DNA from: Pseudomonas sp. Os17
GTDB lineage: Bacteria > Pseudomonadota > Gammaproteobacteria > Pseudomonadales > Pseudomonadaceae
Assembly: GCF_001547895.1 (NCBI RefSeq)
Contig: NZ_AP014627.1
Coordinates: forward strand, 313,501 to 377,500
Reading direction: 5' to 3'
Length of the DNA: 64,000 nt
The notes under the pieces were generated by a model that saw only the letters and a program-made list of their open reading frames with translations, was not told the DNA's origin and made no database searches. The translations under genes and the position numbers were made by a program. Every line of letters starts with the position of its first letter. Within the stretch, counting starts at the first letter, position 1. Shown here piece by piece: positions 1 to 64,000 of this stretch.

Positions 1-474
<474 letters not shown>

Positions 475-490
475 GCTTCGGCCTGTCATG

Positions 491-519
491 AAAAAGCCGC
501 CCTTCGGGGCGGCTTTTTT
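491..519 (+). terminator. Rho-independent terminator of pckA
   Basis: A 12-bp perfect stem (AAAAAGCCGCCC with GGGCGGCTTTTT) closes a TTCG tetraloop and ends in a T-run. It lies just after the pckA stop. The A-run on its left side could also serve leftward transcription from the hypothetical gene that ends at 547. Confidence 0.93.
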
Positions 520-546
520 GTACCTGCTATTTGAGATCGGAGTGGC

Positions 547-837
547 TCAGGGCATGCGCAGGTGGGCGTGCTCCAGCAGATCACAGCCGTCCTGCACCAA
601 CAGATAAAGCGCGTTGACGACGTGGGTGGTGTCTTTGCTGTCCGCCTGATCAAAGCTCAGGCAGGTGAGGGTTTCCAGTAAGTCGGAGGCCGCCCGTAGG
701 CGTTGTCTTGCGCAGCTATACAGGTCCAGGGCATCGGCCTGGGTATCGATTACCAGGGCCGGAGTGTCGGTGAAGTTGCTCTTGAGCGGTTGATAGCGGG
801 TTCGATCAAGGTTCATTGCGTTCATGGGATGGGTCAC
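547..837 (-). CDS. Small hypothetical protein (DUF3077/DUF6124-like)
   Basis: This 96-residue protein has no signal peptide and no membrane segment. Its body is helical and acidic, with the core DALDLYSCARQRLRAASDLL followed by a second helix (VNALYLLVQDGCDLLEHAHL). The two-helix layout resembles the short Pseudomonas proteins labelled DUF3077 or DUF6124, whose function is unknown; the match is by general pattern only. The longest form starts at a GTG at 837. An ATG four codons downstream (825) is an equally good start, and neither has a clear Shine-Dalgarno sequence. It converges with pckA and shares its terminator region. The 185 bases upstream (838-1023) hold no other gene and probably contain its promoter. 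Confidence 0.6.
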   Translation of the reverse strand: MTHPMNAMNLDRTRYQPLKSNFTDTPALVIDTQADALDLYSCARQRLRAASDLLETLTCLSFDQADSKDTTHVVNALYLLVQDGCDLLEHAHLRMP

Positions 838-1023
838 TTCAGGTCGTAAACAGATGCACCCGCGAGGTGTGGTGCGTTTTGCTGTTCTCGGGTGACCAAA
901 CCCGCTCGCTGTATCTTTCAGCGATGTCCGAACTATAGGTTCGATCGCTCAGTGCTCTCCATCAGCAGAATTCGATGCTTTCTGTAGGGCGTGTCTTTTA
1001 TGGGCTGCGAATAGCCGTTCGCT

Positions 1024-1890
1024 TCACGTCTTCAAGTGCAACACCAACGCCCCCAACAACACCAGCACCACTCCCGTCACCTGTACCGCCGTCAGCCGCT
1101 CCTTGAAGAACACATAGCCCAGCACCGCGGCGATGCCGCCGGACAGGGTGCTGATCACCGTCACCACCGACACCGAGCCGCTCATGGCGCCCCAGGAAAA
1201 GGCGAAGAACGCGCCCAGGTTCATCAGGCTGGTGGAGGCCAGCAGGCCGCAGTTTTTCAGCGGCGGGATCTTCAGCCCGTCCACGACTTTGAGCACCATC
1301 AGCAGCATCACGCCGCTGCCCACCCCGTAACCCAGCCAGAGCATGCTGATCGGCCCCAGTTGCGGCAGGGTGTAGCGGCCCTGCAGCCAGAAGCTGGTGC
1401 CATACAGAATGGCCGAGAGCAGGGCGAAGAAGATCGAGCGGCCGGCGGCGGTGCTGTGGGGCAGTTTACTGTCCGAGTGCAGGCTGGAGAGGATGACGCC
1501 GATCACGCACACGAGGATGCACAGCAGTTGCAGCAGGCTGATCTGTTCGCCGCTGGCCCAGGACAGCAGGGTGGTGACCACGCCGTAGGAGGTCACCAAT
1601 GGGGCGACGATGGAGGCTTTGCCCAGGGCGAAGGCCTTGCCCAGGGCCAGGGCGCCGGAGACGGTAAAGGCCGCGGCGAGCACGCCCATCAGCCAGACTT
1701 GCGCGGGCGCGGCCATGGCCTTGTAGAGGATGGCGGGAAAGATCACCAGCAGCAGGCTCATCAGGGTGAAACCCAGGCTCTGGCTGAAGAACACTGCCCG
1801 TTTCACGCCCACGGCGCGGACGTTGAGCCCCACGAGAAAATCGGTGCCGCCCCAGAGCAGGGCGGCGAGCAAGCCCATCAATACGTCCAC
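1024..1890 (-). CDS. EamA-domain DMT-superfamily transporter
   Basis: This 288-residue inner-membrane protein has about ten predicted hydrophobic helices arranged as two EamA repeats, the typical architecture of drug/metabolite transporters. The N-terminus GLLAALLWGGTDFLVG and the C-terminal hairpin (VTVISTLSGGIAAVLGYVFF, then VTGVVLVLLGALVL) are characteristic. Members export amino acids, sugars or drugs, and the substrate cannot be told from sequence. The GTG start at 1890 is preceded by AAGGACA at good spacing. An ATG four codons in (1878) is an alternative. The gene lies 50 bases downstream of the hipA remnant on the same strand, and nothing ties them together functionally. Confidence 0.85.
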   Translation of the reverse strand: MDVLMGLLAALLWGGTDFLVGLNVRAVGVKRAVFFSQSLGFTLMSLLLVIFPAILYKAMAAPAQVWLMGVLAAAFTVSGALALGKAFALGKASIVAPLVTSYGVVTTLLSWASGEQISLLQLLCILVCVIGVILSSLHSDSKLPHSTAAGRSIFFALLSAILYGTSFWLQGRYTLPQLGPISMLWLGYGVGSGVMLLMVLKVVDGLKIPPLKNCGLLASTSLMNLGAFFAFSWGAMSGSVSVVTVISTLSGGIAAVLGYVFFKERLTAVQVTGVVLVLLGALVLHLKT

Positions 1891-1940
1891 TGACTGTCCT
1901 TGTCGATTGACGGGTTGGAGGAGTCCAACGGCCGCGCTGT

Positions 1941-2246
1941 TTACTGCTGTGCGAGTCGAAACGCCGGCGCCATGCGTTCTTGTTCACGCCGGGACAGCCC
2001 CAGGGCCCGGGCCAGGGTGGGCCATTGGCGAACCACGCTCTGGCAGTGTTCGATGATGCCTTCTGCCTCTGCACGACCGAGGCGGAAATATGCCGCTACT
2101 TCCCGCGCCAGTTCAAGGTCCAGCGCATTGTCGGCTTCGCTGATGTTGAGTTTCAGCCCGTTGGCGTGGGCGCAGGGGTTCATGTCGTAGGCCGGTGACA
2201 GGCGCCAGCCGCGTCCGGGTTCGAGCATGAAGCCATGGTTGCGCAG
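1941..2246 (-). pseudogene. HipA-type kinase, C-terminal remnant
   Basis: The frame encodes LRNHGFMLEPGRGWRLSPAYD and then KLNISEADNALDLELAREVA, which is the C-terminal segment of HipA-type serine/threonine kinases (normally ...NxDDHLRNHGFL...GWRLSPAYDMNP...). Only about 100 of roughly 400-440 residues remain. The catalytic N-terminal two thirds are missing. In the same frame, the codon immediately before the remnant is the stop of the neighbouring DUF1493 gene, so the break falls at the stop codon. No HipB-like antitoxin gene is visible. An internal ATG (2226-2228) could start a 95-residue peptide, but a kinase tail alone should be inactive. I read this as a deletion scar. Confidence 0.78.
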
Positions 2247-2600
2247 TTAGAGCGCTTCCAGCACCTGGGTGTCCCAGTGCTGTTGCCGGATCGCCTGGTA
2301 CAGCATGCCGATGGTCAGCGGCACCTTGTCGCCCCGGCCCTTGGCCCGGCGTTTCTGGAACGGGTCGAAGCCTTCGGGCTGGAAGTAGCGGTAGCTGTCG
2401 AAGTCGACAAAATCGATGCCGAACTGCTCTTCCAGGGCCAGCAGCAAATGCCGGGCATCGGCGCCGTCGCAGCCCAGGTCGAGGTTGATGGCGGTGCTCA
2501 GGCGCAGGGTCTTGCGCTCGGGCAGGCCGATTTCCTCATGCAGCAGCTGCAGCAGTTGGCGCATGGCGAGGTCGTCGGGAAAGCCGGGGGCCAGTTGCAT
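2247..2600 (-). CDS. DUF1493-family protein (acyl-carrier-like fold)
   Basis: This is a protein of about 117 residues with the hallmarks of DUF1493: an N-terminal helix (LLQLLHEEIGLP), the 'L-x-LGCDGADARHLLLALEEQFGID' block and a 'DFDSYRYFQPEG' tail. DUF1493 proteins resemble acyl carrier proteins, with the helix after GxDG at the place of the ACP helix II. Here Ala-Asp follows the Asp-Gly where a carrier would need Ser, so phosphopantetheine attachment is unlikely. I chose the ATG at 2600; a GTG four codons upstream is possible and no good Shine-Dalgarno decides. The stop codon directly abuts the hipA remnant in the same frame. The role is unknown. Confidence 0.7.
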   Translation of the reverse strand: MQLAPGFPDDLAMRQLLQLLHEEIGLPERKTLRLSTAINLDLGCDGADARHLLLALEEQFGIDFVDFDSYRYFQPEGFDPFQKRRAKGRGDKVPLTIGMLYQAIRQQHWDTQVLEAL

Positions 2601-2832
2601 GATCGGGTTCACTTGCGGTGTTTGAGAAGGGGCAGTGTACGGCGATTCTCCGGCAGCGTTGCAAGTCGGCGGGCGGCTGCGCAAGCCGCTCGCCCCGAGA
2701 CGACGTGCGGGCCTTTTTACCCGCGATTTCCCGGGTGGGACCGAGCATTGCCGGGCAAAACTGTGTATGGTTCGCCGCTGGCTGGTGGGCCGGGATAGAG
2801 GCCCGGTCATCCTTATCTACAGGGATTTTGTT

Positions 2833-4005
2833 ATGGCTTTTTTTCGCCTCGCGGCGCTGTTGTGGCTAGGGATGCTGGCAGGTTCGGTACAGGCTCAGGC
2901 CCTGTCGATTCAGGTGCTGGACGCGGTGGCCAAGGGCGCGCCACTGGCCGATGTCCAGGTGCAGCTGCAACAGGGCGCGACTCAGGTAGCAGGTAGCACC
3001 GATGCCCAGGGCCGGGTCACCCTGGCGGCCCAGGTGGCCGATTCGCCGGCCAGTGAGCTGCTGATCCGTAAGGCCGGTTACGCCGACCTGCGGGTCAAGT
3101 GTCCTTGCCAGGGACTCAACTACGCCCTGAGCCCGGTGCTGGACAACCCGGAAAGCCTGCGGATAGTGCTGAGCTGGAGCGCGCCGGGGGAGGACCTCGA
3201 TGCCCACCTGAGTTATCCCCACAAGCTGTTGTACTTCGCCACCGGCAAGGGACCCGGAGCTCGTCTGGAATCGGACAGCAGCGACAGCAGCCGGCCGGAG
3301 ACCATCACCATCGACCAGCGTGTGCCGGGCGACGCCTACGTTTTTGCCGTGCACGACTTCACCAACAGCACCACCTACGAAGCGTTGCGCCTGGGCCGCA
3401 GTCAGGCGCGGGTCTTTGTCTATAAAGGCGCTGCGCTGATCCGCAGCTACCGCGTGCCGCAGAACCGCAAGGGCAATCTGTGGGTGGTGTTTCGCCTGAC
3501 CGCCGATGGCCGCCTGCAGGATATCGATCGGCTGATGCTAGGCAGCGAGGAGCCGGAATCGGTCATGAGCGTTCTTGACCCGCTGCTGGAAAATGCCAAG
3601 TCCATCGATGAAGTGGTGGGTGCGGACTTCGGGCCGGTGGATGCCAAGAGCCTCAACCTCAAGGGCGAGGAGTCTTACCGCAAGGGCGATTTCGGCGGGG
3701 CGCGGATCTTCTACAGCGAAGCCATCGAGCTCGACCCGGGCTTTGCCCAGGCCTACAGCAACCTGGCCCTGGCCAATCGCAAGAACAGCCGCCCCGACGA
3801 GGCCATAGCCGCGGACCGCAAGGCCATCGCCCTGGCCAGTGGCCCGGCCGCATCGACCATTCGCGCCAGTGCCTACTACGACATGGCGCGCATCTACGAG
3901 GACGCCGGGCAGTTGGCCACGGCGCTTGAGCACTACCAAAAGGCCTGGGAGCAGAAGGCCAACCCGGTGTACGACAAGGCCATAGAGCGGCTGCAAAACC
4001 GCTGA
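2833..4005 (+). CDS. Secreted YfaP-like (DUF2135) protein with TPR repeats
   Basis: The protein has 390 residues. The ATG is followed by a signal peptide (MAFFRLAALLWLGMLAGSVQAQA). Next come an Ig/CarboxypepD_reg-like module (residues about 22-105) and a DUF2135/YfaP-like segment (about 115-230) with LSWSAPGEDLDAHLSYP and the metal-site-like VHDFTNSTT. At the C-terminus (about 280-390) are two to three tetratricopeptide repeats, for example YRKGDFGGARIFYSEAIELDP. It is probably a periplasmic scaffold, but its binding partner is unknown. The frame is open further upstream, but the signal peptide and the AGGG motif 5' of 2833 support this start. It sits 67 bases before a secreted polysaccharide deacetylase on the same strand, and the two are likely co-transcribed. 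Confidence 0.8.
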   Translation: MAFFRLAALLWLGMLAGSVQAQALSIQVLDAVAKGAPLADVQVQLQQGATQVAGSTDAQGRVTLAAQVADSPASELLIRKAGYADLRVKCPCQGLNYALSPVLDNPESLRIVLSWSAPGEDLDAHLSYPHKLLYFATGKGPGARLESDSSDSSRPETITIDQRVPGDAYVFAVHDFTNSTTYEALRLGRSQARVFVYKGAALIRSYRVPQNRKGNLWVVFRLTADGRLQDIDRLMLGSEEPESVMSVLDPLLENAKSIDEVVGADFGPVDAKSLNLKGEESYRKGDFGGARIFYSEAIELDPGFAQAYSNLALANRKNSRPDEAIAADRKAIALASGPAASTIRASAYYDMARIYEDAGQLATALEHYQKAWEQKANPVYDKAIERLQNR

Positions 4006-4072
4006 TCACACAGGCAGAAGTTATCTCCACAACGCGCCGGCAGTGGCGCGTTGTGCATTTATGGAGGTTGAT

Positions 4073-5203
4073 ATGCGATTTCGTGTTTTCCCCTGGTTGC
4101 TGGCGCTGTGCCTGTCCGGCGGTGTGGCACAGGCGGCCGGGCCGCAGATGTTCGCCACCATCGACCGCAGTGGCTGGCCCAATTCCCTGACCCGGCCAGA
4201 GGATTTTGACAGCGCTTCACGGGGCGAGATCCTGATGTTCGGCAAGGCGTTGCTGGACAGTGAAGCCTTGGACGAGCCGGCCTTGAAGCAGCGCCTGGGC
4301 GTCAGGCAACTGGACCTGAAGTCGGTGAATCAGGTGCGCCAGCGCTTCTGGGAACTGTTGCTGAACAACTATCGCCTGGCCAGCCAGGACTGCGAGGGCA
4401 TGCCGTTCTGCCTGCCGGTGCGCAACCTGGGGGAGCTGCGGCAGTTGGTGGCCAGCCTCACCGCTGGCAGCAAGGCCAGCTATGAGCACTGGGCCGAGGC
4501 CAGCGCAGTGTTTCACCAGCAGTACCTGAACGAGCAGTTGCGTCTGGCGGCGCTGTTTCCCACCGTCAGCAGCGAAATCCGGCGGATGGACCCAGCGGAG
4601 CAACTGGGGGATGAGCTGGCGGACCGGCAGTTCCTGCTGACGTTCGACGACGGCCCGACTGCGCGCGATGGACGCACCGACCCGTTGATCGATGTGTTGC
4701 GTGCCCAGGATCTGCACAGCCTGTTCTTTGTGCTGGGGGACTCGTTCCAGGCACGCCTGAGCCAGTCCTCGGCCTTGCAGATGCGCGAGCTGTATGACGG
4801 CCAGTGCGTGGGCATACATGGCTGGGAGCACAAATCCCACGCCTCATGGCGCGAGTGGCAGAACTCGGTGATCCACAGCGCCAACCTGGCCAATCGCACT
4901 CTGGCGGACCAGTACCTGCCCTTGTTTCGCCCGCCCTACGGCCAGCGTCGCAGCGACAGTGCCGGGTTCTTCAAGGCTCAGGGGCTGCAGCTGATGCTGT
5001 GGAACATCGACTCCCAGGACTGGAGCAAGAAGGTCAGTGCCACGGCCGCCGCCCAACGGGTGCAGACCCTGATGCTGCTCTGGCGCCGCGGCATCATTCT
5101 GTTTCATGACACCCACGCCAAGGCCGCCCGGGCGGTGCCGGCACTGCTTGAGGCCAATCGGCACAATGGCGTGCAATGGCTGGACTGTCGGAACCTGCGT
5201 TAG
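4073..5203 (+). CDS. Secreted polysaccharide deacetylase (NodB domain)
   Basis: This 376-residue carbohydrate esterase 4 type enzyme starts at an ATG with GGAGG six bases upstream and a signal peptide ending around VAQA. The first ~180 mature residues are a family-unspecific helical region. The NodB fold follows: LLTFDDGPTARDG (motif 1, general base Asp), HGWEHKSH (motif 2 region, a variant of HS/TxxHP), FRPPYGQRR (motif 3), LWNIDSQDW (motif 4) and GIILFHDTH (motif 5). All catalytic and metal-binding elements are recognisable. Likely substrates are N-acetylated envelope or extracellular polysaccharides. The TPR/YfaP gene directly upstream may assist it. A long perfect hairpin follows the stop. 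Confidence 0.87.
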   Translation: MRFRVFPWLLALCLSGGVAQAAGPQMFATIDRSGWPNSLTRPEDFDSASRGEILMFGKALLDSEALDEPALKQRLGVRQLDLKSVNQVRQRFWELLLNNYRLASQDCEGMPFCLPVRNLGELRQLVASLTAGSKASYEHWAEASAVFHQQYLNEQLRLAALFPTVSSEIRRMDPAEQLGDELADRQFLLTFDDGPTARDGRTDPLIDVLRAQDLHSLFFVLGDSFQARLSQSSALQMRELYDGQCVGIHGWEHKSHASWREWQNSVIHSANLANRTLADQYLPLFRPPYGQRRSDSAGFFKAQGLQLMLWNIDSQDWSKKVSATAAAQRVQTLMLLWRRGIILFHDTHAKAARAVPALLEANRHNGVQWLDCRNLR

Positions 5204-5219
5204 GGTTGGCCACTTGCTT

Positions 5220-5255
5220 CGCCCCTGGGCGCCGGCCAGCCGGCGCCCAGGGGCG
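5220..5255. repeat. Perfect 16-bp inverted repeat after the deacetylase gene
   Basis: CGCCCCTGGGCGCCGG and its exact complement flank a CCAG loop, 16 bases after the deacetylase stop. No T-run follows on either strand, so it is not a standard intrinsic terminator. It may protect the mRNA 3' end or be a degenerate palindromic element. It lies in the 177-base gap before the helicase gene. Confidence 0.75.
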
Positions 5256-5380
5256 GGGCTGTGAGGCAAAGCGCTATCGCCCGGTAGCATCCGGTATCCG
5301 TTTTTGCGCGACCTTTTCTCGACCCGCCGACCTGTGCCGCTAGTCTTCAACACAGGTCAGCGGTCAAAGGAGTGACCCTT

Positions 5381-7315
<1,935 letters not shown>

Positions 7316-7427
7316 CTGGCCGGCGGGGCGATCGCTGCAAAAGGGTTTGCCCAGGCTTGGCCGTCTGCGGTGAAATGCCCGGCGATCAGCCGATCGTCCG
7401 GTCTGCAATCCAAGGGAGAGAGCCCCG

Positions 7428-7862
7428 ATGTCCGAGCCTATGCCGCAACGCGGCGACTATCGCCATTTCCAGCCAATCATCACCCGCTGGCACGACAACG
7501 ACGTCTACGGCCATGTGAACAACGTCACCTACTACAGCTTCTTCGACACGGCGGTGAATACCTACCTGATCGAACAGGGCGGCCTGGATATTCATGGGGG
7601 CGAGGTGGTGGGATTCGTGGTCAGCTCGGCTTGCGACTACTTTGCGTCCGTCGCTTTCCCCGAGCGAATCGAGATCGGCCTGCGGGTCGGCAAACTGGGC
7701 AACAGTTCGGTGCAGTACGAACTGGCGGTGTTCAAGGCGGGAGAGGCGGATGCCTGTGCGGCGGGGCGTTTCGTCCATGTGTTCGTGGATCGGGAGTCAA
7801 ACCAGCCGGTGCCGATTCCGCCCGCGTTGCGAGCGGCTCTGGAGCGTCTGCTGCTGGCGTGA
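7428..7862 (+). CDS. Hotdog-fold acyl-CoA thioesterase (YbgC/FadM-like)
   Basis: This 144-residue cytoplasmic protein carries the 4HBT signature [20 protein letters not shown], where the Asp after the Asn-His segment is the catalytic acid of YbgC-type thioesterases. The remainder ([21 protein letters not shown]) fits the long hotdog beta sheet. Such enzymes hydrolyse acyl-CoA thioesters, but the chain length preferred is not predictable. The ATG at 7428 follows GGGAGAGAG at good spacing. It stands 112 bases after the helicase gene on the same strand. Confidence 0.88.
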
Positions 7863-7898
7863 ACTTCGATACTCGATCTCAATCCCGGCACTGGCATT

Positions 7899-8031
7899 TG
7901 TAGCCGCTGCCGAAGGCTGCGATCGGCTCCGCAGGAGACGCCAAACCTCAATCCACGGGGCCACTGACCCACCGCGGCGCCTGGCTTGGCGCCGCCTGCG
8001 GAGCCGATCGCAGCCTGCGGCAGCGGCTACA
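7899..8031. repeat. Paired inverted REP-like element (type 'TGTAGCCGCTGCCG')
   Basis: The left arm (7899-7935, beginning TGTAGCCGCTGCCGAAGG) returns as a near-perfect reverse complement at 7995-8031. The arms flank about 60 bases. This is the paired arrangement of Pseudomonas REP doublets (REPINs). It lies between convergent genes. Confidence 0.85.
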
Positions 8032-8041
8032 GGGCGCTGGG

Positions 8042-8515
8042 TCAGTCGCGATAGTGATGGTGTTTGCGATGCCCGTAGGCATGGCCACGGCCACGGTGGC
8101 CGTCGCGGTAGTAGCGGCGGTCGTCGCGGCCACGGTAGTCGCGATCTTCCCGGGCGCTTTCGTTACCCATGTAGTTGCCCAGTGCACCGCCGGCGCCACC
8201 GCCTGCAGCGGCACCGATCAGGCTGCCGGAATTGCCGCCCATGCTGCGGCCCACCACGTTGCCGCCGGCTGCGCCCAGGGCGCCGCCAATGGCCGCCTGG
8301 CCACGGCTGCGTTTGTCCGCACCCACTGCGCTGCCGCCGGCGCCGCCCAGGGCCGCACCAATGGCCGAACCGGTGTTGCCGCCGATCTGCTGACCGACCA
8401 CCGAGCCTAGAACCCCGCCCAATGCGCCGCCCACACCGGCTTCAACGGTGCCACCGGCAGAGGCGACGCCGCTGACCAGGCCAAGGGACAACAAGAGAAT
8501 CGAGGAGAACTTCAT
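8042..8515 (-). CDS. Secreted glycine-zipper protein with basic/aromatic tail
   Basis: The 157-residue protein has a signal peptide (MKFSSILLLSLGLVSGVASA) and then about 100 residues of glycine zippers, with repeated GGALGGVLGSVVGQQIGGN / GSAIGAALGGAGGSAVG units of the YMGG/Rick_17kDa kind. The last ~45 residues are highly charged (REDRDYRGRDDRRYYRDG) and end in a histidine cluster (HRKHHHYRD) that could bind metal. Glycine-zipper proteins usually insert into or associate with the outer membrane. No lipobox cysteine is present. The start at 8515 has GAGG eight bases upstream. The gene is monocistronic. Confidence 0.82.
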   Translation of the reverse strand: MKFSSILLLSLGLVSGVASAGGTVEAGVGGALGGVLGSVVGQQIGGNTGSAIGAALGGAGGSAVGADKRSRGQAAIGGALGAAGGNVVGRSMGGNSGSLIGAAAGGGAGGALGNYMGNESAREDRDYRGRDDRRYYRDGHRGRGHAYGHRKHHHYRD

Positions 8516-8673
8516 ACAGGAGCCTCAAAGGGATGACGGCGCGATCCTGAGGCTGTACCGCGATGCTGACAAACGAAATCCGACGAATAGCACGAGTTGT
8601 ACACAATCTCGTAACTTACTGTTTTTATTACGGAACTTAAGTGGATTTCGCAGGTCTTTAACTACTTCGGAAT
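8516..8673 (+). other. Gene-free tract ahead of an orphan terminator; candidate sRNA
   Basis: There is no open frame of note. The minus strand must hold the promoter of the glycine-zipper gene. On the plus strand this A+T-richer stretch (8575-8650) ends in a strong intrinsic terminator that serves no protein gene. A short non-coding RNA transcribed rightward is one explanation. I could not identify a convincing -35/-10 pair. Confidence 0.3.
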
Positions 8674-8703
8674 GGCCGCTTTGTTAGCAAAGCGGCCTTT
8701 TTT
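8674..8703 (+). terminator. Orphan Rho-independent terminator
   Basis: The 10-bp perfect stem GGCCGCTTTG/CAAAGCGGCC has a TTAG loop followed by TTTTTT. It works only rightward because no T-run exists on the other strand. Both neighbouring genes run leftward, so it terminates an unannotated plus-strand transcript. Confidence 0.85.
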
Positions 8704-8772
8704 GTGCCTGCGGTTCAGGCGCGGGGAGGGGCTGTCGCCGGCAAGCCGCCTCCTGCGATTCACGCGCTAACC

Positions 8773-8796
8773 GTAGGAGCTGGCTTGCCAGCGAAG
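8773..8796. repeat. Single REP-like palindrome
   Basis: GTAGGAGCTGGCTTGCCAGCGAAG is a single copy of the common Pseudomonas intergenic palindrome (GGCTTGCC core), just downstream of the YdeP-like gene. Confidence 0.8.
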
Positions 8797-8814
8797 AGGC
8801 CCTCAAGGCAGGAA

Positions 8815-11163
8815 TCAGGCCGAGCGAGCCATGATCAGACCATTGTCGCTGGCCGCCTCCAGGCGGATGGCGATGAACTTCGAGGTCGGTGTATGGCTGC
8901 CGTCGCCGGTGCTTTCCAGGGGCACCAGTGGGTTCACTTCCGGGTAGTAGGCTGCGGCCTGGCCGGCTGGAATGTCGAAGGCCAGCAGGGTGAAGCCCTT
9001 GACCCGACGCTCGCGGCCGTCATCCCACAGGGAAACGATGTCGGCTTTCTGCCCCGGCTTGAAGCCCAGGCGGATGATGTCCGCTTCATTGGCGAACAGC
9101 ACGTCGCGCTGGCCCTTGACCCCGCGGTAGCGGTCATCGAGGCCGTAGATGGTGGTGTTGTACTGGTCGTGGGAGCGCATCGATTGCAGGATCAGGTCCG
9201 GCAGTTGACCGGTGGCCCGGGTGCGTTCGTGGATCAGGTCCTTGGGCAGCAGGTTGGCGCGGAAGTTGGCCCGACCCGAAGGGGTGTTCCACTGGCGCGA
9301 ACCGGCGCTGTTGCCCAGGTAGAAACCGCCCGGATGCTTGAGCCGTTCATTGAAGTCCTTGAAGCCGGGAATGGTGTCGGCGATCAGGTCGCGGATGCGC
9401 CCGTAATCCGCCGCCAGCCAGTTCCAGTTCACCGGCTGGCTGCCCAGGGTCGCGGCAGCGATACCGGCAATGATCCACGGCTCGGAGCGCATCTGCGATG
9501 ACAGTGGCTGCAACTGGCCATTGGAGGCGTGAACCATGCTGAAGGAGTCTTCCACGGTCACCGCTTGCGGGCCGCCGGCCTGCTGGTCGATGTCGGTGCG
9601 GCCCAGGCACGGCAGGATCAGCGCGTCCTTGCCGTGGGCCAGGTGGCTGCGGTTGAGCTTGGTGCTGATCTGCACGGTGAGGTCGCAGTTGCTCAGGGCC
9701 TGGAAGGTTCGCGGGCTGTCCGGAGTGGCTTGGGCGAAGTTGCCGCCCAGGCCGATGAACACCCTGGAGCGGCCTTCGAGCATGGCGTGGATCGCCTCGA
9801 CCACGTTGTGGCCATTGTCCCGCGGTACCTTGAACTGGAAGCGCCGCTCCAGGGCGTCAAGGAAGGCCACTGGCGGGCGTTCGTTGATGCCCATGGTGCG
9901 GTCGCCCTGCACGTTGCTGTGGCCACGCACCGGGCACAGGCCGGCACCGGGCTTGCCGATGTTGCCGCGCAGCAGCATCAGGTTGGCGATTTCCTGGATG
10001 GTCGGCACCGAGTGGCGGTGCTGGGTGATGCCCATGGCCCAGCACATGATCACGTTCTTGCCCTTGGCGTACATGCGCGCCGCCTGCTCGATCTCCACCA
10101 GGGTCAGGCCGGACTGCTCGACAATCTGCTCCCACGGGGTGTCGTCGAGGGTGCCCAGGTAATCCAGCACATGGGCGGTGTGGGCGTTGAGGAAGTCGTG
10201 GTCGAACACCGATTCTGCGCCGGCTTTCTGCGCATCGCGTTCCCACTGCAGGAGGAACTTGGCCATGCCCCGCAGCAGCGCCATGTCGCCGCCCAGGGCC
10301 GGGCGGAAGTAGGCGGTGTTGGTCGGGCGGTTGCCGTTGGTGAGCATTTCGAGCGGGTTCTGCGGGTGCTGGAAACGTTCCAGGCCGCGCTCTTTCAACG
10401 GGTTGATGCAGACCACCTGGGCGCCGCGCTTCACCGCTTCACGCAGCGGTTCGAGCATCCGCGGGTGGTTGGTGCCGGGGTTCTGGCCCCAGACGAAGAT
10501 CGCGTCCGCGTGTTCGAAGTCGTCGAAGGTCACGGTGCCCTTGCCGACTCCGACGCTTTGCGCCAGGGCCACGCCGCTGGCCTCGTGGCACATGTTCGAG
10601 CAGTCGGGGAAGTTGTTGGTGCCGTAGGCGCGGACGAACAGCTGATACAGGTACGCCGCTTCGTTGCTGGCCCGGCCCGAGGTATAGAACTCGGCCATAT
10701 TCGGGCTGGGCAGGTTGTGCAGGTGCTGGGCGATCAGGTTGAAGGCGTTTTCCCAACTAATGGGCCGGTAGCGGTCGGTGTCGGCGTCGTAGCGCATCGG
10801 CTCGGTCAGCCGGCCCTGGTACTCCAGCCAGTAGTCGCTTTGTTCCAGCAGGGAGGTGACGCTGTGCTTGGCGAAGAAGGCCGCGTCCACCCGGCGCTTG
10901 GTGGCTTCCCAGTTCACCGCCTTGGCGCCGTTCTCGCAGAACTTGACCATGCCGCTTTCCGGCGAGTCGCCCCAGGCGCAGCCCGGGCAGTCGAAGCCGC
11001 CGTTCTGGTTGGTCTTGAGCATCATGCGGATGTTCTTCAGGGCGTTGTCGCTGGTCAGCCAGGCCTGGGCCACGCTGATCAGGGCGCCCCAGCCACCGGC
11101 CGGGCCCTTGTAGGGCTTGTAGCGGGCTACGGGGGTCTGATCGGCTTGGTGGTGTGTACTCAC
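8815..11163 (-). CDS. FdhF/YdeP-family molybdopterin oxidoreductase
   Basis: The 782-residue protein belongs to the DMSO-reductase superfamily, YdeP branch (E. coli YdeP, 759 residues, linked to acid resistance). Visible features include N-terminal cysteines (GFDCPGCAWGDSPESGMVKFC), the molybdopterin-binding segments FYTSGRASNEAAYLYQLF and FVWGQNPGTNHPRML, and a C-terminal molydop_binding domain (DLILQSMRSHDQYNTTIYG...). No twin-arginine signal is present, so it is probably cytoplasmic. The GTG start at 11163 has GGAG eight bases upstream and begins VSTHHQADQTP. The frame extends further upstream but without conserved sequence. No fdhD/mob gene is adjacent. A LysR gene lies upstream on the same strand. 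Confidence 0.87.
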   Translation of the reverse strand: MSTHHQADQTPVARYKPYKGPAGGWGALISVAQAWLTSDNALKNIRMMLKTNQNGGFDCPGCAWGDSPESGMVKFCENGAKAVNWEATKRRVDAAFFAKHSVTSLLEQSDYWLEYQGRLTEPMRYDADTDRYRPISWENAFNLIAQHLHNLPSPNMAEFYTSGRASNEAAYLYQLFVRAYGTNNFPDCSNMCHEASGVALAQSVGVGKGTVTFDDFEHADAIFVWGQNPGTNHPRMLEPLREAVKRGAQVVCINPLKERGLERFQHPQNPLEMLTNGNRPTNTAYFRPALGGDMALLRGMAKFLLQWERDAQKAGAESVFDHDFLNAHTAHVLDYLGTLDDTPWEQIVEQSGLTLVEIEQAARMYAKGKNVIMCWAMGITQHRHSVPTIQEIANLMLLRGNIGKPGAGLCPVRGHSNVQGDRTMGINERPPVAFLDALERRFQFKVPRDNGHNVVEAIHAMLEGRSRVFIGLGGNFAQATPDSPRTFQALSNCDLTVQISTKLNRSHLAHGKDALILPCLGRTDIDQQAGGPQAVTVEDSFSMVHASNGQLQPLSSQMRSEPWIIAGIAAATLGSQPVNWNWLAADYGRIRDLIADTIPGFKDFNERLKHPGGFYLGNSAGSRQWNTPSGRANFRANLLPKDLIHERTRATGQLPDLILQSMRSHDQYNTTIYGLDDRYRGVKGQRDVLFANEADIIRLGFKPGQKADIVSLWDDGRERRVKGFTLLAFDIPAGQAAAYYPEVNPLVPLESTGDGSHTPTSKFIAIRLEAASDNGLIMARSA

Positions 11164-11442
11164 TGGGGATTCTCCAACGCGGGGCTGTGGACCCGCGGCG
11201 CACGGTTCTGCGGCAGGTGGGCAGGGTTGAGGCAGTGATGACGCGGCCATTGCGCGGCCTGGCTGGTGTCATCCGCTAACGGGCGCTCAAGGATGCAGTG
11301 GGTCTGGCTGGCGTCGAGTGCGGGTGCGGGAGTTGCCGGGGCTGGCATGGGTGAGGGGCCGGCGGCCATCGGGTCCCAAGACTAAGCGCGGCATTGTGTC
11401 GCGTCTAATTGCTAGTACTGATCTATTGATAGATGGCGTCGA

Positions 11443-12330
11443 TCAAGGGCCGGGGAAGGATTGCCGGTAGAGATCGAAGCAGGCTTGTGCCAGGGCCGAG
11501 CGTGGCGCGCTGCGGCGCATGATCAGGCCCAGGCGGGCCAGGGTCTGGGCGTCGGCGATCGGCTGCAGCCGTAGGTGCTCGGTGAGGATCTCCAGACCGC
11601 TGTCCAGGGGCATCACCGCGCAACACAGGCCGCCGTGGACCAGGCGCAGCAGCTGATGGACCGCGTCGGTCTGCAGCAGTGGCTGTGGCTGCAGGCCGCG
11701 AATGTGGAAGTGATGGTCGATGGACTGGCGAAAGTGCATGCCGCTGGTGAGCAGGCCCAGGGGCAGTTCGATCAGCGACTCCCAGCTCAGGGGGTGTTCG
11801 CCGAAGCTGAAATGCCGCTGGTCATAGAGCAGGCCCATGTGGGTGGGTTCCAGGGGCAGGGAGTCGAAGAGCTCGCTGTCCAGGCGCTCCAGGTAGGACA
11901 CGCCGAGGTCCAGGCGATTGCTCGCCAGCTGTTCGAGGATCTGCTCCGAGCTCAGGGACGAGAGTTCAAAGCGCAGGTTCGGGTGTTCGGCGTGCAGGTG
12001 CTGCAGCAGCGGCAGCGGATCGAAGCTCGACAGCGGCACCACCCCCAGACGCAGGGTGCCCACCAGACTGCCGCGGCAGGCTGCGGCTTCGGCCAGCAGG
12101 CCGTCATAGGCGGTCATCACGCTGCGGGCCCAGGCCAGGACCCGCTCGCCGGGGGCGGTGAAGCCTTCGAAGCGCTGGCCACGGTTGACCAGGGGCAGGT
12201 CGAGTTCTTCCTCCAGGCTGCGCAAGCGCATCGACAGGGTCGGCTGGGTGATGTGGCAGCGCGCGGCGGCCTGGCCGAAGTGGCGGGTTTCGTCGAGGGC
12301 GATGAGGAATTTCAGCTGCTTGAGGTCCAT
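11443..12330 (-). CDS. LysR-family transcriptional regulator
   Basis: This 295-residue regulator has the N-terminal winged helix-turn-helix MDLKQLKFLIALDETRHFGQ followed by AARCHITQPTLSMRLRSLEEEL, the classic LysR pattern. The C-terminal part is the periplasmic-binding-like effector domain (VVPLSSFDPLPLLQHLHAEHPNLRF). It lies 279 bases upstream of the YdeP-like gene on the same strand and is its most likely regulator by position. The effector is unknown. The gap between the two (11164-11442) probably holds the oxidoreductase promoter and the LysR binding site. Confidence 0.9.
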   Translation of the reverse strand: MDLKQLKFLIALDETRHFGQAAARCHITQPTLSMRLRSLEEELDLPLVNRGQRFEGFTAPGERVLAWARSVMTAYDGLLAEAAACRGSLVGTLRLGVVPLSSFDPLPLLQHLHAEHPNLRFELSSLSSEQILEQLASNRLDLGVSYLERLDSELFDSLPLEPTHMGLLYDQRHFSFGEHPLSWESLIELPLGLLTSGMHFRQSIDHHFHIRGLQPQPLLQTDAVHQLLRLVHGGLCCAVMPLDSGLEILTEHLRLQPIADAQTLARLGLIMRRSAPRSALAQACFDLYRQSFPGP

Positions 12331-12466
12331 CGTCGCTCCGGCGCGGCAAAAGGCCGGGATTCTACCCTGTAGGCGCGGGCCTGGGTCACTCGTCGTCCGG
12401 GAACCTCATGGTCCGGGGCTGGTCTAGTCTTTCGCGTCTGGATCTATCAACCAAGGAGCGTGCGAC

Positions 12467-12907
12467 ATGAGCATTTTCAGCTTTGTGAAGGAAGCGGGCG
12501 AGAAACTGATCGACCTGTTGACCCCGGGTAACACCAATGCCAGCGAGCAACTCAAGGAGCACATTGAAAAGGTCGGCCTGGGCAATCCCAATGTCCATGC
12601 CACGGTGGAAGGCGACAAGGTGATCGTCAGCGGTGAAGTGGCGAGCCAGGAAGAAAAGGAAAAAATCCTCCTGGCCCTGGGCAACATCGCCGGAGTCGGC
12701 AGTGTCGAGGACCAGATCAGCGTGACCGGCCCGGTGCTGGTGTCCGCCGTGTTCGTCACCGTGAAGAAGGGCGATACCCTGAGCGCCATTGCCAAGGTGC
12801 AATACGGCGACGCCAACCAGTACCACAAGATTTTCGAGGCCAACAAACCGCTGCTGTCCCACCCGGACAAGATCTATCCGGGCCAGGTGCTGCGCATTCC
12901 CGAGTAA
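12467..12907 (+). CDS. lysM: BON-LysM protein, Kbp/YgaU type
   Basis: The 146-residue protein combines a BON domain (residues about 25-90: HIEKVGLGNPNVHATVEGDK...VEDQISV) with a C-terminal LysM domain (about 97-146: TVKKGDTLSAIAKVQYGD...IYPGQVLRIPE). This is exactly the architecture of E. coli Kbp/YgaU (149 residues), a soluble potassium-binding protein. There is no signal peptide, as in Kbp. The start has AAGGAG eight bases upstream. Potassium binding is inferred from the family. The name lysM follows common Pseudomonas usage. Confidence 0.9.
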   Translation: MSIFSFVKEAGEKLIDLLTPGNTNASEQLKEHIEKVGLGNPNVHATVEGDKVIVSGEVASQEEKEKILLALGNIAGVGSVEDQISVTGPVLVSAVFVTVKKGDTLSAIAKVQYGDANQYHKIFEANKPLLSHPDKIYPGQVLRIPE

Positions 12908-12929
12908 CCCATCGAGCCGTTGCCGGGCG

Positions 12930-12952
12930 CAGGAGCGGGCTTGCCCGTGAAG
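12930..12952. repeat. Single REP-like palindrome
   Basis: CAGGAGCGGGCTTGCCCGTGAAG is a variant of the Pseudomonas GGCTTGCC palindrome between the convergent lysM and yrfG genes. Confidence 0.65.
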
Positions 12953-12956
12953 GGCC

Positions 12957-13619
12957 TCACAGCCCTTCGATCAACGCCCGGTAATCCTCCAGCGCCGCGA
13001 ACTCCGCGGTGTCCTTTGGTCCTTTGCGACTGTCCGGCCGGCTGACCGCCAGCAACTGCGCCACACCGAAATCCCGCGCACTGCGCAGGATGGGCAAGGT
13101 GTCGTCGATGAACAGGCTGCGGGCCGGGTCGAACTGGATATCGGCCCGCAGCGCATCCCAGAACTGTGGATTTTCCTTGGGGAACCCGTAGTCGTGGGAG
13201 CTGATCAGACGCTCGAAGTAAGGCGCCAGCTCGATTCGTTCCAGCTTCAGGGACAGGGAATCACGATGGGCGTTGGTGATCAGGATCACCCGCTTGCCGG
13301 CGTTCTTGATGGCGGCGAGAAAGGTGTCGGCATCCGGACGCAGGGCAATCAGGTGGGCCGTTTCCAGCTTCAGCTCGCGTACCGGGAGCTTCAGTTCGGC
13401 GCTCCAGAAGTCCAGGCAATACCACTGCAACTGACCGGCATTGCGTTCGAACAGCGGTTGCAGCTCAAGCTCGGCCATGGCCCGGCTGACCCCATGCAAC
13501 TCGGCGTAACGCTGGGGCAAGTGTTCCATCCAGAAGTGGTTGTCGTAGTGCAGATCCAGCAGGGTGCCGTCCATGTCCAGCAGGACGGTATCGATATCGC
13601 ACCAGGGCAGCAGGGCCAT
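12957..13619 (-). CDS. yrfG: HAD-family GMP/IMP 5'-nucleotidase
   Basis: The 220-residue cytosolic phosphatase of the haloacid dehalogenase superfamily opens with the nucleophile motif DTVLLDMDGTLLDLHYDNHF. Motif II is ILITNAH, the Lys motif is in SSHDYGFPKENPQFWDAL, and the acidic motif IV is LFIDDTLPILRSARDFG. The full-length resemblance is to E. coli YrfG, which dephosphorylates GMP and IMP. It is transcribed divergently from nudE with 65 bases between starts, an arrangement also seen in other gammaproteobacteria where both act on nucleotides. Confidence 0.9.
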   Translation of the reverse strand: MALLPWCDIDTVLLDMDGTLLDLHYDNHFWMEHLPQRYAELHGVSRAMAELELQPLFERNAGQLQWYCLDFWSAELKLPVRELKLETAHLIALRPDADTFLAAIKNAGKRVILITNAHRDSLSLKLERIELAPYFERLISSHDYGFPKENPQFWDALRADIQFDPARSLFIDDTLPILRSARDFGVAQLLAVSRPDSRKGPKDTAEFAALEDYRALIEGL

Positions 13620-13684
13620 TGAACACTTCTCCAGCGGTAAGAAAACAGCCTGTATAGTAACCCGCTATCGCCAAGGAGCCCGCT

Positions 13685-14251
13685 ATGCGCCAGAAACCCA
13701 CTGTACTCGCCCGCGAGATCGTCGCCACCAGTCGTCTGTTCTGTGTCGAAGAGGTGCAGTTGCGGTTTTCCAATGGCGTGGAGCGCACTTATGAGCGCCT
13801 GGTGGGCAAGGGGGCGGGTTATGGCGCGGTGATGATCGTGGCCATGCTCGACGCCGAGCATGCGGTGCTGGTGGAGGAGTATTGCGGCGGCACCGACGCC
13901 TACGAGCTGTCACTGCCCAAGGGCCTGATCGAGCCGGGGGAAGATGTGCTGGCAGCGGCCGAGCGTGAACTCAAGGAAGAAGCCGGGTTTGGCGCGCGGC
14001 AACTGGAGCATCTGACCGAGCTGTCGTTGTCCCCGGGCTACATGAGCCAGAAGATCCAGGTGGTATTGGCCACCGACTTGTATGAAGAGCGCCTGGAGGG
14101 CGATGAGCCGGAGCCGATGCGGGTCGACAAGATCAACCTGCGCGAGCTGGCCAGCCTGGCGCAAAATCCTCAGTTCAGCGAAGGCCGGGCCCTGGCCGCG
14201 CTGTACCTGACCCGCGACCTGCTGAGCCAGCGCGGAGCCTTTCCAGCATGA
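13685..14251 (+). CDS. nudE: ADP-compounds Nudix hydrolase NudE
   Basis: The 188-residue Nudix hydrolase has a complete Nudix box (GLIEPGEDVLAAAERELKEE followed by AGFGA), with the metal-binding RExxEE core intact. It cleaves ADP-ribose, NADH and diadenosine polyphosphates in the NudE family. The start ATG follows CCAAGGAG. It overlaps the next gene by four bases (ATGA), so translation of nudE and cysQ is coupled. Both degrade nucleotide by-products. Confidence 0.92.
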   Translation: MRQKPTVLAREIVATSRLFCVEEVQLRFSNGVERTYERLVGKGAGYGAVMIVAMLDAEHAVLVEEYCGGTDAYELSLPKGLIEPGEDVLAAAERELKEEAGFGARQLEHLTELSLSPGYMSQKIQVVLATDLYEERLEGDEPEPMRVDKINLRELASLAQNPQFSEGRALAALYLTRDLLSQRGAFPA

Positions 14252-15090
14252 GCATGACTTCGATGAATTTTCCCCATCCTTTATTGGCGCCGGTGGCCGA
14301 GCTGGCCTTGCACGCTGGCGAGGCGATCCTGCCGTTCTGGCGCGCCGAGGTGGCGGTCAATCACAAGGCGGACGAGTCGCCGGTGACCGCCGCGGACCTT
14401 GCGGCCCATCACTTGATCGTCGCTGGCCTCAGGGCCCTGGACCCCAGCATCCCGGTGCTCTCCGAGGAGGATGCCGACATCCCCCAGGACATCCGCGCCG
14501 GCTGGCAGCGCTGGTGGCTGGTGGACCCGCTGGACGGCACCAAGGAGTTCATCTCCGGCAGTGAAGAGTTCACCGTCAACATCGCCCTGATCGAACAGGG
14601 GCGGGTGGTGTTTGGCGTGGTATCGATGCCCACCAATGGCCGTTGCTATCTGGGGGGCGCGGGCCTTGGCGCCTGGCGCGTGGATCAGGGGCAGGCGCCG
14701 CAGGCGATCCGGGTGCGTGAGCAGCCAGGTGTTGGCGAGGCCTTTACCGTGGTGGCCAGCCGGCGCCATTCGAGTCCTGAGCAGGAGCGTCTGCTGGGTG
14801 GCTTGAGCGCGGCCCTGGGTGAATTGCAATTGGCCAATATCGGCAGTTCGCTGAAATTCTGCCTGCTGGCCGAAGGCGCGGCCGACTGTTATCCGCGCCT
14901 GGCGCCCACTTCCCAATGGGACACCGCGGCGGCCCAGGGCGTGCTCGAAGGGGCGGGTGGCGAAGTGCTGGATCTTGCCGGTGCGCCGTTCTGCTATCCC
15001 CCCCGGGAGTCGTTGCTCAACAGCTTCTTCCTGGCGCTACCGGCCAAGGCGGCGTGGCGCGGCAAACTGCTGGAGCTGGCCCGCGCCTGA
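14248..15090 (+). CDS. cysQ: 3'(2'),5'-bisphosphate nucleotidase CysQ
   Basis: This 280-residue inositol-monophosphatase-like phosphatase removes the 3'-phosphate of PAP and PAPS formed in sulfate assimilation. The metal-binding motifs are present: VLSEED near residue 70, WWLVDPLDGTKEFI (DPxDGT) near 90-100, and the C-terminal PTSQWDTAAAQGVLEGAGG (WDxAA). Translation begins inside the nudE stop region (ATGA overlap), and further in-frame ATGs follow closely (MSMTSMNF), so the exact start is slightly uncertain. Confidence 0.92.
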   Translation: MSMTSMNFPHPLLAPVAELALHAGEAILPFWRAEVAVNHKADESPVTAADLAAHHLIVAGLRALDPSIPVLSEEDADIPQDIRAGWQRWWLVDPLDGTKEFISGSEEFTVNIALIEQGRVVFGVVSMPTNGRCYLGGAGLGAWRVDQGQAPQAIRVREQPGVGEAFTVVASRRHSSPEQERLLGGLSAALGELQLANIGSSLKFCLLAEGAADCYPRLAPTSQWDTAAAQGVLEGAGGEVLDLAGAPFCYPPRESLLNSFFLALPAKAAWRGKLLELARA

Positions 15091-15124
15091 TCGCCCCACG
15101 GCGACTTGCCTCTGCCACCTTTTG

Positions 15125-15208
15125 TGTAGGAGCCGGCTTGCCGGCGAAGGGGCCCTTGAGCCCTGTGCAAGAATTTCCGGCCTCTTCGCTGGCAAGCCGG
15201 CTCCTACA
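15125..15208. repeat. Paired inverted REP-like element
   Basis: TGTAGGAGCCGGCTTGCCGGCGAAG (15125-15149) and its inverse TTCGCTGGCAAGCCGGCTCCTACA (15185-15208) form a REP doublet between the convergent cysQ and thioesterase genes. Confidence 0.9.
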
Positions 15209-15232
15209 GAGTTGAGCTGGTTCCGAAACGGG

Positions 15233-15688
15233 TCAGCGGTGCAGGACGTACTGCCCGGCAAAGCGCACGGCGTCTTCTTCGCTGCCGGCGTTGACCACTC
15301 GGGTGTGCAAGGTCAGGCGGGCGCGGCCGTAACGCTGGTACGTCGCAAGGAATTTCTTCCAGACCTTGTCTTCCGGTGCCGGGCAGATGGCCACGGCATC
15401 GCCGGTGACCGGCAGCGGGTAGCTGATCTGGCCTTCCTGGATGACGATATGCCCGTCCTCAATCCCTTCTTCCTTGAGCCGCAAATGCAGCCAGCCCCAA
15501 CCGGCCAGTACCGCGCCGCAATACAGGCTGCCACCGAACATGGTGCTCTTGTGGTTGACGTTGGCCTCCAGCGGCAGTTGCAGGCGCAGTTGTTGCGCCT
15601 GCCAGTCGAGTACCTTCAGGCCCATGTCCCGGGTCAGGGGAATGTCGTGGTGGAGGATGGATTCCAGGTATCGACTGTCGCGGTTCAT
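15233..15688 (-). CDS. YiiD-C-terminal-type thioesterase
   Basis: The 151-residue hotdog-fold protein contains NVNHKSTMFGGSLYCGAVLAGWGWLHL, which matches the putative thioesterase domain found at the C-terminus of E. coli YiiD (FabY) and as stand-alone proteins in Pseudomonas. The first helix and strand (IPLTRDMGLKVLDW) also fit. The substrate is unknown, probably an acyl-CoA or acyl-ACP. It lies 37 bases downstream of dctD on the same strand and may be read through from it. Confidence 0.82.
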   Translation of the reverse strand: MNRDSRYLESILHHDIPLTRDMGLKVLDWQAQQLRLQLPLEANVNHKSTMFGGSLYCGAVLAGWGWLHLRLKEEGIEDGHIVIQEGQISYPLPVTGDAVAICPAPEDKVWKKFLATYQRYGRARLTLHTRVVNAGSEEDAVRFAGQYVLHR

Positions 15689-15725
15689 GCACGGGCCTCA
15701 AGGGTGGAAGGGTGGATGGTGCGGT

Positions 15726-17132
15726 TCATTCGGACTCATCGCCGGGCTGGCTGGCACCGCTGTCGGCGAAGCTCAGGCCGTGTTTGCGCAGCTTGTCGTG
15801 CAGGGTCTTGCGCGGAATGCCCAGGGCTTCGGCAAGGCTTCGCAGGGAGCTGTGGGGCTGGGCCATTTCGGCGGCGATCAGGCTCTTTTCGAAGTGCTCC
15901 ACCTGCTCGCTCAAGCCGCCACTGATCAGGGGCGGGGCGGCGACGGCGCCATGTTCTGGTTCGTTGTTGTCCAGGGCCAGTTCCAGGCCCAGGGCAAAGC
16001 GCTCGGCGGCGTTTTGCAGCTCGCGCACGTTGCCCGGCCAAGGGTGTCGCAACAGCAGGGCACGATGCCCGGGCTGCAGCTCCTGGAGCGGCAGGCCGTG
16101 GCGGGTACTGGCCTCGTCGGCAAAATGCTGGAACAGCATCAGTACGTCCTCGCCGCGTTCGCGCAGTGGCGGAATGCGCAAGGGGGCGACGTTCAGGCGG
16201 TAGTAGAGGTCGGCGCGAAAGCGTCCCTGGTCCGCGGCCAGGCGCAGGTCTTCCTTGGTGGCGGCGATGATGCGGATATCCAGGGGAATCTGCTGGTTGC
16301 CGCCCAGGCGCTCGACCACCCGCTCCTGGAGCAGGCGCAGCAGCTTGACCTGGACATCCAGGCTCATGCTTTCGATTTCATCGAGGAACAGGGTGCCGCC
16401 GTTGGCGAATTCGAACTTGCCGATGCGGCGCTTCTGCGCGCCGGTAAAGGCCCCGGGTTCATGGCCGAACAGCTCGCTTTCCACCACCGACTCGGCCAGG
16501 GCTCCGGCATTGATCGCCACGAACGGCCCGTTGCGCCGCCCGGAAAGGTCGTGCAGGGCGCGGGCCACCACTTCCTTGCCGGCGCCGGTTTCGCCGAGGA
16601 TCAGCACATCGGCGCGGGTCGCCGCCAGGGCGCCGATCTGCTGGCGCAGGCGCAGCATCGGCGCCGACTGGCCCACCAGCCGCGCACTGAGCTCCTGGCG
16701 ATCGCTGAGGGCCAGGCGCAGGCTGCGGTTGTCCAGGACCAATCGCCGCCAGTCCAGGGCGCGGCGCACGCTGTCCAGCAGGGCGTCGCTGGCGAAGGGC
16801 TTTTCCAGAAAGTCATAGGCGCCGGCGCGCATCGCCTGCACTGCCAGGGGCACATCTCCGTGTCCGGTGATCAGCAGCACCGGCAGTTCCGGATCCTGGG
16901 CGTGCAGCTGGTTGAGCAGCTCCAGTCCATCCATGCCGGGCATGCGGATGTCGCTGACCACCACCCCCGGCCAGTCCCGCTCCAGGCGCGGCGCCAGTCC
17001 CTGGGCCTCGGCCAGGGACAGCACCTTGAGCCCGGCCAGGTCCAGGGTCTGGCTCAGGGCCTGGCGCAGGTGCGGATCGTCGTCGATCAACACCACTTGC
17101 AACTGAGGGTCGAGGCTGTCGGGACGGGTCAT
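15726..17132 (-). CDS. dctD: C4-dicarboxylate sigma-54 response regulator DctD
   Basis: The 468-residue NtrC-type activator has a receiver domain (residues 10-125; phospho-acceptor Asp61 in VVVSDIRMPGMDGLE, conserved Lys in DFLEKPF). The AAA+ domain follows (about 145-385; Walker A LGETGAGKE, sigma-54 contact loop GAFTGA, Walker B GTLFLDEIESM). A Fis-type helix-turn-helix is at the C-terminus (SLRSLAEALGIPRKTLHDKL). It activates sigma-54 promoters of dicarboxylate uptake genes in the family. The partner kinase gene is directly upstream (74 bases). No dct transporter gene lies in the window, so its targets are elsewhere. Confidence 0.9.
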   Translation of the reverse strand: MTRPDSLDPQLQVVLIDDDPHLRQALSQTLDLAGLKVLSLAEAQGLAPRLERDWPGVVVSDIRMPGMDGLELLNQLHAQDPELPVLLITGHGDVPLAVQAMRAGAYDFLEKPFASDALLDSVRRALDWRRLVLDNRSLRLALSDRQELSARLVGQSAPMLRLRQQIGALAATRADVLILGETGAGKEVVARALHDLSGRRNGPFVAINAGALAESVVESELFGHEPGAFTGAQKRRIGKFEFANGGTLFLDEIESMSLDVQVKLLRLLQERVVERLGGNQQIPLDIRIIAATKEDLRLAADQGRFRADLYYRLNVAPLRIPPLRERGEDVLMLFQHFADEASTRHGLPLQELQPGHRALLLRHPWPGNVRELQNAAERFALGLELALDNNEPEHGAVAAPPLISGGLSEQVEHFEKSLIAAEMAQPHSSLRSLAEALGIPRKTLHDKLRKHGLSFADSGASQPGDESE

Positions 17133-17206
17133 CGCTCACTTTCCAGGTCGTGTCGTGGCCGGCAACGCCGGGCCGGGCGTGGTTGCCAGGTGATTGCCGC
17201 TGCGCG

Positions 17207-19015
17207 TCATACTCCGCGGTCCTCGGAGGGCTGCAGGCTGACTCCGGGGGCGCCGGCGCGCAGGCGCAGGGTGATCAGGGCGCCGCCTTCGCGGTGATTG
17301 GCGAACGACAGCTCGCCGCCGAAGGCGCGCATCAGGGTGTCGCAGATCGCCAGCCCCAGGCCCAGGCCCTGGGTCCGTGTCTTGGTGGTGTAGAACGGCT
17401 CCCCGGCGCGTCCCAGGGCTTCCATGCAGAAACCGGGACCGTTGTCGCGGATGTACAGGTTGACGCCCGTGGCGGTGGATTCGGCACTCAGCCAGAGTTT
17501 ACGTGGCGGGCCTTTTTCGGTCAGGGCGTCCAGGGCGTTGGCCAGCAGGTTGCCCAGCACCTGGCGCAAGCGGGTTTCCCCGGCCTCGACCCACAGGGTG
17601 GCGGCCGGCAGGTCGCGGATCAGTTCCACTTCCATGGCCCGGCGACGCTTGGCCAGCAGGGCCAGGGCGTCATCCAGCGCCGGCTGCAGGGCCACGCTCT
17701 CCGGGGCGTGATGATCGCGTCGGGCGAAGGCCCGCAGGTGGGCGATGATCGAGGCCATGCGCCCGGTCAGTTCGCTGATCAGCTTGAGATTGCCCCGGGC
17801 ATCGTCGGTGCGCTGATGGTCCAGCAGCACCTCGGCGTTTTCCGCGTAGCTGCGGATCGCCGCCAGGGGTTGGTTGAGTTCGTGGCTGATGCTCGCCGAC
17901 ATGGTGCCCAGGGCCGAGAGCTTGCCGGCCTGGACCAGATCGTCCTGGGCGCGCACCAGTTCCTGCTGGGCGGTTTCACGCTCCAGCACTTCCTGTTTCA
18001 GGCGCCGGTTGAGGCTTTCCAGGTCGCTGGTACGTTCGGCCACGCGCATTTCCAGTTCACGCCGGGCCTTGGCTTCGAAGGCGATCCGTTCCAGATAATG
18101 GCGGCGGCGCTGCATCATCAGCCCCAGCAGCAGCATCAGCGCCAGCAGCGCCGCGGCGCCGACCGCCACCACGGTGCGCACCGGGCGATCGATCAGGGTA
18201 CGCGGAGCGAGGATGCTGACACTCCAATGGGTTTCCTCGATCGGCTGGGTCTGGGTCAGCCAGGCATCGGGATTGAGGTTCAGCGGGCGCGGATCCTGGG
18301 TCGGGTAGGGCTGGATGGCGACGATCGCCTGGCGTTCTTCGTCGCTCAAAGGGCGGGTCGCGCGAAAGCGCCATTCGGGGCGCGAAGTGATGATCACCAC
18401 GCCATTGTGGTCGGTCAGCAGCAATTGTTCCGGGGTCCGTCCCCAGAGGCTTTCGGTGTGGTCCAGGTCGACCTTGACCACCAGCACGCCGAGAATCCGC
18501 TCGCCATCGCGCACCGCGGCGGCGAAAAAGTAGCCGCGTTTGGCTGAGGTGGTGCCCAGGCCGAAGAAGCGTCCGAGGCGACCGGCCATGGCTTCGCTGA
18601 AATACGGGCGGAAGGCGAAATTGCGGCCGACGAAGCTGTCGCGCTTGTCCCAGTTGGAGGCCGCCAGGGTCTTGCCGCTGGCGTCCATCAGGTACATGAC
18701 TTCGGCCCCGGTCTGGGCGCTGATGTTTTTCAGCAGGCGGTTGGCGTTGCCCTGGGTCACGCCGTCGTCGGGCGCGCCCAGCACGGCACGCAGGGCCGGC
18801 AGGTCGCCGAGAATCTGCGGCAGCACTTCGTAGCGGTGCAGGGTGCCCAGCAGGTTGGCCACGTACAGATCGAGGGTCTGGCGATTCTGACTGGTCAGCT
18901 CGTTGCGGTAGTAGCGTTCGGCCAAGTGCTCCAGCGGCCACAGCAACGGCGCCAGGCACAGGGCCAGCAAGGCCAGGCTGCGCCAGCGGGGACGACGGGG
19001 AAGGGGTGCGGTCAT
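17207..19015 (-). CDS. dctB: C4-dicarboxylate sensor histidine kinase DctB
   Basis: The 602-residue membrane kinase has a TM helix at residues about 12-30, a periplasmic double-PDC/Cache region (NWDKRDSFVGRNFAFRPYFSEAM is typical of DctB), a second TM around 290-310 (VVAVGAAALLALMLLLGL), a coiled coil and the kinase core. The H box is ISHELNQPLAAIRSYAENA, and the N/G boxes include VLGNLLANALDAL and GLGLGLAICDTLM. The periplasmic domain senses succinate, fumarate or malate in characterised members. I chose the ATG at 19015; the frame is open 17 codons further. The stop of rmlD is 34 bases upstream, so co-transcription with rml genes is possible. Confidence 0.88.
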   Translation of the reverse strand: MTAPLPRRPRWRSLALLALCLAPLLWPLEHLAERYYRNELTSQNRQTLDLYVANLLGTLHRYEVLPQILGDLPALRAVLGAPDDGVTQGNANRLLKNISAQTGAEVMYLMDASGKTLAASNWDKRDSFVGRNFAFRPYFSEAMAGRLGRFFGLGTTSAKRGYFFAAAVRDGERILGVLVVKVDLDHTESLWGRTPEQLLLTDHNGVVIITSRPEWRFRATRPLSDEERQAIVAIQPYPTQDPRPLNLNPDAWLTQTQPIEETHWSVSILAPRTLIDRPVRTVVAVGAAALLALMLLLGLMMQRRRHYLERIAFEAKARRELEMRVAERTSDLESLNRRLKQEVLERETAQQELVRAQDDLVQAGKLSALGTMSASISHELNQPLAAIRSYAENAEVLLDHQRTDDARGNLKLISELTGRMASIIAHLRAFARRDHHAPESVALQPALDDALALLAKRRRAMEVELIRDLPAATLWVEAGETRLRQVLGNLLANALDALTEKGPPRKLWLSAESTATGVNLYIRDNGPGFCMEALGRAGEPFYTTKTRTQGLGLGLAICDTLMRAFGGELSFANHREGGALITLRLRAGAPGVSLQPSEDRGV

Positions 19016-19049
19016 GGAAATGGCGCCTGTGGATACAGGCGCATTATGC

Positions 19050-19931
19050 CTAGCCCTGCTCGGCAAGACACTCGCGCAGTGCGCTGTGCCAGTCAGGCTG
19101 GGTCACGCCCCATTCCCGCGCCAGGCGGCTGCAGTCCAGGCGCGAATTCGACGGCCGCGGGGCCGGCGTCGGGTAGGCGCTGGCGGGGATGGCTTGCAGC
19201 ACGGCGCAGGGCTTGCCGTTGGCCAGCAATTGCTCGCCGATGGCCTGGGCGAAACCGAACCAGGAAGTCTCGCCCTGGGCAGTCAGATGGTAGGTGCCCC
19301 AGGCGCCCGGCCTGCCGGCCAGCCAGCGTTCGATCAGGGCCCGAGTGCTGTTGGCGATGCTCCCGGCCCAGGTCGGCGCGCCGATCTGGTCGGCCACCAC
19401 CCGCAGCTCGGGGCGCTCCTGCAACAGGCGCTGCATGGTCAGCAGGAAGTTCTTGCCATGGCTGGCATAGACCCAGCTGGTGCGCAGGATCAGGTGCTGC
19501 CCCTGAACCTGAAGAATCGCCCGCTCGCCGGCCAGTTTGCTCTGGCCGTAGACCCCCAGTGGATTGGGCTCGTCGTCCTCCACATAGGGCGTGTCCTTGC
19601 GCCCGTCGAACACGTAGTCGGTGGAATAGTGGATCAGCGGCACGCCCAGAGCCTTGGCCTCCTCGGCGAAGATCCCGGGGGCCCTGGCGTTGATTGCAAA
19701 GGCCAGCTCCGGCTCGCTTTCGGCCTGATCGACAGCGGTGTGGGCGGCCGCGTTGATGATCAGGTCCGGCCGCACGGCTCGGACTTGCTGGCGGATCTGT
19801 TCCGGGTGGCTCAGGTCCAGCTGCTCGCGGCCCAGTACCACCAGCTCGCCCAGGTCGCCGAGTCGCTGCTGCAGCTCCCGGGAGACCTGGCCGTGCCGGC
19901 CGCTGATGAGGATTTTCAAGGGGGTGGTCAT
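19050..19931 (-). CDS. rmlD: dTDP-4-dehydrorhamnose reductase
   Basis: This 293-residue short-chain dehydrogenase/reductase performs the last step of dTDP-L-rhamnose synthesis using NAD(P)H. The glycine-rich nucleotide site (KILISGRHGQVSRELQQ), the catalytic Tyr-x3-Lys (VYGQSKLAGE), STDYVFDG and RTSWVYASHGKNF are diagnostic of RmlD. Its start overlaps the rmlC stop by four bases. It is the last of four rml genes here. Confidence 0.94.
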   Translation of the reverse strand: MTTPLKILISGRHGQVSRELQQRLGDLGELVVLGREQLDLSHPEQIRQQVRAVRPDLIINAAAHTAVDQAESEPELAFAINARAPGIFAEEAKALGVPLIHYSTDYVFDGRKDTPYVEDDEPNPLGVYGQSKLAGERAILQVQGQHLILRTSWVYASHGKNFLLTMQRLLQERPELRVVADQIGAPTWAGSIANSTRALIERWLAGRPGAWGTYHLTAQGETSWFGFAQAIGEQLLANGKPCAVLQAIPASAYPTPAPRPSNSRLDCSRLAREWGVTQPDWHSALRECLAEQG

Positions 19932-20473
19932 GGGAAGACTTCAGCCTCTGCCAGCAAGGTACCTGCCTGATCCTTGGCGGACAGTTGCGGCGGCTCGGTG
20001 AGCTGCCAGTCGATGGCGAGCGTCGGGTCGTCCCAGCGGATGCTGCGCTCGGCGGACGGGGTGTAGTAATCAGTGGTCTTGTAGAGGAACTCGGCGAAGT
20101 CGCTGAGCACCACGAAACCATGGGCAAAGCCTTCCGGCACCCAGAGCTGGCGATGGTTCTGTGCCGACAGCCGCACCGCGACCCATTGGCCGAAGTGGGG
20201 GGAACTGCGACGGATGTCGACCGCGACGTCGAGCACTTCGCCCTGGGTCACGCGCACCAGTTTTCCCTGGGTGTTCTGCAACTGATAGTGCAGGCCGCGC
20301 AGCACGCCTTTTTGCGAGCGGGAGTGATTGTCCTGGACGAATTGCACGCGAACCCCAGTGGCCTCTTCAAAGGCTCTGGCATTGAAGCTCTCGTAGAAAA
20401 AGCCGCGCTCGTCGCCAAAGACCTTGGGCTCGATGATCAGCACGCCGGGCAGGTCGGTGGGGATTACCTTCAT
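19928..20473 (-). CDS. rmlC: dTDP-4-dehydrorhamnose 3,5-epimerase
   Basis: The 181-residue cupin-fold epimerase converts dTDP-4-keto-6-deoxyglucose to dTDP-4-keto-rhamnose. Conserved family segments are [37 protein letters not shown] (catalytic His at the end), [17 protein letters not shown] and [14 protein letters not shown]. Four-base overlaps with rmlA and rmlD indicate translational coupling. Confidence 0.95.
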
Positions 20474-21345
20474 TGCGACTCCCCTGCCAGAGTGAACAGG
20501 TACTGGCCATAGCCGGTCTTGCCGAAATAGGCGGCGCGCTCCAGCAGGTGCTCGCGGCTGATCCAGTGGTTCTCGTAGGCGATTTCTTCCAGGCAGGCGA
20601 CTTTCAGGCCCTGGCGGTGCTCGATGGTCTGCACGTACTGCGAGGCTTCCAGCAAGCTGTCGTGGGTGCCGGTGTCGAGCCAGGCGAAGCCCCGGCCGAA
20701 GCGCTCCACATGCAGGTCGCCACGTTTGAGGTAGGCGTTGTTGACGTCGGTGATCTCCAGTTCGCCACGGGGCGAAGGCTTGACCGCCTTGGCGATCTGC
20801 ACCACGTCGTTGTCGTAGAAATACAGGCCGGTGACGGCGTAGCTGGATTTTGGCTTCTTGGGTTTCTCCTCGATGGACAGGGCGTGGCCTTCGCTGTCGA
20901 AATCGATGACGCCGAAACGTTCCGGGTCCTTGACCCAGTAGCCGAACACCGTGGCCCCTGAGCTGCGCTTGGCGGCATCGCGCAGTTGTTCGCCGAAGTA
21001 CTGGCCGTGAAAAATGTTGTCACCGAGGATCAGGCACACCGGGTCATTGCCGATGAACGCCTCGCCGATCAGGAACGCCTGGGCCAGGCCATCCGGCGAA
21101 GGCTGCTCGGCGTAGCTGAAGCGCACCCCGAACTGGCTGCCATCGCCCAGCAGATTGCGATACTGCGGCAGGTCCTGGGGGGTGGAGATGATCAGGATGT
21201 CCCGGATGCCGGCCAGCATCAGCACCGAGATCGGGTAGTAGATCATCGGCTTGTCGTAGATCGGCAGCAGCTGCTTGGAAACGCCGAGGGTGATGGGGTG
21301 CAGACGGGTGCCGGAGCCGCCCGCCAGAACAATGCCTTTGATCAT
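20470..21345 (-). CDS. rmlA: Glucose-1-phosphate thymidylyltransferase
   Basis: The 291-residue nucleotidyltransferase makes dTDP-glucose from dTTP and glucose-1-phosphate and is feedback-inhibited by dTDP-rhamnose. It shows the signature [20 protein letters not shown] and [19 protein letters not shown], the metal-binding [10 protein letters not shown], and [16 protein letters not shown]. The ATG at 21345 overlaps the rmlB stop by four bases. A longer frame upstream belongs to a different frame of rmlB and is not used. Confidence 0.95.
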
Positions 21346-22424
21346 GCAATCAGATCCTTGATGTCGGTGGAACCCAGGCGTTCGCCCTGGTAGCTGCCGT
21401 CCTGTACCCGGCGGCACCACTCGAGGTTGTCCAGGTACCACTGCACGGTCTTGCGCAGGCCGCTGGTGAAGGTTTCTTCCGGTACCCAGCCCAGGTCCCG
21501 CTCGATCTTGCCGGCATCAATGGCGTAACGCAGGTCGTGGCCAGGACGATCCTGGACGAAGGTGATCAGGTCGGCGTAGTGCGCGACGCCCTGGGGTTTT
21601 TGCGGGGCCAGCTCTTCCAGCAGGCTGCAGATGCCGCGCACCACGTCGATATTCTTCTGCTCGTTATGGCCGCCGATGTTGTAGGTCTCGCCGACCACAC
21701 CCTCGGTCACCACCTTGAACAGGGCCCGGGCGTGATCCTCGACGTACAGCCAGTCGCGAACCTGCAGGCCGTTGCCATACACCGGCAGGGGCTTGCCGGC
21801 CAGGGCGTTGAGGATCACCAGCGGGATCAGCTTCTCGGGGAAGTGGAACGGGCCGTAGTTGTTGGAGCAGTTGGTGATCAGCACCGGCAGCCCGTAGGTG
21901 CGCTGCCAGGCGCGGACCAGATGGTCGGACGCGGCCTTGCTGGCGGAGTAGGGCGAGCTGGGGGCGTAGGGCGTGGTTTCGCTGAACAGGTCATCGACGC
22001 CATGCAGGTCGCCGTAGACCTCGTCGGTGGAAATATGGTGGAAGCGGAAGGCCTGCCTTTGCGCTTCGGGCAGGCCTTGCCAGTAGGCGCGGGTCGCTTC
22101 CAGCAGGCTGTAGGTGCCGACGATATTGGTCTGGATGAAGTCCGATGGCCCGTCGATGGAGCGGTCGACATGGGACTCCGCTGCCAGGTGCATGATCGCC
22201 TGGGGCTGGAAACGTGCAAGCACGGCGCTGACGGTAGCCTGGTCGACGATGTCTGCCTTGACGAACTCATAGCGGCTGTTGCTGGCGATGCTCTGCAGCG
22301 ATTCCAGGTTGCCTGCGTAGGTCAGCTTGTCCAGGTTCAGCACTTCGTGTTCCGTGTGCTGGATCAGATGGCGGACCAGTGCCGAACCGATAAATCCGGC
22401 TCCGCCGGTGACGAGAATGCGCAT
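21342..22424 (-). CDS. rmlB: dTDP-glucose 4,6-dehydratase
   Basis: The 360-residue extended SDR enzyme forms dTDP-4-keto-6-deoxyglucose. It carries [20 protein letters not shown] (NAD site), [13 protein letters not shown], the catalytic [12 protein letters not shown] and [15 protein letters not shown] (YxxxK). The ATG at 22424 is the conserved family start, although the frame is open 27 codons further. It is the first gene of the rml operon, whose promoter must lie in the 240-base gap shared with the divergent fusion gene. Confidence 0.95.
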
Positions 22425-22664
22425 GTTGGAGGGCCTGTGTCCTTGAAAACGGTCATTTGCTGCAAAAAAGCAGCATAGCTTGTCGACATGGCGTCTGAGG
22501 TGCAATAGGCACCATCAGCCGATTTCACCGCAAGCGGTCGGAAATTTCGCAAAGTGAAGATTTGGGGCTGGGACGGTTACTGTCTGTTTCCCCGTTTTTT
22601 GGCTTGCACAACGCCTTGCGCAATGGCGATATAAGCGGCCGATAACAATTCCAGGGGTCGTTGT
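22425..22664. promoter_or_regulatory. Divergent promoter region of rmlB and the fusion gene
   Basis: This 240-base gene-free stretch separates two divergent start codons and must hold both promoters. I see no convincing -35/-10 or operator sequence. CCAGGGG lies upstream of the fusion gene start as a weak ribosome-binding site. Confidence 0.5.
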
Positions 22665-25583
22665 ATGTTGCTCGCCACCTTGATCCACCGTGCCAGTCTG
22701 CCCAGTCCCCAGGTTAGCGCGCAGCAAGCGCTGGACCTGCTGGAAACCCATTACGGCCTGCAGGGGACTCTGCAGTCCCTGGGCAGCCAGCAGGACCTCA
22801 ACTATCACCTCGACTGTCCCCAGGGGCGCTTTGTCCTGAAGATCTGTCGCGGCGACTATTCGGTCCTGGAGTTGCAGGCGCAGCACGCGGCTCTCAAGCA
22901 TCTGCAGCAACATCCCGAGCTGCGAGTGCCGAGGGTGATTCCGGCGAAGAACGGTGCGGACCTGCTGTCCCTGGAGATAGCCGGGCAAGCGCTGCACGTC
23001 CGTCTGCTGGACTATATAGAAGGGCGCTCCCTGACCCACCTGCCGCACCTGAGCGTGGAGCTGGTGGCGGGCCTGGGTCGGCTCTGCGGGCAGATGGACC
23101 TGGCCCTGGCGGACTTCCAGCACCCGGGCCTGGAGCGCACCCTGCAGTGGGATGCGCGGCATGCCCAGGCGCTGATCGGGCATCTGTTGCCGGTGATCCG
23201 CGACCCGCAGCAACGGGCCTTGATTGCCGACAGCGCACAGCGAGCCGAGCGACGGCTGCAACCTTTGCTGGCGCAGTTGCCGGTGCAGGCGATCCATATG
23301 GATATCACCGATGACAACGTGGTCTGGCAGCGCGATGCCCTGCGTCACTGGCAGTTGCAGGGGGTGATCGATTTTGGCGACCTGATCCGCACCTGGCGCA
23401 TCACCGATCTGTCGGTGACCTGCGCGGCACTGCTGCATCACGCCGAGGGCGATCCGCTGCGCATCCTTGCGGCGATCCAGGCCTATCACCAGGTCAATCC
23501 CTTGCAACGGGCGGAGCTGCTGGCGCTCTGGCCTTTGATCGTGGCGCGTGCCGCCGTGCTGGTGCTCAGTGGCGAGCAGCAGGTCAGCATCGATCCGGGC
23601 AACGACTATTCCCGCGCGAACCTGGCCCATGAGTGGGAAATTTTCCGGGTGGCCAGTTCCGTGTCTTTCGAGTTCATGGAAGCGGCCATCCTCAGCGCCG
23701 TCGGCCAGTCGCTGCCAGCCATCGGTAGCGAGGGTTTCGCCCCGTTGTTGCCGAGCCTGGTGGGCCGCGAGTTTGCCCTGATCGACCTGGGCGTGCTCAG
23801 TCCGCACTTCGAAGCGGGCAACTGGGAGCAACCGGGGATCGATGATCGGCTGCTGGCCGAAGCCGGCGCCGCCCATGGCCTGGCCGCCAGCCGTTATGGC
23901 CAGTACCGCCTGTCGCAAACCCGTCCCGACAGTGCCGAGGAGCCCTCCACCTGCGCCCTGCACGTGCAACTGCAAGTACCGGCGGGCACCGCGGTGGAAG
24001 CGCCGTTCGCCGGGGTCCTGCACCGTGGCGAGCAGGGCCTGTTGCGCCTCGATGGCCCGACCCTGAGCGTGCATCTGTGGGGTGTCGAGCCCTCCCTGCA
24101 CCCGGGCGCGGCCCTGGTCAAGGGCCAGGTGCTGGGCGCAGTGGCGGCCGATGGTCGGCTCAGGGTCCAGCTGTGCCGGGGGGCCGAACTGGACCCGCCA
24201 CTGTTTTGCAGTCCGTCCCGGGCCCCGGCCTGGCAAGCCCTGTGCCCCTCGCCGGCGGCGCTGCTGGGGCTGGCCTGCGATGCCGAACCGGAGCTGGATC
24301 CACAGACCCTGCTGGAACGCCGCGATGCCAGCTTTGCGCGCTCGCAGAAGCACTACTACGTCGACCCGCCGCGGATCGAGCGCGGCTGGCGCAATCACCT
24401 GATCGACATGCAGGGGCGTTCCTACCTGGACATGCTCAACAACGTCGCGGTGCTCGGCCATGGCCACCCACGCATGGCGGCCGTGGCGGCGCGTCAATGG
24501 TCGCTGCTCAATACCAACTCGCGTTTTCACTATGCGGCGATCGCCGAATTCTCCGAGCGCCTGCTGGCCCTGGCGCCGGACTCCATGGACCGGGTGTTCC
24601 TGGTCAACAGCGGCACCGAGGCCAATGACCTGGCGATCCGCCTGGCCTGGGCCTACAGCGGCGGGCGCGACATGCTCAGCGTGCTGGAGGCCTATCACGG
24701 CTGGTCGGTGGCGGCCGATGCGGTGTCCACCTCCATCGCCGACAACCCCCAGGCCCTCACCAGTCGCCCGGACTGGGTGCACCCGGTGACGGCGCCTAAT
24801 ACCTATCGCGGCGAGTTCCGCGGCGCGGACAGCACACCGCAGTACCTGCGCAGCGTCGACCAGCAGTTGCACAAGCTGGAGCAGCAGAACCGTCAGTTGG
24901 CTGGCTTCATCTGCGAACCGGTGTATGGCAACGCGGGGGGCATCTCCCTGCCGCCGGGCTATCTGCAGGCCGTCTACGAACGGGTCCGGGCCCGGGGCGG
25001 GGTGTGCATCGCCGATGAGGTCCAGGTGGGTTACGGGCGCATGGGCCAGTTCTTCTGGGGCTTTGAAGAGCAGGGCGTGGTGCCGGACATCATCACCATG
25101 GCCAAGGGCATGGGCAACGGCCAGCCTCTGGGCGCAGTGATCACCCGGCGCGAGATCGCCGAGGCGCTGGAGGCCGAAGGCTATTTCTTTTCCTCATCCG
25201 GCGGCAGCCCGGTCAGTTGCCGCATCGGCCTCGCGGTGCTGGATGTGATGCAGGAGGAGGGGCTCTGGGAGAACGCCCGGGTGGTGGGTGAACACTTCAA
25301 GCAACGCCTGGAAGCGCTCAAGGAGCGGCATCCGCTGGTGGGGGCGGTGCACGGTTCCGGTTTCTACCTGGGGCTGGAGCTGATCCGCAATCACCAGACC
25401 CTGGAGCCGGCCACCGAGGAAACCACCCTGCTGTGCGATCGCCTGCGGGAACTGGGGATCTTCATGCAACCCACCGGCGATCACTTGAACATCCTCAAGA
25501 TCAAGCCGCCGATGGTCACCACGCGCCAGAGCGTGGATTTCTTCGTCGACATGCTGGACAAGGTGCTGGGCGAGGATCTGTAG
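22665..25583 (+). CDS. Fused APH-type kinase / M23-like / class-III PLP enzyme
   Basis: The protein has 972 residues in three parts. Residues about 30-330 are an aminoglycoside-phosphotransferase-fold kinase with the catalytic loop HMDITDDN (near residue 211) and the DFG-like IDFGDL. Residues about 430-535 resemble a peptidase-M23 (lysostaphin-like) fold (VPAGTAVEAPFAGVLHRG...VKGQVLGAVAADGRLRVQLC), but the zinc-ligand HxH motif is replaced by LRVQL, so it should be inactive. Residues about 560-970 are a class-III aminotransferase-fold enzyme with the PLP lysine at about 814 (ITMAKGMGNGQPLG). In related proteins the kinase is hydroxylysine-kinase-like and the PLP domain is a phospholyase acting on phosphorylated amino alcohols. 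A kinase/phospholyase pair is therefore my preferred reading. It precedes aguBA. Confidence 0.82.
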   Translation: MLLATLIHRASLPSPQVSAQQALDLLETHYGLQGTLQSLGSQQDLNYHLDCPQGRFVLKICRGDYSVLELQAQHAALKHLQQHPELRVPRVIPAKNGADLLSLEIAGQALHVRLLDYIEGRSLTHLPHLSVELVAGLGRLCGQMDLALADFQHPGLERTLQWDARHAQALIGHLLPVIRDPQQRALIADSAQRAERRLQPLLAQLPVQAIHMDITDDNVVWQRDALRHWQLQGVIDFGDLIRTWRITDLSVTCAALLHHAEGDPLRILAAIQAYHQVNPLQRAELLALWPLIVARAAVLVLSGEQQVSIDPGNDYSRANLAHEWEIFRVASSVSFEFMEAAILSAVGQSLPAIGSEGFAPLLPSLVGREFALIDLGVLSPHFEAGNWEQPGIDDRLLAEAGAAHGLAASRYGQYRLSQTRPDSAEEPSTCALHVQLQVPAGTAVEAPFAGVLHRGEQGLLRLDGPTLSVHLWGVEPSLHPGAALVKGQVLGAVAADGRLRVQLCRGAELDPPLFCSPSRAPAWQALCPSPAALLGLACDAEPELDPQTLLERRDASFARSQKHYYVDPPRIERGWRNHLIDMQGRSYLDMLNNVAVLGHGHPRMAAVAARQWSLLNTNSRFHYAAIAEFSERLLALAPDSMDRVFLVNSGTEANDLAIRLAWAYSGGRDMLSVLEAYHGWSVAADAVSTSIADNPQALTSRPDWVHPVTAPNTYRGEFRGADSTPQYLRSVDQQLHKLEQQNRQLAGFICEPVYGNAGGISLPPGYLQAVYERVRARGGVCIADEVQVGYGRMGQFFWGFEEQGVVPDIITMAKGMGNGQPLGAVITRREIAEALEAEGYFFSSSGGSPVSCRIGLAVLDVMQEEGLWENARVVGEHFKQRLEALKERHPLVGAVHGSGFYLGLELIRNHQTLEPATEETTLLCDRLRELGIFMQPTGDHLNILKIKPPMVTTRQSVDFFVDMLDKVLGEDL

Positions 25584-25612
25584 GGGCTCGTCGTTCGCTT
25601 GCGTTCAGCTCC

Positions 25613-25668
25613 ATTCGCCGGCAAGCCGGCTCCTACACGCCTCAGTAGGAGCCGGCTTGCCGGCGAAT
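25613..25668. repeat. Paired inverted REP-like element
   Basis: ATTCGCCGGCAAGCCGGCTCCTAC and its exact inverse are separated by only a few bases (ACGCCTCA), giving a perfect large cruciform between the fusion gene and aguB. It could block readthrough from the fusion gene. Confidence 0.92.
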
Positions 25669-25852
25669 GTGTTTATTATTACTCGATTATTATCTGTGTT
25701 TTGTCGGATATTTTTCACGTTCAAGATTTATATGGCTTTTTAAGTCGATATTTATCGGATATAAAGTGACCGTCGTCAGGCGCGACCTTGTCGTGCCCCG
25801 TCCTTTTCCTATCCGTTGTCATCGACCGCGTCCATTGCCCTGGAGTTGTTCC
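25669..25852 (+). promoter_or_regulatory. A+T-rich leader/promoter region of aguBA
   Basis: The 184 bases after the REP pair are strikingly A+T-rich for this genome and contain a repeated TCGGATAT (near 25704 and 25755), both within runs of T and A. They very likely hold the aguB promoter. No AguR-type TetR gene is adjacent. I cannot name the regulator. Confidence 0.45.
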
Positions 25853-26731
<879 letters not shown>

Positions 26732-26736
26732 ACACT

Positions 26737-27843
26737 ATGAGCACTTTGCACAGCACGCCGCGCGCCGACGGTTTCTACATGCCGGCCGAATGGGCGACCC
26801 AGACCCAGACCTGGATGATCTGGCCCGAGCGCCCGGACAACTGGCGCCTGGGCGGCAAGCCGGCCCAGGCCGCCCACGCCGCGGTGGCCAAGGCCATCGC
26901 GCGCTTTGAACCGGTGACCGTGGCGGTGTCCGCGGCCCAGTATGAAAACGCCCGGGCGCGCCTGGACGTGCCCAATATCCGCGTCGTGGAAATGTCCAGT
27001 GACGATGCCTGGGTCCGCGACACCGGTCCGACTTTCGTCATCAACCACAGCGGCGAAGTGCGCGGTGTGCACTGGGGCTTCAATGCCTGGGGCGGTTTCG
27101 AGGGCGGCTTGTATTCGCCTTGGAACCGTGACGAACAGGTGGCCAGCAAGGTGCTGGAAATCGAGCGTTGCCAGGAGTACCGCACCGAGGGCTTCGTGCT
27201 TGAGGGCGGCTCGATTCACGTCGACGGCGAAGGCACGCTGATCACCACCGAGGAATGCCTGCTCAACCACAACCGCAACCCGCACCTGTCCCGCGAGCAG
27301 ATCGAGGCGGTGCTGCGCGAGCATCTGTCAGTGGAGCGCATCGTCTGGCTGCCGGACGGCCTGTACAACGACGAAACCGACGGTCATGTGGATAACTTCT
27401 GCTGCTACGTGCGTCCGGGTGAAGTGTTGCTGGCCTGGACCGACGACCCCCAGGACCCCAACTATCCACGTTGCCGGGCAGCCATGCAGGTGCTGGAAAA
27501 CACCCTCGACGCCAAGGGCCGCACCTTCAAGGTGCACAAGATGCCGATTCCCGGCCCCTTGTATGCCACCGAAGAGGAATGCGCCGGTGTCGATGCGGTG
27601 CAGGGCAGTCAGGAGCGCAATCCCTCCGTGCGCCTGGCCGGTTCCTATGTGAACTTCCTGATCGTCAATGGCGGGATCATTGCGCCGAGTTTTGACGACC
27701 CGATGGATGCTCAGGCCAAGTCCATCCTCCAGGCGCTGTTCCCCGAGCATGAAGTGGTGATGGTGCCGGGGCGCGAACTGTTACTGGGGGGCGGCAATAT
27801 CCATTGCCTTACCCAACAACAGCCTGCGCCACAGCGAATTTGA
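26737..27843 (+). CDS. aguA: Agmatine deiminase
   Basis: The 368-residue guanidino-modifying enzyme converts agmatine to N-carbamoylputrescine and ammonia. Conserved elements are [14 protein letters not shown] (Asp-containing active-site strand), [32 protein letters not shown] (catalytic His) and the C-terminal nucleophile [14 protein letters not shown]. Together with aguB it takes arginine-derived agmatine to putrescine for polyamine synthesis or use as carbon and nitrogen. The pair is a compact two-gene operon followed by an intrinsic terminator. Confidence 0.96.
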
Positions 27844-27904
27844 GTGCCGTTGTAACAGTGACTGTGCAAGGCCGTTCGTTGCATCGCTCCTGAGGCATTT
27901 CAGC

Positions 27905-27938
27905 GAGCCCGCAGCCCAGATGGGTTGCGGGCTTTTTC
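27905..27938 (+). terminator. Rho-independent terminator downstream of aguA
   Basis: GAGCCCGCAGCCC / GGGTTGCGGGCTTTTT forms a 12-bp stem with one G-U pair and an AGAT loop, followed by a T-run, 62 bases after the aguA stop. Confidence 0.88.
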
Positions 27939-28081
27939 ATGGCCGTATATCGGCCCATCCGACACATTGGCATAGCTCTTGTATCTGCTTTGTGGTGATT
28001 CTGAGACATGTGGAACATTTGTTGTTCTGTCATAAACCTTGGATAAGTTAGGCCGCTCAGATACCAGGAGAGAGCGCTGGA

Positions 28082-28282
28082 ATGAACATGGTCAGCGAGC
28101 GGACGTCCCATCCCTTGGCAATGAGTAACGAGTCGCTGCAGGCTCTGGCGCAATGGTTGAAGTCCAATGGAACGCGTCAGATCAGGGAACCTGATCCGCG
28201 CCGGATCATCGTTGAGCGTTACCCCGCTGGATTGCTCAGCGAGGCGGAACTGCAGGCACTGTGGGATGTGGTCAAAGGATAG
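28082..28282 (+). CDS. Small hypothetical protein
   Basis: This 66-residue protein is soluble, has no signal peptide and carries a mixed-charge helical C-terminus (LLSEAELQALWDVVKG). I do not recognise a family. The evidence that it is real is a good AGGAGAGAG site nine bases before the ATG, and an intrinsic terminator right after the stop, making a tidy monocistronic unit. Seven residues in, an in-frame alternative is absent, and a second ATG (MSNESLQ) lies 13 codons downstream. Confidence 0.6.
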   Translation: MNMVSERTSHPLAMSNESLQALAQWLKSNGTRQIREPDPRRIIVERYPAGLLSEAELQALWDVVKG

Positions 28283-28297
28283 AAAACGACGGATTGT

Positions 28298-28331
28298 AAA
28301 AAGCGCTGCCGGGATGGCAGCGCTTTTTTTT
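28298..28331 (+). terminator. Rho-independent terminator (bidirectional)
   Basis: The stem AAAAAGCGCTGCC/GGCAGCGCTTTTT has a five-base loop and T-runs on both strands. It ends the 66-residue gene rightward and the TonB receptor gene (stop at 28343) leftward. Confidence 0.93.
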
Positions 28332-28342
28332 GGCTGGGCGTT

Positions 28343-30442
28343 TTAGAAGCGGTAGTTGCCAGTGACCACCAAGCTGCGCGGATCTCCCGGCTGGATCTGA
28401 TAGGCGCTGGTGGCCGAGCTGTAGTACTCGCGGTCGGCGATGTTGTTCAGCGCCGCGCGCACGTCCCAGTCCTTGTGCCGGTAGCCGGCCAGGGCGTCCC
28501 AGCGGCCGTAGCCCGGCAGCACCACGGTGTTGCTGCTGTCGGCGTAACGGTCGCCCACCAGGGTCAGGCCGGTTTCGGCGTACCAGCCCAGTTCCGGTTT
28601 CCAGGTGATGAACAGGCTGCCATTGCGCTTGGCCACGTTGTTCACCCGCTTGTCTTCGAAGCCGTTGTTGTCCTTGACCACTACCGCGTCCTGCAGGCCG
28701 ATGCCGCCACGCAGGTACCAGTTGCCGACGAGCTTGCCGCTGGCGGTCAGCTCGACACCCCGGGAGCGTTGCAGGCCGGTCATGAGGATGATGTTGCGGT
28801 CCAGCGGGTCGGTGGTACGACGGTTGTAGAGTTCCAGCTCATACACCGCCAGGGTGGTGCTCAGGCGTTCGCCCAGCCAGTCGCTCTTGACCCCGACTTC
28901 CTTCTGCCGGGTCAGTTCCGGGCTCAGGTCGTTGCCGTTGCCGGCGGCGTTCGGGGTGATGCCGATCAGGCCGCCACCCACCGGCGCGAACGACTTGCTC
29001 CACGAGGCATAGAACGAGTGGTGCTCCAGCGGCGTCCAGACCACCCCCAGGCGCGGGCTGACGCTGTGACTGTTGCGGCTATCGGAAACCCCGGTGCGGC
29101 GGTTGGTGGTCTCGACATCGAAGTTGTCGTAGCGCAGGCCGGCCAGCAGTTGCCATTGCTCGTTGAGGCGCAGTTGGTCCTGCACGTAGAGCGCCCGGCT
29201 TTCCACTTCGGTGTGGTTGTTGCTGGAAACCTGCATGCGCCCGGTATGGCTCTGGTACGGATTGGGGTTGTACAGGTCCACGGCGGGCACTGCCTGGCTG
29301 CCGGGCCCCGAGGTGGCGGCGTTGTAGAGGATCGGGTCGCGGCGCTGGCTGCCGAATTCCAGGCCAGTGAGCAGGCGGTGTTCCAGGCCAAAGGTGTCGA
29401 AACGACCTTCCAGCTCGCTGTTGTTGTAGATGTTGCGGGTCTTCAGGTCTTGCTGCCAGCGTTGGCGCTGCACCTTGCCGGTGCTGGCGTTGTAGCCGGT
29501 CTGGTAGGTGTTGTCGAAATCGCTGTCGAGCTTGAACACCCCCAAGGTGTGGCGCAGCTGCCAGCTGTCGCTCAGTTCGTAGCTCAGTTTGGAGCGCAGG
29601 GACTGGGACTTGTCATCGATGTAGTCGCGGTGGTCGCCGTAGGTGGTGTCGCGGCCGACGTCCGCCGGGCGCCCGTTGAGGCTGGTGATGCCGCGGTCCG
29701 GGGTGCGGTTGTAGCGGCTGTACTCGTATTGCACCAGCCAGTTCAGCTCCGGGGTGAGTTGCCAGCTCATGGACGGTGCGAACAGCTGGCGATTGCCACT
29801 GACGCCGTCGCGGAAACTGTTCTGGTCCTGGTTGCCCAGGTTCAGGCGCAGGCTGAGGTTCTCTGTCGGATCGGCACTGAGGTCGGCGTACAGGCTGCGC
29901 AGGTCCTGGCTACCGCCCTGGACTTCGACGCTGGAACGGCGGCCGAACTCCGGCAGCTTACTCACCCGATTGACGATACCGCCCTGGCTGCCACGGCCAT
30001 AGAGCACCGCCGCCGGGCCCTTGAGCACTTCGATGCGCTCGATGTTGTGCAGGTCGCGCACGTACTGGCTGTCGTCGCGGATGCCATCCAGATAGAAGTC
30101 GTTGCTGGCGTCGAAGCCGCGGATCCGCAGGCTGTCGAAGCGCGTGTCCGAGCCGCTGCTGACGTTGGGTATGCCGCTCAGGGCGCGGCCCAGGTCATTG
30201 ACGCCGTAGTCCAGGACGTTGGCGGTCTTGATCGTGTCGATGGCCTGGGGCACATAGCGCGCAGCGGTGGCGGTGCGGGTGGCGGTACTGACTTCCTTGA
30301 CTCGGGGATCGTCGGGATCGGCCTCGGCTTCGGCGCTGATGGAGGTGGTTGGCAGGGCGGTGCTGGCGGCGCAGGCAAAACCGGCGGTCAGCAGGGTGCA
30401 GAGTCCCAGGGACAGGGGCGTAAGGCGGAAATGGGCAGGCAT
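28343..30442 (-). CDS. TonB-dependent siderophore receptor
   Basis: This is a 699-residue outer-membrane receptor. It has a signal peptide (MPAHFRLTPLSLGLCTLLTAGFACA) and a plug domain (about 60-180) with IDTIKTANVLDYGVNDLGRALSGIPNVSSGSDTRFDSLRIRGF and IERIEVLKGPAAVLYGRGSQGGIVN split into the conserved blocks. The C-terminal barrel ends in Phe (VVTGNYRF). The plug pattern groups it with catecholate-type siderophore receptors (Fiu/BfrA-like), but the ligand is not predictable. The ATG at 30442 gives a normal signal peptide; an in-frame TTG seven codons upstream is less likely. A candidate Fur box lies 60 bases upstream. It has no adjacent FecI/FecR pair. Confidence 0.9.
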   Translation of the reverse strand: MPAHFRLTPLSLGLCTLLTAGFACAASTALPTTSISAEAEADPDDPRVKEVSTATRTATAARYVPQAIDTIKTANVLDYGVNDLGRALSGIPNVSSGSDTRFDSLRIRGFDASNDFYLDGIRDDSQYVRDLHNIERIEVLKGPAAVLYGRGSQGGIVNRVSKLPEFGRRSSVEVQGGSQDLRSLYADLSADPTENLSLRLNLGNQDQNSFRDGVSGNRQLFAPSMSWQLTPELNWLVQYEYSRYNRTPDRGITSLNGRPADVGRDTTYGDHRDYIDDKSQSLRSKLSYELSDSWQLRHTLGVFKLDSDFDNTYQTGYNASTGKVQRQRWQQDLKTRNIYNNSELEGRFDTFGLEHRLLTGLEFGSQRRDPILYNAATSGPGSQAVPAVDLYNPNPYQSHTGRMQVSSNNHTEVESRALYVQDQLRLNEQWQLLAGLRYDNFDVETTNRRTGVSDSRNSHSVSPRLGVVWTPLEHHSFYASWSKSFAPVGGGLIGITPNAAGNGNDLSPELTRQKEVGVKSDWLGERLSTTLAVYELELYNRRTTDPLDRNIILMTGLQRSRGVELTASGKLVGNWYLRGGIGLQDAVVVKDNNGFEDKRVNNVAKRNGSLFITWKPELGWYAETGLTLVGDRYADSSNTVVLPGYGRWDALAGYRHKDWDVRAALNNIADREYYSSATSAYQIQPGDPRSLVVTGNYRF

Positions 30443-30501
30443 CTGGAGCGCATCCGAAAGCAAGGTGAGTCGAAGGATGCAAATGGTAATGCGTGCTATT
30501 T

Positions 30502-30520
30502 GCTAACGTTAATTATTATC
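30502..30520 (-). promoter_or_regulatory. Candidate Fur box of the TonB receptor gene
   Basis: Read on the minus strand, GATAATAATTAACGTTAGC matches the consensus GATAATGATAATCATTATC at 14 of 19 positions by direct comparison. It lies in the only A+T-rich patch upstream of the receptor gene, where Fur-Fe(II) repression is expected. Confidence 0.5.
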
Positions 30521-30705
30521 TAGTAGTTCCCCGGCTCTATTGTTTCTAATTGTGTCGCTGCCGTATCTGCCCACATACACGGACCAAACAGAGGGATTCG
30601 TCCGGTTCGCGCAACAGACTAAAAACCATTTCGAGGTTTTTCCCCTGGCGCCCGGGGCATAGTCTGCGTGCCATCGAATACTCAAGACCCTGTTGGAGTC
30701 CCCCC

Positions 30706-31401
30706 ATGTCCTCGGCCACCCTTCACTACATCTATGACCCGTTGTGCGGCTGGTGCTACGGCGCCAAGCCGCTGGTGCAGGCGGCCCTGGCCGTGTTGCC
30801 GGTGCAGGCCCATGGGGGCGGCATGATGACCGGCCGCAACCGCCAGCCGGTGTCGCCACAGCTGCGCGATTACGTCATGCCCCATGACCGGCGTATCGCC
30901 GAGTACACCGGGCAGCCTTTCGGCCAGGCCTATTTCGAAGGCTTGCTGCGCGACCATTCGGCGGTGTTCGATTCGGCGCCGCCGATTGCCGCGGTACTGG
31001 CGGCCGAGGCCCTGGATGGACGCGGACTGCAATTGCTGGGACGCCTGCAGACCGCCCATTACCTGGAAGGCCGGCGGATTGCCGATCGCGAAGTCCTGCT
31101 GGAACTGGCGCAGGACCTGGGCTTGGCTGTCGAGGCATTCGCCGCGGCGCTGGATCGGGTTACCGCCACTGAGCTGGATGAACACATAAAGACCAGCCGC
31201 GCGCTGCTGGCCAAAGTCGGCGGTCAGGGTTTCCCGACCCTGGTGCTGGAGCGGGATGGCCGCTATCAGTTGCTCGATATCAGCCCCTGGCTGGGCAAAC
31301 CCGAGGCTTTCGCCCACTGGCTGAAAACCTCACTGGGCGCCGGTTCCGGCCCGCAAGACGGCGCGTTCCAGGCCTGTGGCCTGGACGGTTGTGCGCTCTG
31401 A
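30706..31401 (+). CDS. DsbA/FrnE-like thiol oxidoreductase domain protein
   Basis: The 231-residue thioredoxin-fold protein begins LHYIYDPLCGWCYGAKPLVQ, with a CxxC (CGWC) at residues 14-17 as in DsbA-family and FrnE-like cytoplasmic oxidoreductases. The helical insertion follows, then the cis-Pro region GGQGFPTLVLERDGRY (FPT). It has no signal peptide, so it acts in the cytoplasm. Two further cysteines lie at the very C-terminus (QACGLDGCAL). The ATG has TTGGAG eight bases upstream. It is followed 27 bases later by an NTF2-like gene and probably forms a two-gene operon with it. Confidence 0.85.
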   Translation: MSSATLHYIYDPLCGWCYGAKPLVQAALAVLPVQAHGGGMMTGRNRQPVSPQLRDYVMPHDRRIAEYTGQPFGQAYFEGLLRDHSAVFDSAPPIAAVLAAEALDGRGLQLLGRLQTAHYLEGRRIADREVLLELAQDLGLAVEAFAAALDRVTATELDEHIKTSRALLAKVGGQGFPTLVLERDGRYQLLDISPWLGKPEAFAHWLKTSLGAGSGPQDGAFQACGLDGCAL

Positions 31402-31428
31402 TCCCACCTGACCTGCATGGAGTCACCC

Positions 31429-31818
31429 ATGGATAACCTCGCGTTGATCAAGAGCACCTACGAAGGTGCCAACTCCCAGGAAAATGCGCGCAACACCGCC
31501 GCGGCCCTGGCCCCCGACGCACGTTGGACCGAAGCGGCGGGCTTTCCCTATGCCGGCACCTACGTCGGTTTCGAGGCGGTGCTGGAGCATGTCTTCAAGC
31601 GCCTGGGCTCGGAATGGCATGACTTCACCTTCAAGGTGGAAAACTACGTGGCCCAGGGCGACAAGGTGTTCGCCTATGGCAACTACCAAGGCATCTACAA
31701 GGCCTCGGGCAAGCCGATTGATGTGCGAGTGGCCCATTTGTGGACCCTCAAAAACGGCAAAGTCACCCACTTCGAACAATTCGTCGACAGCCATAGCGTG
31801 CAGCTGGCAATGCTCTAG
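31429..31818 (+). CDS. NTF2-like (SnoaL/ketosteroid-isomerase fold) protein
   Basis: The 129-residue alpha+beta-barrel protein has the SnoaL-like pattern: an N-terminal helix (LIKSTYEGANSQ), then APDARWTEAAGFPYAGTYVG and a C-terminal sheet (DVRVAHLWTLKNGKVTHFEQFVDS). Proteins of this fold may be enzymes or small-molecule binders, and the function here is open. The ATG at 31429 is chosen because the codon at 31417 itself forms part of its GGAG site. It follows the DsbA-like gene. Confidence 0.82.
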   Translation: MDNLALIKSTYEGANSQENARNTAAALAPDARWTEAAGFPYAGTYVGFEAVLEHVFKRLGSEWHDFTFKVENYVAQGDKVFAYGNYQGIYKASGKPIDVRVAHLWTLKNGKVTHFEQFVDSHSVQLAML

Positions 31819-31866
31819 CCCGCAGTTCTTAGAATATTTTCAGCTATTCAAAGACGATTCACGAAA

Positions 31867-31896
31867 TTGACACGTTGTTCAGGGCGCAGATAGGAT
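31867..31896 (+). promoter_or_regulatory. Candidate sigma-70 promoter upstream of the OprD-type gene
   Basis: TTGACA (consensus -35) is followed after 18 bases by TAGGAT (four of six for -10). Transcription from here would first meet the terminator-like hairpin at 31938 and only then the porin gene. It could instead drive a short RNA. Confidence 0.35.
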
Positions 31897-31937
31897 TCGC
31901 CCCCAACGCCTGTGGCCAAGAGCCATATTTAAGAATA

Positions 31938-31979
31938 ATAAAAGGCCCGCCGCGATCCTTCGCGGGCGGGTCTTTTTGT
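31938..31979 (+). terminator. Rho-independent terminator before the OprD gene
   Basis: The G+C stem GGCCCGCCGCGA/TCGCGGGCGGGTC has one bulged C and a short loop and is followed by TTTTTG. It ends the DsbA-NTF2 unit, or attenuates a transcript from the promoter at 31867. Confidence 0.82.
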
Positions 31980-32057
31980 TTCGTCGGTAGAAGAGCGTTT
32001 AAACGCCATAGCCGTGAGTGCTCACAGCGCGTCTCTAACCGTAATAAGGAAAATAAA

Positions 32058-33347
32058 ATGTTGAAACAGCGGATCTGCTTGATTGCACTGGGGATTTTGA
32101 GCGCTACACAAGCCATGGCCGACGGCCAGGCCGATGCCAAGGGTTTTGTTGAAGACAGCAGCCTGAAAGTGCTGCTGCGCAACGCCTACATCAACCGTGA
32201 CAAGAAAGACGGTAACGACGACCAGCGCGAGTGGGGCCAAGCGGCCATCGGCACGTTCTCCTCGGGCTTCACCCAAGGCACCGTGGGCGTGGGCGTGGAC
32301 GCCTTCGGTCTGTATGCATTGCGCCTGGACAAAGGCAGCCACAGCGGCGGCCAGGGTATCGACTTCTTCAAGCGCAGCGAACACGGCAACCAGACCCCAG
32401 CGGGCGACCTGGCCAAGGCCGGCGCCGCGGTCAAATTCCGCGTGTCCAACACCGTGCTGACCTACGGTGACCAGATGCCGGCGCTGCCGGTACTGAACTA
32501 TGACAACTCGCGCCTGCTGCCGGAAAGCTACACCGGTACCTTGATCACTTCCAAGGAGATCAAGGGCCTGGAGCTGAACGCCGGTCGTTTCACTGCCGAA
32601 TCGCGCAAGAGCGCCGAAGGTCGTGACAGCGGTGGCCTGAAGTCGATCAACGTATTGGGCGGTAGCTACCAGTTCACCGAGCAGTTCAAGGGCGCGCTGT
32701 ACGCTTCCGACGTCGAAGACGTGCTGAAGAAGCAATACGTCAACCTGAACTACGTGTTCCCGCTGGCCACCGACCGGTCCCTGACCCTGGACTTCAACGG
32801 TTACCAGACCAAGCTGGACAAGGCCTACGCCAAAGACGCCGGCGCCGGTGGCCAGGACAACAAGATCTGGAGCCTGGCGGCCACCTACGCCATGGGTCCG
32901 CACTCGTTCACCCTGGCGCACCAGCGCAGCACCGGCGACAGCCACCTGGGCTATGCCTACGGCGGCTACCAGCGTGGTCAGAACCGCGTGGGTGACGGTG
33001 GCAACACCATCTACCTGGCTAACTCCTACTGGTCCGACTTCAACGCTGAAGACGAGCGCAGCTGGCAGCTGGGCTACGGTCTGGACTTCGGCGCCTTCGG
33101 CGTACCGGGCCTGACCTACAACGTGGCCTACGTACGTGGCGACAACATCACCACCTCGACCTCCACCGGCGGCACCGAGCGGGAAATCTTCAACCAGCTC
33201 AAGTACGTGGTGCAGAGCGGCCCGGCCAAGGACCTGAGCGTCAAGGTACGTAGCTCGATCCTGCGCGTATCGCAGAAATCCAGCGAGTACAACGACAGCG
33301 GCAACGAACTGCGGGTGTTCGTCGACTACCCGATCAACGTGTTCTGA
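32058..33347 (+). CDS. OprD-family outer-membrane porin
   Basis: The 429-residue porin has a signal peptide (MLKQRICLIALGILSATQAMA) and the OprD family features: GFVEDSSLKVLLRNAYINRD at the first strand, REWGQAAIGTFSSGFTQGTVGVGVDAFG, and a barrel ending YPINVF with terminal Phe. OprD proteins are 18-stranded channels for amino acids and small organic acids. Aromatic-amino-acid, arginine and OprE/OprQ-type subfamilies are all possible. In P. aeruginosa an oprE gene adjoins aguAB, so this may be its counterpart here. The start has TAAGGA upstream. Confidence 0.92.
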   Translation: MLKQRICLIALGILSATQAMADGQADAKGFVEDSSLKVLLRNAYINRDKKDGNDDQREWGQAAIGTFSSGFTQGTVGVGVDAFGLYALRLDKGSHSGGQGIDFFKRSEHGNQTPAGDLAKAGAAVKFRVSNTVLTYGDQMPALPVLNYDNSRLLPESYTGTLITSKEIKGLELNAGRFTAESRKSAEGRDSGGLKSINVLGGSYQFTEQFKGALYASDVEDVLKKQYVNLNYVFPLATDRSLTLDFNGYQTKLDKAYAKDAGAGGQDNKIWSLAATYAMGPHSFTLAHQRSTGDSHLGYAYGGYQRGQNRVGDGGNTIYLANSYWSDFNAEDERSWQLGYGLDFGAFGVPGLTYNVAYVRGDNITTSTSTGGTEREIFNQLKYVVQSGPAKDLSVKVRSSILRVSQKSSEYNDSGNELRVFVDYPINVF

Positions 33348-33387
33348 TGCACGCCTGATCAGCACCTGATTGCAGGTGGCGCAATGG

Positions 33388-33418
33388 AAAAACCCCGACT
33401 GGTTCGGGGTTTTTTTGT
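33388..33418 (+). terminator. Rho-independent terminator of the OprD gene
   Basis: AAAAACCCCGA-CTGG-TTCGGGGTTTTTTT is a near-perfect stem with a T-run, 41 bases after the porin stop. Confidence 0.92.
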
Positions 33419-33517
33419 GCCTAGTGGGGAGCGGTGCGCAAGCGGTGGCTCGATATCGATCTGTTACGGCCCGCCGCCGGGCCATGGCTGACCCGGTTCC
33501 TTGCGCGGACGTGCCTT

Positions 33518-34648
33518 TCAGTCATCCGGATTGATCGCGAACTTCAGATGATCGCCTTCCAGGTACACCACCGCCTCACGGCCATGGATATCCACAGGGC
33601 GGGCGGAGATCGCTTCATGCTCCGGGACGATCTTGGACAGCACCTTGTGCTGCACGTCGACCCGCCAGATACAGGCCCGCGGCCCTTCGTTATCGAAGTA
33701 CATCACCGGGCGGGTTTCGCTCCAGGTGGGATTGACGATGCTCCAGCCGGACTCGACCTCGTTGTGCTCGGTGACGTTCTCGGAGTAGGTGTTGTTGCTC
33801 TGCCGGTCGTAGTCCAGGGACAGGCTGTAGTTCTCCTGATTCAGATCCTGGCCGACCCGCGCTCGGGCATGGTGCAGGGTGTTGGAGAGCGACTGGAACA
33901 CCTGCTGGCTGGCCTCGGGAGCACTGCGTGAGCCCAGGCGATAGCGCATGCCCTGCTGCAGCTCGCCGCCGCTGCGCTGGCGGTAGTAAAACACCCCGTC
34001 AACGATGCCGGCGAAGCGCTGGCCCTGATCGTTGCCCCCCGGCAGGGCCCAGCCGACAAAACCGATATCCCGAGCGATGGGGTGCAGGCCGGGCTGGTCG
34101 TCGGCGTATTCGTAGAGGGTGCCGACATAGCCTTCCCGCCCTCTCTGGTACTGACCGACGAACAGCACCACATGCAGCACGCCCTCCAGCACCTGGGCGT
34201 CGACGATCTGCTGATCGCCCTGGGGCGGGGCGGCGGTGAACCTGGCCAGGGTGAAGCGCTGCCAGTCATCAGGGTCCTGCAGGCGGTACTGACGGGTGGG
34301 ATCCATGGGCAGCAGCTCGTCCTTGCCGGGCGCCGGAGGGATCGGCAACAGTCCGAGCATCTTCACCTGGGCCCGGTAGGCGGACTCCAGGCAGTCGCTG
34401 TCGATGCAGGTGTCGCGCACTTCCCGCAGCCACTGGGTTTGCAACAGGCGAAACACCTGCAGGTGCTTGAGGGCCTGGTAGCGGCGGTTCAACTCATCGT
34501 CCTTGGCGGACAGGGTCGGCGTGGCGCAGACGGTTTTTTCCACCAGGGTCGAGGCCTTGGCGCAGTCGAAACCGGCGGCCTGCACCTGGGACATGCACGC
34601 AGCCAGGGCCAGGCCCGTGACGACGAGCGACGGCAGAGCAAATTTCAT
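33518..34648 (-). CDS. Secreted LprI-like (DUF1311) N-terminal domain protein
   Basis: The 376-residue exported protein has a signal peptide (MKFALPSLVVTGLALAACMSQVQA). Residues about 27-90 match the lysozyme-inhibitor LprI/DUF1311 pattern (FDCAKASTLVEKTVCATPTLSAKDDELNRRYQA and TCIDSDCLESAYRAQV), with four cysteines expected to form two disulfides. The ~280-residue C-terminal part is beta-rich and I do not recognise it. The ATG at 34648 has AAGGA upstream. Cys18 in the signal region could be read as a lipobox (LAAC), so a lipoprotein form is possible. It is 31 bases downstream of a cytochrome c gene on the same strand. Confidence 0.72.
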   Translation of the reverse strand: MKFALPSLVVTGLALAACMSQVQAAGFDCAKASTLVEKTVCATPTLSAKDDELNRRYQALKHLQVFRLLQTQWLREVRDTCIDSDCLESAYRAQVKMLGLLPIPPAPGKDELLPMDPTRQYRLQDPDDWQRFTLARFTAAPPQGDQQIVDAQVLEGVLHVVLFVGQYQRGREGYVGTLYEYADDQPGLHPIARDIGFVGWALPGGNDQGQRFAGIVDGVFYYRQRSGGELQQGMRYRLGSRSAPEASQQVFQSLSNTLHHARARVGQDLNQENYSLSLDYDRQSNNTYSENVTEHNEVESGWSIVNPTWSETRPVMYFDNEGPRACIWRVDVQHKVLSKIVPEHEAISARPVDIHGREAVVYLEGDHLKFAINPDD

Positions 34649-34679
34649 CAAAACATCCTTGTAGGCAAGCGAGCGCAGA

Positions 34680-35066
34680 TCAGGGGGTAGGGAAGGTCTG
34701 CAGATAGGCCAGCAGATTATCGATTTTTTCCTCATCGCTCAGCCCCCAGAAAATCATCCGGGTGCCAGGCACCACGGCTTTTGGATCTTCCAGGTACTGG
34801 ATGAGCTTGTCCCGGGTCCAGACAATGCCCGACGACTTCATGGCGGTTGAATATTGATAGTCCGCGGCACTGCCGGCCGGGCGATCGATGATGCCGTTGA
34901 GCTGCGGCCCGAACGAACTGCGCACCGAAGGACCGATATTGTGGCAGCCGCTGCACAGGCGCTTGAACAGCTTGCCGCCGGCTTCGGCATCGCCGGCCAG
35001 GGTCGGAGTGCTGAACAGTGTTGAACTGACCAGTAAGGTCAGGAGCGAGAGGGCCGTGCGCTTCAT
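34680..35066 (-). CDS. Class I cytochrome c
   Basis: The 128-residue periplasmic cytochrome c has a signal peptide (residues 1-24), the haem motif CSGCH at 38-42 and the Met axial ligand in VPGTRMIFWG. The fold is typical of mitochondrial-like cytochrome c (FGPQLNGIIDRPAGSAADYQ), which suggests an electron carrier of moderate potential. No oxidase or dehydrogenase genes adjoin. The downstream LprI-like gene may share its transcript. Confidence 0.9.
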   Translation of the reverse strand: MKRTALSLLTLLVSSTLFSTPTLAGDAEAGGKLFKRLCSGCHNIGPSVRSSFGPQLNGIIDRPAGSAADYQYSTAMKSSGIVWTRDKLIQYLEDPKAVVPGTRMIFWGLSDEEKIDNLLAYLQTFPTP

Positions 35067-35495
35067 GGAATGCCTGTGTGCTGCGGGAGACGGCGGGTAT
35101 TGGAGCATGAAGCGTAATTGCTGTGGGAGCTACGGTCATTTGTTCGCTGATTCATGCCGAAAATCTCAAGTACGCGTTGCAATGCAAGCAGCCGGAACAC
35201 GCAAAATATCGCCAAGAGCTGGCGAAGTAAGATGCTCAAAGTTGTTCACCTCCCGATGTTTCTACGCTGAGGATTTCCCTGAGCATGCCGGAAGACTTAC
35301 CGGCGCACTTGTCGATCTGGTGGAGATGGAGGTTCGAAGCCTCAGCTACTTGGCAATGGACGTTCTTCCGCGGTAGATCAGGCTAACCGCACAGATTGAA
35401 CTCGCATTACGAGGAACTCATCACGGTGAATTCGCTAGCAGTAAAACCGCTTTAGTGGTGTGCGCTTGACCAGGGGGAGGAGTGTTTTTTCAGAA
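35067..35495. other. Gene-poor A+T-richer tract, possible decayed sequence
   Basis: This 430-base stretch holds no convincing gene. A plus-strand frame to 35376 ends with EVRSLSYLAMDVLPR but has no ribosome-binding site and looks like decayed coding sequence. A partial REP-like motif (GTGGGAGCTACGGTC) lies near 35121. Base composition falls below that of the flanking core genes from about 35120 on, which I take as the left part of a foreign tract ending at tRNA-Thr. Confidence 0.45.
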
Positions 35496-35532
35496 ATAAA
35501 AAAGGACTCATTTGGAAGAGTCCCTTTTTTAT
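35496..35532. terminator. Bidirectional Rho-independent terminator
   Basis: AAAAAAGGACTC ... GAGTCCCTTTTTT has T-runs on both strands. It ends the OB-fold gene (stop at 35543) leftward. Confidence 0.85.
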
Positions 35533-35542
35533 GTGTCGAAGC

Positions 35543-36031
35543 TCAAAGCAGAGCGCAAGATCCTGACATTGGGATCTTCGCTACGTCCCCCTTGCCTACA
35601 CAGAGCAATGTTACCTTTGCCCCTTTTTTCAGTGAAGCGAGGGAGGCAGCATCACTTTTTTCAAATGAAAATTGCGGTTCCATGAACTGATTTACTCCGC
35701 CGCGCAACGTGAGATACGGATTCCCCATGAAGTCGGTATTGATGTCTGCCACAGTTCCCGACACCTTGAATTTCTTACCCTTGAATTTCTGATCGGCAGC
35801 GACTGTATTTTCGTTGTACGCGACAGCAATATCACCAGCCGTTACAGTCGGCATTGCAGCCAGTTCCTGCTTTGATTTTTCCAGTTCTGCTTGTGCACGA
35901 GCTTTATTCGCATCAGCAAGTGCAACTGCTTCGGCTTTCTTTTGCTCTGGAGATTTCATTGCGTTGCTGATGAATCCAATAACGAACAGAACACCGATGA
36001 TGATTCCAACCCACTTGAATAGTTTTTTCAC
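35543..36031 (-). CDS. Membrane-anchored OB-fold (tRNA_anti-like) protein
   Basis: The 162-residue protein has a single N-terminal TM helix (WVGIIIGVLFVIGFISNAM), an alanine/lysine-rich coiled coil (about 28-60) and a C-terminal OB-fold of the tRNA_anti-like type (GDIAVAYNENTVAADQKFKG followed by KKFKVSGTVADINTDFMGNP). This family is common on phages and islands and its function is not established. The gene is distinctly A+T-richer than its neighbours, ends in its own terminator and lies between core genes and a tRNA, so it is probably acquired. GAGGAAGACGTGCGTG precedes the ATG. Confidence 0.75.
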   Translation of the reverse strand: MKKLFKWVGIIIGVLFVIGFISNAMKSPEQKKAEAVALADANKARAQAELEKSKQELAAMPTVTAGDIAVAYNENTVAADQKFKGKKFKVSGTVADINTDFMGNPYLTLRGGVNQFMEPQFSFEKSDAASLASLKKGAKVTLLCVGKGDVAKIPMSGSCALL

Positions 36032-36613
36032 GCACGTCTTCCTCTGATAGTCGAGTTATCCATTGCCGCCTTGTAGGCTCGCATTGCTATTACCCAGCGG
36101 CTTGAAGCAGCGGGATTCTCCAGAATCGCAGGGAGCGAAGCAAGCTGGTTGCGAAGCAGATCAATCTGAAAGCAAAAAAATATCGTGTAGCATTTCACGA
36201 CGAGCTACTAATTTAATTGAGTATTTGCACTCTTCAGTTGGTCCCTAATGTAGCCTCATTGAGGGCGCCGTGACACAGGTATCACGGAGCTTACCAAAAG
36301 AGCTTTTGTGCTCACTCGCTAGTCTGATCAAGATGAACAGTCGAAATGCGAACTAACTGGTGATGGAGTGTTTTCTTGAATTCACCGGGCGCGAGCGGTT
36401 GCTGATTGTGCAGATCGATCTGGCGGTTGAGGTGTAGGAAAAGCCCTCAAAAACTGGAAGTAACGTGTTTGAAAGACAAATGCGATTGACGAAATCTGCG
36501 ATGTGATATTCGCCAGCGTAGGTGTCTAGCCATGGGGTGAATCAAAAAGCCTGCATATACGCGATGGCTAACCGGTCCTATCTTGTGCTCTATCCTGTGC
36601 TAGGTTAGCGCCG
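36032..36613. other. Gene-free A+T-richer tract next to tRNA-Thr
   Basis: No gene is supported in this 580-base stretch. It contains only short broken frames, many stops in all frames and a base composition like the OB-fold gene. I found no copy of the tRNA 3' end in it that would mark an attachment site. Confidence 0.5.
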
Positions 36614-36709
36614 TCAGATCATGTAGGGCTCCACGGCGATGTTTTCGCAACCATTGGTAAGATGGGCGTAACGCATAACGGTGTGGAATGGCATGCCTCC
36701 CGTCAGTTT
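36614..36709 (-). pseudogene. Probable tyrosine-recombinase (integrase) C-terminal remnant
   Basis: The minus-strand frame reads KLTGGMPFHTVMRYAHLTNG and then CENIAVEPYMI before the stop. 'LGGWxxxxMVMRYAHLxP' is the conserved C-terminal signature of phage-type tyrosine recombinases, with the catalytic Tyr in RYAHL. Nothing recognisable of the catalytic Arg/His boxes lies upstream, so the gene is a fragment. Its place just beyond the 3' end of a tRNA gene is where island integrases usually sit. The match is short, so I hold it with moderate confidence. Confidence 0.45.
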
Positions 36710-36827
36710 TTGGCGATTCTGATCCTGAGTTGGCTGTACTAACCGGACGTCCCAGGCAGCTAGTGATTGCTGCTCCCTTGGTTGGAGGAGCGTGAACACG
36801 TCTGAGGACGGAAATCACTGAGCCAGA

Positions 36828-36861
36828 AACAACAAAGCCCCTGCATTTCTGCAGGGGCTTC
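36828..36861 (-). terminator. Rho-independent terminator of tRNA-Thr
   Basis: On the minus strand AAGCCCCTGCAGAAATGCAGGGGCTTTGTTGTTT forms a 12-bp stem with a T-rich tail. It begins eight bases after the tRNA CCA end. Confidence 0.85.
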
Positions 36862-36869
36862 CTTTTGTA

Positions 36870-36945
<76 letters not shown>

Positions 36946-37177
36946 GTGTTAGGGCGACGATTATAGCGATTGGCGGGGTTCTGTAAACCCCTGAAATCTG
37001 ACTATTTTTGCGTGGGCCTGCGCCAGCTCTGTCGTAGGGCTTCCCGGCACTCGGGGCTCAGGCGCGATGAGGCGGTGAGCCAGTGGCGGGCCGCGGAAGG
37101 TCCAGTGCAGACTGCCGGCACGCGGCCGATAGCCTGCTCAGCCGCTCATGCCGCTGCAAACAAAGGAAAGATCAGTC

Positions 37178-37822
37178 ATGAAACCCAGAAACATCACCTT
37201 GCTGGCGCTGCTGTCGTTGCTCGGCGCGTGCAGTGTCAAACCGGTGTTGCCCTATTCGGAACCGCCCCTGAGCGTGCCGACCGCGCAGTTGCGGGTGATC
37301 ACCAACGGTGAAGTGCGTGGGGAGGCTTATGCCGGTTGCCTGGGGGACAGCAAGCGCCTGGCCAAGGCCGGGCGTTTTGGCAGCAATCAGCAAGCCAATA
37401 TCAATTACCCGCAGTTTCCGTTGCAGCCGCGGCAGATCGACATGCTGCCGCGCTTCGCGCCGAAGCTGCCGGCCTACGTCGGCTCGATCCGCATGGGCGA
37501 GGGCGCGTACCACGAGATTGTCACCGAGTATCGGGTGCCGGCGGGTCGGCCTTTCCTGCTGGAAGGGGGCGGGGTGTCGGCCGCTGGATCCGGCAGCAGC
37601 TATCGCACCTGTCCCGAGGTGAAGAAGGTGGTGATGTTCGAGCCGGGCAAGAGTTACGAAGCCTACGTCGGCCTGAACTACATCCCCCAGGCCAGTGGCG
37701 AAACTGCTGCGATGTGTGTCTTTGCGGTGTACCAGCTGTTGCCTCTGGGCAAGCCGGGGGCGGTGATGCCGCTGGCGCTCCAGACCAAGCCGCCGGTGGA
37801 CAGACGGTGCCCGGGTAACTGA
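37178..37822 (+). CDS. Putative lipoprotein of unknown function
   Basis: The 214-residue exported protein has a lipoprotein signal (ITLLALLSLLGAC, lipidated Cys about residue 16). The mature part has three further cysteines (GCLGDSK, YRTCPEVKK, MCVFAVY) and a C-terminal Cys, and looks like a compact beta-rich domain. I do not recognise a family. The ATG at 37178 has AAAGGAAAG upstream, and the frame's earlier ATG is not supported. It stands alone, convergent with the fds operon. Confidence 0.7.
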   Translation: MKPRNITLLALLSLLGACSVKPVLPYSEPPLSVPTAQLRVITNGEVRGEAYAGCLGDSKRLAKAGRFGSNQQANINYPQFPLQPRQIDMLPRFAPKLPAYVGSIRMGEGAYHEIVTEYRVPAGRPFLLEGGGVSAAGSGSSYRTCPEVKKVVMFEPGKSYEAYVGLNYIPQASGETAAMCVFAVYQLLPLGKPGAVMPLALQTKPPVDRRCPGN

Positions 37823-37871
37823 GTCGCTGCAGGGTTCCCCGGCCTGCTGCTACAGGCCGGGGCGTACGGGG

Positions 37872-38093
37872 TCAGGCCTCCCAGCCGGTGTCGCGCAGCG
37901 CTTGCTGCACCAGTGGGTGCAGTTCGGCACCTTGCTGCTCGGTCTGCCAGGCCAGCAGGTCCTTGCGCATGGCCGGGGTCCAGAACATCTGCATGTGGTT
38001 GCGCACGCTCAGCACCGCCTGTGCCTGATCCGGCTCGTTGGCAAAGTACGCGGCGATCTGGTTGGCCATCTTGATCAGGTTGGCGGTGCTCAT
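37872..38093 (-). CDS. fdsD: Formate dehydrogenase delta subunit
   Basis: The 73-residue small subunit of the soluble NAD-dependent molybdenum formate dehydrogenase begins with NLIKMANQIAAYFANEP and HMQMFWTPAMRK, diagnostic of FdsD. It is needed for assembly or stability of the enzyme rather than catalysis. It overlaps the fdsA stop by four bases and is the last gene of fdsGBAD. Confidence 0.93.
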   Translation of the reverse strand: MSTANLIKMANQIAAYFANEPDQAQAVLSVRNHMQMFWTPAMRKDLLAWQTEQQGAELHPLVQQALRDTGWEA

Positions 38094-40987
38094 CGGCGCA
38101 CCTCCGCCTTGCCGCCCCGGGAGCGCCGGCGTTCATCCAGCAGGCGATGCTGTTCGTCGCTGAATGCCTGGTAGCGCTTCTGCCATTCGGAAGGGTGGTA
38201 GACGCGGCTGACTTCCACCGCCGTGACCTTGTACTCCGGACAGTTGGTGGCCCAGTCGGAGTTGTCGGTGGTGATCACGTTGGCCCCCGATTCGGGGAAG
38301 TGGAAGGTGGTGTAGACCACGCCCGGCGCCACCCGCTCGGTAACCCGGGCGCGCAGCACGGTCTGCCCGGCGCGGCTGCCGATGCCCACCCAGTCGCCTT
38401 CGTTGATGCCCCGGCTCTCGGCGTCGGTGGGGTGGATTTCCAGGCGGTCCTCGGCGTGCCAGGCAACGTTGTCGGTGCGTCGGGTCTGGGCGCCGACGTT
38501 GTACTGGCTGAGGATCCGGCCGGTGGTCAGCAGCAGCGGGTAGCGGCCGTTGACCTTCTCGTCGGTGGGCACGTAGCCGGTGAGCATGAAGCGCCCCTTG
38601 CCGCGCACGAACTCGTCGATGTGCATGGTCGGCGTGCCGTCCGGCGCGGCGTCGTTGCACGGCCATTGCAGGCTGCCGTGGCGATCCAGGCTGGCGTAGC
38701 TGACGCCGGTGAAGGTCGGGGTCAGGCGGGCGATTTCATCCATGATTTCCGAAGGATGGTTGTAGTGCATCGGGTAGCCCAGGGCCGCCGCCAGGGCCAG
38801 GGTGCCTTCCCAGTCGGCCTTGCCGCCCAGGGGCTCCATGACCTTGCGCACCCGCGAGATGCGCCGTTCGGCGTTGGTGAAGGTGCCGTCCTTTTCCAGG
38901 AACGAGCTGCCCGGCAGGAACACGTGGGCGAACTTGGCGGTTTCGTTGAGGAAGATGTCCTGCACCACCACGCACTCCATGGCCGACAGGGCCGCGGTCA
39001 CGTGCTGGGTGTTGGGGTCGCTCTGGGCGATGTCTTCGCCCTGGCAGTACAGGCCCTTGAAGCTGCCGCCCAGGGCCGCTTCGAACATGTTGGGAATGCG
39101 CAGGCCGGGGTCGGCTTGCAAGGTGACATTCCAGGCCTGCTCGAACTCCTGGCGCACCGCCTGGTTGGAGATGTGCCGGTAGCCCGGCAGCTCGTGGGGG
39201 AAGGAGCCCATGTCGCAGGAACCCTGGACGTTGTTCTGCCCCCGCAGCGGGTTCACCCCCACCCCTTCGCGACCGATGTTGCCGGTGGCCATGGCCAGGT
39301 TGGCGATGCCCATCACCGAGGTGCTGCCCTGGCTGTGTTCGGTGACGCCCAGGCCGTAGTAGATCGCCGCGTTGCCGCCGGTGGCGTACAGGCGCGCGGC
39401 GGCGCGGATGTCGGCAGCGGGCACGCCGCAGATGGCGCCGAGCACTTCCGGCGAGTTGTCGGCGCGGCTGACGAAGGCGCTCCACTGGGCGAAGGCTTGC
39501 GGCTCGCACCGGGCCTCGACGAATGCCTGGTTGACCAGGCCCTCGGTAACGATCACATGGGCCAGGGCATTGAGCATGGCCACGTTGGTGCCCGGGCGCA
39601 GGGCCAGGTGCAGTTCGGCGCGGGCGTGCACCGAGTCCACCAGATCGATGCGCCGTGGGTCGATGACGATCAGCTTGGCCCCTTCACGCAGGCGCCGCTT
39701 GAGCTGGGAACCGAACACCGGGTGCGCGTCGCTGGGGTTGGCGCCCATCACCAGGATTACGTCGGCCTGCATCACCGAGTCGAAGCTCTGGGTGCCAGCG
39801 GATTCCCCCAGGGTCTGCTTGAGGCCGTAGCCGGTGGGCGAGTGGCAGACCCGGGCGCAGGTGTCGACGTTGTTGTTGCCGAAGGCCGCCCGCACCAGTT
39901 TCTGCACCAGGTAGGTTTCTTCGTTGGTGCAGCGGCTGGAGGTGATGCCGCCGATAGAGTCGCGGCCGTACTTGAGCTGGATGCGCCGCAGCTCGCTGGC
40001 GGCGTAGGTCACCGCCTCGTCCCAGCTGACTTCCTGCCACGGATCGCTGATGTGCTTGCGGATCATCGGCTTGGTGATGCGGTCCGGGTGGGTGGCGTAG
40101 CCCCAGGCGAAGCGGCCCTTGACGCAGGAATGGCCGTGGTTGGCCTGGCCGTTCTTGTCCGGAACCATGCGCACCAGCTGGTCGCCCTTCATCTCGGCGC
40201 GGAACGAGCAGCCGACCCCGCAGTAGGCGCAGGTGGTGATCACCGCCCGTTCCGGCTGGCCCATTTCCACCACGCTTTTTTCCATCAGGGTCGCGGTGGG
40301 GCAGGCCTGCACGCAGGCACCGCAGGACACGCATTCGGAGTTCAGGAAGTTGTCGCCACCGGCCGCCGCGACCCGGGATTCGAAGCCGCGGCCGCTGATG
40401 GTCAGGGCGAAGGTGCCCTGGGTTTCCTCGCAGGCGCGCACGCAGCGGTTGCAGACGATGCACTTGCTCGGGTCGTAGTCGAAGTAGGGGTTGGAGGTGT
40501 CTTTCTGATCGTCCAGGTGGTTGGCGCCGTCATAGCCGTAGCGCACTTCCCGCAGGCCCACCTGGCCGGCCACGGTCTGCAGTTCGCAGTTGCCGTTGGC
40601 CGAGCAGGTCAGGCAGTCCAGCGGGTGGTCGGAGATGTACAGCTCCATCACGTTGCGCCGCAGGGTCGCCAGCTTCGGCGTTTGCGTATGCACCACCATG
40701 CCTTCGCTGACCGGGGTGGTGCAGGAGGCCGGGTAGCCGCGCATGCCGTCGATCTCCACCAGGCACATGCGGCACGAGCCGAAGGCTTCCAGGCTGTCGG
40801 TGGCGCAGAGCTTGGGGATGGTGGTGCCCAGCAGGGCCGCGGCGCGCATCACCGAAGTGCCCTGGGGCACGCTGATGCTGCGCCCGTCGATGTTCAGGCT
40901 GACCTGCACCTGGCTGTCGCGGGCCGGGGTGCCGAAGTCCACGGCATTGAGGTCGATGTCTGTGGCTGGGTCGAAAATACTGATCAT
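38090..40987 (-). CDS. fdsA: NAD-dependent formate dehydrogenase alpha (catalytic) subunit
   Basis: The 965-residue catalytic subunit oxidises formate to CO2 at a molybdopterin centre. It has an N-terminal 2Fe-2S ferredoxin domain (KLCATDSLEAFGSCRMCLVE), a NuoG-like His-Cys cluster, two 4Fe-4S clusters (CIVCNRCVRACEE, CVSCGACVQACPT), the CxxC...C proximal cluster (CAYCGVGCSF) and the Mo domain with the active-site Cys in CARVCHSPTGYG. The Cys takes the place of selenocysteine. The C-terminal molydop_binding domain starts around 830. The ATG at 40987 overlaps fdsB by four bases; a longer frame upstream is not used. Confidence 0.95.
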   Translation of the reverse strand: MISIFDPATDIDLNAVDFGTPARDSQVQVSLNIDGRSISVPQGTSVMRAAALLGTTIPKLCATDSLEAFGSCRMCLVEIDGMRGYPASCTTPVSEGMVVHTQTPKLATLRRNVMELYISDHPLDCLTCSANGNCELQTVAGQVGLREVRYGYDGANHLDDQKDTSNPYFDYDPSKCIVCNRCVRACEETQGTFALTISGRGFESRVAAAGGDNFLNSECVSCGACVQACPTATLMEKSVVEMGQPERAVITTCAYCGVGCSFRAEMKGDQLVRMVPDKNGQANHGHSCVKGRFAWGYATHPDRITKPMIRKHISDPWQEVSWDEAVTYAASELRRIQLKYGRDSIGGITSSRCTNEETYLVQKLVRAAFGNNNVDTCARVCHSPTGYGLKQTLGESAGTQSFDSVMQADVILVMGANPSDAHPVFGSQLKRRLREGAKLIVIDPRRIDLVDSVHARAELHLALRPGTNVAMLNALAHVIVTEGLVNQAFVEARCEPQAFAQWSAFVSRADNSPEVLGAICGVPAADIRAAARLYATGGNAAIYYGLGVTEHSQGSTSVMGIANLAMATGNIGREGVGVNPLRGQNNVQGSCDMGSFPHELPGYRHISNQAVRQEFEQAWNVTLQADPGLRIPNMFEAALGGSFKGLYCQGEDIAQSDPNTQHVTAALSAMECVVVQDIFLNETAKFAHVFLPGSSFLEKDGTFTNAERRISRVRKVMEPLGGKADWEGTLALAAALGYPMHYNHPSEIMDEIARLTPTFTGVSYASLDRHGSLQWPCNDAAPDGTPTMHIDEFVRGKGRFMLTGYVPTDEKVNGRYPLLLTTGRILSQYNVGAQTRRTDNVAWHAEDRLEIHPTDAESRGINEGDWVGIGSRAGQTVLRARVTERVAPGVVYTTFHFPESGANVITTDNSDWATNCPEYKVTAVEVSRVYHPSEWQKRYQAFSDEQHRLLDERRRSRGGKAEVRR

Positions 40988-42543
40988 TGCTCGGCCTCCG
41001 AGGGCGCCAGACCGAAGTCGGCGGGGAAGTGCTTCAGGGCGCTGGCCACCGGGTAGGACGTCATCCCGCCCAGGGCGCACAGCGAGCCGTATTGCAGGGT
41101 GTCGCACAGGTCTTTGAGGATCAGCGCCTGCTCGTCGCGGCGGCCTTGATCGGGGGCCGCCAGCAGACGGTCGATGACCTCCACGCCGCGGGTCGAACCG
41201 ATGCGGCACGGGGTGCATTTGCCGCAGGATTCCTCGGCGCAGAATTGCAGGGCGAAGCGCGCCATGTGGGCCATGTCCAGGCTGTCATCGGCCACCACCA
41301 CGCCACCGTGGCCGAGCATCGCGCCCATGGCGGCGAAGGCTTCGTAATCCAGCGGTGTATCGAACTGCGCCGGCGGTACCCAGGCGCCCAGCGGGCCGCC
41401 CACTTGCGCGGCCTTCAGCGGCCGGCCGCTGGCGGTGCCGCCGCCGTAGCCTTCCACCAGCTCGCGCAGGGTCAGGCCGAAGGCCCGTTCCACCAGGCCG
41501 CCGTGACGCACGTTGCCCGCCAGCTGGAAGGGCATGGTGCCCAGGGAGCGGCCCATGCCGTAGTCGCGATAGAAGGCTGCGCCCTTTTCCAGGATCAGCG
41601 GCACCGAGGCCAGGGTCAGCACGTTGTGCACCAGGGTCGGCTGGCCGAACAGGCCTTGCAGCGCCGGGATCGGCGGCTTGGCGCGGACGATGCCGCGCTT
41701 GCCTTCCAGGGAGTCCAGCAGGGCGGTTTCCTCGCCGCAGATATAGGCCCCGGCGCCGACCCGTACCTCCAGGTCGAAGGCCTGGCCGCTGCCACCGAGA
41801 TTGGCCCCGAGGTAACCGGCGTCCCGGGCGATGTCCAGGGCCTCGCGCAGGGTCGCCACCGCCTGGGGGTATTCCGAGCGCACGTAGATGTAGCCGTAGC
41901 TGGCGCCGACCGCGAGGCCGGCAATGGCCATACCTTCGATCAGCAGGAAGGGGTCGCCTTCCATCAGCATGCGGTCGGCGAAGGTGCCGGAGTCGCCTTC
42001 GTCGGCGTTGCACACCACGTACTTCTGCTGCTGCGGCGTGTCGCGCACGGTGCGCCATTTGATCCCGGCGGGGAACGCCGCGCCGCCACGGCCACGCAGG
42101 CCGGAATCGAGCACCGCGGCCACGGTCTGCTCACCGCCCAGGGCGATGGCGCGGCCCAGGCCCTCGAAGCCGCCATGGGCCCGATAGTCCGCCAGGGACA
42201 GCGGCCGGGTTATGCCGGCGCGGGCGAACAGCAGGCGTTGCTGACTTTTCAGATAGGGCAGGTCTTCCACCCGGCCCAGGGCCAGGGGATGGCTGGCGGG
42301 ATCGCCTTGCAGGGCATCGAGCAACGAAGGCACGTCGGCGACGCTCAGCGGACCAAAGCCCAGGCGTCCGTCCGGGGTGTCGACTTCCAAAAGCGGCTCC
42401 AGCCAGTACAGGCCACGGGAGCTGGTGCGTTGCAGTTGCAACGGCAGGTGGCGCTGCTCGGCCTGGGCGGCGATGGCCTCGGCCACCGCATCGGCGCCCA
42501 CGGCCCGGGCCAGGGAATCACAGGGCAGATAGAGGCTCGGCAT
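40984..42543 (-). CDS. fdsB: NAD-dependent formate dehydrogenase beta subunit
   Basis: The 519-residue diaphorase subunit, like NuoF, passes electrons from the iron-sulfur clusters to NAD+. It shows the NADH site (GLRGRGGAAFPAGIKW), the FMN-binding segment (CNADEGDSGTFADRMLMEGD) and the 4Fe-4S motif ESCGKCTPCRIGSTRG with a more distal Cys. An N-terminal ~110-residue extension is the 2Fe-2S-lacking thioredoxin-like region common in FdsB. The ATG at 42543 shares one base with the fdsG stop. Confidence 0.95.
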   Translation of the reverse strand: MPSLYLPCDSLARAVGADAVAEAIAAQAEQRHLPLQLQRTSSRGLYWLEPLLEVDTPDGRLGFGPLSVADVPSLLDALQGDPASHPLALGRVEDLPYLKSQQRLLFARAGITRPLSLADYRAHGGFEGLGRAIALGGEQTVAAVLDSGLRGRGGAAFPAGIKWRTVRDTPQQQKYVVCNADEGDSGTFADRMLMEGDPFLLIEGMAIAGLAVGASYGYIYVRSEYPQAVATLREALDIARDAGYLGANLGGSGQAFDLEVRVGAGAYICGEETALLDSLEGKRGIVRAKPPIPALQGLFGQPTLVHNVLTLASVPLILEKGAAFYRDYGMGRSLGTMPFQLAGNVRHGGLVERAFGLTLRELVEGYGGGTASGRPLKAAQVGGPLGAWVPPAQFDTPLDYEAFAAMGAMLGHGGVVVADDSLDMAHMARFALQFCAEESCGKCTPCRIGSTRGVEVIDRLLAAPDQGRRDEQALILKDLCDTLQYGSLCALGGMTSYPVASALKHFPADFGLAPSEAEQ

Positions 42544-43019
42544 CACGCGTCCTCCCGGCAGCTGTCCAGCAGCGCGTCCAGGCGTTCGGCGCTGACCCGG
42601 GCGTGCAGTTGCCCGTCCAGCTCCAGGGCCGGCGAACAGGCGCAGGCCCCCAGGCAATACACCGGTCGCAGGCTGATGGAACCGTCGGCGCTGCTGCCGT
42701 GGTCATCCAGGTGCAGACGCTCGCGCAATTGCGCCGCCAGCTGCTCGGAGCCACGGCTCTGGCAGGACTCGGCGCGGCACAGGCGCAGGATGTGCCGCGC
42801 CGGCGGCGCGGTACGAAAATCATGGTAGAAGCTGATCACCCCGCGCACTTCCGCCTGGCTCTGATTGAGCGCGTGGGCGATCTCGGTGATGGCCAGATCG
42901 GGGATGTAGCCGAGCTCTTCCTGGATCTGGTGGAGAAGGGGCAACAGCGCACCCGGGACGCCTTTGTGGCGCTCCAGCAGGGTGTGGATCAACGGCAGAT
43001 GCAGCGTTTCATCAGGCAT
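42543..43019 (-). CDS. fdsG: NAD-dependent formate dehydrogenase gamma subunit
   Basis: The 158-residue 2Fe-2S subunit resembles NuoE. The cluster ligands are the pairs CRAESC (C-x4-C) and CLGACAC (C-x3-C). The helical N-terminus has GYIPDLAITEIAHALNQSQAE, typical of the family. It is the first gene of the operon, so the promoter lies in the 521-base gap upstream. Neither the chaperone FdsC/FdhD nor FdsR is encoded in the window. Confidence 0.94.
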   Translation of the reverse strand: MPDETLHLPLIHTLLERHKGVPGALLPLLHQIQEELGYIPDLAITEIAHALNQSQAEVRGVISFYHDFRTAPPARHILRLCRAESCQSRGSEQLAAQLRERLHLDDHGSSADGSISLRPVYCLGACACSPALELDGQLHARVSAERLDALLDSCREDA

Positions 43020-43540
43020 ACAGCAATTCCTCACGGTCACGGACACACCTGATGGTTGTCGGCTGTCCGAAAGTGTCGGCTGCGGCACTGCTTGCCACGT
43101 CACGGTAGCGCGGCGTTTCAGGCCGTTGGCCATGCACCCTGAATGGGCATCTTGTTGGACCCGGTGCGGTCGTTGCCGCACCTGTTCAGGGCATAAAGGG
43201 CAGCTTGACACGCTGCCTCTGATTGAACCGCACGAAAGCGACGTGTCCGGTTCCGAATGCGACCACCCCTTGAGTCTAGAAGAGCCCGGGCAAGCGGATG
43301 GAGCGAGCTGCGCACTATCGGATAAAACGCGGGGCCGGGGCATGACATCGGTCAGCTTGAACGCCAATAGCCGGGGAGGTTGGCAGGAGGAGGGGGGGGC
43401 TGGCGAAGGAGCTTGCTCCCGCTCGGGCGCGCAGCGGCCGTAGAGCCTGAGCCTGCGACTCGTCGATGGGAGCCGGGACTCAGGCATTGGGCTGGCTTCG
43501 CCAGCCAGCGCGAGCAAGCTCCCCCGCCACGCAGCGGTGG
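43020..43540. other. Intergenic region: fds promoter area and REP doublet
   Basis: This 520-base stretch holds no supported gene. Its left part must contain the fdsG promoter, but no clear operator is visible. The right third holds the REP-like pair listed next. Confidence 0.5.
43400..43530. repeat. Paired inverted REP-like element (GGAGCTTGCTC type)
   Basis: CTGGCGAAGGAGCTTGCTCCCGC (43400-43422) recurs inverted as GCGAGCAAGCTCCCCCGCCA near 43511-43530. The core GGAGCTTGCTCC differs from the GGCTTGCC core of the other copies, so it is a second REP family. Confidence 0.75.
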
Positions 43541-44356
43541 CTAGGGGCGGGCGCGGCGCTGGGCGGCGTACTGCAAGGCCAGGCGGCCCATGAGCACCAG
43601 CAGGGTCAGGCCGATCAACAGCACCGAGATCGCCGCCACGCTGGGGTCGACGTTGTCCCGCAGGCCGCTCCAGATCCGCCGCGGCAAGGTGTTGACGTCG
43701 ACGCTGGTGATGAACAGGGTCACCGCCACCTCCTCCCAGGACAGGGCAAAGCTCAGCAGCGCGGTGGAGAAGATCCCCAGCTTGAGGTTCGGCAGCATCA
43801 CCAGGAAGGTGGTCTGCATCAGGCTTGCTCCGAGGTTGCGCGAGGCCAGCTCGATGCGCCGGTCCACCTGGCTCAGGGCCACCAGCATGGTCACCACGCC
43901 GTAGGGCACCACCATCACCACGTGGGCGATCACCACCCCGGGCAGGGTGTCGTAGCCCCAGCCCGGGGCGATGCGCCCCAGGTTGGTTTCCATGAAGTAC
44001 AGCACCAGCGCCGAGATCACCGGCGGAATGGCCATGGGCAGCAGCACCAGGCCGATCAGCAGGGTTGCCAGGCGCGAGCGCAGGTACCAGATGCCGAGGC
44101 TGAAGCTCACCGCCAGCAAGGTGGCGATCAGGCTGGTGGCGCTGGCAATCGCCAGGCTCTGGCCGATGCTCGACAGCCAGTCGGGGTTGCTCAGCAGCGC
44201 CTCATAGTGCCGCAGCGACCAGTTGCCGTCCGGCATCGACAGGTAGCGCTTGGCGGTGAACGACACCGGGATCACCGTCAGCAGCGGGAACAGCATGAAG
44301 GCCATGGCGACCACGGCGATCAGTCGGGTACTCAATGCAGTGCGATGTGTATTCAT
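43541..44356 (-). CDS. ABC transporter permease (PotC-like)
   Basis: The 271-residue permease has about six TM helices (first at VVAMAFMLFPLLTVIPVSF) and the EAA motif around ASRNLGASLMQTTFLVMLPNLKLGI. It is the second permease of the importer and lies seven bases downstream of the first. The ATG at 44356 has GAGG upstream; an upstream ATG ten codons earlier is less likely. PotC-type components import polyamines or related cations. Confidence 0.88.
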   Translation of the reverse strand: MNTHRTALSTRLIAVVAMAFMLFPLLTVIPVSFTAKRYLSMPDGNWSLRHYEALLSNPDWLSSIGQSLAIASATSLIATLLAVSFSLGIWYLRSRLATLLIGLVLLPMAIPPVISALVLYFMETNLGRIAPGWGYDTLPGVVIAHVVMVVPYGVVTMLVALSQVDRRIELASRNLGASLMQTTFLVMLPNLKLGIFSTALLSFALSWEEVAVTLFITSVDVNTLPRRIWSGLRDNVDPSVAAISVLLIGLTLLVLMGRLALQYAAQRRARP

Positions 44357-44363
44357 AGTGACC

Positions 44364-45200
44364 TCAACCCACCAGTCGATTGACACGGGTGACGCGCAGC
44401 AGCAGCCAGATCAGCGCGCTGACCAGGGTCAGCAGCACCAGGCTCAGGGCCGCGCCCAGGCCCCAGTTGCTGGTCTGGAACATCTGCAGGAACACGTACT
44501 CGGCGATCATCACCGTCTGCCCGCCACCCAGCAGCACCGGGGTGATGAAGAAGCCCAGGCAGAACACGAAGACCATGATGAAGGCCCCCAAGAGCCCCGG
44601 CAGGGTCTGGGGCAGCAGCACTTGCCAGAAGGTCCGCAGCGCGCCGGCGCCCAGGCCGCGGGAGGCCACCAGCACCCGTTGATCCAGCTGGCGCATGCTC
44701 GACAGCAGCGGGAACAGCGCATACGGAATCATGAAGTGCAGCATGCCGATCACCACTCCCAGCTCGTTGCGGGTCAGTTGCAACGGATGATCGATCCAGC
44801 CCAGGGACAGCAGGCTGTCATTGACCACGCCGTTGCTGCGCAGGGCGATCAGCCAACCGAAGGCCCGCACCAGCACCGAGATCCAGAACGGGATGAACAC
44901 GCAGATCTCCACCATGCGCTGCCAGAACGGCGGGCTGAACACCCAGCAGTAGGCCAGCAGGTAGCCGATCACCAGGGCCAGAAGGCTCACGGTCAGGCAC
45001 AGGCGCAGGGTGCGCAGGAGCATGTCGTGGATCGCCGGGTCCGTGGCGATGCGCTGGTACTGCTCGATCCCGGGCTCGGGCAGGGTAAAGCTCCAGCTCA
45101 CCACGCCGAAGAACGGCAACAGGTAGAACACCACCAGCAGCAACGGCAGGGGAAACAGCAGCAGGCTGCGTTCCAGGCGCGCGGTTCGGGTTGCACTCAT
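44364..45200 (-). CDS. ABC transporter permease (PotB-like)
   Basis: The 278-residue inner-membrane permease resembles PotB/PotH, with an N-terminal TM (LLLFPLPLLLVVFYLLPFFG) and the EAA loop ASRGLGAGALRTFWQVLLPQTLPGLLG. It forms the translocation pore with the neighbouring PotC-like subunit. The gene is 10 bases downstream of the binding-protein gene. No substrate can be deduced beyond the polyamine/opine/spermidine-type family. Confidence 0.9.
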   Translation of the reverse strand: MSATRTARLERSLLLFPLPLLLVVFYLLPFFGVVSWSFTLPEPGIEQYQRIATDPAIHDMLLRTLRLCLTVSLLALVIGYLLAYCWVFSPPFWQRMVEICVFIPFWISVLVRAFGWLIALRSNGVVNDSLLSLGWIDHPLQLTRNELGVVIGMLHFMIPYALFPLLSSMRQLDQRVLVASRGLGAGALRTFWQVLLPQTLPGLLGAFIMVFVFCLGFFITPVLLGGGQTVMIAEYVFLQMFQTSNWGLGAALSLVLLTLVSALIWLLLRVTRVNRLVG

Positions 45201-45210
45201 GGTCGACGGC

Positions 45211-46323
45211 TCACTTGGACAGGTGGGTCAGGTACTGCTCCAGGGTGCTGGAGTAGTGGTCGGCGTACCACTGGGTGTCGAGGAAGATCTGCTTCTTCAT
45301 GTTGGCTTCGGAGGCGCAGTTGATCTCTCGCTGTTCGGCGCTCATCAGTTGCTGGGTGGCGGCGTTGGACGGGCCGTTGCCCAGGGCTTCGAACAGCTTC
45401 AGCTGGCCGGCGGGCTGCAAGGCGTGCTGGATGAACTGCATGGCCGGTGCGGCGCCTGCCGGGTTGTCCTTGAGCACGCCCCAACTGCTGGCGTTGAGGA
45501 AGGCATGGTCGAAGCCCCACTGGATGCGGCCGCCGCTGTCCTCGTGGAGCAGGGTGGCGCGGGTGTGCCAGATGGCGCCCATGGAGGCTTCGCCTTCGAT
45601 CATCAGTTGCTGGCTTTCCGCGCCCGAGCCCCAGAACGACAGGACGTGGGGCTTGAGTTCATCGATCTTGCGCAAGGCCCGGGGCACGTCCAGCGGGTAC
45701 AGCTGGTTTGCGGCCACGCCATCGGCTAGCAGCGCGGCTTCGAGCATGCCGTTCATCCATTTGTAGAGGGTGCGCTTGCCGGGGAATTGCTCCACGTTCC
45801 AGAAATCCGCCCAGTTCTTGGGGCCGTGGTTGCCGTATTTCTGGCTGTCCCAGGCGATCACGTAGCTGAACAGGTAGCCGGCGATGCCGTGCTCGTGGGA
45901 CAGCTCCGGGGCCACCAGCTCCCGTTGCACCACGCTGTAGTCCAGGGGTTGCAGGACCTTGTCGCGGCCCAGGGTCATGGCGCTGTAGCTGTCCACATCC
46001 ACCACGTCCCAGCTCGGCCGGCCGCTGGCCAGCTGCGAGCGGATCGCCCCTTCGGTGGGGCCGGCGCCGTCGATGCGCACCGGTATGCCAGTGCTCTTGG
46101 TGAAGCTGTCGGTCCAGGCGCTGCGGAAGGCGTTGAGCGCGTCGCCGCCCCAGTTGACCACCACCAGCGGCTTGTCCGCCGCCCAGCTGATGCCGCTGCG
46201 CAATGCCAGGGGCACCGCCGCCAGCAGGCCCATGGCCTGGAGGAAGGTGCGGCGGCTGACCTGCCCGCCACGGGCTTTTTCGATGAGGATTTCGATGCAG
46301 TCGCGTTGGTGGTGCTGGCTCAT
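45211..46323 (-). CDS. ABC extracellular solute-binding protein (PotD-like, Tat-exported)
   Basis: The 370-residue binding protein carries a twin-arginine signal (SRRTFLQAMGLLAAVPLALRS). The mature chain begins DKPLVVVNWGGDALNAFRSAW and has the PotD-type lobes (ADFWNVEQFPGKRTLYKWMNG). It delivers an amine- or opine-like substrate to the importer. The gap to the ATP-binding gene is 92 bases, larger than other gaps in the operon. Confidence 0.88.
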   Translation of the reverse strand: MSQHHQRDCIEILIEKARGGQVSRRTFLQAMGLLAAVPLALRSGISWAADKPLVVVNWGGDALNAFRSAWTDSFTKSTGIPVRIDGAGPTEGAIRSQLASGRPSWDVVDVDSYSAMTLGRDKVLQPLDYSVVQRELVAPELSHEHGIAGYLFSYVIAWDSQKYGNHGPKNWADFWNVEQFPGKRTLYKWMNGMLEAALLADGVAANQLYPLDVPRALRKIDELKPHVLSFWGSGAESQQLMIEGEASMGAIWHTRATLLHEDSGGRIQWGFDHAFLNASSWGVLKDNPAGAAPAMQFIQHALQPAGQLKLFEALGNGPSNAATQQLMSAEQREINCASEANMKKQIFLDTQWYADHYSSTLEQYLTHLSK

Positions 46324-46415
46324 GGGGGCAAGTCCTCGCGAGGCCGATGCGCCAGGCGCCGGCCGATAGTGTTATTGGCTTTCTACGCAAACGCTCGACA
46401 GCGAGCGTGGTCGGC

Positions 46416-47507
46416 TCAGGCTTCCAGCAGGAAGCTGTGGCGCACCGGCCAGCTCAGCCACACCGGGGTGCCGCTGGGCAAGCGGGCACCGGGGTGATCG
46501 CCGGGCACCGAGAGGTTGACCGGTGCCAGTTCCGGGCTGATGTTCAGCGCCAGATGAGTGCTGGACCCCTGGTAGACCCGCTCGCCAAGGCAGGCGGGCA
46601 GCACGTTGTGTTCGCCGGCTTGTGGGCGCTCGGTGTGCAGGGTCATGTGTTCCGGGCGCACCGCCAGCAACTGCGGCTGGCTGCTGATGTCACCGGTCGT
46701 GGTGGCGTGCAGCGGGCTGTCGCCAAAGCGGCCGCTGGCCTGGCTGCCATTGCGGGAAAGACCCTGCAGCGGGAACAGGTTCATCTTGCCGAGGAACTCG
46801 GCGACGAAGCGGTTTTTCGGCCGGTCGTAGATGGTTTCCGGGGTGTCGATCTGCGCCAGCCGTCCCTGGTTGAAGATGGCGATGCGGGTCGACAGGGCCA
46901 GGGCTTCACCCTGGTCGTGGGTGACGAAGACGAAGCTGGTGCCGACCTGGCGGTGGATGCGCTGCAGCTCGGTCTGCAACTGCTCGCGCAGGTTCTTGTC
47001 GAGGGCCGAGAGGGGTTCGTCCAGCAGCAGCATGTCCGGCTCGAACACCAGGGCCCGGGCGATGGCCACCCGTTGCTGCTGGCCGCCGGACAGCTCGGAG
47101 GGTTTCTTGTGCAGGTGAGCCCCCAGGCCCACCACGTCGAGGATGTGCTTGACCCGGCGCTGGCGCTCCTCGGCCTTCACTCCACGAATGCGCAAGGGAT
47201 AGGCGACGTTGTCGGCCACGCTCATGTGCGGGAACAGGGCGTAGCCCTGGAACACCATGCCGTAGTTGCGTTTTTCCGCCGGGCGCCGGCTGATGTCGAC
47301 GCCACGTTCCAGCAGCTTGCCGGCGCTGGGGCTGAGGAAGCCCGCGAGGATCATCAACAGGGTGGTCTTGCCTGAGCCGGAGGGGCCCAGCAGGGTGAGG
47401 AATTCGCCTTGGCGAACGTCCAGATCGATGCCGTCCAGGGCGGTGAAGTTGCCGTAATACTGGCTGATTCCTTGGGCGCTGAGTTGAGTCGAGGGGCTGC
47501 TGGACAC
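46416..47507 (-). CDS. ABC transporter ATP-binding protein (PotA-like)
   Basis: The 363-residue ATPase has Walker A GPSGSGKTT, the Q-loop, signature LSGGQQQRVAIARALV, Walker B MLLLDEPLSALD and H-loop THDQGEAL. The C-terminal ~110 residues are the TOBE regulatory domain typical of PotA/FbpC. The GTG at 47507 has GGGAG nine bases upstream and gives VSSSPSTQLSAQG; the in-frame GTG ten codons earlier lacks a site. It is the first gene of the operon. Confidence 0.9.
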   Translation of the reverse strand: MSSSPSTQLSAQGISQYYGNFTALDGIDLDVRQGEFLTLLGPSGSGKTTLLMILAGFLSPSAGKLLERGVDISRRPAEKRNYGMVFQGYALFPHMSVADNVAYPLRIRGVKAEERQRRVKHILDVVGLGAHLHKKPSELSGGQQQRVAIARALVFEPDMLLLDEPLSALDKNLREQLQTELQRIHRQVGTSFVFVTHDQGEALALSTRIAIFNQGRLAQIDTPETIYDRPKNRFVAEFLGKMNLFPLQGLSRNGSQASGRFGDSPLHATTTGDISSQPQLLAVRPEHMTLHTERPQAGEHNVLPACLGERVYQGSSTHLALNISPELAPVNLSVPGDHPGARLPSGTPVWLSWPVRHSFLLEA

Positions 47508-47576
47508 TACAGAGATCTCCCGGAAACCCACCTGCACGATTGAATTTTTATTGTGAGTGCAGCAGGTGGTGGATTC

Positions 47577-47604
47577 ATTATTGTGAAAAGCAACGCCACA
47601 TCAA
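47577..47604 (-). promoter_or_regulatory. Candidate promoter of the ABC operon
   Basis: On the minus strand TTGATG (47599-47604) and AATAAT (47577-47582) are 16 bases apart, giving matches of four and five of six to the sigma-70 boxes. They lie about 70 bases before the GTG start of the ATPase gene. The 149-base gap is A+T-rich and has a repeated TTATTGTGA pattern that might be an operator. Confidence 0.4.
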
Positions 47605-47656
47605 TGGAATAATTTTTGCCTCATTGGTGAGTGAAATTTCCCATTCGACCCGGCTT

Positions 47657-48574
47657 TCAAGGCTCGATCAGCGGGCTGTCACTGATGCTTTGGGCACTGG
47701 CCTGCAGCTGGTTTTTCAGCCAGTCGCTGAAGGCCTGGACCGCTGGCCGCTCGGCCTTGGCCGGGTCGATCACCAGGAAATAACCGCGCAGGGCGCTGAT
47801 GCTGATATCGAACGGGCGCACCAGCAGCCCCCGGGCCAGGGCATCGCCGCTGAGCAGGTTGTCGCCGATGGCCACGCCCTGGGCGGCGATGCAGGCGGAC
47901 TGCGCGCAATGGGCGTCGGAGAAGGTAATGCCACGGTCGGGATTGACCTGGCTGGCCCCGGCGGCCGCCAGCCAGACCCGCCAGTCGCTGGTGTCGCTCA
48001 TGTGGATCAACGGAAAGTCTTTGAGGTCCAGCGGGCTCTTCAGGCCGCCGATGGCGTTGATCAGGCGCGGACTGCACACCGGCGAGAAGCGCAGGGTGAC
48101 GATCTGCTCCACCAGCAGCCCCGGCCAGTCGCCGATGCCATAGGCAATGAACAGATCGGCCTCGGCGTCGCTGGTGTCGTCCTGGGCCCGAGGGCTGACC
48201 ACCTGCAGCTGCACCTGGGGGTATTGGCGCAGGAAGCCGTTGATGTGGTTGCACAGCCAGAAACTGGCAAAGCCCGGATTGCAGCTGATGCGCAATTTGC
48301 CCGACACCGCCTGGCCGTCGAAACGCCGCCCGGCGTCCTGGATGTCCGCCAGGATGCGCCGCACTTCCCGGGCGTAGCTCTCGCCCTGGTAGGTCAGGCC
48401 GATGCCGCGCCCGACCCGTTCGGTGAGGGCAAAACCCAGGCTCTGTTCCAGGCTGATGATCTGGTGGCTGATGGCGCTGCGGGTCAGGCTCAGTTGCTGG
48501 GCGGCGGCGGTCACGCTGCCTAGCCGGGCGACCGCGTCGAGGGCGCGCAGGGCGGTGATCGAGGGATAACGCAT
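47657..48574 (-). CDS. LysR-family transcriptional regulator (GcvA-like)
   Basis: This 305-residue regulator has the N-terminal HTH ITALRALDAVARLGSVTAAAQQLSLTRSAISHQI, split here into its two helices, and a GcvA-type effector domain (FWLCNHINGFLRQYPQVQLQVV). It lies between the ABC operon on its downstream side and the divergent M20 gene upstream, so it is the likely regulator of both. The ATG at 48574 has GGAGG upstream. The effector is unknown. Confidence 0.9.
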   Translation of the reverse strand: MRYPSITALRALDAVARLGSVTAAAQQLSLTRSAISHQIISLEQSLGFALTERVGRGIGLTYQGESYAREVRRILADIQDAGRRFDGQAVSGKLRISCNPGFASFWLCNHINGFLRQYPQVQLQVVSPRAQDDTSDAEADLFIAYGIGDWPGLLVEQIVTLRFSPVCSPRLINAIGGLKSPLDLKDFPLIHMSDTSDWRVWLAAAGASQVNPDRGITFSDAHCAQSACIAAQGVAIGDNLLSGDALARGLLVRPFDISISALRGYFLVIDPAKAERPAVQAFSDWLKNQLQASAQSISDSPLIEP

Positions 48575-48867
48575 ACAACCTCCGAGTCGGGGGAACCTGT
48601 GTACGACGGCCCCAGGCAAGGCGCCGAGGCGCGGCTGGCCGCGTCGCAGTATGGGCCGCGATGGCGTCGAACTGGTCAATTTTCTTTGACATTGCTGGCG
48701 AAAAAATTCGATTGATGTCGCAGCCGCTTCACCAATACTGGACCTCGATCCGGGCCGCAATCGACCGGACCATCCCTAAAACAACAAGAGGTCCTGCAGG
48801 TCTTGCGCGGGCGCCGAGGCGTCCGGGCAGCGGCCGGCCGGAACCTGGATAACCAGGAGTGCCGCGC
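48575..48867. promoter_or_regulatory. Divergent promoter region of LysR and the M20 gene
   Basis: This 293-base gap separates the two divergent starts. LysR proteins usually bind such regions at T-N11-A motifs. I see no single convincing site. It contains the only A+T-rich patch here (around 48680-48725). Confidence 0.5.
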
Positions 48868-50451
48868 ATGTCCCGCTACAAAGCATTCGCCCTCGATTGG
48901 GTTGAGCGCCACCGCCAGCAACTGTCGGACTGGCACCAGATCATCTGGCATTACGCCGAGCCGGCGTTCCGCGAGTACAAGTCCTGTGCCTGGTATGTCG
49001 AACTGCTGGAGGCCGAGGGCTTCACCGTCGAGCGCGGCAGCGGCGGCATGCCCACGGCCTTCTGCGCCACCTTCACCCAGGGCCGCGGCCCGCTGCTGGC
49101 CACCTACGGCGAGTACGACGCGGTGCCCGGCAACTGTCAGGCGGCGACCACCCGCAAGCAGCCGCGCGAGGGCCTGTCGCGCTTCGCCCCGGGGCACACC
49201 GATCCGCACTCGGCCCTGGGCATCAGCGCCCTCGGCGGGGCCCTGGCGGCCAAGGCGACCATGGTGGAATTCGGCCTGCAGGGCAGCATCAGGTTCTTCG
49301 GCGAGCCGGCGGAAAAACTCCGCGCCTCCAAGCCGGTCCACGCCGCCAAGGGCTACTACGATGACCTCGACGCGGCCATCAGCTTCCACCCGACCTACAT
49401 GCTGCCGCTGAACAACACCACCACCTGGGACACCCACTGCGGCATCGCCTACGCCTACATCTACAGCTTCACCTGCGAGGATCCGCAGAACTGGATCGCC
49501 GCCGATCGCTACAGCCCGATCCCGCAGAACCACCTGGCGGCCCGGGCCCCGGGGGCCAATGACGCCCTGGTGCATTTCTACACCCTCAACGAAAGCCTGC
49601 GCCGCTCGACCCTGCCGTTCACCGGCCTGTGGAGCTACAACGAGGCGATCCTCACCGCCGGCCAGGCCACCGCCGACAACCTGCCGCCGCACCTGTCGCA
49701 GATCCAGTACCTGCTGCGTTGCGACTCCATCGAGCAGGCAGAAACCATCTCCCAGGTGATGGACAACAACGCCGCCGCGGCGGCCATGGCCACCGGCTGC
49801 CGCTGGAAAAAGACCTGGGTCTGCAAGTCCCGGGGCGGCTTGCCCAACCACGTCATGGCCCAGGCCACCTACGACAACCTGGCGGCGGTAGGCGCCCCGC
49901 AGTGGGATGAGGAAGCCCGGGAAATCGCCCGCGAGATCCAGCGCAACCTCGGCCTTGAAGCCATGGACAAGCCCTTCCTGCCGGCCACCGAAGAACTGAT
50001 CGAGCCCCAGGAATGCGAGCGCCAGATGCGCCTGCAAATGCCCGCCTGGCAGAACTACCTGACCTCCGACGACTACCCGGAATACACCTGGCACTGCCCG
50101 ACCGTGCGCCTGCTGGTGGCCCGGCCGATGCTCAGCGCGCCGCCGGGCACGGTCTACCCGGACTGGGTGTCCAACGCCCTGGGCGGCATTCGCCAGACCA
50201 TCGACCCGATGATCGAGGTGGCGGCCAAGACCATCGCCGCGACCCTGGTCGACCTGCTGACCGACGAAGCCCTGCTCAGCGCGGCCAAGGCCGAGTTCGT
50301 CGAACGTACCGGCGGCGGCATCGGCGGCAGCCGCTGGCAGGCGCCGTTGCTGCCCGAGGACTTCAAGGTGCCCCATGATTTCCGCTGGCCGGAGTACATC
50401 AGCACCGCCCGGGGCGAAGAGTGGTGGATCCCGGCGCGGGCCGATGAGTAA
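48868..50451 (+). CDS. M20-family amidohydrolase (AbgB-like)
   Basis: The 527-residue cytoplasmic metallopeptidase-like enzyme has the metal-site region LLATYGEYDAVPGN (GEYD), PGHTDPHSALGISALG, SIRFFGEPAEKLRASKPVHA and GGLPNHVMAQAT. The layout resembles AbgB, the catalytic subunit that hydrolyses p-aminobenzoyl-glutamate, and other carboxypeptidase-type M20 enzymes. It is larger than typical members (~480). The ATG at 48868 has AGGAG nine bases upstream. It likely processes the amide substrate taken up by the neighbouring importer, an inference from position. Confidence 0.82.
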   Translation: MSRYKAFALDWVERHRQQLSDWHQIIWHYAEPAFREYKSCAWYVELLEAEGFTVERGSGGMPTAFCATFTQGRGPLLATYGEYDAVPGNCQAATTRKQPREGLSRFAPGHTDPHSALGISALGGALAAKATMVEFGLQGSIRFFGEPAEKLRASKPVHAAKGYYDDLDAAISFHPTYMLPLNNTTTWDTHCGIAYAYIYSFTCEDPQNWIAADRYSPIPQNHLAARAPGANDALVHFYTLNESLRRSTLPFTGLWSYNEAILTAGQATADNLPPHLSQIQYLLRCDSIEQAETISQVMDNNAAAAAMATGCRWKKTWVCKSRGGLPNHVMAQATYDNLAAVGAPQWDEEAREIAREIQRNLGLEAMDKPFLPATEELIEPQECERQMRLQMPAWQNYLTSDDYPEYTWHCPTVRLLVARPMLSAPPGTVYPDWVSNALGGIRQTIDPMIEVAAKTIAATLVDLLTDEALLSAAKAEFVERTGGGIGGSRWQAPLLPEDFKVPHDFRWPEYISTARGEEWWIPARADE

Positions 50452-50832
50452 GGGGCACTATCAGGCCCTTGCCTGAGGTCGCTCCCTGGCACCTGGGCGC
50501 AGGGCGTTATGCCCGTTCGCTCAGGTGTTTATGCACAACGGATGGGTCGCCAGGGCCGGGAACTGTCGGATTTGTGGAGCCGTTCTCATCTTTATGCAAC
50601 TGGCTGTTTTTTCGGGCTTTTATTTTGTGAACAAAAAATGACCAGCTGATGATGGGGGCTAAGCACCCTGCAATCCCTGGCTTTGCCGGAATTCCATCAA
50701 CAGACTTATCCACAGGTCGCGGCAGCCTGTCGCACGGCTCCACAGCCTGCTCTTCGAGCCCGCGGCCCAGGGTTGCCGAAGGCTCAGCCGAGCAGGCGCT
50801 GGTCATGCCGCAGGGGGTGGCCAGGCGGCGAC
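50452..50832. other. Gene-free intergenic region
   Basis: The 380 bases between the convergent M20 and flavin-oxidase genes hold no supported gene. A single DnaA-box-like TTATCCACA lies near 50706, and an A+T-rich patch around 50575-50640 has no obvious function. Confidence 0.5.
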
Positions 50833-52464
50833 CTACTCGGCCTTTGTGGCCGGGATGGACAGTTCATGACGAAACAGGTTGTTGGGGTCGATGGCGGCTT
50901 TCAGTTTGGACAGTCTGTTGATGAGTTCGCTGTTCCAGCCGTAGTACAAGTTCAGCCAGTCGGGGTCCACCGCGCCGGTGGCGGTGTATTTCATGTCGAC
51001 ATCGGGGTAGTTGATGTAGCAGCCATCGTAGGCGGGGCGCTTGGGCTTGCCGCCGTGCGCGGCGGTGAAGATGTTGCGGATCCAGGCGATTTGCACCGCG
51101 TCGTCGGCAGCGTGGGCCCAGTACGTCTGGTATTGGGCTTTGAGCAGGGAGCTTCTTTGCGGAACCGCGGTGGTGCCCATGCCCTTTTTATTGATCGCCC
51201 CGCCGTAGGAGTCGATCTGTACCAGCGACTGGCTGAAGCGTTTGTCTGGCGTGGCTTCGGTCAAGTGCGTCAGCAAGGCGTTGCAGGCCTGTTCGGAGAA
51301 CTGTTCGACCTGATAGTCAGACTTGTATTTGCCCCGCTGATTGTTGCCCGAGCCGTTGATCATTTGCGTGACGTACAGCCAGTCCATCGCCGTGTGCTCA
51401 GGCACCGCGCCTCTGAACTTCCTGCCGGCGAGCGGGTGCCTGAGCGGGGCAATGTTGGGCGCGATGAAGCCGTCATGCAGGGTCGGCGTGATGCCCGCCG
51501 CGGCGTTCATCTTGCTGATGAAGTCGTTGAGCGGGATATCGTTGGCGCCGCCGACCCGGCCATTGGGGCCGGTGTACTGGATCGCCAGCACCACATGGTC
51601 GGAGGTGTCCACGTGGTTGAGTTTCAGCAGGGTGAACAAGCCACCGTTGCCAACGCCTTCCACCGGGCTGGTCGCGTTGGCGTCGTTATCCGAGAACCAT
51701 TGCCAATAGGCCCGCAGGAAGTTCGAGAAGTTGGGAATCAGCTCCTTCCACGGGTAGGCCAGGGGAATCCAGTAGGCTTGTCGCGGGGCTTGGGGCAGTT
51801 GCTCGAAGTAGTAGCCGATGATGATGCCGAAGTTGCCACCGCCGGCGCCGCAACAGGCGGTGAACAATGCCTTGTCGTTGTTCGACGGGCTGTCCGCGCG
51901 AACATGCCGGAACTCCAGTTGCCGCGAGTTTTCCACAGGCACAAGAAGGTCGACGCCGGTGACCCAGTCCACGGTCAAGCCCTGAAGGCGCGATAACAAA
52001 CCGTAACCGCCGCCGCTGATGTGCCCGCCCAAACCGACCGAATAACATGAGCCGCCAGGAAGGGTGCGCCCGGCCTGCTTGTACAGCGACAGGTAGCCGT
52101 CCCAGTTCTGATTGCCGGTCAATGCCATGAAACGATACGTCTTGTTCTGGCGATCCCAGGGCGAAGTGATGGTTTGGCTCTCGTCGTACTTCAGGCCTTT
52201 CATTTCACCGAGGTCGATAATCGCCAGGTTTTGTGTCTCGCCGCTCAACTTGTTGGAAACAAAGCCCTCGTAGCAGTGGCCGCCACTGCGCACCGTGATG
52301 CGATAGCCATCATGCAGTGCTGTATTGGCTGCCGTCAGAACTTCATCAGGTGTCGTACACACATAAATTCGGTTCGCGCCCTGTTCGATACTGGGTGGCC
52401 AACGCAAGTTGAAACCCTTTTGCAGGGTTTCGTAGGTGGGTGCCTGAGGGTCGATGATGTTCAT
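50833..52464 (-). CDS. BBE-type FAD-dependent oxidase, probably bicovalent flavin
   Basis: The 543-residue vanillyl-alcohol-oxidase superfamily enzyme has the FAD-binding domain VRSGGHCYEGF, with the histidine that links to FAD. It also has TLPGGSCYSVGLGGHISGGG, where the cysteine takes the position of the second flavin bond in berberine-bridge and glucooligosaccharide oxidases. The C-terminal BBE domain is the PDVDMKYTATGAVDPDWLNLYYG region with NLFRHELSIP. No signal peptide is seen. Substrates in the family are alcohols, sugars and alkaloids. The ATG at 52464 has AGGGAGTC upstream; the open frame before it is unused. No partner genes adjoin. Confidence 0.85.
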   Translation of the reverse strand: MNIIDPQAPTYETLQKGFNLRWPPSIEQGANRIYVCTTPDEVLTAANTALHDGYRITVRSGGHCYEGFVSNKLSGETQNLAIIDLGEMKGLKYDESQTITSPWDRQNKTYRFMALTGNQNWDGYLSLYKQAGRTLPGGSCYSVGLGGHISGGGYGLLSRLQGLTVDWVTGVDLLVPVENSRQLEFRHVRADSPSNNDKALFTACCGAGGGNFGIIIGYYFEQLPQAPRQAYWIPLAYPWKELIPNFSNFLRAYWQWFSDNDANATSPVEGVGNGGLFTLLKLNHVDTSDHVVLAIQYTGPNGRVGGANDIPLNDFISKMNAAAGITPTLHDGFIAPNIAPLRHPLAGRKFRGAVPEHTAMDWLYVTQMINGSGNNQRGKYKSDYQVEQFSEQACNALLTHLTEATPDKRFSQSLVQIDSYGGAINKKGMGTTAVPQRSSLLKAQYQTYWAHAADDAVQIAWIRNIFTAAHGGKPKRPAYDGCYINYPDVDMKYTATGAVDPDWLNLYYGWNSELINRLSKLKAAIDPNNLFRHELSIPATKAE

Positions 52465-52758
52465 GGTTGACTCCCTGTCAGTGATGGTGAGCTTGGCGAC
52501 TTCCTGTCGAAACATGACCGCTTGAGTTGCGCCAGAGCTGTGGCTTGAGTGCGGCATATGCCCTGCACGTCTTAGAGACTAGTAGGCGTCATGAGCTTGG
52601 TTTTTTTCTTTTGTGAAGTTGCGGACATCCCCCGGCCTGATCGGCGGCTTTCAATGGGTTGTGGCTTTCCCATGGGGTGTCCGATGTCCGTTTTACAAGG
52701 TCACTGGCCGCAGGGGGCCTGCACGACGAACTTCGGCTAGAGCCGGTGCAGCGGCAGG

Positions 52759-53970
52759 TTATGGGCGCTCTGCCAGCAGGAGCAGATTGCGCGGGGTCAA
52801 GGGAGCCTGGCAGAAGGTTCCGAGGCGCACGGCGTAGCCCTGTTCTTGCAGGAACAGCGCACGGTCCAGCACCAGCCACAATTCCAGCGGGCGGCGGAAC
52901 AGGCCCCGCAGCAGTTCCAGGTTGCGCACCTGGGCCAGGCGCTGCCAGCCGGCGGCTTCGAGGGCGGCCCAATCCTGGCAATCGACTGTGGATAAGTCCT
53001 TGAGGGCGGCCAGGTCGCGGCAGTAGTCGGCGAAGGGTTTGTCCAGCCAGTGGCTGGGCAGCGAAGGCGTTGGCAGGTATTGGTCGACCCCGCGCACTTG
53101 CCGTTGCAGCAGGTCGAAGGCCAGGCGCCGGGCCATGGAGCGGTCGCGCTGGCGCCGCACCCGGGCGCCGGCGGTGACGGTTTCGCTCATGGGCAGGGCC
53201 AGGTCTTCCAGGGACAGTTCCAGGTGCGATGCCTGGGCCGCTGTGGATAAGCCCTGGTAGTGGCTGGCGCGGGTGCGGTTGTAGCAGCAAGGGGCAATCG
53301 CCAGCTGTGGACAACCCTGCTGGCTGGCCAGCTGGATCAAGCGCACATGCAGATCGCCGCACGCGTGCAGGGCCACCGGGCTGTGCTCGGCGCAGAGCTG
53401 CTGGAGCGTGTCATCGGCCAGCACGTCCTGTTGCACATGGCGCGCGGGCAGGCCGTGCTGCCGGCTCAGTTGCTCGCCACTGTCGATCAGCGCCGGGTCG
53501 TATTCCAGGCAGGTCAGTTGTTGCCCGGGTTGCAGCAGGCGCCGGCCGAGGTGGCCCTTGCCGGAGCACCAGTCGAGCCAGTGAGTGGGGGGGCGCTGGA
53601 ATTGCAGGCAGGCGGCGAAGGCTTCGATCTGCTGCCATTTGCGCCCGGGCACGTCGACCTTGAGGCGCGGGTGAGGCGCGCGCAGTGCCTTTATGGGGAG
53701 GTCGCCCAGTGTGCCGAGCGCTCGGGCCTGCTCCGCCAGCTGGGCAAAGGGCGCCGGCGCCTGGAGCTGCTGCGGATGGTTGTGGGCGGCTTCGGCGTCT
53801 TCCAGGGAGCGTTGGCGTAGCCACTGGGCCAGTTGGGGATGAGTGGATTCCCACGGCAGTTGCAGATGGTTGAACGGGCGCGGGCGCCAGAGCGCCTGGT
53901 GTTCAAGCAGGAAGCCGTCCAGGGCCTGGAAACGATCGAGCAGCGCGGGGCCTTGGAGGATCGAGGGCAT
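52759..53970 (-). CDS. SAM-dependent methyltransferase
   Basis: The 403-residue protein has a Rossmann-type methyltransferase core: motif I WLDWCSGKGHLGRRLLQPG (SAM-binding), LTCLEYDPALIDSGEQLSRQ (acidic motif II) and LAIAPCCYNRTRAS, a Cys-Cys-Tyr variant of the post-IV motif found in METTL25/Trm13-like enzymes. The N-terminal 130 residues are helical and family-specific. The substrate is unknown, possibly RNA. The 294 bases downstream to the flavin oxidase hold nothing I recognise. Confidence 0.78.
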   Translation of the reverse strand: MPSILQGPALLDRFQALDGFLLEHQALWRPRPFNHLQLPWESTHPQLAQWLRQRSLEDAEAAHNHPQQLQAPAPFAQLAEQARALGTLGDLPIKALRAPHPRLKVDVPGRKWQQIEAFAACLQFQRPPTHWLDWCSGKGHLGRRLLQPGQQLTCLEYDPALIDSGEQLSRQHGLPARHVQQDVLADDTLQQLCAEHSPVALHACGDLHVRLIQLASQQGCPQLAIAPCCYNRTRASHYQGLSTAAQASHLELSLEDLALPMSETVTAGARVRRQRDRSMARRLAFDLLQRQVRGVDQYLPTPSLPSHWLDKPFADYCRDLAALKDLSTVDCQDWAALEAAGWQRLAQVRNLELLRGLFRRPLELWLVLDRALFLQEQGYAVRLGTFCQAPLTPRNLLLLAERP

Positions 53971-54019
53971 GGGCGGTGAGTCCGGGGCAGGCCCGCTCCC
54001 GGGCGGGAGCGGGAGTAGG

Positions 54020-54709
54020 TCAGCGTCCCTGGCAGGCGTCGACCCGCAGCCAGCGTTCCAGTTGGCGGAAGGCCTGGACCAGGATGAACGACATCAGCAG
54101 GTAGAACACCCCGGCGGTGAAGAACATGTCCACTGTCAGGTAGTTGCGGGCAATGATGGTGCGCGCCATGCCGGTCAGTTCCAGCAGGGTCACGGTGCTG
54201 GCCAGGGAGCTGGCCTTGAGCATCAGGATCACTTCGTTGCTGTAGGCCGGCAGGCCGATGCGCGCCGCCCGCGGCAGGATGATGTAGAACAGCGCCTTGG
54301 GCCGGGACATGCCCAGGGCCCGCGCGGCTTCGATCTCACCGGGGGGAATGGCCTGGATCGCACCGCGCAGGATCTCGGCGATGTAGGCCGCGGTGTGCAG
54401 GGTCATGGTGGCAGTAGCGCACCAGAACGGGTCGCGCAGGTAGGGCCACATGAAGCTCTCGCGCACCGCATCGAACTGCGCCAGGCCGTAATACACCAGG
54501 AACAGCTGCACCAGCAGCGGCGTGCCGCGAAAGAAGAAGATGTAGGCGTAGGGCAGGGCGCGCACGTACCAGAGCTTGGACGAGCGGGCGATGCCCAGCG
54601 GGATGGCCAGCAGCAGGCCGAGAATCACGGCGATGCCCACCAGTTCCAGGGTCAGCGTCGCGCCCTGGATGAACTTCGGCAGCCATTTGTAGATGACTTC
54701 CCATTCCAT
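54020..54709 (-). CDS. Amino-acid ABC permease (HisM-like)
   Basis: The 229-residue permease has about five TM helices and the amino-acid-type EAA motif IEAARALGMSRPKALFYIILPRAARIGLP. It matches HisM/ArtM-like subunits (basic amino acids). Its start overlaps the upstream permease stop by one base, giving translational coupling. A 9-bp hairpin (53992-54013, GGGC loop) without a T-run follows its stop. Confidence 0.88.
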   Translation of the reverse strand: MEWEVIYKWLPKFIQGATLTLELVGIAVILGLLLAIPLGIARSSKLWYVRALPYAYIFFFRGTPLLVQLFLVYYGLAQFDAVRESFMWPYLRDPFWCATATMTLHTAAYIAEILRGAIQAIPPGEIEAARALGMSRPKALFYIILPRAARIGLPAYSNEVILMLKASSLASTVTLLELTGMARTIIARNYLTVDMFFTAGVFYLLMSFILVQAFRQLERWLRVDACQGR

Positions 54710-55401
54710 TACGTCGTCCTCACAAAGCCGCGGGCGGCGCGTTTTTCCAGGAAGTGCATGCCGATCATGGACAGCACGGTCAGGCCCAGGTACATGACGG
54801 CCGCAACCATGTAGAAGGTGAACGGATGCCGGGCGAAGGTCACGGCGTTCTGCGCCTGGCGCATGATTTCTTCAAGGCCGATCACCGACACCAGGGCGGT
54901 GTCCTTCATCAGGATCATGAACAGGTTGCCCAGGCCTGGCAGGGCGATGCGCCACATCTGCGGCAGGATCAGGCGGCTGAAGATCCGCCACTTGGAAAGG
55001 CCCAGCGCGATGCCGGCTTCGCGGTGGCCCTTGGGGATGGCCAGGATCGCGCCACGAAACACTTCCGTGGCATAGGCACCGAAGCACAGGCCGAGGGCGA
55101 TCACCCCGGCAACGAACGGGCTGAGGGCCAGGTCGGGGTTGCCGAATTGCTCCCCCAGCGCGTTCATCATGTTCACCGTGCCCAGGTAGATCAGCAGCAC
55201 CCACAGCAGTTCCGGGACGCCGCGCACGATGGTCGAATAGGTTTCGCCAAGCCAGCGCAGTGGCTTGTACGGGGAAGTCTTGGCCAAGGCGCCGAGCAGG
55301 CCGAGCACCAGTCCCAGGCATAACGCCGAGAGGGCCAGCTTGACGGTCATCAGCGCGCCGGCGGCGAGCACCGGGCCGAATCCGAAGAGATCGATATTCA
55401 T
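54709..55401 (-). CDS. Amino-acid ABC permease (HisQ-like)
   Basis: This 230-residue permease has the EAA loop REAGIALGLSKWRIFSRLILPQMWRIALPG and the AMT-type helices (ALSALCLGLVLGLLGALAK). It pairs with the HisM-like subunit for lysine/arginine/ornithine/histidine-type uptake. It lies 65 bases downstream of the binding-protein gene, a gap that holds a strong hairpin. Confidence 0.9.
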   Translation of the reverse strand: MNIDLFGFGPVLAAGALMTVKLALSALCLGLVLGLLGALAKTSPYKPLRWLGETYSTIVRGVPELLWVLLIYLGTVNMMNALGEQFGNPDLALSPFVAGVIALGLCFGAYATEVFRGAILAIPKGHREAGIALGLSKWRIFSRLILPQMWRIALPGLGNLFMILMKDTALVSVIGLEEIMRQAQNAVTFARHPFTFYMVAAVMYLGLTVLSMIGMHFLEKRAARGFVRTT

Positions 55402-55425
55402 GGGGTCTGGATGGCTTTGCTAAGG

Positions 55426-55452
55426 ACCGGCGCCCAGGGGGCGGGCGCCGGT
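55426..55452 (-). other. Intercistronic stem-loop after the binding-protein gene
   Basis: ACCGGCGCCC and GGGCGCCGGT form a perfect 10-bp stem with a seven-base loop between the binding-protein stop (55467) and the HisQ-like start (55401). There is no T-run. Such structures stabilise the upstream mRNA and let binding protein exceed permease in amount. Confidence 0.75.
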
Positions 55453-55466
55453 CAGGCAAGTCAGTA

Positions 55467-56219
55467 TCAATAGATGCTGAACGGGAAGTACTTGTCGTTG
55501 ATCTTCTTGTAGGTGCCGTCGGCCACGATTTCCTTCAGGGCGGCGTTCAGCTTCTCGCGCAGAGGATCTTTCTTGCGCACGGCAATCCCGATCTTGTCGC
55601 TTTCCACCATCGGCTCGCCCTTGAACTCATAAGGCTTGCCGGCGTCGCTCTTGAGCCACTCGTAGTTGACGTACTTGTCGGCCAGGATCGCGTCCAGGCG
55701 GCCGGAGGTCAGGTCCAGGTAGGCGTTTTCCTGGGTGTCGTAGAGCTTGATGGTGATGTCGTCGCCCAGGTTGTCTTCCAGCCAGGTGCCGGCCAGGGTC
55801 GCCCGCTGTGCGCCGATGATCTTGCCCTTGAGCGAGGCCTTGTCGGTCTTGAAGTCGGTCTTGGCCTTGGGGGCGATGAACTGCAGCTTGTTGGAGTAGT
55901 ACGGGTCGGTGAAGTCCACCGCCTGCTTGCGCTCGTCGGTGATCGACAGCGAAGAGATCAGGAAGTCGAATTTCTTCGCGTTCAGGGCCGGGATGATGCC
56001 GTCCCAGTCGGAAGTGACCACGGTGCATTCGACCTTCATCTTGGCGCACAGGGCGTCGCCGATGTCCTTGTCGAAGCCGACCACCTGGCCGCTGGCATCC
56101 TTGTTGTTGAACGGTGGGTAGGCGGCCTCGATCCCCATCTTCAGGGTTTCGGCGGCAGCGCTGGCGCTGAAAGCCAGAGTGACGGCAGCGGCCAGGAGGA
56201 TTTTCTTATAGCTCTGCAT
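55467..56219 (-). CDS. Periplasmic amino-acid-binding protein (HisJ/ArgT-like)
   Basis: The 250-residue binding protein has a signal peptide ending SASAAA and the family features MGIEAAYPPFNNKDASGQVV, FDKDIGDALCAKM (with the Cys pair seen in HisJ/ArgT), FDFLISSLSITDERKQAVDFTDPYY and RLDAILADKYVNYEWL. It binds a basic amino acid, most probably lysine, arginine, ornithine or histidine. It lies 13 bases after the ATPase gene. Confidence 0.92.
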   Translation of the reverse strand: MQSYKKILLAAAVTLAFSASAAAETLKMGIEAAYPPFNNKDASGQVVGFDKDIGDALCAKMKVECTVVTSDWDGIIPALNAKKFDFLISSLSITDERKQAVDFTDPYYSNKLQFIAPKAKTDFKTDKASLKGKIIGAQRATLAGTWLEDNLGDDITIKLYDTQENAYLDLTSGRLDAILADKYVNYEWLKSDAGKPYEFKGEPMVESDKIGIAVRKKDPLREKLNAALKEIVADGTYKKINDKYFPFSIY

Positions 56220-56232
56220 GCGTGTAGCTCCG

Positions 56233-57006
56233 TTAGCGGTTGCTGGACATGAATTGTTTGCAGCGTGCCGAAAGCGGGTTCTCGAAGACCTGCTGTGGCG
56301 ATCCCTGCTCCTCGATCAGGCCCTGGTGAAGGAACACCACTTCACTGGAAACCTGGCGGGCAAAGCTCATTTCATGGGTGACCAGCAGCATGGTACGGCC
56401 TTCTTCGGCCAGGGCGCGGATCACGTTGAGGACTTCCTGGACCATTTCCGGGTCCAGGGCCGAGGTCGGCTCGTCGAACAGGATGACTTTGGGTTGCATC
56501 GCCAGGGTGCGGGCGATGGCGGCGCGTTGCTGCTGGCCGCCGGACAGCTGGGCCGGGTAGGCGTGGCGCTTGTCGGCGATGCCGACCTTGGCCAGCAGCG
56601 CCTCGGCCACTTCGATGGCCTCGGCCTTGCTTTGGCCCAGTACCCGGCGCGGCGCCTCGATGATGTTGTCGAGCACGCTCATGTGTGGCCAGAGATTGAA
56701 ATTCTGGAAGACGAAACCGATTTCGCTGCGCAGGCGGTTGATCTGCTTGCCGTCGGCGGCCACCAGCTCGCCGTTTTTCGCGGCCTTGAGCTTGAGCTCT
56801 TCGCCGGCGACCAGGATCTGCCCCTGGTGCGGGTTTTCCAGCAGGTTGATGCAGCGCAGGAAAGTGGACTTGCCGGAGCCGGAGGAACCCAGGATCGATA
56901 TCACGTCACCGTCGCGTGCGGTCAGCGAAATACCTTTGAGTACCTCCTGAGAGCCGTAGCGTTTGTGCAAGTTGCGGATTTCAAGCGCGGGCGTGGCCTC
57001 AGCCAT
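56233..57006 (-). CDS. Amino-acid ABC ATP-binding protein (HisP-like)
   Basis: The 257-residue ATPase has Walker A GSSGSGKST, signature LSGGQQQRAAIARTLAM, Walker B VILFDEPTSALDPE and H-loop VTHEMSFAR. The C-terminal tail lacks the TOBE domain, as in HisP/GlnQ. It is the first gene of the operon hisP-hisJ-hisQ-hisM. The ATG at 57006 has GAGG upstream. The gene order matches the well-known histidine-type operon of Pseudomonas. Confidence 0.92.
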   Translation of the reverse strand: MAEATPALEIRNLHKRYGSQEVLKGISLTARDGDVISILGSSGSGKSTFLRCINLLENPHQGQILVAGEELKLKAAKNGELVAADGKQINRLRSEIGFVFQNFNLWPHMSVLDNIIEAPRRVLGQSKAEAIEVAEALLAKVGIADKRHAYPAQLSGGQQQRAAIARTLAMQPKVILFDEPTSALDPEMVQEVLNVIRALAEEGRTMLLVTHEMSFARQVSSEVVFLHQGLIEEQGSPQQVFENPLSARCKQFMSSNR

Positions 57007-57571
57007 GTGCGGTCCTCATAGAGTTCATTGTGCTCCTGCTGTTGGCGGCCTTCCTGGCGAGGCGCCAAGCTAGCATAGGGTTCCAAGCGCAGCCAACAGC
57101 GCTACCGGAGGTAAACAGACGGCGTGTGGCAGGTTGTCGCATCAGCACAGAAGACTGTCGCCCCATCAACAACCGAACGCCCGTTTGAACCCGGAATCCG
57201 CCTGGAATCCGGTAGGTGTCGCGTAAAAAAAGGCGCGATGGTGCCAGCTTTGGCCGGGTGTTGGAAGGGTTAACGGGCCAAAGGTCATGGATCTGCCACC
57301 TAATTGTGCATCGGGTACTTTCGGGGTGTGTTTCTGGTGCGCAGTTTCGTCCTACAAAGTGAGTCGGCCAGTAACGAAATGGCGAAATGCCATTGAACTC
57401 AATGACTTGAGATTTCCGCCGGTCGGTTCGCCAAGCCTTGTTTCCCGGGACTCTGTAACATTTTGGCGCAAATCTTGCGTGCGAAATAAAGAACGCCCCG
57501 TTGAATTCTTTTTACGAGAACGAATGCCGACCGGGTGGAGTGACTCTTTTTTCGTTGCAAAGGTGCTTTTC
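57007..57571. other. Divergent intergenic region with two promoters
   Basis: The 565 bases between the HisP-like start and the permease start hold no supported gene, although the frame leading into the permease is open from 57287. They must carry both promoters. A candidate sigma-54 site lies near the right end. The rest shows no clear motif. Confidence 0.5.
57464..57479 (+). promoter_or_regulatory. Candidate sigma-54 promoter of the GabP-like gene
   Basis: TGGCGCAAATCTTGCG matches TGGCNC-N5-TTGC, with the GG and GC spaced as for -24/-12 promoters. Only the last W position (G here) deviates. It lies about 92 bases upstream of the ATG and on the correct strand. Confidence 0.5.
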
Positions 57572-58963
57572 ATGAGCGGTACGCAACTCTCCAATGACCT
57601 CGAACAGGGGCTCAAACCACGGCATGTGACCATGCTGTCGATTGCCGGCGTGATCGGCGCGGGTCTCTTTGTCGGCTCCGGCCACGCCATCGCCGAAGCC
57701 GGCCCGGCGGTTCTCCTGGCCTATGCCGCTGCCGGCACCCTGGTGGTGCTGGTGATGCGCATGCTGGCGGAAATGGCCGTCGCCTCGCCGGATACCGGGT
57801 CGTTTTCGACCTATGCCGATCGCGCTATCGGCCACTGGGCCGGCTTCACCATCGGCTGGCTGTACTGGTGGTTCTGGGTGCTGGTGATCCCGCTGGAGGC
57901 CAACGCCGCCGCGACCATCCTGCATGCCTGGTTCCCCAACGTGGCGATCTGGGTCTTCACCCTGGTGATCACCCTGCTGCTGACTGCCACCAACCTGTTC
58001 AGCGTGAAGAACTACGGCGAGTTCGAGTTCTGGTTCGCCCTGATCAAGGTGGTGGCCATCATCGGTTTCGTGATCCTCGGCCTGGCGGCCATTTGCGGCT
58101 TGCTGCCCAATAGCCAGGTCAGCGGTGTCTCGCACCTGGTGGACACCCAGGGCTTCATGCCCAATGGCCTGGGCGCGGTGTTGGCGGCCATGCTGACCAC
58201 CATGTTCTCCTTCATGGGCACCGAGATCGTCACCATCGCCGCGGCGGAATCCCACAACCCGGGCAAGCAGATCTCCAAGGCCACCAACTCGGTGATCTGG
58301 CGCATCGGCCTGTTCTACCTGGTGTCGATCTTCATCGTCGTGGCCCTGGTGCCATGGAACGACCCAAGCCTGGCCCAGGTCGGCTCCTACCAGACCGTGC
58401 TTGATCGCATGGGCATTCCCAACGCCAAGCTGATCGTCGACCTGGTGGTGCTGGTGGCGGTGACCAGTTGCCTGAACTCGGCGCTCTACACCGCCTCGCG
58501 CATGCTCTTCTCCCTGGGCAAGCGGGGCGACGCTCCGGCTGTGGCCAAGCGCACCAACGCCAGCGGCACGCCTTACTGGGCGGTGATCCTGTCCACCGCT
58601 GCAGCCTTCCTTGCGGTGTTCGCCAACTATGTAGCGCCGGCGGCGGTGTTCGAGTTCCTGCTGGCCAGTTCCGGCGCCATCGCCCTGCTGGTGTACCTGG
58701 TGATTGCCGTATCGCAACTGCGCATGCGCCAGAAGCGCATGGCCGCCGGCGAGAAGATCGCCTTCCGCATGTGGCTGTTCCCCGGCCTGACCTACGCGGT
58801 GATCGTGTTCATCGTGGCGATCCTGGGCATCATGCTGTTCCAGCAAGAGCACCGGGTGGAGATCCTCGCCACCGGCCTGCTGAGTATCATCGTCATCGCT
58901 GCGGGGCTGTTGGTGGCTCGTCGGCGCAAGGCCGAGCGCAATGGTGCCCTGGTACTGAACTGA
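57572..58963 (+). CDS. APC-family amino-acid permease (GabP-like)
   Basis: The 463-residue inner-membrane permease has 12 TM helices and the APC hallmarks LKPRHVTMLSIAGVIGAGLFVGSGHAIAEAGPA, a run of two motifs, and FSFMGTEIVTIAAAESHNP, the substrate region shared with GABA and aromatic permeases. Length and sequence pattern most resemble E. coli GabP (466 residues), which takes up 4-aminobutyrate. The substrate is inferred, because AroP and PheP-like members look similar. The ATG at 57572 has AAAGGTG upstream. A candidate sigma-54 promoter lies upstream, and an intrinsic terminator follows. Confidence 0.82.
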   Translation: MSGTQLSNDLEQGLKPRHVTMLSIAGVIGAGLFVGSGHAIAEAGPAVLLAYAAAGTLVVLVMRMLAEMAVASPDTGSFSTYADRAIGHWAGFTIGWLYWWFWVLVIPLEANAAATILHAWFPNVAIWVFTLVITLLLTATNLFSVKNYGEFEFWFALIKVVAIIGFVILGLAAICGLLPNSQVSGVSHLVDTQGFMPNGLGAVLAAMLTTMFSFMGTEIVTIAAAESHNPGKQISKATNSVIWRIGLFYLVSIFIVVALVPWNDPSLAQVGSYQTVLDRMGIPNAKLIVDLVVLVAVTSCLNSALYTASRMLFSLGKRGDAPAVAKRTNASGTPYWAVILSTAAAFLAVFANYVAPAAVFEFLLASSGAIALLVYLVIAVSQLRMRQKRMAAGEKIAFRMWLFPGLTYAVIVFIVAILGIMLFQQEHRVEILATGLLSIIVIAAGLLVARRRKAERNGALVLN

Positions 58964-58984
58964 CGGTTTGACGCTTTGCCATAC

Positions 58985-59022
58985 AAAAAGGCCGCCGTCA
59001 GCATTGACCGCGGCCTTTTTTA
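58985..59022 (+). terminator. Rho-independent terminator of the permease gene
   Basis: AAAAAGGCCGC ... GCGGCCTTTTTT has an inner GTCA/TGAC pairing and a T-run, 21 bases after the permease stop. Confidence 0.9.
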
Positions 59023-59349
59023 TCGGATTTGTGAATTGTTACCTGGCGTTTCGTGGACAGCCCGCTGGCGAAATAGTAGCCTGCGCGCTCTTCGATAAGA
59101 GCTCTTGCGTGCCTGCGTGAGAGGAGCTATGGAATAGCGCTGTCATGCCAGGGATTGAACGCTTGTCGGGACTCTGAATCCGTCTTCTGCTTCCCTCCCC
59201 CTGATCCATCCGCGCCGGCCCATGCTCCTGATTTGTCCGCACTTGCCCATGGCATGGCTGACGGTCCCGGTTCGAAGAATGAGCATTCAGGGCCCAATGG
59301 CGATCGCCCGGTCGTTGGTTCCTCAAAATGGGGCGGCAAGGAGACGCGC
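59023..59349. other. Gene-free region ahead of a small membrane protein gene
   Basis: These 327 bases hold only poorly supported short frames. They probably carry the promoter of the gene that starts at 59350. The frame of that gene is open from 59155, but that extension looks non-coding (low complexity, no Shine-Dalgarno). Confidence 0.5.
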
Positions 59350-59670
59350 ATGGCGTTCACTAAAATCATCTTCAAAAACCCGAACACCGGAGCCATCAAG
59401 GAAGCGCCAGTTGGTTTCTCCTGGACCGTGTTCTTCTTCGGCTTCATCCCGGCCCTGTTCCGCGCTGACTGGAAATGGGCGGCCATCATGTTCCTGCTGT
59501 CGATGTTCACTTTCGGCCTGAGCAACCTGGTGTTCATGTTCATGTACAACAAGCTGTATGTTCGCGACCTGATCGGCTCGGGCTTCAAGGCCCAGTCCAT
59601 CGCCAGCGGCGACCTGAACTTCGCCAGCTCGCGCATCGGCATGGAAATCCCTCGGCTGGAAGCGGCCTGA
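59350..59670 (+). CDS. Small inner-membrane protein (HrgC/DUF2628-like)
   Basis: The 106-residue protein starts at an ATG preceded by AAGGAG and begins with a short soluble N-terminus (KIIFKNPNTGAIKEAPVGFS). Two TM helices follow: WTVFFFGFIPALFRADWKWA / IMFLLSMFTFGLSNLVFMFM. The 'GFSWTVFFFGFxPALFRxDWKW' pattern recurs in short proteins called HrgC or DUF2628-like, without known function; I match it from memory only. A terminator follows. Confidence 0.65.
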   Translation: MAFTKIIFKNPNTGAIKEAPVGFSWTVFFFGFIPALFRADWKWAAIMFLLSMFTFGLSNLVFMFMYNKLYVRDLIGSGFKAQSIASGDLNFASSRIGMEIPRLEAA

Positions 59671-59697
59671 GTCTAGGCCCGGCTTCTGTAGCTGAAA

Positions 59698-59736
59698 CAA
59701 AAAGGGCGCATTCATTGCTGAATGCGCCCTTTTTTC
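59698..59736. terminator. Bidirectional Rho-independent terminator
   Basis: AAAAAGGGCGCATTCA-TTGC-TGAATGCGCCCTTTTTT is a perfect 16-bp stem with T-runs both ways. It sits between the convergent 106-residue and 136-residue genes. Confidence 0.95.
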
Positions 59737-59751
59737 ATGCCCGTTTGCGGC

Positions 59752-60162
59752 TCAGTCCTTGGTGCTGAACAGGGCCTGGGACGCGGCCATGTAGTCGTTG
59801 CGGAAGGCTTCGGACTCGATCCACTCCAGCGCCGCCGCCTCGTCGGCCTCGGTGGACCAGTTGCGGTACTCGATCAGCGCCGCAAGGATGAAATCCGTGG
59901 CGCCTTCGTCGCCCTCCTGCTCATACACCAGCTCCAGCAACGGGTCCGAGAGGAACACGGTGCACATGGCCTGCAAGCTGGTTTTCTCGGCGTCGCGCAT
60001 TTTCACGAACAGCTCGGTCAGGTCCACCGACTCGAAGTCGATGCGGCTGTCGTTGGGGTCCAGTTCCAGCTCCGAGGTGGGAGCGGTGCGCTTGGCGCGG
60101 TTTTGCTTGGCCTTGGTTTTCGCCCGCTGGGCCCGTTTGTGTTGCTTGTTCGCAGATGCCAT
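59752..60162 (-). CDS. Hypothetical protein with basic N-terminal tail
   Basis: The 136-residue protein opens with a lysine/arginine-rich tail (KQHKRAQRAKTKAKQNRAKR) followed by an acidic helical body (LTELFVKMRDAEKTSLQAMC and WIESEAFRNDYMAASQALF). The tail could bind nucleic acid. No known domain is recognised. Its ATG is at 60162; the first ~30 bases upstream give no strong ribosome site. It is followed downstream by the shared terminator. Confidence 0.6.
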   Translation of the reverse strand: MASANKQHKRAQRAKTKAKQNRAKRTAPTSELELDPNDSRIDFESVDLTELFVKMRDAEKTSLQAMCTVFLSDPLLELVYEQEGDEGATDFILAALIEYRNWSTEADEAAALEWIESEAFRNDYMAASQALFSTKD

Positions 60163-60287
60163 GGGCGCCTTACCTTGATGCTGGGAGGTGTATCGCGTGG
60201 GTCGCCGGGCAGCGGCGACCTTTTCAGGCGGCCAAGGATGCCAGCAAATCGAGGTCGGAGCACCTGCCGCCGGGCGAGCGGGGCGGC

Positions 60288-61256
60288 TCAGGCGCGCGGT
60301 ACCAGCCGTCCCGGGCTGCTGCGGTCGAGTTCGCCGTGGCGCAGCCAGCCCAGGATGATGGGCCAGAGCCGGGTGTCGAAACGGCTGTGGAAAAAGGCGA
60401 AATGGCCGACCTCGGTTTCGCCGATATCCTGCGGGGCGATGCGCAAGTGGGTGCGCGGACTGTTACTGAAGTACGCCAGCAGGCGCTCGATGGCCGCCAC
60501 CGTGCCGAAGGGATCGTCGCTGAGGCTGATGGCGAGCACGGCGGCGCTGACCTGGGCGAAGGGCTGGCCATTGCGCGCAGCGGCCAGCCTGCGGCCGCTG
60601 GGACGGCCTTCGTAGCGTGGGTGCGGGGTGGCCCAGTCGCGGACCACGCCGGCGGGCGTGTCTTCCATCCAGCCCAGGCGCTTGCCGGGGAAGTAGCCGT
60701 GAAGGCGGGTCAGCAGGGGCATCAGCACATGCCATTTGCCCAGCATGCGCCAGCGCAGCCGGGGCTCGTAGTCGCGCCAGTAGGCGAACTGCGCGCCCAT
60801 GGTCGCCACACGGCGGATTTCCCCGGCGGAGGCCGCCAGGCCCACGGCACAGCCACCGAAGCTGTGGCCCACCACATCGATCGGCTGCCCGGGAAACTCG
60901 CGCCGGGCCCGTTGCAGCATGGCTTCGAAATCCAGTGCGCCCCAATCCGACCAGGACGCCTTGAGCCCCTTGAGCGAGGCCGGACGCGACTCGCCGATGC
61001 CGCGATAGTCGTAAGTCATGACGTCGAAGCCATTGGCGAACAGGTAGTCGGCGAAACGCACGTAGTAGCGGCAGCGCACCGAGGTCGCGGGGTTGATGAT
61101 GACCACCGGTCTGCTCGGATCGGCTTGCGGGTGGCGCCAGGCAAAACCGCCAAGCACAAAGCCATCCGCCGCCGGTTCGCTGAAGGTTTCGCTGGGGTCT
61201 GGGCCGGCCGTGGCGAGGCGCGTGGCAGGCAGGTCGGGAGGGGACAACAGGGACAT
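60288..61256 (-). CDS. Alpha/beta hydrolase
   Basis: The 322-residue serine hydrolase has the nucleophile elbow DVVGHSFGGCAVGLAASAG (GHSFGG), an oxyanion region at RPVVIINPATSVRCRYYVRF (near residue 50), and FDVMTYDYRGIGESRPA. The His of the triad is likely in VGHFAFFHSRF. The pattern resembles YheT/PhaC-like hydrolases, but the substrate is unknown. The ATG at 61256 has AGGAA upstream. Confidence 0.8.
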   Translation of the reverse strand: MSLLSPPDLPATRLATAGPDPSETFSEPAADGFVLGGFAWRHPQADPSRPVVIINPATSVRCRYYVRFADYLFANGFDVMTYDYRGIGESRPASLKGLKASWSDWGALDFEAMLQRARREFPGQPIDVVGHSFGGCAVGLAASAGEIRRVATMGAQFAYWRDYEPRLRWRMLGKWHVLMPLLTRLHGYFPGKRLGWMEDTPAGVVRDWATPHPRYEGRPSGRRLAAARNGQPFAQVSAAVLAISLSDDPFGTVAAIERLLAYFSNSPRTHLRIAPQDIGETEVGHFAFFHSRFDTRLWPIILGWLRHGELDRSSPGRLVPRA

Positions 61257-61304
61257 GGGCGCTTGTTCCTGGGCGGCTGCACTATGCCGGAGCGGCATCC
61301 GGCA

Positions 61305-61634
61305 TCAGCGATGTTTTTTTTGTGCGCCCATTAATACCCGGCCGATCCACAGCGCGGCAACTGCCAGTGCACCCAGCAACAGGGTGCTGATGCTTTGCCA
61401 GAGCAGCTCGATATAGAACTGGGTCGGCTGTTGTGCCTGGCTGTAGACGAGCTTCGGGCCGGCGCGGTTGCGGGTGACGATCAGGCCGTCCTGCAGCGCG
61501 CTCACCAGGGTCCAGCCCAGCAGTGCGGTGAGTGCCAGCAGCACGCCACCGATCAGCAGGAATACCCAGGCGCCCCTGCCGGTCTTGCCGGGCTTGGGGT
61601 GGGGCAGGCGGACTCGGGTTCTCTTCTGGTTCAC
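61305..61634 (-). CDS. Small membrane protein, two TM helices
   Basis: The 109-residue protein has a basic N-terminus (VNQKRTRVRLPHPKPGKTGR) and two TM helices (AWVFLLIGGVLLALTALLGW; ISTLLLGALAVAALWIGRV) separated by a ~40-residue loop facing the periplasm if the positive-inside rule applies. The GTG start at 61634 with AAGGAAC upstream is chosen. No family is recognised. It lies 48 bases upstream of the hydrolase gene on the same strand. Confidence 0.6.
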   Translation of the reverse strand: MNQKRTRVRLPHPKPGKTGRGAWVFLLIGGVLLALTALLGWTLVSALQDGLIVTRNRAGPKLVYSQAQQPTQFYIELLWQSISTLLLGALAVAALWIGRVLMGAQKKHR

Positions 61635-61756
61635 GCGAGCAGTTCCTTGGCAGTCGAATGGGCGCGAGCCCGCAACTTTACTCCCCTGCGCCGTCATGGG
61701 AATAATCCGGGCCCGGCCAAAGCCGGGTATCCCCAGACGTCGATGGAGTCTTGAGC

Positions 61757-62077
61757 ATGGAAGTGAAGCAGCAGATGAGCCCGGAACAATGCCAGGGCAT
61801 GGAAGACATCCGTCGGGAAATCGACCACCTGGATCGGGCGGTCATTGCCCTGCTGGGCGCGCGTTTCAAGTACGTGCTGGCGGCGTCGAAGTTCAAGACC
61901 TCGGCGGCCACCGTGCGGGCCGAGGAGCGCTTCAAGGCGATGCTCGCCACCCGCCGCGAATGGGCCGAGGCCGAAGGCCTGAGCGCGGATGCCATCGAGA
62001 AGCTGTACAGCGATCTGGTGCAGCACTTTATCGCTGAGGAGATGAAGCATTGGCAGGCGGCGCAGGCGCCAGCTTGA
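61757..62077 (+). CDS. PchB-like isochorismate lyase / chorismate-mutase fold protein
   Basis: The 106-residue AroQ-fold protein aligns by eye with P. aeruginosa PchB (101 residues) over nearly its full length (CQGMEDIRREIDHLDRAVIA, then YVLAASKFK and WAEAEGLSADAIEKLYSDLV). Active-site counterparts Arg19, Arg36 and Lys47 are kept, but PchB Gln90 is Glu95 here (FIAEEMKHW). PchB turns isochorismate into salicylate. No pchA or other siderophore gene lies nearby. The ATG at 61757 has GGAG upstream. Confidence 0.82.
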   Translation: MEVKQQMSPEQCQGMEDIRREIDHLDRAVIALLGARFKYVLAASKFKTSAATVRAEERFKAMLATRREWAEAEGLSADAIEKLYSDLVQHFIAEEMKHWQAAQAPA

Positions 62078-62181
62078 GCTTATAGGCCGGCGTTCGGCGT
62101 TGATCGAATTGGGCAGCGTCCTTGATCTGTGTCGGCGCGGGTATGCTGGCGACCTTTTTCGATCGATCAGGAACCACAACC

Positions 62182-62763
62182 ATGCAATTTCGCTCATGGA
62201 CAGGGCTGGCGCTGGCAGCGCTATTGGCGGCGACCGGGCAGGCGCAGGCGAGCGAGCCTTCCTCGGTGTATCTGCGCTGCAGCATGACCCCCGAGCAGTA
62301 CGCCAAGGCCATGGCGGCAGCGCCACGCCCGGCGATTTCCTACAGCGATTGGCAGAAGTGGTTCGACAGCAAGGACATGTACGGCTCGGCCCGGGTCGAT
62401 GCCGAGTGGTTGCAGGATTCCGGAGCGCGCAGCCTGCAGGAAGTGGTGCAGATCTGGGCCGGGCTGGGTAGCGCTTCGCACTATGATCCGCAGACCGGTC
62501 GCTGGCAGTTCGCCCTGCTGGAGTTCACCGACAACTATGGCGAGATGATCCAGCTGCTGGCGCCGCTGCGCAGCGTCGCCCCTTACTGCCAGCCCGGCTC
62601 CGACAGTTTCCTGCTGATCTACTCCTACATCTGGGGGGATGGCGACAACGCCTACCTGACCCTCAACAAGCAGCGCAGCCAATTTGCCGGCAAGCCCACC
62701 AAGGCCCAGCTTGCCGAGGCCGATGCGGCGCTCAAGGTGCTGATGGATGCCAGTTCGCAGTGA
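62182..62763 (+). CDS. Secreted hypothetical protein
   Basis: The 193-residue exported protein has a signal peptide (MQFRSWTGLALAALLAATGQAQA) and a mature part with two cysteines (LRCSMTP, APYCQPG) that can form one disulfide. It has an aromatic-rich helical core (ISYSDWQKWFDSKDMYGSAR). I do not recognise a family. The ATG at 62182 has CAGGAAC upstream; the open frame before it is an unused extension. It follows the PchB-like gene by 104 bases. Confidence 0.65.
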   Translation: MQFRSWTGLALAALLAATGQAQASEPSSVYLRCSMTPEQYAKAMAAAPRPAISYSDWQKWFDSKDMYGSARVDAEWLQDSGARSLQEVVQIWAGLGSASHYDPQTGRWQFALLEFTDNYGEMIQLLAPLRSVAPYCQPGSDSFLLIYSYIWGDGDNAYLTLNKQRSQFAGKPTKAQLAEADAALKVLMDASSQ

Positions 62764-63021
62764 ACAAGTGGCTGGGCGGGCAAGGTCTCCGCGTCGGCGA
62801 GCCTAGATTCCTTTGGTTAAAGACTTCACGCCGAATCGTTCTAAACCGCTCTCTGTCGCGGCATACACTTAAGACAGGAGCTGCAAGCACAAGGCTGCTT
62901 GCCTGAGAGGGGCTGGTCATTCAGAGACAGTCGGGGAGACCCAGTCACCGCCATCCTGGGGCTGAAGACATGGCGGTGGTGTTCTGTTCACCGGTTCGAG
63001 ACGAACCCGGGAGTGGTCATC

Positions 63022-63480
63022 ATGAAGTCCTTTCCTATGAGTGTCATATCCGGCGTTGTGGCGGCGCTGCTGTCAGTGGCGCCACTTGGCCTGCAGTCTG
63101 CCGCCATCAGCAGCGAGCCGATCGATCCGGCCGGCGTGCAGTTGGAGCCGCAACAACAGAATGGCATCACCTATCTGTGCGGCGGCATCGGCCTGGACGA
63201 GTCGCGGGCTATCCAGCTGGTCAAGGGTTACAACCTGCATATGATCTTTTCCGTGGGGCCGGAAAACCAATACACCTCGGATATCGACGTGGCGATCCAG
63301 AACCTGCAAGGGCGGTCGGTGCTGAACCTGAACCAGGTGGGCCCGTTCGTCTATGTGCAGTTGCCGGCCGGCAAATACCAGGTCGTCACCACGCGCAACG
63401 GGCATGTGCAACACAGCATGGTCGATACGCGGATGGCGGCCACGCGCGACCTCAACCTGCACTGGAATGACGCCTACTGA
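63022..63480 (+). CDS. Secreted hypothetical protein (carboxypeptidase-regulatory-like)
   Basis: The 152-residue exported protein has a signal peptide (MKSFPMSVISGVVAALLSVAPLGLQSAA) and a mature part rich in beta strands (VAIQNLQGRSVLNLNQVGPF, then VYVQLPAGKYQVVTTRNG). The 'PAGKYxV' strand is typical of carboxypeptidase-regulatory-like (PEGA-like) folds. It has one cysteine (YLCGGIG). Function is unknown. The ATG at 63022 has CGGGAG upstream. A terminator follows. Confidence 0.65.
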   Translation: MKSFPMSVISGVVAALLSVAPLGLQSAAISSEPIDPAGVQLEPQQQNGITYLCGGIGLDESRAIQLVKGYNLHMIFSVGPENQYTSDIDVAIQNLQGRSVLNLNQVGPFVYVQLPAGKYQVVTTRNGHVQHSMVDTRMAATRDLNLHWNDAY

Positions 63481-63537
63481 GTGAGGGCGGGAGTGTTGCC
63501 CAGCGTTGAACAGGGGCAATGCCCCATTCCAGGCCTG

Positions 63538-63571
63538 AAAAACCCTGAGTCGAAAGATTCAGGGTTTTTAC
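63538..63571 (+). terminator. Rho-independent terminator
   Basis: AAAAACCCTGA ... TCAGGGTTTTTA forms a stem with a T-run, 57 bases after the preceding stop. Confidence 0.9.
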
Positions 63572-63690
63572 TATGGGCGGGCAGAAACGGGGTCATGCGC
63601 TTGTTCGTTGCGGGGTGATTCACATCCTTTCCACATGGGCAGAGCCATCATGCACAACCGCATGCAACCAGTCTGAAAGGCGATCCGAAT

Positions 63691-64000
63691 ATGAATCTGA
63701 GTGTGCTCCATGCCTTGGCCGCCGCCGCCTTGTTCGGCGCCAGTACGCCGCTGGCCAAGCTGCTGGGGCTGGATGTTCCGCCGATGCTCCTGGCTGGGCT
63801 GCTGTACCTGGGCAGTGGCGTCGGCCTGGCCATTGTCCGTTGCGTTCGCGATCGGGGTTGGCAACCGACGGGGCTGACGGCGCGCGAGTGGCCGTGGCTG
63901 CTGGGGGCGATCTTGTTTGGCGGAGTGCTGGCGCCGGTCGCGCTGATGTTCGGTCTGACGCGGACCGCAGGCGCCACCGCCTCGTTGCTGCTCAACCTGG
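63691..64000 (+). CDS. EamA-domain DMT transporter, 5' part
   Basis: The frame opens at the ATG at 63691 (GAAAGGCGATCC upstream) and runs off the end of the window. The 103 visible codons give MNLSVLHALAAAALFGASTP, PPMLLAGLLYLGSGVGLAIV, PWLLGAILFGGVLAPVALMF and RTAGATASLLLNL, the first four helices of a DMT transporter, including the first EamA repeat. The substrate is unknown. It is unrelated in position to the transporter at 1024-1890. Confidence 0.85.
   Translation, partial: MNLSVLHALAAAALFGASTPLAKLLGLDVPPMLLAGLLYLGSGVGLAIVRCVRDRGWQPTGLTAREWPWLLGAILFGGVLAPVALMFGLTRTAGATASLLLNL

Follow-up and report, generated by a model that had tools for sequence, protein, structure and literature searches.

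To our knowledge, human hydroxylysine kinase (HYKK) and the human phospho-lyases are separate proteins that carry no M23 domain. Veiga-da-Cunha et al. 2012 (JBC) reportedly described HYKK and the ammoniophospholyases as a system in which a kinase feeds a PLP-dependent phospho-lyase, and this is the trait that it would share with the protein analysed here. The kinase-to-lyase logic, and its inference from gene fusions, seems to have been in print since that paper, which a passage of a review (PMC12138971) seems, by the order of its references, to cite for the inference from fusions. For human ETNPPL (AGXT2L1, ethanolamine-phosphate phospho-lyase; PDB 6tor), an excerpt of one report (PMC8233209) gives the conversion of phosphoethanolamine into acetaldehyde, ammonium and phosphate. 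The solved chain of this enzyme matches only the PLP part of our protein, which differs from it in having a kinase and an M23-like domain fused ahead, and a histidine (H896) in place of an arginine. The A1RDF1 phospholyase of Arthrobacter aurescens (PDB 5g4i) also matches the PLP part only; it has the same fold, shares six of seven signature residues with it, and takes its place in the tree with unfused lyases. Three domains in the same order as in our protein occur in the PRK06148-type fusions (NF004799). NCBI already separates these from the family of our protein, giving no function for either, and in the literature searched, which covered few subscription papers, no paper was found on the M23-containing fusion or on the characterisation of PRK06148/PRK06149.

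The window, i.e. the whole stretch of DNA analysed, comprises 64,000 nucleotides of Pseudomonas sp. Os17 (contig NZ_AP014627.1, positions 313,501 to 377,500). Its ORF listing places a single unbroken gene of 972 codons at 22665-25583 (+). The encoded protein matched NCBIfam NF004800 (PRK06149, 'aminotransferase') with 1636 bits against a curated cut-off of 973, the match covering positions 3-971 of 972, and Pfam recognised APH (residues 40-275) and Aminotran_3 (residues 571-968), both above cut-off. Three parts could be delimited, all on the + strand: an APH-family kinase domain with its C-lobe (residues 1-345; 22665..23699; outer limits taken from the structure model), a middle domain with an M23/LytM fold in the predicted model (residues 350-545; 23712..24299), and a class-III PLP domain (residues 571-968; 24375..25568; Pfam, PDB sequence and fold matches). 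The intact gene and these domain matches bear out the three-part chain of the original prediction, and HMDITDDN (residues 211-218), LRVQL (residues 499-503) and the PLP-binding lysine K814 (25104..25106, +) were found where it had put them. Our preferred reading, to which we assign a probability of roughly 0.74, is that this chain breaks down a vicinal amino alcohol in two steps: the hydroxyl group is phosphorylated first, and the phosphate is then expelled on PLP. The kinase would catalyse the ATP-dependent O-phosphorylation of R-CH(OH)-CH2-NH2, and its product would then reach a PLP site, either in the same chain or in a partner subunit. There the amine would form an aldimine with PLP, the C-H proton would be removed and the phosphate would leave; hydrolysis of the resulting enamine would yield R-CH2-CHO, NH3 and Pi, the overall role probably being the catabolism of a hydroxylated amine. 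A 785-codon frame antisense to the gene (window 22515-24872, -) resembles a side effect of codon usage at high GC.

A homolog search with the fusion protein scored 7993 candidates, 964 of them at E ≤ 1e-20. Those listed, 120 in number, are full-length relatives (81-94% identity), many unnamed and most of the named ones called 'aminotransferase'; the copy in Pseudomonas protegens FD6 shows 94.8% identity to the window protein. If the public name were right, the PLP part would be an ordinary aminotransferase that depends on 2-oxoglutarate or pyruvate, joined to a kinase serving some other purpose. Trees were built with 84 rows (25 of 48 and 22 of 44 fused representatives, 24 unfused relatives, 11 aminotransferase/DGD-like rows and the 2 PDB phospho-lyases) and, using FastTree, with 129 rows that included all 92 fused representatives. 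In the 84-row tree ETNPPL and A1RDF1 were placed with the fused and unfused lyases, the 11 aminotransferase/DGD-like rows lying beyond a branch of SH-aLRT 100; as had been predicted, the PLP part thus grouped with phospho-lyases and not with 2-oxoglutarate/pyruvate aminotransferases. These two solved phospho-lyases were also its best PDB matches, by sequence and by fold alike. The residues common to lyases and absent from aminotransferases were present, as was the PLP lysine; the phospho-lyase signature residue R620 lies at 24522..24524 (+). K945 (25497..25499, +) stands in a column where seven of the 11 aminotransferase-like rows carry R, three I and one V; in aminotransferases this arginine binds the 2-oxo acid. 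The ordinary aminotransferase was rejected on the trees and signature residues, and we consider it quite improbable.

One position sets the window protein's type apart: H896 is present in 95 of its 96 sequences (Y in the remaining one), and the same column holds R in the 47 PRK06148-type proteins, in the unfused lyases and in 9 of the 11 aminotransferase-like rows. The substrate or the reaction may therefore differ from that of ETNPPL. The lyase domain of human ETNPPL itself sits among the PRK06148-type fused lyases in the 84-row tree, where branching is poorly resolved; such a position would be in keeping with descent of the animal enzyme from a fused gene of bacterial type.

Membership of the kinase part in the APH superfamily was indicated by a Pfam APH score above the curated cut-off and by intact catalytic residues. 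K59 (22839..22841) occupies what is presumably the position of the ATP-binding lysine, HMDITDDN (23295..23318) would be the catalytic loop, and IDFGD (residues 235-239; 23367..23381) would be the metal-binding motif, all on the + strand. The original prediction had named a lack of ATP-binding residues in the kinase as fatal to its phospholyase idea; the full set, K59, H211, D213, N218 and D236, which we take to be the expected APH residues, was found. Among the sequences of the same fused type, the K59 position is K in 92/96 and R in 4/96, and the other four residues are unchanged in 96/96. In the PRK06148-type fusions the kinase and PLP residues are conserved as well, with H211 replaced by Y in 3/47 and the kinase part missing in one sequence. 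A sequence comparison of the kinase part with the PDB gave nothing useful (best E-values only 0.015 and 0.027), and a fold search with the whole model had only PLP enzymes among the matches listed.

Unfused relatives of the lyase were found at 24 loci; as L065 and L101 represent the same place, 23 are distinct. In 18 of these 23 the lyase gene has a co-directional APH kinase gene directly adjoining or overlapping it; at L065/L101 and L099 a kinase-like frame was found ∼0.9 kb off, on the opposite strand, and in the other three no kinase was found within the 1.5 kb flanks. Twelve of the 18 abutting kinases are close to the fused kinases, and six, located downstream of the lyase, are distant (BLAST E 1e-8 to 1e-11); Pfam APH scored above cut-off in all 10 that were scanned, the distant six included. 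These adjoining kinase genes are the best evidence that kinase and lyase work one after the other. The five lyases that have no such neighbour, and the six whose kinase is distant, weigh against the preferred reading. A long frame at L058, considered as a kinase-lyase fusion without M23, was rejected, as it consists of two overlapping ORFs. Beside two unfused pairs in Pseudomonas, the upstream frame reads like a solute-binding protein with no family match (L197), and a FAD oxidoreductase gene and a glutamine-synthetase-like gene lie downstream, both under the cut-offs of the named families (L198).

It counts against the preferred reading that the class-III fold also includes transaminases, racemases, a decarboxylase and the ammonia-lyase PbfA. 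A passage in PMC8154272 presents the latter as a class-III-fold lyase that acts on (R)-1-hydroxy-2-aminoethylphosphonate, and the PLP part might similarly eliminate a free hydroxyl, the kinase then acting on a different compound. The PbfA model NF049939 does match the window protein, but at 188 bits, far under its cut-off of 525; the closest solved relatives are ETNPPL and A1RDF1, and the kinase genes beside the unfused lyases would stay unexplained. On the score, the PDB matches, the tree and the signature residues, a PbfA-like identity was rejected, and we regard it as highly improbable.

Both the kinase tree and the PLP tree divide the fused relatives into two clades: 47 sequences keep all five M23 active-site residues, and 96, including the window protein, keep at most one. 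Membership of a type was initially decided by the M23 motif itself, a circular criterion, and then by a motif-free BLAST, which agreed in 96/96 and 46/47 cases (the exception being L172). The split corresponds to one branch, supported at 99 and 93 for the PLP domain and at 98 for the kinase domain. This division into M23-keeping and M23-losing clades, as read from the sequences, is new here. The window genome carries one fusion of each type; its PRK06148-type protein, again with three domains and with intact M23 residues, is encoded at L002 1477-4524 (-), G000:C1:2599008-2602040. Read by eye, a divergent frame beside this paralog resembles an AsnC-type regulator and another resembles a solute-binding protein. 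At least 79 fusion-related loci were found by a profile search of genome contigs with a mixed alignment, in Rhizobiaceae, Pseudomonas, Actinobacteria, Bacteroidota, Desulfobacterota, Chloroflexota, Acidobacteriota, others and one Thorarchaeote. The last is an archaeal record (L165, Candidatus Thorarchaeota bin8) with a PRK06148-type fusion whose M23 residues are intact. NF004800 scored above cut-off in 233 of 298 sampled Pseudomonas genomes; in a class-wide sample of 274 genomes it did so in a single one, that of the window. NF004799/PRK06148 passed its cut-off in 8 genomes of a phylum-wide sample of 299, and matched at E ≤ 1e-120 in 36 of the 299, most among the matches listed being of the PLP domain only. 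The gene is split or contains stops in a few Pseudomonas genomes (G562, G348, G484). A protein present in most sampled Pseudomonas genomes under the name 'aminotransferase' is likely a two-step kinase/phospho-lyase, and renaming it would open a testable route of amino-alcohol catabolism beside the agmatine genes.

The M23/LytM fold of the middle domain rests on the predicted model and a fold search, the matches of which include EnvC, SpoIIQ, lysostaphin and LytM. The domain shares its fold with these LytM-type M23 peptidases and LytM factors, but it differs from them in having no zinc ligands and in being set between two enzyme domains of small-molecule metabolism. When aligned, the window protein had none of the five active-site residues (zinc ligands and catalytic histidines) of M23 metallopeptidases: A431..Q435 (23955..23969, +) align with M23 residues H443 and D447 of the paralog, and R498-L499-R500 (24156..24164, +) with the M23 HxH. 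None of the five is kept in 67 of the 96 sequences of its type and one is kept in the other 29, the lone residue being Asp 27 times and one His twice. The middle region is also shorter, with a median of 221 residues against 271 in the PRK06148-type (∼50 longer). Pfam M23 matched 21 of 50 middle domains, both fused types pooled. The loss of the zinc ligands fits a non-enzymatic role, and the M23-like part would then be a structural or substrate-holding module without catalysis of its own. Alternatively, it might still cleave an amide or peptide bond without zinc, making the protein a three-step enzyme. The complete active site in 47/47 proteins of the other fused type implies that the M23 domain once had a job; the window protein, however, keeps none of the residues and its type at most one in 96/96, and the fold matches include EnvC and SpoIIQ, presumably enzymatically inactive LytM domains. 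We regard such residual cleavage as extremely improbable. Nor did neighbouring C-N hydrolases offer themselves as a replacement for the lost M23 activity. In a Pfam tally of 25 loci per fused type (137 and 125 ORFs; first 25 families considered), those among the families listed were few, S58 (3), Amidohydro_3 (2) and Amidohydro_1 (2) of 137 in one set and S9 (2) and M32 (1) of 125 in the other, and the tally did not bear this explanation out. That the M23 active site has been kept and lost within one fused family, in a sharp split that two independent domain trees confirm, prompts one to ask what purpose a peptidase fold serves in a small-molecule enzyme.

Downstream of the fusion gene lie aguB, for N-carbamoylputrescine amidase (25853..26731, +; start assigned by homology, the long ORF beginning at 25667), and aguA, for agmatine deiminase (26737..27843, +; family match). 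A terminator-like palindrome of 20 pairs (25617..25664; arm GCCGGCAAGCCGGCTCCTAC) separates the fusion gene from aguB. Its arm has one further copy at 15126, so that it may be a repeat (extragenic) element rather than a terminator. The palindrome and the 269-base gap make one operon doubtful, and a single operon with aguBA was therefore considered unsupported. The agmatine link of the original prediction held as synteny in Pseudomonas, where aguA was adjacent to the fusion in 16 of 20 loci, with aguB between them in 11 of those; of the other four, L077 stops with the fusion gene itself, and no neighbouring query gene was seen at L073, L078 or L083. In 17 named Pseudomonas loci, a sample that may overlap with these 20, aguA was next in 16, L138 having none within the 2.4 kb examined downstream. 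An intervening aguB was present in 6 of the 17 and missing in 10 (L129, L131, L132, L133, L135, L137, L139, L152, L158, L174); aguA, not aguB, is thus the constant neighbour. Outside the genus the link was largely absent. Among 38 non-Pseudomonas loci of the window protein's type (the partial match L161 excluded; flank lengths vary by locus), aguB was found in two, both Rhizobiaceae, and aguA in none, the other 36 having neither gene in the stretch examined. The two Rhizobiaceae loci with aguB, and L118, also carry a deacetylase-like gene and a polyamine-type ABC transporter. Deacetylase-like matches occurred, weakly, at L182 too, and at L167, which belongs to the other fused type. At the 33 loci of the latter type, aguB was found in none and a distant aguA homolog in one. 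Another Rhizobiaceae group has an S58-family peptidase and a peptide-type transporter near the fusion. Aldehyde dehydrogenase is no regular neighbour; within 4 kb it was found only at the unfused pair L203 and, upstream of the fusion, at L192 and L188.

As to the substrate, amines are suggested by the synteny with aguA and by the polyamine-type cluster of the Rhizobiaceae, and amino acids, hydroxylysine for one, by the AsnC regulators. Ethanolamine is the less favoured candidate, behind a hydroxylated polyamine or hydroxylysine. One reading nested within the preferred one, and differing from it in substrate only, is that the protein is a fused bacterial HYKK plus PHYKPL/ETNPPL acting simply on 5-hydroxylysine (or ethanolamine) and unrelated to agmatine. 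It would account for the Lrp/AsnC regulators found directly upstream in five actinobacterial loci of the window protein's type and at several loci of the other type, and for amino-acid permeases or amino-acid-binding proteins encoded in the vicinity of both. The public name 'hydroxylysine kinase' is attached, in one source, to three of the 120 homologs listed (P0069, P0073, P0100), and ETNPPL groups within the other fused type. It sits less well with aguA beside the fusion in Pseudomonas and with the aguB, deacetylase-like and polyamine-type transporter genes of the Rhizobiaceae, and the window genome has two EutB matches above cut-off, so ethanolamine probably has another route. We hold this simpler substrate to be tenable, at clearly less than an even chance. 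A more elaborate scheme can be drawn in which the PRK06148-type proteins (Thorarchaeote to Bacteroidota and Pseudomonadota) would be three-step enzymes: a zinc M23 domain would cleave an amide or peptide to release the amino alcohol, the kinase would phosphorylate this, and the PLP domain would convert it into an aldehyde. In the window branch the hydrolase step would have disappeared, with the fold persisting as a scaffold, and the protein would have come to specialise in hydroxylated polyamines released by AguA/AguB-type enzymes (e.g. hydroxyagmatine to 2-hydroxyputrescine to 4-aminobutanal). We think this scheme unlikely; if true, the specialisation would amount to a catabolic route for plant-type hydroxypolyamines. 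Besides the aguB of the window, its genome encodes a second N-carbamoylputrescine amidase at G000:C1:2661080-2661916 (+), scoring 440 bits, above the family cut-off.
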